A stretch of DNA of 20,703 bases, from positions 1 through 20,703 of IMG/VR virus record IMGVR_UViG_3300042511_000143; one strand, written 5' to 3'. The translations under genes and the position numbers were made by a program. Position 1 is the first letter of the stretch. Each line of letters begins with the position of its first letter. The DNA comes from a virus. The notes beneath the pieces are model-generated. The model did not search any database and had not been told where the DNA came from. It was given only the letters and a program-made list of their open reading frames with translations. Shown here one piece after another: positions 1-20,703 of this stretch.

Positions 1-814
1 CTCCCGGAAGTCTGCGAGCAGCTCCGTCTAGTGAGTAAGCAAGGTCGATCAGGTTGTCAGCGGTGAATCCACCAACAACACCAGTTCCACCAGTTACACC
101 AGAACCAGCAACAGTAGTAATACCTGTCGGCTGAACAGTTCCAGTTCCGTTGGTTAGACCGTCGTTTACTGCGTAACCAATCGCGTTACCAGCCTGCTCT
201 GCGATAAGACTTGAGATGTCGAATCCAGCGTCAGCCAATAGTTCGTTAGCTACTGGTACCAAGAATGAGTACTTGTATGCGCCAAGAGTGATCGAGCTAA
301 ATACTGGATCGCTTGGGTCAATAGCGCCAGCAGCACCCTTGATAGTAGCGGTTGAATATGCGGTTAGTGTTGGAATGGTTAGGCTCTCACCAGAAGTGGT
401 GGAGATAACCTGTGATACGTCTAGCATTGGACCAACTAGGCGAGCAACAGAGAATACCTCGTCAAAGAATGACTTTGGTACGGTGTTGTCGCTTGGAGTT
501 AGTGTACGCTTCTCGAACTCGAATGAGCGTAGTTCTCCTCTTGCGATTTGACGCAATACATCTGAGTCAGATCTTGACTCTGATGCTGGTACGAACGACT
601 GAGCAGCGTTAGCAGCAGCAACCATTCTTTCTTCGTTGCGCTTGGCAACTCCGATAGCTTCTTCAGCTGAACGAATGTCAGCCTCAATCTTTTCGATCTT
701 CGCTACGTCTTCGGCAAGCAGTCCGCGTTTCTCGGACTCCGCGAAGTCTGTGACCTCACGGATCTGCTCAACTAGATTGGCGCGAAGTTCTTCCTGTGCC
801 TTGATAAAGGACAT
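1..814 (-). CDS. Major capsid protein, HK97 fold (C-terminus cut by window edge)
   Basis: The frame opens at an ATG at 814-812 with a good Shine-Dalgarno (GGAG about 7 nt upstream) and runs without a stop off the left edge, giving 271 visible residues that begin MSFIKAQEEL. The first ~95 residues are charged and helical, as in the delta (scaffold-like) domain of HK97-type capsid proteins. After it come features typical of phage_capsid family members: TLTPSDNTVPKSFFDEVF, then TSGESLTIPTLT, YKYSFLVPVANELLADA and GTGTVQPTGI, which match the start of the mature shell domain. Position downstream of terminase, portal and prohead protease fits. The delta domain would be removed by the protease at 1796-3643. 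The unit starts after a terminator and has its own promoter, which suits a highly expressed shell protein. Family assignment is confident; the end is not visible. Confidence 0.9.
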   Translation of the reverse strand, partial: MSFIKAQEELRANLVEQIREVTDFAESEKRGLLAEDVAKIEKIEADIRSAEEAIGVAKRNEERMVAAANAAQSFVPASESRSDSDVLRQIARGELRSFEFEKRTLTPSDNTVPKSFFDEVFSVARLVGPMLDVSQVISTTSGESLTIPTLTAYSTATIKGAAGAIDPSDPVFSSITLGAYKYSFLVPVANELLADAGFDISSLIAEQAGNAIGYAVNDGLTNGTGTVQPTGITTVAGSGVTGGTGVVGGFTADNLIDLAYSLDGAARRLPG

Positions 815-850
815 TGTGATACTCCTATGGTTTAGTTGATTATTTATTTG

Positions 851-867
851 CCCGCGCTGACGCAGGG
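851..867 (-). promoter_or_regulatory. Hairpin in capsid gene leader
   Basis: On the minus strand CCCTGCG and GCGCGGG flank a TCA loop (7 positions, one mismatch). It lies in the 105-bp gap between the 74-aa gene and the capsid start, about 25 nt before the capsid Shine-Dalgarno. A second small hairpin, TTAGC/GCTAA with a 5-nt loop (905-919), sits immediately after the upstream stop codon. These could be processing or stability structures for the capsid message. No T-run follows, so a terminator is unlikely. Confidence 0.35.
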
Positions 868-919
868 AACTCGGCAGAGCTAACTCACTTCCGATACTTT
901 TACTTTAGCAGATAGCTAA

Positions 920-1144
920 CTACTCATCATCTATGTCGTAGTTTTTGGCGGGGACATCTAATCCAGTCCCAGAATAATCTGCGGAGAAACCGATTGTGCT
1001 ACTCATCTCGACTTCGCGAGGCTCGGTAGGTGTATTTACTTCTGGGCATTCGTGGCGCTTGACCCATTTAACGTATAGAGTCGCTGCCTCATCGCCTTCG
1101 GCTTGAAAAGAAGATCCGCAAGCGCAGATCTCCTTAACCTTCAT
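920..1144 (-). CDS. Small zinc-finger-like protein, 74 aa
   Basis: The protein starts MKVKEICACGSSFQAEGDEA and continues with an amphipathic stretch ending KRHEC. This gives a C-x-C plus a C-terminal H-x-C pair that could bind one metal ion in a short finger of about 30 residues. The remaining half is polar and ends in an acidic tail (DIDDE). The ATG at 1144 overlaps the TGA of the preceding membrane protein gene (ATGA arrangement), so translation is probably coupled. It lies between that gene and the capsid gene, in the unit served by the promoter near 1350. Function unknown; a similar small CxC protein before head genes is common in uncultured phages. Confidence 0.7.
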   Translation of the reverse strand: MKVKEICACGSSFQAEGDEAATLYVKWVKRHECPEVNTPTEPREVEMSSTIGFSADYSGTGLDVPAKNYDIDDE

Positions 1145-1305
1145 CGCCTAGATCCGACCCTCTCTATAAACACAAAGAAGCTCACCGAAATTAGAGCCAC
1201 TCCCAAGGCGTACCCGATTAGGGCTTCGCGCTCTACGACCCACAATACCATTAGGAACAGTAGGTATCCGATTATCGCCAACAGCCAATTTTGTAGCTTT
1301 TTCAT
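1141..1305 (-). CDS. Small two-span membrane protein, 54 aa
   Basis: Translation from ATG 1305 gives MKKLQNWLLAIIGYLLFLMV..., a hydrophobic span at about residues 8-24, a short charged turn (VVERE), and a second hydrophobic span at about 30-48 ending in ERVGSRR. The start has a strong AAGGAG Shine-Dalgarno 7-8 nt upstream, and the TGA overlaps the next ATG. It is the first gene after the promoter near 1350. Basic ends and two spans are compatible with a holin-like or envelope protein, but at this place, in front of the capsid gene, that is only a guess. Real by RBS, coupling and composition; function unknown. Confidence 0.7.
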   Translation of the reverse strand: MKKLQNWLLAIIGYLLFLMVLWVVEREALIGYALGVALISVSFFVFIERVGSRR

Positions 1306-1324
1306 TTTTCAATCTCCTTTTTAG

Positions 1325-1342
1325 TAAGCCTCGTTTGGCTTA
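1325..1342 (-). promoter_or_regulatory. 5'-leader hairpin of the capsid transcript
   Basis: On the minus strand TAAGCC and GGCTTA form a perfect 6-bp stem around a 6-nt loop. It begins 7 nt after the proposed -10 box and ends 6 nt before the AAGGAG of the 54-aa gene, so it would be at the extreme 5' end of the transcript. The same arrangement occurs at 15804-15829. Confidence 0.5.
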
Positions 1343-1349
1343 TGTAACT

Positions 1350-1417
1350 ACCTTAGCGCTGTTTGACATTGTTTCGCGCTATTTAGCCTTATTCAGCATA
1401 ACGATTAGATAACGATT
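1350..1417 (-). promoter_or_regulatory. Promoter A with twin ATAACG boxes (matches promoter B)
   Basis: Read on the minus strand: two CGTTAT boxes 11 bp apart (plus-strand ATAACG at 1398 and 1409), a conserved AGGCTAAAT block, then a TAAGGT -10-like hexamer (1350-1355). The region aligns without gaps over about 76 bp to 15833-15897 and its flanks, with the same distance (43 bp) from the first box to the -10. No TTGACA-like -35 is present at the right spacing, so an activator bound at the twin boxes is likely. Predicted start is near 1343, just before the leader hairpin. It would serve the 54-aa, 74-aa and capsid genes. The upstream part of this 275-bp gap (1441-1529) also holds a 6-bp inverted repeat, AGGCTC/GAGCCT at 1472-1496. 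Confidence 0.55.
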
Positions 1418-1529
1418 TATACGCCTTGTAGAAGCCTCGGCAAATCATCAGTATCTAATTACCCCACCCGCAGGCTCTAAACCGCTCTACGAGCCTCACA
1501 GGACTCCGCATTGGCAGGGTAAAGGGAAA

Positions 1530-1563
1530 CCCCGCTAGGAAAAGAGAGTGAAACCTAGCGGGG
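1530..1563 (-). terminator. Probable terminator after the protease unit
   Basis: A perfect 10-bp inverted repeat, CCCCGCTAGG/CCTAGCGGGG, encloses a 14-nt loop 17 bp beyond the stop codon of the 71-aa gene. On the minus strand the stem is followed by TTTCCCTTT, an interrupted T tract. Position between the end of one unit and promoter A supports a terminator read leftwards. The broken T tract makes it weaker than a textbook case. Confidence 0.6.
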
Positions 1564-1580
1564 CTGTAAACGCGTGCGAA

Positions 1581-1796
1581 TTACCGTTTTTCGGCTACCC
1601 CTACAACACGCGTTTCTTTTGTCGCGCTTGATTGTGAGATATTATCGGCACGACCACCCGAAATGGTTTCTGCCTCTCCACTAATCAGCTTGACGATTGC
1701 ATCAGCCCACTCGTCAGCGAACTGAACGACCACACCAGTTTCAGGGTTACCGGCGGTCTTTAGGATCGTTTCTTTGATTTCCTTTTGAGTAGTCAT
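1581..1796 (-). CDS. Small conserved phage protein of the head region, 71 aa
   Basis: Starts MTTQKEIKETILKTAGNPET and ends in a KETRVVGVAEKR-like tail. The first ~40 residues look like a compact helical domain (residues 4-16 and 27-38), followed by a polar, probably flexible stretch. The start ATG shares bases with the stop of the protease gene (TAATG), so it is co-translated with it. Proteins with this N-terminus and a terminal 'KETRVV' motif recur beside portal and protease genes in marine phages as I recall, without assigned function. It is the last gene before the terminator. Confidence 0.75.
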   Translation of the reverse strand: MTTQKEIKETILKTAGNPETGVVVQFADEWADAIVKLISGEAETISGGRADNISQSSATKETRVVGVAEKR

Positions 1797-3643
1797 TACA
1801 TCTCCAACAGTTTGAGTTTGGTTTTCTTCAGTTCGAGCATTTCTAGATCGCCTTGCTCGTCTACGATTTTGATGGCTTCCGTAGGTGTCAGTTCGCTGAT
1901 CACGGCGCGTAGTAGCTCCGCAGCTTCAGGAGTTAGATCCTTGCCTTCTTCTAGGGTCAGCATTGCGTCCGCTAGATCGTCAGCACTAACCGAAGCGCGC
2001 TCGGCAATCTTGTCTAAGCCACGTACCGAGGTAGTCCCAGCGGTAGAAGTATAGGCAGGGAACGCCACGATTGAAACTTCGTGTAAGCGGACAGACTTCA
2101 GAACACGTTCAGAACCATCTTCGTTCCAGTCATCTCCGCCAGCAGGAACGCTAAATCCGAAACTCATAGAATCGACATCGCCACGCTTAAGTAAAACAGC
2201 AGCGTCACGTCCTTGCGTGGTGTTTGGCAAAGTAGCCGTCACTTTGAGTCCGCGATTATCTTCTACTAGCTTTAGAGTCCCGGCACGTGTTGATCCAAGA
2301 ACTGCGCTAGTGTCGTGATTCCAAAGTAGCTTGATATCGTTACGCGCCTTGGTTAGTGAGCGATTGAAAGCACCACGCTTGATACGTTCGATGAAAGGTA
2401 GTGGCTCACTCGGCGAATCGAAGATCGCGGCATACCCTTCAAACGTCATACCCTCTGCGTCTTCACGAACTTCAAATCCCGCTGTGCTAATACGCTGTTC
2501 TATCTTTGCCATACTTTCGCTTTCTACGCCCAGTCGTGAGCGATTTTCTTCCTCTAGTTTAGTCACCACGCGATCTGCGTAATCTAATGCTCTTTGTGCT
2601 GAACGCTTGCTTGGTCCAGAACCCCAAAGCAAATGTGCGACCACGCCCGCGCTTGGGTAATCTTCATTACTTGGGTTAGCTGCTGGTGCGTCTAGGTCTA
2701 CTAGGTGTCTAGCAATCCACGCGCGAAGCCTTACCCACTTATCAGCGGTTACGTTCCCAGCAGCCATAGCACGAGCCTCTCGTACTGTTCTATCTACTAA
2801 GCCGTCACCCGCTAGTCCTTCTTCGTAGTAGCGCAAGCCTTGGCGAGCTGCTGCGCGCATAAACGCTGGCGGAGTTAGGTTTACCTGACGTTCTTCTGGG
2901 AAATCTTCGGATCTAGTTAGCGGGTCAATCTTGGTGAGAGTTGAGAATCTGTGACCGACTAGGGTTTCTGTTTCTTCCCAATCGCCTTCGCTTTGGCGGT
3001 AAATCCTGATTAGCGCTGCTGGGTCTTCAGGTGTCGCGTTGATAGAGAAGCTGCTCTCTGGCACACCCAGCGTTCCTTCGCGCATAATGTGCTCAATCCG
3101 ACCGCGAGCGCGTCCGCCTGATGAGTTCCAGCTAACAAAGTCACCTTCGGTTAGATCGTTAGGTTGCGCACGTGAGTCTTCTTCTTCCAATTCCTCAATC
3201 AAATCTTCTTCAGGGTCGGTCGGCTCATTAGGGTCTGAGATACTTTCGTCTTCTTCTTCCATAGTTTCAGCTTCATAAGCAATCATTTCTGGTTTCTGAA
3301 TACGCTGAAGTTTCAGTATGTTCATAATCATTAGCTTGTCCTCTGAATAGAACACCAAGTTTTCTTCTTCAAACACGCGCAATATGGCATACTCTCCGTT
3401 TACTTCTACAACTTGTGCCAAAATCTTTGGGTTATCCACGTTCCAACTTACGTAATCGCCAATCTTTAGCTGACCGATCGCAGCGCGTTCACCGATGAAC
3501 TCGGTTTCTTCCGAGAGGCTAATTGCGACCGCTTGATCTATCGCTGACTGCTTTGTGTCGTGACACGCGATTAGTTCTCCGTCTTCTTTCTCAACTGCCC
3601 AATCGGGGCATTCTGGATTACTTGCGTTGATGTAATAAGGCAT
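1796..3643 (-). CDS. Prohead protease (S78/HK97 gp4 type) with long N-terminal extension
   Basis: A 615-residue fusion. Residues ~380-540 are an HK97-type prohead protease: GFEVREDAEGMTFEGYAAIF, FIERIKRGAF, then the likely catalytic His443 (LLWNHD), Ser494 (DSMSFGF) and Glu522 (LHEVSIVAFPAY). It would mature the capsid by cutting the delta domain. Before it come two copies of a short GD-(Y/F)-VSWN module (~58-110 and ~165-240); the second resembles Tudor-like 'hypervirulence-associated' domains. Next is a helical domain at ~255-360 (YPSAGVVAHLLWGSG) that I recall from marine phage head proteins. Residues 130-157 are very acidic. The C-terminal ~75 residues are helical and may act as scaffold. 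An internal ATG at 2512 (residue 378) could yield a protease of ordinary size. Confidence 0.88.
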   Translation of the reverse strand: MPYYINASNPECPDWAVEKEDGELIACHDTKQSAIDQAVAISLSEETEFIGERAAIGQLKIGDYVSWNVDNPKILAQVVEVNGEYAILRVFEEENLVFYSEDKLMIMNILKLQRIQKPEMIAYEAETMEEEDESISDPNEPTDPEEDLIEELEEEDSRAQPNDLTEGDFVSWNSSGGRARGRIEHIMREGTLGVPESSFSINATPEDPAALIRIYRQSEGDWEETETLVGHRFSTLTKIDPLTRSEDFPEERQVNLTPPAFMRAAARQGLRYYEEGLAGDGLVDRTVREARAMAAGNVTADKWVRLRAWIARHLVDLDAPAANPSNEDYPSAGVVAHLLWGSGPSKRSAQRALDYADRVVTKLEEENRSRLGVESESMAKIEQRISTAGFEVREDAEGMTFEGYAAIFDSPSEPLPFIERIKRGAFNRSLTKARNDIKLLWNHDTSAVLGSTRAGTLKLVEDNRGLKVTATLPNTTQGRDAAVLLKRGDVDSMSFGFSVPAGGDDWNEDGSERVLKSVRLHEVSIVAFPAYTSTAGTTSVRGLDKIAERASVSADDLADAMLTLEEGKDLTPEAAELLRAVISELTPTEAIKIVDEQGDLEMLELKKTKLKLLEM

Positions 3644-3918
3644 TAGTCCTGTGTCACCGCCAATACGTGTAAAACTAATCCGTTCGGATCGCTAACCGCA
3701 TAGAGGTCATCTCCAGGAGTCAGTGGTATTTGAATAGACTCTGCGTTGTCGATGTGATACCCGTTAGTTGTTGTCACATTAGTTCCGCCAATAATTATGT
3801 AGTTGTTGCTGCTTTTTGTTCCGTTGTGTAGCTGAACGACTTGTGGTAGCGTGCTGGCAGCCACGACTTTAGTGGGTGTCGTGTTTGAGAGCGTATATCT
3901 TGCGCTGACAATCGGCAT
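3643..3918 (-). CDS. Small beta-rich head-region protein, 91 aa
   Basis: The sequence (MPIVSARYTLSNTTPTKVV...) is rich in Thr, Val, Asn and Gly, has alternating hydrophobic residues over its length, no charge clusters and no signal peptide. This suggests a small beta-barrel or sandwich, as in capsid decoration or fibre-base proteins. The start has GAGG 8 nt upstream, and its TAA overlaps the ATG of the protease (TAATG). It lies between portal and protease, so a structural role is plausible, but no family is recognised. Confidence 0.75.
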   Translation of the reverse strand: MPIVSARYTLSNTTPTKVVAASTLPQVVQLHNGTKSSNNYIIIGGTNVTTTNGYHIDNAESIQIPLTPGDDLYAVSDPNGLVLHVLAVTQD

Positions 3919-3921
3919 CAG

Positions 3922-5271
3922 TTAGACCTCGTAAACCGAAAGCGGGTCGGTCGGATCTAGTTGCGCGAGCGCCTGAAGCTGTGTACTCGGGACTCCCGTG
4001 TGGTCAATAACTGGTAGACCAAGGCTCGCTAGAACCTGTGCTGGCTCAAAACCAGAGATAACTAGCTTCTGTGCCATAGCAACCTTCTTATCCATACCGA
4101 CCAAGTTAGAGTCCGTAATGCTTACGTTGGCTAGTGGTACGCGAACAGTATTTGCGCTTTCATCGGTAATCGCTTGTAGATCTTCTAGTCTGCGAACATC
4201 GTTGATAGTCAAGAAGCCTGACTGAAGACCGATACTGTAAGCGCTCATACGTGAGTTGATGTCAGCTCGCAGTAGTCCGTCTATGTTGAATCGCAAGAAC
4301 GCGTTCTGTCCGTTAGGGCTTAGGGCTAGTAACGGAGATAGAGCGCCTTCAATTTTGGAAATAATAGGTCGTAGTCCGTGAGTGACCCAAGCCAAGTTAT
4401 TCTGCTCAACGGAAGCGTAAGAGTTAGTTCCCGGTAAACCTAGAAGGTGAGGTGGAACGTTAAACGCACGTGCGACATCTTCTACCGCCATACGACGGGA
4501 ATCTAAGAACTGTGCCTGATCGTTTGGAACGTTGGTTGGCTTGTAAGTTGCCCCACCTGATAGAACACCAGTTTTATGAGATCTACGTAAACCCTTATGC
4601 CTAGAATCGAAAGCAGAAGCAAGTCCCTGTGACTGTTCGTAAGTTAGATCGTGCGGGTATTCAATAATTCCGCTGGTAGTCGCGCCGTATCCAAAGAATC
4701 TAGCTGCGTAGGTTTCTAGCGCCTTAGCTAGACCGAAGTTATCCTTAAGCGCGTCTACTCGACTTACTCCACGAATCGCTCCCGGTCTTACTACGTCAGG
4801 AATAAAAATAATTTCCTCTGGGCTTAGTGGTTTCTTTTCGCCTTGGACAATAAAGTTCAGTCTGCCCAGCCCGTTTCTTTTAACTTCGACGTGATGAGGG
4901 TTTAGAACGACTAGGTTTACGATTTGGTTGTTCTGGGTGTAGACACGCACAAAGGCATTACCGTCTAGTAAAAGCGAAACAATTATTGAACCATAGAACG
5001 CTTCTCTAGTTGTGTCTACGTCTGGTTTCAATACCCAAGCTGGTCGCGGTCTTAGCGCTCGGCGCTCGCCACCTTCTCTTACGAAAGCGTCAAGTGGCAG
5101 GGTCGAAATCGTGTCGCTGATTAGGCTGATAGCAGAAAAGATTGGATTGACGTGAAAAGCTGTTTCGCTGTTGATAACAGTTCCCGCTTGGCTAGTGCTT
5201 TCAAAGTCCTCGCCTGAACCCCAAATAGCCTGAAAAGAAATAGCTCTTTTCTCAAATAGATTACCCAGCAT
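3922..5271 (-). CDS. Portal protein, HK97 family
   Basis: 449 residues, normal for the phage_portal family. Family features are visible in order: FHVNPIFSAISLISDTISTLPL near the N-terminus, LLLDGNAFV, LNPHHVEVKR, LSPEEIIFIPD, ALKDNFGLAKALETYAARFF, SGGATYKPTN, and FNVPPHLLGL with the following NSYASVEQNNLAWVTH. Twelve copies would form the ring at the special vertex through which DNA enters. The ATG overlaps the stop of the 43-aa membrane protein (TAATG). Terminase, portal and protease follow the usual HK97 order. Confidence 0.95.
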   Translation of the reverse strand: MLGNLFEKRAISFQAIWGSGEDFESTSQAGTVINSETAFHVNPIFSAISLISDTISTLPLDAFVREGGERRALRPRPAWVLKPDVDTTREAFYGSIIVSLLLDGNAFVRVYTQNNQIVNLVVLNPHHVEVKRNGLGRLNFIVQGEKKPLSPEEIIFIPDVVRPGAIRGVSRVDALKDNFGLAKALETYAARFFGYGATTSGIIEYPHDLTYEQSQGLASAFDSRHKGLRRSHKTGVLSGGATYKPTNVPNDQAQFLDSRRMAVEDVARAFNVPPHLLGLPGTNSYASVEQNNLAWVTHGLRPIISKIEGALSPLLALSPNGQNAFLRFNIDGLLRADINSRMSAYSIGLQSGFLTINDVRRLEDLQAITDESANTVRVPLANVSITDSNLVGMDKKVAMAQKLVISGFEPAQVLASLGLPVIDHTGVPSTQLQALAQLDPTDPLSVYEV

Positions 5272-5402
5272 TACTTCTTCTCCAAACTAATTCCGAACAG
5301 TAGCGCCAATAATCCAGCAACCATTATTCCTAGCGGTGGGAAGATTACTCCGAAGCCAACTGCGATAGTTACCGCACCGATTATCTGTATTACACTTGCC
5401 AT
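5271..5402 (-). CDS. Tiny hydrophobic membrane protein between terminase and portal, 43 aa
   Basis: Translation from ATG 5402 gives MASVIQIIGAVTIAVGFGVI..., then FPPLG and a second hydrophobic stretch ending LLFGISLEKK. Almost the whole protein is membrane-compatible: two short spans (about 4-20 and 24-38) with a Pro-Pro-Leu-Gly turn. A TAGGA Shine-Dalgarno overlaps the terminase stop, and the TAA overlaps the portal ATG, so it is embedded in the packaging operon. It is too short for ordinary gene callers. Function unknown; membrane docking of the packaging complex or a lysis role can only be speculated. Confidence 0.7.
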   Translation of the reverse strand: MASVIQIIGAVTIAVGFGVIFPPLGIMVAGLLALLFGISLEKK

Positions 5403-5411
5403 TTTATTTTC

Positions 5412-6935
5412 CTAAATAAAGAACTGCGGGACTGGTGGCAGTTCCTCGATCTCTCGTGTTGTAAGCGCTCTGTCTAGAGCTATAATACCAGCTACCGCTG
5501 CGTCAATCCTACGCAAGCTGTGTCTGTGTTCTTTTACGATACGCGGTCCGTAGTTGTCAATCTTTACCGCTGCGTTGCTTAGGTGTCGCGCCAGCAAAGG
5601 ATCGCCGTCGTGTTCGACTTTCTGTTCTGTGACTGCTTCATAGAATTTTTGGCACGCTGGCACCATACGCCTGACCGAAGTAGAGGGATACTCCACGATT
5701 GGCACTCCCCGCTCTTGTAACACCGCCATAGATCTTTGCCAGCGGAACGGGTCACACGCCACTTCCCGCGTGTTTGGGTGTTCCTGAACAAACTTGAGTA
5801 TCTCGGCTTCTACGTCCAGCGTATCCACGCGCCACTCATCGCCGTCGCTAGGCTGCTTTTCCCACGCCTTCACCATAAACAGATATGGCTTGTCTTCTTC
5901 AGTTTTTGGGATACGACACCCAACGATTACTGTACAGTCTTGATTGAACGAGCCGTCAAAGCCTAGTATGTATTCAGCTTCGGGGTCTAGCTCTTGGCTA
6001 TTAGCTAACGGCAACCAGCTATCGCTTGGCAGCCAAGTATTTATTGAGCTCACCCATTGGTTACAGCGCTTAGTTCTAAATTCCGCTTCGGGCGTCCGCC
6101 GAGCCATAGCAACAAAATCTTCCTCGGCGTTCAGATCACCAAAAGCAGGATTAGCAAGCGCCCATGTTTTGGGATCTTGATATGGCGCTTCCGCTGGCGC
6201 TTCCCACCAAGCCATAAAGAACGACGGATCTTCGACTTCGCCCCGCGCTACGCGCTGACCATACTGATACAAGTTATACGCAGTAGAGTCTTGCCCGCTG
6301 CTATCTGTCTTTACCCCAGCAGTAGTAATTGACAAGAGCATTGGCTCACGCCTAGCACCCATACCCAGCGCCATTACGTCAAACAATTCTCGGTTAGGCG
6401 TAGCGTGTAGCTCATCAAACACCACAAAAGTTGGCGATAGACCTTCTTTTGAGAACGCTTCCGCTGATAGAACTCGATAGATAGATCCTGTGCTTACTAC
6501 CTCTATCGCATCTCGGTATAGCTTCGTCATTTCCATTAGGTCAGGATTATTTTCAACCATTCTTTTTGCGTCAGAGAATACGATACGAGCCTGTTCCTTT
6601 TCCGCAGCACACGAATAAACTTCGCCACCATTATCCCCAAGGTATAAAGACCATAATGCTAGGGCTGACCCAATAGCGCTTTTCCCGTTCTTACGAGGCA
6701 TACCCACAAGAGCTGTTCTATGAAGGAGTCTGCCTTCTTCGTCTTCCGCGAATAGATCCCGTATAAGTTCTTTTTGCCAGTCGCGTAGGACTAAGCTATT
6801 CCCTGCTCTACCAGCAATCGTGTCCTTTGTTTGTAATCCGTATTCTTCTACGAACGCCATAATCTGCTCGGCTCGGCTATTTTCGTAATCAAATCTTTTT
6901 ACTGGCGTAATCCAGCGCGGTGGATAGTTATTCAT
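5412..6935 (-). CDS. Terminase large subunit (packaging ATPase-nuclease)
   Basis: 507 residues. The ATPase part shows a Walker A-like loop at 78-86 (GMPRKNGKS), Walker B with catalytic Glu at 171-175 (VVFDE) followed by LHAT, and a coupling motif SITTAG at ~202-207. The C-terminal RNase H-like nuclease has the three expected acidic positions: Asp327 (LGFDGSF), Asp395 (ACDPFRW) and Asp478 (RIDAAVAGI). It cuts concatemers and drives DNA into the prohead through the portal. Its start overlaps the small terminase gene by 8 bp. The family is HK97/Terminase_1-like. Confidence 0.96.
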   Translation of the reverse strand: MNNYPPRWITPVKRFDYENSRAEQIMAFVEEYGLQTKDTIAGRAGNSLVLRDWQKELIRDLFAEDEEGRLLHRTALVGMPRKNGKSAIGSALALWSLYLGDNGGEVYSCAAEKEQARIVFSDAKRMVENNPDLMEMTKLYRDAIEVVSTGSIYRVLSAEAFSKEGLSPTFVVFDELHATPNRELFDVMALGMGARREPMLLSITTAGVKTDSSGQDSTAYNLYQYGQRVARGEVEDPSFFMAWWEAPAEAPYQDPKTWALANPAFGDLNAEEDFVAMARRTPEAEFRTKRCNQWVSSINTWLPSDSWLPLANSQELDPEAEYILGFDGSFNQDCTVIVGCRIPKTEEDKPYLFMVKAWEKQPSDGDEWRVDTLDVEAEILKFVQEHPNTREVACDPFRWQRSMAVLQERGVPIVEYPSTSVRRMVPACQKFYEAVTEQKVEHDGDPLLARHLSNAAVKIDNYGPRIVKEHRHSLRRIDAAVAGIIALDRALTTREIEELPPVPQFFI

Positions 6936-7371
6936 TACGCATAGACCTTAGCTCGGCAATCTTGCTCATCTTCTTTACTTCAGCCACGCCGAGCCTAGAT
7001 CTATCAGCAGGAGTCAGTCCCAATAGTGATAACTGGCTCTGTATCATTCTGTCTAGATCTCTAAGCGCTCTACGGTCGCGAGCTTGCCCGTCCGTCATTA
7101 CTTTTACGCGCAAGTTCCAGCGCTCGTCTACCATTTCAGCCGTCATCAACATAGCCTCGTAGTCCGTGCTTGAACTTATCCAAGAAGATCCCATTTGCCA
7201 GACACGCTCCCAGAACTGTTTTCCGTAAGAGCCTAGAGGTCTGCTTGGTTCGGGAGTTTGCGTAATGGCAGGTAGCGCTACGATGTCTTGGGACTTTGGT
7301 AATGCGCGCTTTCCGGGGTTACCCAGCGCTCTCTTTAGCTCTATGGGTTTAGAGGGTCTACCTGCTGGCAT
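6928..7371 (-). CDS. Terminase small subunit, P27 family
   Basis: 147 residues starting MPAGRPSKPIELKRALGNPGKR, the basic 'GRP-x-KP' opening typical of P27-type small terminases, followed by PLGSYGKQFWERVW and a helical middle with many Arg. The final ~35 residues contain LLGLTPADRSRLGVAEVKK, also typical. It recognises the packaging site and recruits the large subunit, whose gene starts inside its 3' end. Length is usual. Confidence 0.9.
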   Translation of the reverse strand: MPAGRPSKPIELKRALGNPGKRALPKSQDIVALPAITQTPEPSRPLGSYGKQFWERVWQMGSSWISSSTDYEAMLMTAEMVDERWNLRVKVMTDGQARDRRALRDLDRMIQSQLSLLGLTPADRSRLGVAEVKKMSKIAELRSMRNE

Positions 7372-7380
7372 TCTTTTACC

Positions 7381-8199
7381 CTACTGTATTTTCTTAGATC
7401 GGTTTAGAGAATGACGCAGAGCGACGTGCGAGCCTTCTGGCCAGCCTTTCTTACTTCTAAACGTAATTAGATCGGGATACGTGTTTACTAAGTACGCAGC
7501 TTCGCGCAATTTTTGTTCCATACGTTCGTTCAGCCCGCCGAAACCGCCAGCGGTATAGCGTCTAGCGTCGGGCAAAATCCATCTATCTACTAGAACTACA
7601 CCGAACTCCTTTATGTTCTTAGCTGTCCAGCAGAGATCGTCGATAAGTTGTGCCTCGCTATCAAAGCGTAAGTGTGTTTTCTTCACTAACCAAGCGCGCC
7701 CGTCCGCCAGAATGTTTATTCCCCAGTGCTTTTTACGGAACATTGGATTCTCGAAACCTGCCCAACCAAGTAACGCGCAACCCATTTCTTCTAGCTTAGG
7801 TATGGTTTCTTCGGCTCTCCTTAGTAGTTCTGCCGTGCTAATTGGCTTTTTGAACTTCTTGCGGTAGATGTTTTGATTCTCGAAAGTGATTGGAAGCTCA
7901 TCTGATTCTTGGGTATCGTAATCGTCTAGCTCGTAGCATTGAAGCAAATCGTCCACTAGGAACAGCGCCCATTCTCCGTCTTCCATTAGATCTAGGGCAA
8001 AGTTTCGATTGTTGGCTAATCCCTTTGGCTCTCCTGTGACTAACAAGCGTTCTGGGACTACGCGACTACCTTCGACGAACTTTTCGGCATCGCTAGGCAG
8101 GTGGCAAAGGACTGTATGTTCCACTCCGTCAGCTTCTAACATCATAGAAGTTGTCATTGTGTCATAGCGGTTATACGCGAATACGAAAACTTTAGTCAT
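7381..8199 (-). CDS. TET-associated-type glycosyltransferase (TAGT/GREB1-like)
   Basis: 272 residues with a GT-A-like layout: a beta strand MTKVFVFAYNR at the N-terminus, G-LANNRNFAL at 60-69, a VDD motif at 82-84 (ALFLVDDLLQ) that could bind metal and nucleotide-sugar, GWAGFENPMFRKKHWG at 145-160, DDLCWTAKNIKEFG at 187-200, and a Gly-rich GGFGG at 218-222. These features, and direct adjacency to a TET/JBP dioxygenase, match the TET-associated glycosyltransferases described in phages by Iyer and colleagues. The expected role is to add a sugar to 5-hydroxymethylcytosine in phage DNA, inferred from family and context. The start has GGGAG 6-8 nt upstream. A different GT-A sugar transferase remains possible. 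Confidence 0.75.
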   Translation of the reverse strand: MTKVFVFAYNRYDTMTTSMMLEADGVEHTVLCHLPSDAEKFVEGSRVVPERLLVTGEPKGLANNRNFALDLMEDGEWALFLVDDLLQCYELDDYDTQESDELPITFENQNIYRKKFKKPISTAELLRRAEETIPKLEEMGCALLGWAGFENPMFRKKHWGINILADGRAWLVKKTHLRFDSEAQLIDDLCWTAKNIKEFGVVLVDRWILPDARRYTAGGFGGLNERMEQKLREAAYLVNTYPDLITFRSKKGWPEGSHVALRHSLNRSKKIQ

Positions 8200-8240
8200 T
8201 TGATACTCCCTCTTTTTGACTACTCTCTTTAGCCTTGTTG

Positions 8241-9131
8241 CTAGTCGTTGATAATCCTTGTATCTCCGTTAGATCTGCCGTTCGGTATTTTCGCCATAGC
8301 GCCTTCGATAGAAGTATCGGTCATACCGTATTCACGTTCTTGTCTGCGAGCGCGAGCTTCTCCGACCTCTACTGCGTAAGTGTGGCAATCTTTCATTCCG
8401 CGCTTCGCGTAGAAAACGATTGAGTAGCGGTAGCCGTCTTTAGCTCTTGGTGACATTGGTGTTACACCGTGAACGTGAGCGTGTCCGTTGAACCACAGGG
8501 CCCAGCCGTCGCGACAGTTAATAGTGATGTCCCACTCTGGCATATGTAGATTACCGCCGTCCATACCGCGTCTTACGACAGGCATAGCTGACCAAGTATC
8601 GAAGTTAGATCCGTCGCGGTGATAAGGCAGCGCCGAGGCTTGGTTGATAACTCCAGAAGTCCAAAGCGCGTCTTCGGTCATACGCCATTCTGGAAGGACT
8701 TGTTCTAGTTGCTTCATATCGTTTTCAAAAACTTCTGGCAACTGCTCACGTAGATAACCGCCGAGGACTTCGGCAGTTTCATTTAGGGTAATTTGTGCTT
8801 CTGGTGATTCCCAAGCCAGAGAGGTTGGTGTACACGCTTCACGCTGAAGAACTGCGGATCTAGTCGTAAACCCAAACGTGCGCGATGCGTTTCTTGTCCC
8901 GCTGGCGCGTAGGGTCGTTGAGTAGTTAGTGTCTAGGACTGCTTTACGTAGCGGAGTGATTGGTGCGGGGTATGGTGCGTAAACAAGTATGGCTTCTCCT
9001 GTGTCCGCGTCCCGATAGATCCCAGCCTCATTTACGTTTGGCTCTTTTCCTTCGACAGTTACGCCGACTACTTCGTCAGCCTGTTCTTTGTTTAGGACAC
9101 GTTGGATTGTGTATTCAGCCAGTTTAGCCAT
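8241..9131 (-). CDS. TET/JBP-family 2-oxoglutarate/Fe(II) dioxygenase
   Basis: 296 residues. The metal triad is readable: His171 and Asp173 in LPYHRDGSNF, and the distal His, most likely His221 in HVHGVTPM, with Arg235 in GYRYSIVFYA as the 2-oxoglutarate-binding Arg. GGNLHMPEWDITINCRDGWA between them is the usual 'GG-x-L-x-x-P' strand and 'x-x-DG' turn of TET/JBP enzymes. These oxidise the 5-methyl group of cytosine (or thymine) in DNA, giving 5-hydroxymethyl bases. The next gene encodes the matching glycosyltransferase, so the product is probably glucosylated or similar 5hmC protecting the genome. No C5-methyltransferase is in the window. The start overlaps the ParB-like gene by 8 bp. Confidence 0.85.
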   Translation of the reverse strand: MAKLAEYTIQRVLNKEQADEVVGVTVEGKEPNVNEAGIYRDADTGEAILVYAPYPAPITPLRKAVLDTNYSTTLRASGTRNASRTFGFTTRSAVLQREACTPTSLAWESPEAQITLNETAEVLGGYLREQLPEVFENDMKQLEQVLPEWRMTEDALWTSGVINQASALPYHRDGSNFDTWSAMPVVRRGMDGGNLHMPEWDITINCRDGWALWFNGHAHVHGVTPMSPRAKDGYRYSIVFYAKRGMKDCHTYAVEVGEARARRQEREYGMTDTSIEGAMAKIPNGRSNGDTRIIND

Positions 9132-9822
9132 TCTTCAATTTCTCCTGTAATAGTGCCTGAACAGTTTCCGCGTTGTCTTTAGTGCCGAGCTGTTGCCCAA
9201 TAAGTTTCAGGTCTTCTATCATTTTACCGTACTCATCGTTCGGGTAATAAAGAATAATTGCGCGGACTGCTCTATTCGCATATCTCTCTAGGAACTCTGC
9301 GTATGTTGCGTCTTTCTTCACTTTAGTTTCGGAGTCTACGGAAGAAGTCCCGCCGTCGGCATCGCGTAGACCGCCGTCCATTATCGCAACTGCTGGCATT
9401 GACATTTGGGACTCGTCAAGTAGCGCGCGGAAGTCTTCTATGTCGGACTCCTTGAAACCGATCGCGCCAACGTCTTCTAGGGAGATGTTATCTAAAGCAA
9501 AGACAAGTTCTTCTACGTCCCATTCGCCAAGCTGACCAATACGGTTATCAGCAACACCATAAGCCATAGCAGTTTCTTTGTCATCATCTACGAATACGAC
9601 AGCCATTTCTGACCAGCCTAATTCTTTGGCGGCTAGATACTGGTGATTACCAGCGATGATCTCGCCTGTGGCACGATCGGCAACGATTGGTTTGCGCTGA
9701 CCGAAGCGCTCGTAGCTTTTCTTGATCGAATCCACATCGCCTTTGCGTGGATTATGCTTTGCTGGCTTCAATTTGCTAATCGGTTGGATTAGAGGCTCTA
9801 GGTCTTTTGCGATTTGGGACAT
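9124..9822 (-). CDS. ParB-like (ParB/Srx fold) protein of the modification cassette
   Basis: 232 residues. The first ~105 form a ParB N-terminal-type domain: LKPAKHNPRKGD, SIKKSYERFGQRKPIVADR, then the GNHQYLAAKELGW box (58-70) that corresponds to the nucleotide-binding 'G-x-x-R' motif, and YGVADNRIGQLGEWD (88-102). The last motif is common in ParB domains fused to DNA methyltransferases, but here the C-terminal half (KDATYAEFLERYANRAV...) carries no methyltransferase motif. It is the first gene of the ParB-TET-glycosyltransferase-terminase run, with a strong AAGGAG. It may bind DNA and guide or regulate modification; partitioning is unlikely without a ParA. Confidence 0.8.
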   Translation of the reverse strand: MSQIAKDLEPLIQPISKLKPAKHNPRKGDVDSIKKSYERFGQRKPIVADRATGEIIAGNHQYLAAKELGWSEMAVVFVDDDKETAMAYGVADNRIGQLGEWDVEELVFALDNISLEDVGAIGFKESDIEDFRALLDESQMSMPAVAIMDGGLRDADGGTSSVDSETKVKKDATYAEFLERYANRAVRAIILYYPNDEYGKMIEDLKLIGQQLGTKDNAETVQALLQEKLKNG

Positions 9823-9986
9823 TGGTTCTCCTTTGGTTTGTTAGTTCGAGGATACACTAACGACCAAAAAAACTCCTTAATTTCGCGGGAATACGTGTCT
9901 GGCTAAATCATTGGGGGGTTTTGTATGGAAAAAATTAGACAATTTAACCCACCCCCACATACACCGTAGGGGAGTAGCGAGCATAA
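9823..9986 (-). promoter_or_regulatory. 164-bp intergenic region before the ParB-TET unit; possible cos/packaging site
   Basis: The largest gap in the head-side half. Next to the ParB start is a leader hairpin (GTTAG/CTAAC, 9840-9861, loop 12) just upstream of AAGGAG. Further out are a GGGGGG run (9913-9918) and a CCCACCCCC run (9948-9956) that could partly pair across ~30 bp. The region lies directly after an HNH gene and a short way upstream of terminase; HNH proteins beside terminase often take part in cos cleavage. A cos site here is a positional inference, not something I can read from the bases. No clear -10/-35 pair was found. Confidence 0.35.
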
Positions 9987-10349
9987 TTACGCTGTGGTTG
10001 GCTTATCTGGTGGAGCTAGAGGCTTATCACCCCGTCTAGAGTTACAAGACCTATGTGCGGGTAATAAAGCACTTGTTGGATCACCAGCTATTAGGTGGTC
10101 AGCAGTCCATGGATCGTTGTATCTTGGTCCATCTAGGCATAGGTGGCAATATTGCGCGTTCTGCCTCACCTGTCTTGCCCTCTTGGAGTAGTCACCCGTA
10201 TAGTGCGGTCGATAAGGTTTGTTGGGTCGCAGTCTGTTGGGTCGGAGTGCTTCTCTGACCCTCTCTCGCTCTAGTCGGTGGGTCTCACATCTTGTTCCGC
10301 CAAGTGTCAGACGCCCACACTCTATACAGGGTTTAGGGAAGCCAGCCAT
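9987..10349 (-). CDS. HNH endonuclease, likely packaging-associated
   Basis: 120 residues. An N-terminal Cys/His cluster (CIEC at 8-11, CETH at 21-24) precedes a basic Arg-Pro-rich linker, then a classical HNH core: CHLC at 68-71, ADHLIAG with Asp84-His85, LLPAHRSCNSRRGDK with His99, Cys102, Asn103. The ββα-metal fold nicks or cuts DNA. In HK97-like phages an HNH protein encoded near terminase assists cos cleavage, which fits its place upstream of the terminase block. The start follows the FmdB-type gene with a one-base overlap (TAATG). Confidence 0.88.
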   Translation of the reverse strand: MAGFPKPCIECGRLTLGGTRCETHRLERERVREALRPNRLRPNKPYRPHYTGDYSKRARQVRQNAQYCHLCLDGPRYNDPWTADHLIAGDPTSALLPAHRSCNSRRGDKPLAPPDKPTTA

Positions 10350-10525
10350 TACTTATCCGTAGAGTAGAAGCCTTTGCCTTTGAACTGGACTGCTGGTGTT
10401 GAGTAGTCCCTTACCAGTTCAGTAGCATCGTTCACGCAAATTGGTTTTCTTTCTTTTTCTTGGAGCGTACGGATAACAACCATACGCATAGAACACTTGG
10501 GGCATCGGTAGTCATACGTGGGCAT
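10349..10525 (-). CDS. FmdB-type zinc ribbon protein, 58 aa
   Basis: From ATG 10525 the protein begins MPTYDYRCPKCSMRMVVIRT and ends PAVQFKGKGFYSTDK, the unmistakable start and end of FmdB-type zinc ribbons. The first knuckle is CPKC; the second is reduced to a single Cys (KPICVNDATELVRD), so metal binding may be incomplete. The frame extends back to an ATG at 10600, two bases after the metallophosphoesterase stop, but the family always starts at MPTY, so I prefer the shorter form; the 25-residue extension could still be made by coupling. Function of phage members is unknown. Confidence 0.8.
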   Translation of the reverse strand: MPTYDYRCPKCSMRMVVIRTLQEKERKPICVNDATELVRDYSTPAVQFKGKGFYSTDK

Positions 10526-10602
10526 TTGTTTTCTCTTGTCTATTCTGGCTAATGCGTCTAGAAAGCCTTGGGTGTGGAGATCTATGAAGTCCTTGTCCAT
10601 TA

Positions 10603-11724
10603 CTAAAGTTTATAGACTGTGCCGGTAAAAGGTTTGTCTGGGTGTAGTAGGTATACCGCCAGCCCTGCGTCGCTATCATCGCCCGATCGCTGGCGATACC
10701 AGTCCGAGCCATTGTCTAGGGTTGGAGCTTGTACCCACCAACGCGAGCGCCCGTTCTTTCTACCCGTTTCAGTTATGCGTAAGTGGTGGTAGTGTCCGCT
10801 GTTTAGGATCGTTGCGTCTGCTACTGCCTGATTACCGTGTGACTGACCGCGCCACCAGTTGATAACTTGTTCGGGTCTGTTGGCTTGGTGTCCGTGAACT
10901 AAGCCGACTACCTCATCGTAGATCGGTATAGCTAAACTCTCGTCGTAAGGTTGAGGCTCAAAGAACTTGATTGGCTGTTCTGTTTCTTGCGCTAACCGCG
11001 CGAGCTGGCGCTGTATGTGGATACCCCAGTCATCGGTAGGGTTGCCGAGCTTATCTTTACCCCTACGCCATTGGCAATGGTTAGAGCCGACTGCTGCTGC
11101 TGTTACGTTGCCTGTGTGTTTAGTCAGTAGCTTTAGGGTTTCCCATTGGAAGGTAGCCTCTAGGTCTATCTGCTCCATTAAAGATAGATCGTTGGTGAAA
11201 CTCTGTCCGCCTGTGTTCTCGAAGCCTTCGATAGAGTCCCCTACATTTAGGAATAGTGCGTGTTCTGGTTTGTGTTGGATTAGGAACTGTTCTAACGCAG
11301 CTTGCTTCTCGGTGATACGTTCAATTAGATCCGTCGTGTTACCGCGTGAGCCTGTCTTGCCTGTCTGGGTATCTGACCATAGAACGACGATCGTGGATTT
11401 GTTTGTTTTCTTTTCAGTTGCCTTATACTTCTTGGCGCGTGACCATAGTAGATCTAGGCTGTCCCCTTTGTTTATTAGGCGAAAGTGAAAGCGGTATGAC
11501 GTTAGCCATTCGCCGTCGTATCTTTGCCAACGACTGGTGCGTGGGTTGCCGATAACTTCGTAAAGATCGGGGTCGTATCCTGCCTCTACTAGAAAATCTT
11601 TGAAGTCTACGCCAGTTGGTAATCCCTTAGTGGTGGCGATGCCTTCTGTTCCGTCAAACTCAACCGCTGGCGATCCGAAAGGTGTTGGCTCTGGCTTTGG
11701 TGCTGGGGTCAAGTTATCTAACAT
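10603..11724 (-). CDS. Calcineurin-like metallophosphoesterase
   Basis: 373 residues. Metal-ligand motifs appear in order: SDTQ at 117-120 (a D-x-H position with Gln), GDSIEG at 162-167, GSNH at 213-216, HGH at 277-279 and GHYHH at 310-314. This is a complete dinuclear phosphoesterase active site except for the Gln substitution, similar to the Mre11-like enzymes often found in actinophages and marine phages. The N-terminal ~110 residues form a separate alpha/beta region (FKDFLVEAGYDPDLYEVIG). Substrate unknown; DNA-end processing is a guess from the Mre11 resemblance. The ATG overlaps the stop of the upstream HTH gene. Confidence 0.88.
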   Translation of the reverse strand: MLDNLTPAPKPEPTPFGSPAVEFDGTEGIATTKGLPTGVDFKDFLVEAGYDPDLYEVIGNPRTSRWQRYDGEWLTSYRFHFRLINKGDSLDLLWSRAKKYKATEKKTNKSTIVVLWSDTQTGKTGSRGNTTDLIERITEKQAALEQFLIQHKPEHALFLNVGDSIEGFENTGGQSFTNDLSLMEQIDLEATFQWETLKLLTKHTGNVTAAAVGSNHCQWRRGKDKLGNPTDDWGIHIQRQLARLAQETEQPIKFFEPQPYDESLAIPIYDEVVGLVHGHQANRPEQVINWWRGQSHGNQAVADATILNSGHYHHLRITETGRKNGRSRWWVQAPTLDNGSDWYRQRSGDDSDAGLAVYLLHPDKPFTGTVYKL

Positions 11725-11954
11725 TACTTACCTAACTGTTTACAGGAACATTGTTGGATTTGATGTTTCTTGATAGACCTGTCACTTATGGATAAGCCAC
11801 GCTGGGATAAGGCTATTGACAAGCTGTGTGGAGTCCACGCGGGGTTGGCTATTGCGGAGTCTAGGATCTTTGCGTCTTTAGGGTCTAACCCTTCTAGCGT
11901 TGTTCTTACGCGACAGGGCAGTACCTTTACGGGTGGCTCAAGATTTTCTAGCAT
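11724..11954 (-). CDS. Small HTH protein, 76 aa
   Basis: Residues ~22-65 read as a three-helix unit: LDPKDAKILDSAIAN, WTPHSLSIALSQRG, LSISDRSIKKHQIQQC. The pattern 'T-x-x-x-L-x-x-x-L-x-x-x-G-x-x-I-S-x-x-S-I-x-x-H' resembles a helix-turn-helix of the kind seen beside phage metallophosphoesterases. It could bind DNA as a regulator or act with its neighbour. Its start overlaps the end of the membrane protein gene by 17 bp, and its stop overlaps the next start by one base. Confidence 0.65.
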   Translation of the reverse strand: MLENLEPPVKVLPCRVRTTLEGLDPKDAKILDSAIANPAWTPHSLSIALSQRGLSISDRSIKKHQIQQCSCKQLGK

Positions 11955-12090
11955 TCTTATTCTTGTCCTTTTCTGTTATCTGTTGTGCTTGTTTTAGTAT
12001 CCACATCAACGCTATACCTATTGCGCTGAAATACAGGATAACTACGGCAACGATTATCAGTAGAATGCCGAGTATTGTTTCTATGTTCAT
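11938..12090 (-). CDS. Single-span membrane protein, 50 aa
   Basis: From ATG 12090: MNIETILGILLIIVAVVILY... continuing with about 13 more hydrophobic residues, then a Lys/Asn/Gln-rich tail (QQITEKDKNKNARKS). One long or two tight spans, short N-terminus outside and basic tail probably in the cytoplasm. AGAGAGGG 6-8 nt upstream and the start only 2 bp after the upstream stop choose this ATG over the one at 12174, whose extension would run through the neighbouring gene. Unknown function; size and shape would suit a small holin or antiholin. Confidence 0.65.
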   Translation of the reverse strand: MNIETILGILLIIVAVVILYFSAIGIALMWILKQAQQITEKDKNKNARKS

Positions 12091-12092
12091 AA

Positions 12093-12407
12093 CTAGCCCT
12101 CTCTTAGCGCGAACTGGTAACCAGCCACGTTCATCTTCAACTTGAACCTTAGCGAAATAATCTTTACCCCGCAAGACTCAACAAGGGTGTTTATGGAGTC
12201 TAACCACAGGCGATTACCGGTAAATGCGTTAGTGCCATAAGGGACTTGAACCTCAATGTGCCAATGCCCTTCTAATTTGCTTTCGGTTATCAGCATTTCT
12301 TTCACGTCATATGCGGTCAAAATCGTGTCAAACTTTTCATCTTGCGTCTTAGCGTCTTGGTAGCCTTTGTTGTAATAATCTAGGCAATTCCCGCATCGTT
12401 CTATCAA
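12093..12407 (-). CDS. Unknown protein with N-terminal CxxC, 104 aa
   Basis: Starts MIERCGNCLDYYNKGYQDAK: a single CxxC followed by the KGYQDA helix motif that recurs in the neighbouring small genes. The rest (HWHIEVQVPYGTNAFTG..., VKIISLRFKL) looks like a small alternating beta domain. Its start overlaps the upstream gene by 4 bp. I do not recognise a family. Confidence 0.65.
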   Translation of the reverse strand: MIERCGNCLDYYNKGYQDAKTQDEKFDTILTAYDVKEMLITESKLEGHWHIEVQVPYGTNAFTGNRLWLDSINTLVESCGVKIISLRFKLKMNVAGYQFALREG

Positions 12408-12553
12408 CTGTCACCCTTCTGTTGCTTACGTACCATATCCCCCAGCGTAACGCGTTCTTCGTCTACTTCGACGGAACACTCATCGCAAATAGATATGGAA
12501 ATACCCTTAATAGCGCCCATACGGAACTTTTCACAGACTGGGCAGAGCTTCAC
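12404..12553 (-). CDS. Mini zinc ribbon protein, 49 aa (GTG start)
   Basis: CPVC (about residues 4-7) and CDEC (about 23-26) form a two-knuckle zinc ribbon, followed by an acidic-to-basic tail (DEERVTLGDMVRKQQKGDS). The start is a GTG at 12553 that overlaps the TGA of the upstream gene (GTGA), with AGAAGAG just before it; an ATG at 12589 would overlap far into the neighbour and lacks an RBS. One of four such mini zinc ribbons within 1 kb. Confidence 0.6.
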   Translation of the reverse strand: MKLCPVCEKFRMGAIKGISISICDECSVEVDEERVTLGDMVRKQQKGDS

Positions 12554-12756
12554 GACTCTTCTACAATCTGAACTGCCCGTTCCACCCAAAGCGTGTCGGC
12601 GTTAGTAATAATTACCGCGTCATTTAGTAGGTTACGGATAATCATTTGCCTTAGGTAATCGGTGCTTTCACGCGATCCCACTTCGTAACCCTTGGCGTAT
12701 CCCCGCGCCCAGCTCTCACGTTTCTTATTACGTATACGATCTAGCCAATTAGCCAT
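12550..12756 (-). CDS. Small basic protein with GYxxGY motif, 68 aa
   Basis: MANWLDRIRNKKRESWARGYAKGYEVGSRE... The first half is basic and helical; the motif ARGYAKGYEVG parallels KGFRAG, FGFQAG and KGYQDA in adjacent genes. The second half is a helix-strand-helix of ordinary composition. Overlaps both neighbours by a few bases. Function unknown. Confidence 0.65.
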   Translation of the reverse strand: MANWLDRIRNKKRESWARGYAKGYEVGSRESTDYLRQMIIRNLLNDAVIITNADTLWVERAVQIVEES

Positions 12757-12952
12757 TGTCGCACCACTCTCCTTTTCTAGCTTCGATTAGTTTAGTTTCC
12801 ATATCCTTCTTATCTCTGCCACGAATCTCCAAAAGTATATCCTCGACTGTGATAGATACGCCTGCTTCTTCGTGGTGGGTAATAAAGTATTCAATGAAGT
12901 TTCTTTCGTGTCTGACTCCAGCTTGAAAGCCAAAGGTGTATTCAGTCTTCAT
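12749..12952 (-). CDS. Small protein with FGFQAG motif, 67 aa
   Basis: MKTEYTFGFQAGVRHERNF... then an acidic helical middle with two His (THHEEAG) and a basic end. ATG 12952 has GAGG 7 nt upstream, inside the end of the previous mini zinc ribbon gene (11-bp overlap). No recognised family; see the shared-motif note. Confidence 0.65.
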   Translation of the reverse strand: MKTEYTFGFQAGVRHERNFIEYFITHHEEAGVSITVEDILLEIRGRDKKDMETKLIEARKGEWCDNG

Positions 12953-13064
12953 CTGCTACCTCGATTATCTTTATTTCTTTTGTGTTTAGATCCGATACGC
13001 ACTTGGGGCAGCGCTCGTATTCTTTAGGGTCAAATAGCGTGTCACACCAGAAGCACTCAGTCAT
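12942..13064 (-). CDS. Mini zinc ribbon protein, 40 aa
   Basis: Translation from ATG 13064 gives MTECFWCDTLFDPKEYERCP followed by KC and a charged tail (NTKEIKIIEVADED). Two CxxC knuckles (CFWC, CPKC) 15 residues apart form a complete minimal zinc ribbon. The start lies inside the 3' end of the upstream 36-aa gene (8-bp overlap). Too short for most gene callers, yet composition, overlaps and paired cysteines argue for a real gene. Confidence 0.65.
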   Translation of the reverse strand: MTECFWCDTLFDPKEYERCPKCVSDLNTKEIKIIEVADED

Positions 13065-13167
13065 CTTTCTGCCCGTCGTAGGTGTTGTAGTTTTCGCAGT
13101 AATCACAAGTCCAATCAGATTCAGATAGTGCGGGCATTACGCATTTATAGCAATACTGAACACTCAT
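13057..13167 (-). CDS. Mini zinc ribbon protein, 36 aa
   Basis: From ATG 13167: MSVQYCYKCVMPALSESDWT, CDYC, then NYNTYDGQKDD. CYKC and CDYC are 14-15 residues apart, making one zinc ribbon with almost nothing else. The ATG overlaps the TGA of the upstream gene (ATGA). Could bind RNA, DNA or a host protein; nothing decides. Confidence 0.65.
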   Translation of the reverse strand: MSVQYCYKCVMPALSESDWTCDYCENYNTYDGQKDD

Positions 13168-13400
13168 CTTTCTATCCCTTCTTCTAGATCTTTCTCTGAC
13201 TCAGTTATGGCGTATTCTTGTCCTGCCCGAAATCCTTTTACAAACTCTGTGTCAGCATCGCCAGTTGGCGCGCCGTCGCTTACTACAATTACCTCAGTTC
13301 TTCTCTTGGCTTCAGCCCCACAGTTGGTACAGATTAGGTCGTGTGTGTCGCTAAACCTCTGGCAATCTTCGCAAATAAACACGTATACGGTTTTATTCAT
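13164..13400 (-). CDS. Zinc ribbon plus GFxAG-motif protein, 78 aa
   Basis: MNKTVYVFICEDCQRFSDTH then CTNC: a two-knuckle zinc ribbon in the first ~30 residues, a linker (SDGAPTGDADTE) and a helical tail EFVKGFRAGQEYAITESEKD. It is the first gene after the T-run array 1, which directly abuts its start. I take ATG 13400; an in-frame GTG at 13409 would add three residues. Neither has a Shine-Dalgarno, because everything upstream is A-rich on this strand; translation may rely on the A-rich leader. It seems to combine both modules that occur separately in the following small genes. Confidence 0.7.
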   Translation of the reverse strand: MNKTVYVFICEDCQRFSDTHDLICTNCGAEAKRRTEVIVVSDGAPTGDADTEFVKGFRAGQEYAITESEKDLEEGIER

Positions 13401-13737
13401 TTTTTTCACTTTTTTGCGTTTTCAAGATTTTTCACCTTTTTCTGTTTTTTTGCTTTTTTTCTGTTTTTTTCAGATTTTGAGCATTTTTGCTTTTTTTTGC
13501 TTTTTGTTCATTTTTTGCTTTTTTTCTATTTTTTTCTGTTTTTGAGATTTTTCGATTTTTTTTCGTTTTTGCTCACTTTTCGGTTTTTTTGCTTTTTTTC
13601 CTATTTTGAGCATTTTTCAATTTTTTTTCGTTTTTGAGCATTTTTCGTTTTTTTCTGTTTTTTTGCTGTTTTGAGCGTTTTCTGTTTTTTTTGAGATTTG
13701 CTCATTTTTGCGTTTTTTTCTGTTTTTTAGGGTTTTT
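13400..13737. repeat. T-run array 1, period about 9.2 bp
   Basis: Thirty-seven runs of 3-8 T on the plus strand, separated by 2-6 nt spacers such as GC, CTG, CG, GAGCA, GAGA. Centres of successive runs go 13403, 13412, 13420, 13430, 13439, 13448, 13457, 13467 and so on to 13735: 332 bp for 36 steps, or 9.2 bp, with steps between 8 and 10.5. A is almost absent from the plus strand. TTTTGAGCATTTT occurs three times (13475, 13604, 13632). It fills the whole gap between the 56-aa gene stop (13727) and the zinc-ribbon start (13400); the last run lies within coding sequence. On the coding strand it would be an A-rich RNA leader or spacer. Function unknown. Confidence 0.9.
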
Positions 13738-13897
13738 GGTAAATCGACTTCAGGTAATCGACTAGCTCAATACGTGCTTGCGCGTCTTTTTGCGCGCCTC
13801 TATCTTCTGGCGTATTAGAGTTAGCTAACGTATACTGGCGCTCTGTCCACTTAGTAGCCAAGCGAATTACCTCGTCAATTTGTTCGTCCTTAGTCAT
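13727..13897 (-). CDS. Small helical protein, 56 aa
   Basis: ATG 13897 gives MTKDEQIDEVIRLATKWTER..., then QYTLANSNTPEDRGAQKDAQ and a final helix ARIELVDYLKSIYQKP. Charged and helical throughout, resembling a helical hairpin. The start overlaps the upstream winged-helix gene by 8 bp, and the stop codon lies at the edge of T-run array 1. Unknown function. Confidence 0.6.
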   Translation of the reverse strand: MTKDEQIDEVIRLATKWTERQYTLANSNTPEDRGAQKDAQARIELVDYLKSIYQKP

Positions 13898-14177
13898 TAG
13901 CCAACCCCCAAACTATTGCGTATCTGCCACTAGGTAGCTTTACGCGATCTTTGGTGTCTACTACTAAGCCAGCGTCTACCAGCTCGGAGCGCCTAGATCT
14001 AATACCCGACTCACTTACTAGCCAATCGGTCTTAGCTCTAATGTTGAACACTAGATCGACGTCGCATTGTGGTCGCTCTAGTATCTCTAGTATTTTGTTT
14101 TTTACTTGGGTTAGGTTTCCTACTGACGCAGCAGCCTCGTGGCTGGTTTCTGGGTCAGTCATTCTTGCGTATGGCAT
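13890..14177 (-). CDS. Winged-helix DNA-binding-type protein, 95 aa
   Basis: After MPYAR comes MTDPETSHEAAASVGNLTQV, then KNKILEILERPQCDVDLVFN, ESGIRSRRSELVDAGLVVD and GRYAIVWGL. The order helix, helix, recognition helix (SGIRSRRSELVDAG) and beta wing (RVKLPSGRYAIVW) is a winged-helix. The 'TDPETSHEAA' opening recurs in phage proteins of this size. The ATG at 14177 overlaps the stop upstream (TAATG); MTDP at 14162 is an alternative start. Could regulate phage promoters, for instance the paired promoters here, but this is untested. Confidence 0.7.
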   Translation of the reverse strand: MPYARMTDPETSHEAAASVGNLTQVKNKILEILERPQCDVDLVFNIRAKTDWLVSESGIRSRRSELVDAGLVVDTKDRVKLPSGRYAIVWGLAND

Positions 14178-14419
14178 TATTCTGTTCCCTTCTCGTTTTT
14201 GTAATCGTAAATTGCGTCCATAATCTGATCTGGGATATCGTCCCAGAGATACCGTAATGCTTTTGAGTCTGCTATTTCCGCGAACTCGTCACTAGTAGGA
14301 GCTGGTTGTTCCTCGTCGTAATTGAAGTCCTCAATCGTGTAATACTGCCAAATAACCACATCGTCAGGCTTCGTGTATTTCTGGAGTATCTCAATTAGCT
14401 CTTTGCTGGTCGTTGCCAT
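14177..14419 (-). CDS. Acidic small protein, 80 aa
   Basis: MATTSKELIEILQKYTKPDD then VVIWQYYTIEDFNYDEEQPA, ending IYDYKNEKGTE. Strongly acidic and rich in Tyr, with helical ends and a beta-like middle. Acidic proteins of this size in phage early regions sometimes mimic DNA or inhibit host enzymes, but nothing here shows that. Stop/start bases are shared with both neighbours. Confidence 0.65.
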   Translation of the reverse strand: MATTSKELIEILQKYTKPDDVVIWQYYTIEDFNYDEEQPAPTSDEFAEIADSKALRYLWDDIPDQIMDAIYDYKNEKGTE

Positions 14420-14562
14420 TAGTAGTCCCTCTTTTCTAGCTTCTCTTTAAATAGATTGGTTGCTTCTTTCTTTGTGTATCCGTAGTATCTTTGCTTGACG
14501 AAGTAGCCGTTCAGCATAGTAAAGAACGTGTAGCTACCGTCGTAGTTTTTGGTGATTGTCAT
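14419..14562 (-). CDS. Small basic protein, 47 aa
   Basis: From ATG 14562: MTITKNYDGSYTFFTMLNGY, FVKQRYYGYTKKEATNLFKE, KLEKRDY. A beta hairpin followed by a 'TKKEATNLFKEKL' helix, which is a common layout of small phage proteins. ATG 14562 overlaps the TGA of the upstream gene (ATGA); the longer frame to 14622 would add an Arg-rich stretch that is a shadow of the neighbour's end. Unknown function. Confidence 0.6.
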   Translation of the reverse strand: MTITKNYDGSYTFFTMLNGYFVKQRYYGYTKKEATNLFKEKLEKRDY

Positions 14563-14852
14563 TTTGACCAGCCTGCCTGAACTTCTTCTTGTTCTTCTGG
14601 CTCGGCGTGATCCATAAGCCACTCAAGCATTTCTTGACGATCTATGCGGAAGTAGTTCCAAGGAATACCGTCAGGGGTCGATTCGTTTTGAATACCCATA
14701 TACTCGATGAGTCCGTCGTAGCTTAGATTATCTGTGTTGTTCGTGTATCTCACGTATTCCTTGACCGCTAGATACGTCCCTTCATCGTTGTCTAAATAGA
14801 GAGCTACGTTCCAAGTTTCGTAGTTTTTCCAGCCATTGTATTGTTCTACCAT
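14559..14852 (-). CDS. 'NGWxNYETWNVALYL' family phage protein, 97 aa
   Basis: Begins MVEQYNGWKNYETWNVALYL and ends with RIDRQEMLEWLMDHAEPEEQ. The NYETWNVALWL opening marks a family of small uncharacterised proteins widespread in phages and plasmids. Family members are about 80-120 residues, so ATG 14852 is a natural start; the frame could also open at 14891, adding 13 residues that overlap the upstream gene. No catalytic motif; function unknown. Confidence 0.75.
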   Translation of the reverse strand: MVEQYNGWKNYETWNVALYLDNDEGTYLAVKEYVRYTNNTDNLSYDGLIEYMGIQNESTPDGIPWNYFRIDRQEMLEWLMDHAEPEEQEEVQAGWSK

Positions 14853-15202
14853 TTGGAAGCCCAATCTTCGTGCGGAGCCACTATGTCGCATTTAGCGCCT
14901 TCTGGTAAATAGACGCTATCTGCGATATCGCCCTTCTCGTCTATCCAAACTTGAATAAACAATGGCTCACGCGTCCAGCCATTTTCAATTCCGACTTGCG
15001 CCCACTTAGCTCTATGTTTTTCTATTTCCGCAAATAGTTCTGGTGTCTTGTTGATTATCGGTGGGTATAGATCCGCTGACCAATCCCCGTCGGGTGATTT
15101 AGCGTGGCGCTCTATCGCAGCTTCTATTGCTTCATCTTCGCTTTCTGCCTCTACCCAATAAGTTGAGCTGTATTCGACTTGCCACGTTTGTATAAACTTC
15201 AT
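14846..15202 (-). CDS. Hypothetical protein, 118 aa
   Basis: MKFIQTWQVEYSSTYWVEAE followed by SEDEAIEAAIERHAK: a beta-hairpin then helix 'ESEDEAIEAA', the layout of small phage beta-beta-alpha proteins. The middle (TPELFAEIEKHRAKWAQ) is helical and the C-terminal third is beta-like (EPLFIQVWIDEKGDIADSVYL). ATG 15202 shares bases with the stop of the HTH gene upstream (TAATG). No recognised family. Confidence 0.65.
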   Translation of the reverse strand: MKFIQTWQVEYSSTYWVEAESEDEAIEAAIERHAKSPDGDWSADLYPPIINKTPELFAEIEKHRAKWAQVGIENGWTREPLFIQVWIDEKGDIADSVYLPEGAKCDIVAPHEDWASKW

Positions 15203-15372
15203 TACTCTTGTCCTTTCAGGAAGTTGTTTAGTTGTTGTTTGTCAATCCTTAGTAGCTTTGGACCGATCCTTACTGCCTTAATTTCGCCGTCGGCAATAAG
15301 TTTGTAAACTGTTGCAAGTGAAACCGAAAGCGCCTTAGCTACCTGCGCTGGTGTTAGAACCTCGTTCGTCAT
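15202..15372 (-). CDS. Excisionase/MerR-type HTH protein, 56 aa
   Basis: From ATG 15372: MTNEVLTPAQVAKALSVSLA, TVYKLIADGEIKAVRIGPKL, LRIDKQQLNNFLKGQE. 'LTPAQVAKALSVSLATVYKLIADGEI.AVRIG..LRI....L..FL' is the standard pattern of the HTH_17 excisionase-type domain (helix-turn-helix plus a short wing). Members are recombination directionality factors or small regulators. No integrase or attachment site is seen in this window, so a regulatory role, for example at the ATAACG boxes 0.5 kb away, is equally likely. ATGA overlap with the upstream gene. Confidence 0.8.
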   Translation of the reverse strand: MTNEVLTPAQVAKALSVSLATVYKLIADGEIKAVRIGPKLLRIDKQQLNNFLKGQE

Positions 15373-15617
15373 TTGTTCCCTTCATTATCTTTGGCGTAAT
15401 CGCCTCTGTTTTCTAGAATGTCGTGTATCTCTCGGCTGACGAGTTTAGCTTCGCCAGTTAGCATTTCTAATTCCTCTACGAGTGTCATATCAGCAGTCTT
15501 ATCTGCTTCTCTTATTCCGTAAAGTATTTGACAAAGTAACTGGTCGCGCAGCCTCATTAGCTTCATCAGTTTGGATATCTCGTCTGCCGGCATATCGTCA
15601 AATAGGTTAGTTACCAT
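15369..15617 (-). CDS. Helical hypothetical protein, 82 aa
   Basis: MVTNLFDDMPADEISKLMKL..., then helices MRLRDQLLCQILYGIREAD and TLVEELEMLTGEAKLVSREI. Mostly helical with a charged, flexible end. Overlaps the 59-aa gene upstream by 7 bp and the HTH gene downstream by 4 bp. No family recognised. Confidence 0.65.
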   Translation of the reverse strand: MVTNLFDDMPADEISKLMKLMRLRDQLLCQILYGIREADKTADMTLVEELEMLTGEAKLVSREIHDILENRGDYAKDNEGNK

Positions 15618-15790
15618 TTGTAAGCTCCGCTTTTTACGTCAGCTTTGAATTGTAAAGTTTCCTCAATACGCTTGCCCAGTAGCGCGCAATGTGCGTCTGT
15701 CAGCATATCTGGCATTAGCTTTTCGTACTTCTTATTTTTTTCGATGAACGCTTCTAGCTGTTCAGCGGTTAGCTTGTGAAACCCTGTCAT
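15611..15790 (-). CDS. Small hypothetical protein, first gene after promoter B, 59 aa
   Basis: Translation from ATG 15790 gives MTGFHKLTAEQLEAFIEKNK, KYEKLMPDMLTDAHCALLGK and RIEETLQFKADVKSGAYKW. Helical, with a conserved-looking basic middle. AGGA lies 8 nt upstream, after the leader hairpin at 15804-15829. It is the first open frame of the middle block, so it is the most direct target of promoter B. Function unknown. Confidence 0.65.
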   Translation of the reverse strand: MTGFHKLTAEQLEAFIEKNKKYEKLMPDMLTDAHCALLGKRIEETLQFKADVKSGAYKW

Positions 15791-15803
15791 TTTCTTGTCC
15801 TGT

Positions 15804-15829
15804 TCTATTAGCCTTTGTTAGCTAATAGA
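15804..15829 (-). promoter_or_regulatory. 5'-leader hairpin of the middle block
   Basis: On the minus strand TCTATTAGC and GCTAATAGA make a perfect 9-bp stem with an 8-nt loop, starting 3 nt after the proposed -10 box and ending 5 nt before AGGA. If transcription starts at the usual distance (near 15826), at least the inner 6 bp remain in the RNA, exactly as for the capsid leader hairpin. Confidence 0.5.
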
Positions 15830-15832
15830 TTC

Positions 15833-15897
15833 AGTATAGCGCGTTTTGACCACGTTTAGCGTGATTTAGCCTAATCTTGTATAACGATTTGATAACG
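15833..15897 (-). promoter_or_regulatory. Promoter B with twin ATAACG boxes (matches promoter A)
   Basis: Minus-strand reading: CGTTAT boxes 11 bp apart (plus-strand ATAACG at 15881 and 15892), the AGGCTAAAT block, GGTCAAAACGCGC, and a consensus TATACT -10 (15833-15838). Aligned to promoter A without gaps, about 57 of 76 positions agree, and box-to--10 distance is identical. A near-match GAGGCTTC word lies a little further upstream in both (15905-15912 here). No canonical -35 box. It stands in the 125-bp gap between RusA and the 59-aa gene, so it should drive the leftward middle block. Confidence 0.6.
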
Positions 15898-15915
15898 GAG
15901 CTGGAAGCCTCGGAT

Positions 15916-16296
15916 TTAGAGGAGATTGACTGTGAAAATAACTCCCGCAGGCGCGCCGTAGACCTTTTCAGAATGCCATTCAACAATCTGGGAGTCATCA
16001 TTTAGGTAATTGACGTCAATACTGATAGCGTCGCCAAGCGCTCGCTGGAGCTTGTCTAAATCGGGTGGGATCGTCGGACGATCGCGCTGAACAGTCTTGG
16101 GTTTGTTGAAGACGAAAACTGCTGTGACAGAAACAGGTGAGCGGTGAGCTGGCTCGCCAGCTTGTTCCCTAACTACTTGCGCTATCTTTTCGCGCCACTC
16201 TTTGAGTTTGGGACTTTTACTGACGATCCGCCCACCGCCTACGTGTTTCATAGATCCTTGTGGGACTGGTTGCCCAAGAACCACAAAAGTATCCAT
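15916..16296 (-). CDS. rusA: RusA-type Holliday junction resolvase
   Basis: 126 residues, the normal RusA length. Starts with VVLGQPVPQGSMKHVGGGRI (the 'G-x-P-x-P-K/Q-x-R/K' strand), then the catalytic acidic cluster PPDLDKLQRALGDAIS (Asp79, Asp81) and LNDDSQIVEWHSEKVYG (Asp100/Asp101, Lys112). RusA dimers cut four-way junctions made during phage recombination and replication, clearing branches before packaging. It follows the SSB-like gene by a one-base overlap and ends the replication block, just before promoter B. Confidence 0.93.
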   Translation of the reverse strand: MDTFVVLGQPVPQGSMKHVGGGRIVSKSPKLKEWREKIAQVVREQAGEPAHRSPVSVTAVFVFNKPKTVQRDRPTIPPDLDKLQRALGDAISIDVNYLNDDSQIVEWHSEKVYGAPAGVIFTVNLL

Positions 16297-16577
16297 TAGA
16301 ACGGCGCGTTAGCGCTTTCGAATACTGGGTTATTCACGTGAATAGCTGCGACTGATTTCGGTTGCCCATTCTTGTCGGTGTATTCCTCTAGTCGGACGCT
16401 TAGATCTCCAGTAATCTTGTCTAGCTTCGCACCTTGTAGCTGTGGCTCGCTTGACCAAATCTTGTAGTAGATCTTCTTTTCTGAACCGCTTGCGTCTTTA
16501 GAAGCCACGCTTACGGTGTAACCCTTTTGCCCCAATAGGTTTTCTACTGTTGCGTTTTCGATGATGACTTTAGCCAA
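16296..16577 (-). CDS. Single-strand DNA-binding (OB-fold)-like protein, 93 aa (TTG start)
   Basis: From TTG 16577: (M)AKVIIENATVENLLGQKGYT, then VSVASKDASGSEKKIYYKIW, LDKITGDLSVRLEEYTDKNG and AAIHVNNPVFESANAPF. Alternating strands with a W-containing 'YYKIWS' and 'G.LSVRLEEYTDKNGQ' strongly recall phage SSB-like OB folds. Length is about that of an OB fold without an acidic tail. The TTG is preferred because AAAGGG lies upstream and the preceding gene stops 14 bp before; the longer frame to 16634 overlaps that gene and lacks an RBS. Located with Rep, RusA and recombination genes. Confidence 0.65.
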   Translation of the reverse strand: MAKVIIENATVENLLGQKGYTVSVASKDASGSEKKIYYKIWSSEPQLQGAKLDKITGDLSVRLEEYTDKNGQPKSVAAIHVNNPVFESANAPF

Positions 16578-16591
16578 TGTGTTGCCCTTTC

Positions 16592-16846
16592 TTATTTGAT
16601 GTGTTCTGGGTTGATACAGTCCTTGTGACCGCATTCCCTTTTCCCGTCCATAAAGATCTTGCCATTGTGAACTGGGTTATCATCGCGGTCAAAATCACCG
16701 CGCCAAGCCAAACAAGTTTCGCCGTTGGGGTAGCGAATGACGTGTTCGACTTTGACGCGACAACCGCGACAAGCCTCATTTTTTGTTTTCTTAGTTGGTA
16801 GCTCGCGGTCAATACCGCATCGCGAACATACCCGCTTAGACTCCAT
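16592..16846 (-). CDS. Small zinc-binding HNH-like protein, 84 aa
   Basis: CSRC (8-11) and CRGC (26-29) form a zinc knuckle pair; the end reads KRECGHKDCINPEHIK, which is the 'C-x-x-x-x-C-x-NP-x-H' terminus of HNH_3-type nucleases. The middle YPNGETCLAWRGDFDRDD is also reminiscent of these. The general-base His of the first strand is not obvious, so it may be a reduced or non-catalytic HNH relative that binds DNA. Placed between replication initiator and SSB-like gene. Confidence 0.65.
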   Translation of the reverse strand: MESKRVCSRCGIDRELPTKKTKNEACRGCRVKVEHVIRYPNGETCLAWRGDFDRDDNPVHNGKIFMDGKRECGHKDCINPEHIK

Positions 16847-16855
16847 ACCCTCATT

Positions 16856-17698
16856 CTAGTCATCTTTAGCCCTATTTGCTTGGCTACGTAGGCAAGTCCG
16901 ACACGAAACGATCTTTGCCCCGTGCTGACACAACGGGATCGGTTGCGCTTTGACTATCTCGGCTTGCGCTAATAGCCTTTGGGTTTCTGCTAATGACTTT
17001 TCACGTTGCCTATCCCTTAGCGCCTTGGCTTGGGCAGCGATCTCCTCTGGTGTCCGCTGTCGTTCTGGGTAGGGATCGTCGTTCCAGCCTTCACGATTTA
17101 GCCAAGTAGTCGGATATGGCACGTATTGGCTTGGTGGCAAGTTAGGGTCTTGTGCCAGCCGTAGAGCGCCTGATACCACCAGAGCTTCAAAGTCTTGTAA
17201 AGTGCCACCGAAACGGCTTCTAGCGGTCGTATAAGCCTTTAGAGCGCTATTCTTGCCCACCTTGCGCGGGTAGGTTTGCCAGAACTCATCAAATCGCTCA
17301 AAAGAATCGGGCATATCTTTCTTATCTTTGGTCTTCTTTAAGTTGTTCTTCTTATGTATTGGGTTTTCCGTGCGCGGGTGAGCCGTCGACGGATAATCCA
17401 ACGACGGGTCGATAGTAGTCCAGATGCTTTCAGCAAACGTATTATTTTCACCACGCGCTTGCTCGCGCCTTAGATAACCAGCCTTCTCTAGCTCACCAAT
17501 CGCACCGCGTATTAGATCTATACCGCAGTTATTGGCTTGCGCTAAAGACTGTATACTTAATCGCCAACCTACGGCGTGAGAATGAAGTTGCGCCAATAGC
17601 CCGATAGCCTTCAGGCTGAGGCGTTCATCGCGTAGCCAGCGGTTAGGGACGCGCGTAAAACTTTCATCGAAGTCGTGAGCGCCTCGGATAATCGGCAT
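16856..17698 (-). CDS. Phage replication initiator / replisome organiser-like protein
   Basis: 280 residues. Residues ~10-90 form a winged helix: FTRVPNRWLRDERLSLKAIG, LLAQLHSHAVGWRLSIQSLA, LIRGAIGELEKAGYLRREQA. A basic linker (KKNNLKKTKDKK) leads to FDEFWQTYPRKVGKNSALKAY and PPSQYVPYPTTWLNREGWND, the motif pair found in many phage replication (lambda O/DnaD-type) proteins. A Cys/His tail, CQHG and CRTC (257-269), may bind zinc. Such proteins bind the origin and load host helicase. No iterons are evident inside the gene, so the origin may be elsewhere. Confidence 0.8.
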   Translation of the reverse strand: MPIIRGAHDFDESFTRVPNRWLRDERLSLKAIGLLAQLHSHAVGWRLSIQSLAQANNCGIDLIRGAIGELEKAGYLRREQARGENNTFAESIWTTIDPSLDYPSTAHPRTENPIHKKNNLKKTKDKKDMPDSFERFDEFWQTYPRKVGKNSALKAYTTARSRFGGTLQDFEALVVSGALRLAQDPNLPPSQYVPYPTTWLNREGWNDDPYPERQRTPEEIAAQAKALRDRQREKSLAETQRLLAQAEIVKAQPIPLCQHGAKIVSCRTCLRSQANRAKDD

Positions 17699-17710
17699 TA
17701 CTTGTCCTTT

Positions 17711-18034
17711 CTAGATTGCTTCTTTTGTGTAATCGTCTTTCAGTCGGAACGCGAAACCAGTAATCGAGTCATAATACGGGACTACTAACGGATCGTCCCA
17801 AGAGCTTAGTTTCCACCCGTAAACCTTAGCGTCCGCAGCGGTCAAACTGTGTGATTCCATAGCATTATTTACTTCCGCGCAAACTAACAGAATGTTGCTT
17901 GGGTTGTTTAGTAATTTAGATCCGCCCATACCCCGATTCTTTCGGTGATGAGGGACTAGGTAAGGCGCGCCCACCCCACAATGCGGACAATGGGTATCGC
18001 GCTGAAGATACTTGCGAAACTCTTGCGGAGTCAT
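17711..18034 (-). CDS. HNH endonuclease-like protein, 107 aa
   Basis: CPHC at 16-19, then VPHHRKNRGMGGS with His29-His30, NNPSNILLVCAEVNNAMES with Asn47, Cys52 and Asn56-57, and His62. The 'HHRKNRGMGG...NPSNLLLLC...N..ME' pattern is a widespread phage HNH family, often encoded near replication genes, and may act in recombination or as a structure-selective nuclease. The C-terminal third (KVYGWKLSSWDDPLVVPYYD) is typical for the family. ATGA overlap with the upstream coiled-coil gene. Confidence 0.85.
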   Translation of the reverse strand: MTPQEFRKYLQRDTHCPHCGVGAPYLVPHHRKNRGMGGSKLLNNPSNILLVCAEVNNAMESHSLTAADAKVYGWKLSSWDDPLVVPYYDSITGFAFRLKDDYTKEAI

Positions 18035-18384
18035 CGTGTCAGCCCTGCCTGCGCATAAGTTATTTCGACCATACGCGCTTGGGTTTGGATAGCGCTTTGG
18101 CTTTGACTTAGCTGTTGTAGTTTTGTTTTTACGCGGTTGAACTTTGCTTTGGCGATCTCGGCTTCGGCGCGTAGATCGGAACTCTCTAGCTTGGCGAGCG
18201 CGGTGCGGTCTGCGACTAACCCGTTGATACGTAGAAAGGCAGCAGCTTCGGCGCGTTCGGCTTCTAGTTGCTTTTGGCTTAGTTCTATTTCTGCGCGATA
18301 CTGCGCTTCGATACCCTTTTCAGCCTCAGCGCGTAGTTCTGTGAGTGCGCGTATTACTTGGTCTGGGGTTACTATCTCGGTCAT
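18031..18384 (-). CDS. Coiled-coil protein, 117 aa
   Basis: Nearly the whole chain is predicted helix with heptad character: ALTELRAEAEKGIEAQYRAE, LSQKQLEAERAEAAAFLRI, LESSDLRAEAEIAKAKFNRV and KLQQLSQSQSAIQTQ. Rich in Ala, Glu, Arg and Gln; no Cys. Proteins of this style occur next to annealing proteins in phages, possibly as accessory or regulatory partners; function is not known. AGAGAAG precedes ATG 18384. Confidence 0.7.
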   Translation of the reverse strand: MTEIVTPDQVIRALTELRAEAEKGIEAQYRAEIELSQKQLEAERAEAAAFLRINGLVADRTALAKLESSDLRAEAEIAKAKFNRVKTKLQQLSQSQSAIQTQARMVEITYAQAGLTR

Positions 18385-18400
18385 TCTTCTCTTTTCCTAG

Positions 18401-18428
18401 CGCGGGGCAGGATCTAGCCCACCCCGCG
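18401..18428. other. GC-rich inverted repeat between annealing protein and coiled-coil genes
   Basis: CGCGGGG and CCCCGCG flank a 14-nt loop that itself can pair (GGC with GCC). It occupies the 57-bp gap and precedes the RBS of the coiled-coil gene. No T-run follows on the minus strand. It could attenuate, protect or process the message; a factor-independent terminator is unlikely. Confidence 0.45.
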
Positions 18429-18441
18429 AGCCTCAATCTTA

Positions 18442-18987
18442 TTACTTTTTTGCTTCGGCTTCTAGGGTCTTTCCGTAGTCGCTTATTTGGTTGAGGATAT
18501 GCTGACCAGCACCAGCGCGTCTAGCGTGGTTGTATAGATCCCGCAACGCGTCTACGCTTAGGATCGTCTGTGCTTCAGCTATCCAATCTCTAGCAGGGGT
18601 AGCGCCAGTTTGAACTTTGGTCATTTCTTCACGACTAGCGCGCTGATCACCAGACAAGCCCATATTTGCGAGCGCTCTACCGATTGCCGAGGTTTCACAG
18701 TTTTCTAGCGCACTTGTTTTGTTAGCCATACCCGCGCCGTCAATCTCGAAAGCCAGTCCAGTCGATTTGAGATACCAACACTTTTCGGGATCGTCTTGCG
18801 CTGGCGCGTCCGCCCATATCTCATTCATTGGTAAATAGATTTCTGCCTTGACTCGCCAAGTGTTGGCTTGACGATCGGATTCCCGCGTTTGGTCAATCGT
18901 GACGATACGCGCGTTTGGGTGTAGCGCATACAGTTTAGTTATGCGACTAGCTACTGTTTCGTATTCATCTAAGTTGAATTGTGCCAT
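18442..18987 (-). CDS. Single-strand annealing-type recombination protein (probable)
   Basis: 181 residues. The central block STGLAFEIDGAGMANKTSAL with CETSAIGRALANMGLSG (about 75-113) resembles the 'A-x-x-x-A-x-TSA-x-GRALG-x-x-G' signature of ERF/Rad52-like annealing proteins. The N-terminus (ASRITKLYALHPNARIVTID) and a following beta region are compatible, and a helical tail follows (SVDALRDLYNHARRAGAGQH). Such proteins anneal resected single strands and usually pair with a 5'-3' exonuclease; a YqaJ-type exonuclease lies just upstream with one small gene between. Function by motif and neighbour; no biochemical residue can be confirmed. Confidence 0.65.
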   Translation of the reverse strand: MAQFNLDEYETVASRITKLYALHPNARIVTIDQTRESDRQANTWRVKAEIYLPMNEIWADAPAQDDPEKCWYLKSTGLAFEIDGAGMANKTSALENCETSAIGRALANMGLSGDQRASREEMTKVQTGATPARDWIAEAQTILSVDALRDLYNHARRAGAGQHILNQISDYGKTLEAEAKK

Positions 18988-19310
18988 TATTCTTGTTCTC
19001 CTCTTTCTCTTTTTTGTAGTTTCTTGTGTTCAAAATCGCTCATAATGTTTAGAATTGCCCAGTTATCAGCGGTGTCAAACCAGCCACGCACAGAACTGAT
19101 TTTGATTTTGAGTCCGTGATAGATAACAAACTCGAACTCTGCTTCTTCTTGCCACCCACGAGCTGGCGCGTATCGCCTAATGCCCACTACCTCACCAGTA
19201 ACGACAGTTTCGGTATAAGTGTTTTTGAGGATAACCCAATCACCGACTTGCGGATCTTCGGCGTAAAACTCATTGAATAAAGCACGTACTTCCTTTTCTT
19301 CTTTCTTCAT
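18987..19310 (-). CDS. Small beta-rich protein between exonuclease and annealing protein, 107 aa
   Basis: After a charged start (MKKEEKEVRALFNEFYAEDP) comes VGDWVILKNTYTETVVTGEV then GIRRYAPARGW and EFEFVIYHGLKIKISSVRGW: a chain of short strands like a small barrel (SH3/KOW-like 'GDWV.L...G.V.G'). The basic tail HKKLQKRERGEQE may contact nucleic acid. Its position between the two partners of a recombination pair suggests an accessory role. Overlaps the exonuclease gene by 4 bp and the next gene by 1 bp. Confidence 0.65.
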   Translation of the reverse strand: MKKEEKEVRALFNEFYAEDPQVGDWVILKNTYTETVVTGEVVGIRRYAPARGWQEEAEFEFVIYHGLKIKISSVRGWFDTADNWAILNIMSDFEHKKLQKRERGEQE

Positions 19311-20206
19311 GATCCACGCTTTCTAGTTAGGTACGGAGTCCCGCCTTTACGTGAAGATCTAATGAAAGCTGGCGTATCGTAGATAACTGCCGTCTTCGCG
19401 TTGCCCATAGCGTAAAGGACTTGTGATTGTAGTTTGTTGCTGGCTTCTTTAGCCTTGTCTAGCTCATCGAGCGCCGAGCTGTAATGTAAACCCAACTCAC
19501 CTAACTCAATTACTGCTTCGGCTTCGATCTCTGGGTGCTGTTGCTTGACCGCCTGAACAGTTGCTTCAGATCCGTCCCATTCTGGTCGTTCTTCGTTTGC
19601 TACGCAGTTTAGAAACTCTGCGACTTTAGCCTCGTCAGCTTCTTGCCAGAACTTATTAGCTTCTATTGTGTATTCGCGATACTCGCTACCGCTAAATAGA
19701 ACCGCGACATACGCATAAGAGAAACCGAATACCGATAGATACCATTGAACCTGCGTCATATAGTATTGCGGGACTCCGTTTACCCAGTCATCTGAATAGC
19801 GCGCTGTCTTGATTTCTAATACGCCGTATTCCCCATTAGCGTTCTCTAGGATCGCATCTGGGTTGGCTAGATAGCTGTCGTTGGTCAAACTAACCCAAGT
19901 GCCAACATCGCGTAGGACTGTTAGTTCTGGGTGTTCTTTAGCGAAGCGGTCAATCACGACAGGCTCTAGCGCCTTACCCCAATACATAAACTCGTTTTCT
20001 TCAACCTGCGAGTCTATAAGTTTGAGCTTCTTTGCCCATAGTGAATAGGCGCTTTCATACTTACTAGCGCCTACGATCGCGCCAACTTCGGAACCGCCAA
20101 TACGACCAGATCTGGCTTCGTGCCATTTAGGGTCAGAACTGTCCCAAGATCCGAGGTATTTTGCGTTACCGAGTGTTGCCTTTTCTGGTATTGTTTTCTT
20201 TGTCAA
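19307..20206 (-). CDS. YqaJ-type viral exonuclease (TTG start)
   Basis: 299 residues. PD-(D/E)XK core readable: KWHEARSGRIGGSEVGAIVG (27-46), FMYWGKALEPVVIDRF with Glu81, LANPDAIL with Asp117, GVLEIKTA with Glu131 and Lys133, and YYMTQVQWYLSVFG with Gln152/Gln154. YqaJ-family enzymes digest one strand from DNA ends, giving single strands for annealing proteins. The C-terminal ~100 residues include a coiled region (ALDELDKAKEASNKL) and a basic end. The start is a TTG at 20206 with AAGGA about 5 nt upstream; no ATG fits. It is the first gene of the leftward recombination-replication run. Confidence 0.92.
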   Translation of the reverse strand: MTKKTIPEKATLGNAKYLGSWDSSDPKWHEARSGRIGGSEVGAIVGASKYESAYSLWAKKLKLIDSQVEENEFMYWGKALEPVVIDRFAKEHPELTVLRDVGTWVSLTNDSYLANPDAILENANGEYGVLEIKTARYSDDWVNGVPQYYMTQVQWYLSVFGFSYAYVAVLFSGSEYREYTIEANKFWQEADEAKVAEFLNCVANEERPEWDGSEATVQAVKQQHPEIEAEAVIELGELGLHYSSALDELDKAKEASNKLQSQVLYAMGNAKTAVIYDTPAFIRSSRKGGTPYLTRKRGS

Positions 20207-20230
20207 GAGTTCCTTGTCCTTTCTTTTGAC

Positions 20231-20265
20231 AAGCGGGTAGCTTTCGGGTTACCCGCTTTTTATTT
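20231..20265 (+). terminator. Rho-independent-type hairpin facing right, in exonuclease leader
   Basis: AAGCGGGTAGC and GTTACCCGCTT make an 11-bp stem (one G-T pair) with a 6-nt TTTCGG loop, followed on the plus strand by TTTTT then ATTT. This is a textbook terminator for rightward transcription, although no plus-strand gene is present. On the minus strand the same stem sits ahead of the exonuclease RBS (AAAGGAC), without a T tail, as a leader hairpin. It may stop antisense transcripts before they enter T-run array 2, or serve as mRNA protection. Confidence 0.7.
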
Positions 20266-20299
20266 AACTCACATTAGAACCCTAGCCGACACCACCGAC

Positions 20300-20595
20300 A
20301 TTTTTCGTTTTTAGTCAAAAATCTTTTTCCGAGTTTTTTTCAGGATTTTGACATTTTCACGTTTTTTTCGCCTTTTTTACAAAACCGCATTTTTTTTGTT
20401 TTTTTCGGGTTTTTGATTTTTTTGGATTTTTTTCATTTTTTGAGCATTTTGGGTTTTTTTTTCTGTTTTTAACATTTTTGCCTTTTTTTCTATTTTTTCG
20501 ATTATTGACATTTTTGCCTTTTTTTACGGTTTTTTGCGTTTTGCGATTTTTTTCTAAAATAATTGTTTTTCTATTTTTTTGTGAGCGCTTTTTTT
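20300..20595. repeat. T-run array 2, period about 9.1 bp
   Basis: About 28 runs of 4-9 T on the plus strand with 2-6 nt spacers. Centres run 20303, 20310, 20326, 20337, 20347 ... 20486, 20495, 20513, 20522, 20532, 20540, 20550, 20568, 20577; counting short A-tracts or AT blocks at 20317-20321, 20381-20384, 20501-20506 and 20556-20562 as phase holders, 274 bp contain 30 steps (9.1 bp). Recurrent words are ACATTTTTGCCTTTTTTT (twice), GACATTTT and TTTTGAGCATTTT, the last shared with array 1. A Lys/Asn-rich minus-strand frame at 20357-20608 is only a consequence of the A-rich composition. The array lies upstream of the recombination operon, in the same orientation relative to transcription as array 1. 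Confidence 0.85.
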
Positions 20596-20628
20596 CCAGA
20601 CTCCTCAAAAAGCTAGTTTTGTGAGCGC
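20577..20628. repeat. Direct repeat TTTTGTGAGCGC, 40 bp apart
   Basis: Identical 12-mers at 20577-20588 and 20617-20628 at the right end of array 2. The GAGCG core also appears in the spacers of array 1 (13673-13677). Could be a protein-binding site pair. The remaining 75 bp to the window edge hold no gene; I see only AT-rich sequence with an imperfect inverted repeat (AGAAAAAGG and CCTTTTTCT are the two strands of one site, not a hairpin). Confidence 0.6.
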
Positions 20629-20703
20629 GCGTCGCTACGACCGAATAAAACAGAGAGTAGTTTCACCAGAAAAAGGTTTTTCTCTAAATTTACGCACTTT
20701 TGT

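Follow-up and report, generated by a model that had tools for sequence, protein, structure and literature searches.

T-run arrays with a 9.25-bp step in the intergenic gaps of a phage genome: possible direct-repeat platforms for a BldC/Xis-type protein

What maintains a constant beat of T-runs throughout an intergenic gap of a phage genome, and does this beat reflect a function or merely the way in which the DNA arose? The question is raised by a 20,703-nucleotide viral contig (IMG/VR record IMGVR_UViG_3300042511_000143; hereafter, the window, meaning this whole stretch of DNA) from a phage that probably infects an actinobacterium. The main genes of the window are encoded on the minus strand, so that the T-runs described below appear as A-runs on the coding strand. 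The features at the first array are as follows.

13391 to 13737, plus strand: array 1, 38 T-runs of at least 3 nt with a mean step of 9.26 bp (SD 0.63), filling the gap between two minus-strand genes
13446 to 13728, plus strand: 65-bp higher-order tandem repeat within array 1, about 4.4 copies with 80% matches (TRF score 329)
13164 to 13400, minus strand: zinc-ribbon gene with its ATG abutting array 1; weak zinc-ribbon Pfam matches below cut-off
13727 to 13897, minus strand: small gene (56 aa, no family) with its stop at the other edge of array 1

An earlier note on this DNA had described a T-run beat near 9.2 bp in which no beat is lost, and this regularity is real. Between positions 13396 and 13740 there are 37 T-runs of 3 to 8 nt, and the 36 steps between them range from 8.0 to 10.5 bp (mean 9.22, SD 0.61); the count of 38 for 13391-13737 includes one extra run at the left edge. 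Autocorrelation peaks at 9, 18-19, 27-28 and 36-37, and the spectrum has a 9.25-bp peak with a power of 16.5, a value reached in none of 300 shuffles of runs and spacers (mean 3.2, maximum 7.5) and in none of 300 dinucleotide shuffles (mean 2.1, maximum 4.0). The step SD of 0.63, compared with 1.48 after shuffling, was not matched by any of 20,000 shuffles, and the lengths of runs and neighboring spacers compensate each other (r = -0.83). T occupies the plus strand in every unit, such that the units are direct repeats in one orientation, and the spacers (2 to 6 nt) are near-random in sequence, with 22 of the 37 being distinct. Array 1 is known from a single assembly.

Two trivial identities of this region can be dismissed. 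At least one stop codon interrupts each frame on both strands, leaving no open frame for a Lys- or Phe-rich coding repeat, so array 1 is not ordinary coding sequence; the same conclusion had previously been drawn from a step that is not a multiple of 3, a weak argument because 9 is such a multiple. It is not a CRISPR either, as was already thought, given that there is no repeated unit of CRISPR length and that the spacers are only 2-6 nt long. Array 1 is, however, not free of tandem structure, contrary to the original description, because the TRF score of the 65-bp repeat exceeds those of all 60 unit-order shuffles, albeit by a slim margin (329 against a maximum of 326). Nor does the beat alone establish that selection keeps the spacing, as had been proposed, because run-edge substitutions in a diverged tandem array would keep it as well. 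This brings in the possibility of an unselected expansion, in which slippage or unequal exchange multiplied a short unit of T-run and GC spacer and the copies then diverged, so that the beat would be a relic of these duplications and the array would have little effect. The higher-order repeat and the capacity of a diverged tandem array to retain its beat without selection are in line with such an origin, but the lack of a single lost beat in 36 steps among near-random spacers implies that the T cores have been kept and the spacers have not, and homopolymer slippage would break the strong compensation between runs and spacers.

Array 1 is not alone. A second array with the same period was overlooked by the earlier note although it lies within the window, and a third one lies on a near-identical phage contig, L163 (99.1% identity over 4,850 bp), which holds array 2, array 3 and a divergent whiB-like gene.

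20324 to 20603 (approximate), plus strand: array 2, about 26 T-runs with a 9.25-bp period and some lost beats
L163 2171-2250, just past the end of the window contig: array 3
L163 2132-2624 (window part 20303 to 20703), no strand assigned: insert of about 490 bp holding arrays 2 and 3, absent in relatives
20214 to 20302, minus strand: exonuclease leader with a TGTCGG-N10-TANNNT motif and a GC-rich hairpin, read directly
19307 to 20206, minus strand: YqaJ/RecE-like exonuclease, heading the early operon that lies downstream of array 2 (Pfam YqaJ, 4.9e-24; phrog_434, 8.3e-72)

The 9.25-bp peak of array 2 was equaled in power by none of 300 dinucleotide shuffles and by 2 of 300 run shuffles. The concern that such a region might be an assembly artefact is answered for array 2, which is reproduced in the separate assembly L163. 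The window and L163 differ at 44 positions over the 4,850 bp, only four of which fall within array 2, too few for a test of selection. Most of these differences cluster in and beside the RusA gene (window 15859-16288), which suggests a local recombination tract at this place in the sequence. A further contig, L098, shares 9,903 bp with the window at 100% identity and adjoins L163 as well. The three together yield a map of about 32 kb that includes structural and lysis genes; none of the mapped genes was recognised as an integrase.

The insert with arrays 2 and 3 has the whiB-like gene on one side and the operon of the YqaJ exonuclease on the other. All arrays of this phage have the same polarity and the same period, and this agreement between separate sites counts against unselected expansion. 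Similarity between arrays 1 and 2 was as high in 4 of 200 unit-order shuffles, and that between arrays 1 and 3 in 64 of 200; copying of array 1 into the place of array 2 was accordingly rejected, as the similarity barely exceeds that of the shuffles and there is no clear shared order. Between arrays 3 and 2 (L163 2285-2351), two copies of GCGCTCACAAAA form a direct repeat close to the palindrome GGTCGTAGCGACC.

The closest relative found, L506 (exonuclease 91% identical at the amino acid level and 83% at the nucleotide level), carries an empty site: its positions 9581-9898 correspond to L163 1814-2131 and positions 9904-11988 to L163 2625-4706, with 5 bp between them. At the same place, G003 and G004 have a gap of about 100 bp without an array, and L505, L508 and L509 a short gap, also without one. 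The place of array 1 is occupied in G003 and G004 by other small genes, with the array absent; the flanking DNA of array 1 was looked for in L506, L163 and L003 as well and not found, these contigs ending before it. Among 80 terminase relatives, most of whose contigs end before the region, no arrays were found outside the window's own phage, and no short AT-repeat that could represent an ancestral operator was detected above chance in the relatives. A blastn search of array 1 against cultured phages gave no match, a result made uninformative by the low-complexity filter.

Because L506 has the 5-bp empty site and G003 and G004 lack array 1 as well, the arrays appear to be lineage-specific, and their gain in the lineage of the window's phage is the most parsimonious reading of these sequence comparisons. 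Among the roles that had been suggested, an origin of replication or a partition site, that is, a conserved core role, does not survive the comparison with close relatives devoid of arrays; together with a pac site, these were ruled out by the empty site of L506 and the short gaps in G003, G004, L505, L508 and L509. Absence from close relatives with conserved synteny, which the earlier note had considered fatal to its observation, is indeed what we found, but it argues against an essential role and not against the array being real. The absence of the arrays from all relatives that can be checked at both places is also what an unselected expansion would predict.

Are there comparable arrays elsewhere? 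Scanning of 2.9 million viral contigs with a pattern of 9,9,10,9,9 steps returned 41 stretches, among which non-coding arrays with varied spacers were present only in the window's phage, in G015 and, as a short one, in L231; the rest were mostly simple repeats, AT-rich or possibly coding. A contig with an Actinomycetota match, L324, was rejected as a comparable case, being a plain CCCTAAAA repeat. G015 is a distant phage (terminase identity of 39%) whose four arrays, at 901-1427, are located between early genes and have A on the coding strand. Outside viruses, two metagenome-assembled genomes (MAGs) of termite-gut Deltaproteobacteria, Cd354_bin82 and Pcl387_bin74, contain many such arrays of up to 43 runs, which are intergenic and mostly have T on the coding strand (for example, L279 2431-2817, L385 2065-2364, L339 3127-3224 and others (G018, G019)); one lies upstream of an EF-G-like gene and another (L382) in a convergent gap. 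The spread of similar arrays through the intergenic gaps of these MAGs favors expansion, all the more as one of the gaps is convergent, an unlikely place for a promoter. The step itself speaks to the contrary: G015 and the two MAGs prefer 9.25 bp, with 12, 22 and 18 occurrences of this pattern, respectively, over 10.2 bp (0, 2 and 4) and 8.2 bp (0, 9 and 3). On balance, we consider unselected expansion a genuine possibility, if still an unlikely one, and nearly as likely as the operator reading set out below.

Arrays with other steps also occur in phages. The related phage contigs L397, L413, L423, L440, L445 and L466 carry A-tract arrays with a 10.5-10.7-bp period, several of them located just upstream of the terminase small-subunit gene, and other phage contigs carry A-run arrays with varied spacers and a 10.1-10.4-bp period (L390 7571-7736, L400 12820-12956 and L480 3499-3606). 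Because other phage contigs harbor such 10.1-10.7-bp arrays, long A/T-run arrays in phage gaps are a recurrent class, and it is the out-of-phase 9.25-bp step that is unusual here.

A candidate ligand for the arrays is encoded in the window itself.

15202 to 15372, minus strand: HTH_17 winged-helix protein of 56 aa, a candidate array ligand of the Xis/BldC class (Pfam PF12728, 2.9e-12)

In profile searches, the best matches of this protein were 4J2N, the Xis of phage Pukovnik (1.3e-14), and BldC (6AMK/6AMA, 1.7e-5), and its structural model (pLDDT 82) aligned in Foldseek with a TM-score of about 0.8 both to Pukovnik Xis and to BldC. The protomers of BldC bind head-to-tail to 9-bp direct repeats, variable in number, with the consensus AATTXXXX(C), which is read through its AT-rich and narrow minor groove (PMC5859096); BldC sites have also been described as AATT(N3-4)(C/G), with whiB among the targets (PMC6428758), and the protein forms filaments on DNA (PMC5859096, PMC6428758). 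Phage regulators with this mode of binding, such as Apl of phage 186 and related factors, occupy series of direct repeats that lie between early promoters at a spacing of about one helical turn (PMC7498355). It is therefore tempting to consider the arrays as oversized direct-repeat platforms on which a winged-helix protein of the BldC/Xis type would form a head-to-tail filament, the reading we place first, if only tentatively. Each T-run would serve as a half-site with a narrow minor groove and each spacer of 3-5 nt would provide a C/G contact; on such repeats, spaced by about 9.25 bp in one orientation, the phage HTH_17 protein or the host BldC would polymerise in a head-to-tail fashion, forming a long filament and distorting the DNA. 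At arrays 2 and 3, the filament might switch or silence the divergent control region of whiB and the exonuclease, and at array 1 it could act as a roadblock or an insulator within the operon, or serve to organise the phage DNA. The period, polarity, layout of T cores and spacers, location and lineage-specific insertion of the arrays are observed, as are the presence and class of the HTH_17 protein; its binding to the arrays, its polymerisation there and any regulatory outcome are predictions of this scheme.

Several observations are compatible with the operator reading. On the plus strand of array 1, a loose BldC motif forms a head-to-tail chain of 17 units, compared with at most 11 in 500 run shuffles and at most 3 elsewhere in the window. 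The dinucleotide ApT outnumbers TpA in arrays 1 and 2 (31 versus 12), as expected if a narrow minor groove matters. The location of arrays 2 and 3 between whiB and the early operon fits an operator, as do the polarity and period common to the arrays, and since no integrase was recognised in the phage map, a regulatory rather than excisionase role of the HTH_17 protein is plausible. However, the motif chains on the minus strand of array 1 and on both strands of array 2 fall within the range of the shuffles, and the ApT excess is absent in array 3 and not clear in G015. The HTH_17 gene is retained in array-less relatives (58-65% identity), so that array and gene presence do not correlate, and these relatives contain no comparable repeat chain anywhere. 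The remaining contigs with arrays, most of which are fragments but which include G015 and one of 120 kb, yielded no HTH_17 protein. Array 1 is moreover located inside an operon and away from any evident promoter, and its 38 repeats far exceed the 2-4 of the BldC operators described. It is because of the array-less relatives that keep the gene, the array-bearing contigs in which it was not found and the unexceptional chain in array 2 that we hold the operator reading no more firmly than this.

The idea of a binding platform was already present in the earlier note and remains the leading one; the proteins it named, Lsr2 and H-NS, fit the 9-bp step less well than a protein of the BldC/Xis type. 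A platform on which a host nucleoid protein, Lsr2 or HU, gathers or silences phage DNA appears rather improbable. Lsr2 prefers A-tracts (PMC4466236) and HU packs at one dimer for every 9-10 bp (PMC5683647), so one protein would explain the tracts and the other the register, but neither explains both together. No need for a 9-bp register is known for Lsr2, the affinity of which falls at G/C interruptions such as those in nearly every spacer here; HU does not need T-tracts; and searches of the low-GC regions of Fionnbharth, an Lsr2-dependent phage, revealed no array of this kind.

The shape of the DNA could also act by itself. The prediction that an array out of phase with the helix would writhe into a superhelix rather than bend in a plane is borne out by a simple dinucleotide wedge model (a model only), in which the writhe of array 1 is -0.40, compared with -0.04 (SD 0.12) in run shuffles, and the path is a shallow left-handed coil with a torsion of -38 degrees per 9 bp and an end-to-end distance of 84% of the contour. 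The same array respaced to 10.5 bp gives a modelled ratio of end-to-end to contour of 0.28 instead of 0.84, and helically phased, curved A-tract DNA is rejected as an identity of array 1, the period of 9.25 bp not being near 10.5 bp. A static left-handed superhelix might store writhe or aid promoter opening with no dedicated protein involved; the modelled writhe would place array 1 in the same geometry class as the synthetic T5CATG, a 9-bp T5 repeat described as having left-handed curvature and being active in gene expression (PMC7751972). Yet the coil is shallow, and the 10.1-10.7-bp arrays of other phages would bend in a near-planar manner. The TGTCGG-N10-TANNNT motif, which we infer to be promoter-like, and the GC-rich hairpin are conserved in relatives with and without an array, so the relatives use this motif with no array beside it, and array 1 is not at a promoter but inside an operon, with no evident promoter. 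Shape alone thus seems an improbable explanation.

Least probable of all, in our judgement, is a role at the RNA level, whereby the minus-strand transcript would contain an A-rich, unstructured leader or spacer acting as an S1-type leader or insulating genes. In agreement with it, the A-runs are on the coding strand in both the window and G015, and the zinc-ribbon gene begins right at array 1, with no Shine-Dalgarno sequence in the 24 nt of A-rich leader upstream of its ATG. But an unstructured A-rich RNA needs no 9.25-nt beat, the likely promoter is downstream of array 2, array 3 is on the side of the divergently transcribed whiB, and the similar-looking bacterial arrays mostly have T on the coding strand. 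Elsewhere on the minus strand, the window encodes a Tet_JBP 2OG-Fe oxygenase (8241-9131; Pfam, 6.6e-9), flanked by a below-cut-off match to a TET-associated glycosyltransferase (7381-8199) and a weak ParB_N match (9124-9822); judging from these matches, 7381-9822 is a likely DNA-hypermodification cassette.

The arrays are thus real, striking and lineage-specific, and their functional role is putative. Should they be filament platforms, they would rank as natural direct-repeat operators of unusual length, those in the work cited here having 2-7 repeats; they would offer a substrate for studying how BldC/Xis-type proteins spread and how the register sets filament growth, and would show by what route chromatin-like control can be acquired by a phage in a single step. 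The boldest form of the operator reading, which we regard as speculative and less likely than either the operator in general or neutral expansion, is a super-extended natural operator of about 38 repeats, recently acquired at two genome sites, on which one continuous filament of a BldC/Xis-like protein of phage or host would cover about 350 bp; controlling the early switch and insulating an operon, it would be an element of phage chromatin whose register is fixed at 9.25 bp. If the arrays are neutral expansions, a striking constant beat can arise without selection.

The earlier view that no described element resembles this array cannot be maintained, since close counterparts exist in synthetic DNA with T5 tracts at 9 bp, in the operators of BldC and in phased A-tract arrays; the arrays are kin to direct-repeat and A-tract arrays and not categorically new. 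The operators of BldC in Streptomyces (whiI, smeA-sffA), an actinobacterium as the host of this phage probably is, have, as here, head-to-tail repeats of about 9 bp in variable number, with an AT-rich core recognised by the shape of its groove and a C/G within the spacer, but comprise 2-4 repeats, whereas array 1 has 38 and is a putative site. Tandem direct repeats under head-to-tail winged-helix filaments are likewise found in the operators of Apl of phage 186, lambda Xis, Pukovnik Xis (the best structural match of the window's HTH_17 protein) and RdfS of an integrative and conjugative element (ICE), which differ in a spacing of about one turn and in having few sites (5-7 for Apl), and from which the window's phage is further set apart by the lack of a recognised integrase. 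The synthetic TTTTT[CATGTTTTT]3 (T5CATG) has T5 tracts at 9-bp spacing and a predicted left-handed coil, as does array 1, but is artificial and uniform, has four tracts and was used in eukaryotic cells. Helically phased A-tract DNA has a period near the helical repeat and a near-planar curvature, from which the window array departs by being out of phase; the 10.1-10.7-bp phage arrays (L390, the L397 family and L400) are, like it, long A/T-run arrays with variable spacers in intergenic gaps. Finally, the arrays of Cd354_bin82 and Pcl387_bin74, with up to 43 T-runs at about 9.1 bp, resemble those of the window in their varying spacers and intergenic location, and differ in residing in bacterial chromosomes in many copies, with T mostly on the coding strand and with some of them rich in TpA.
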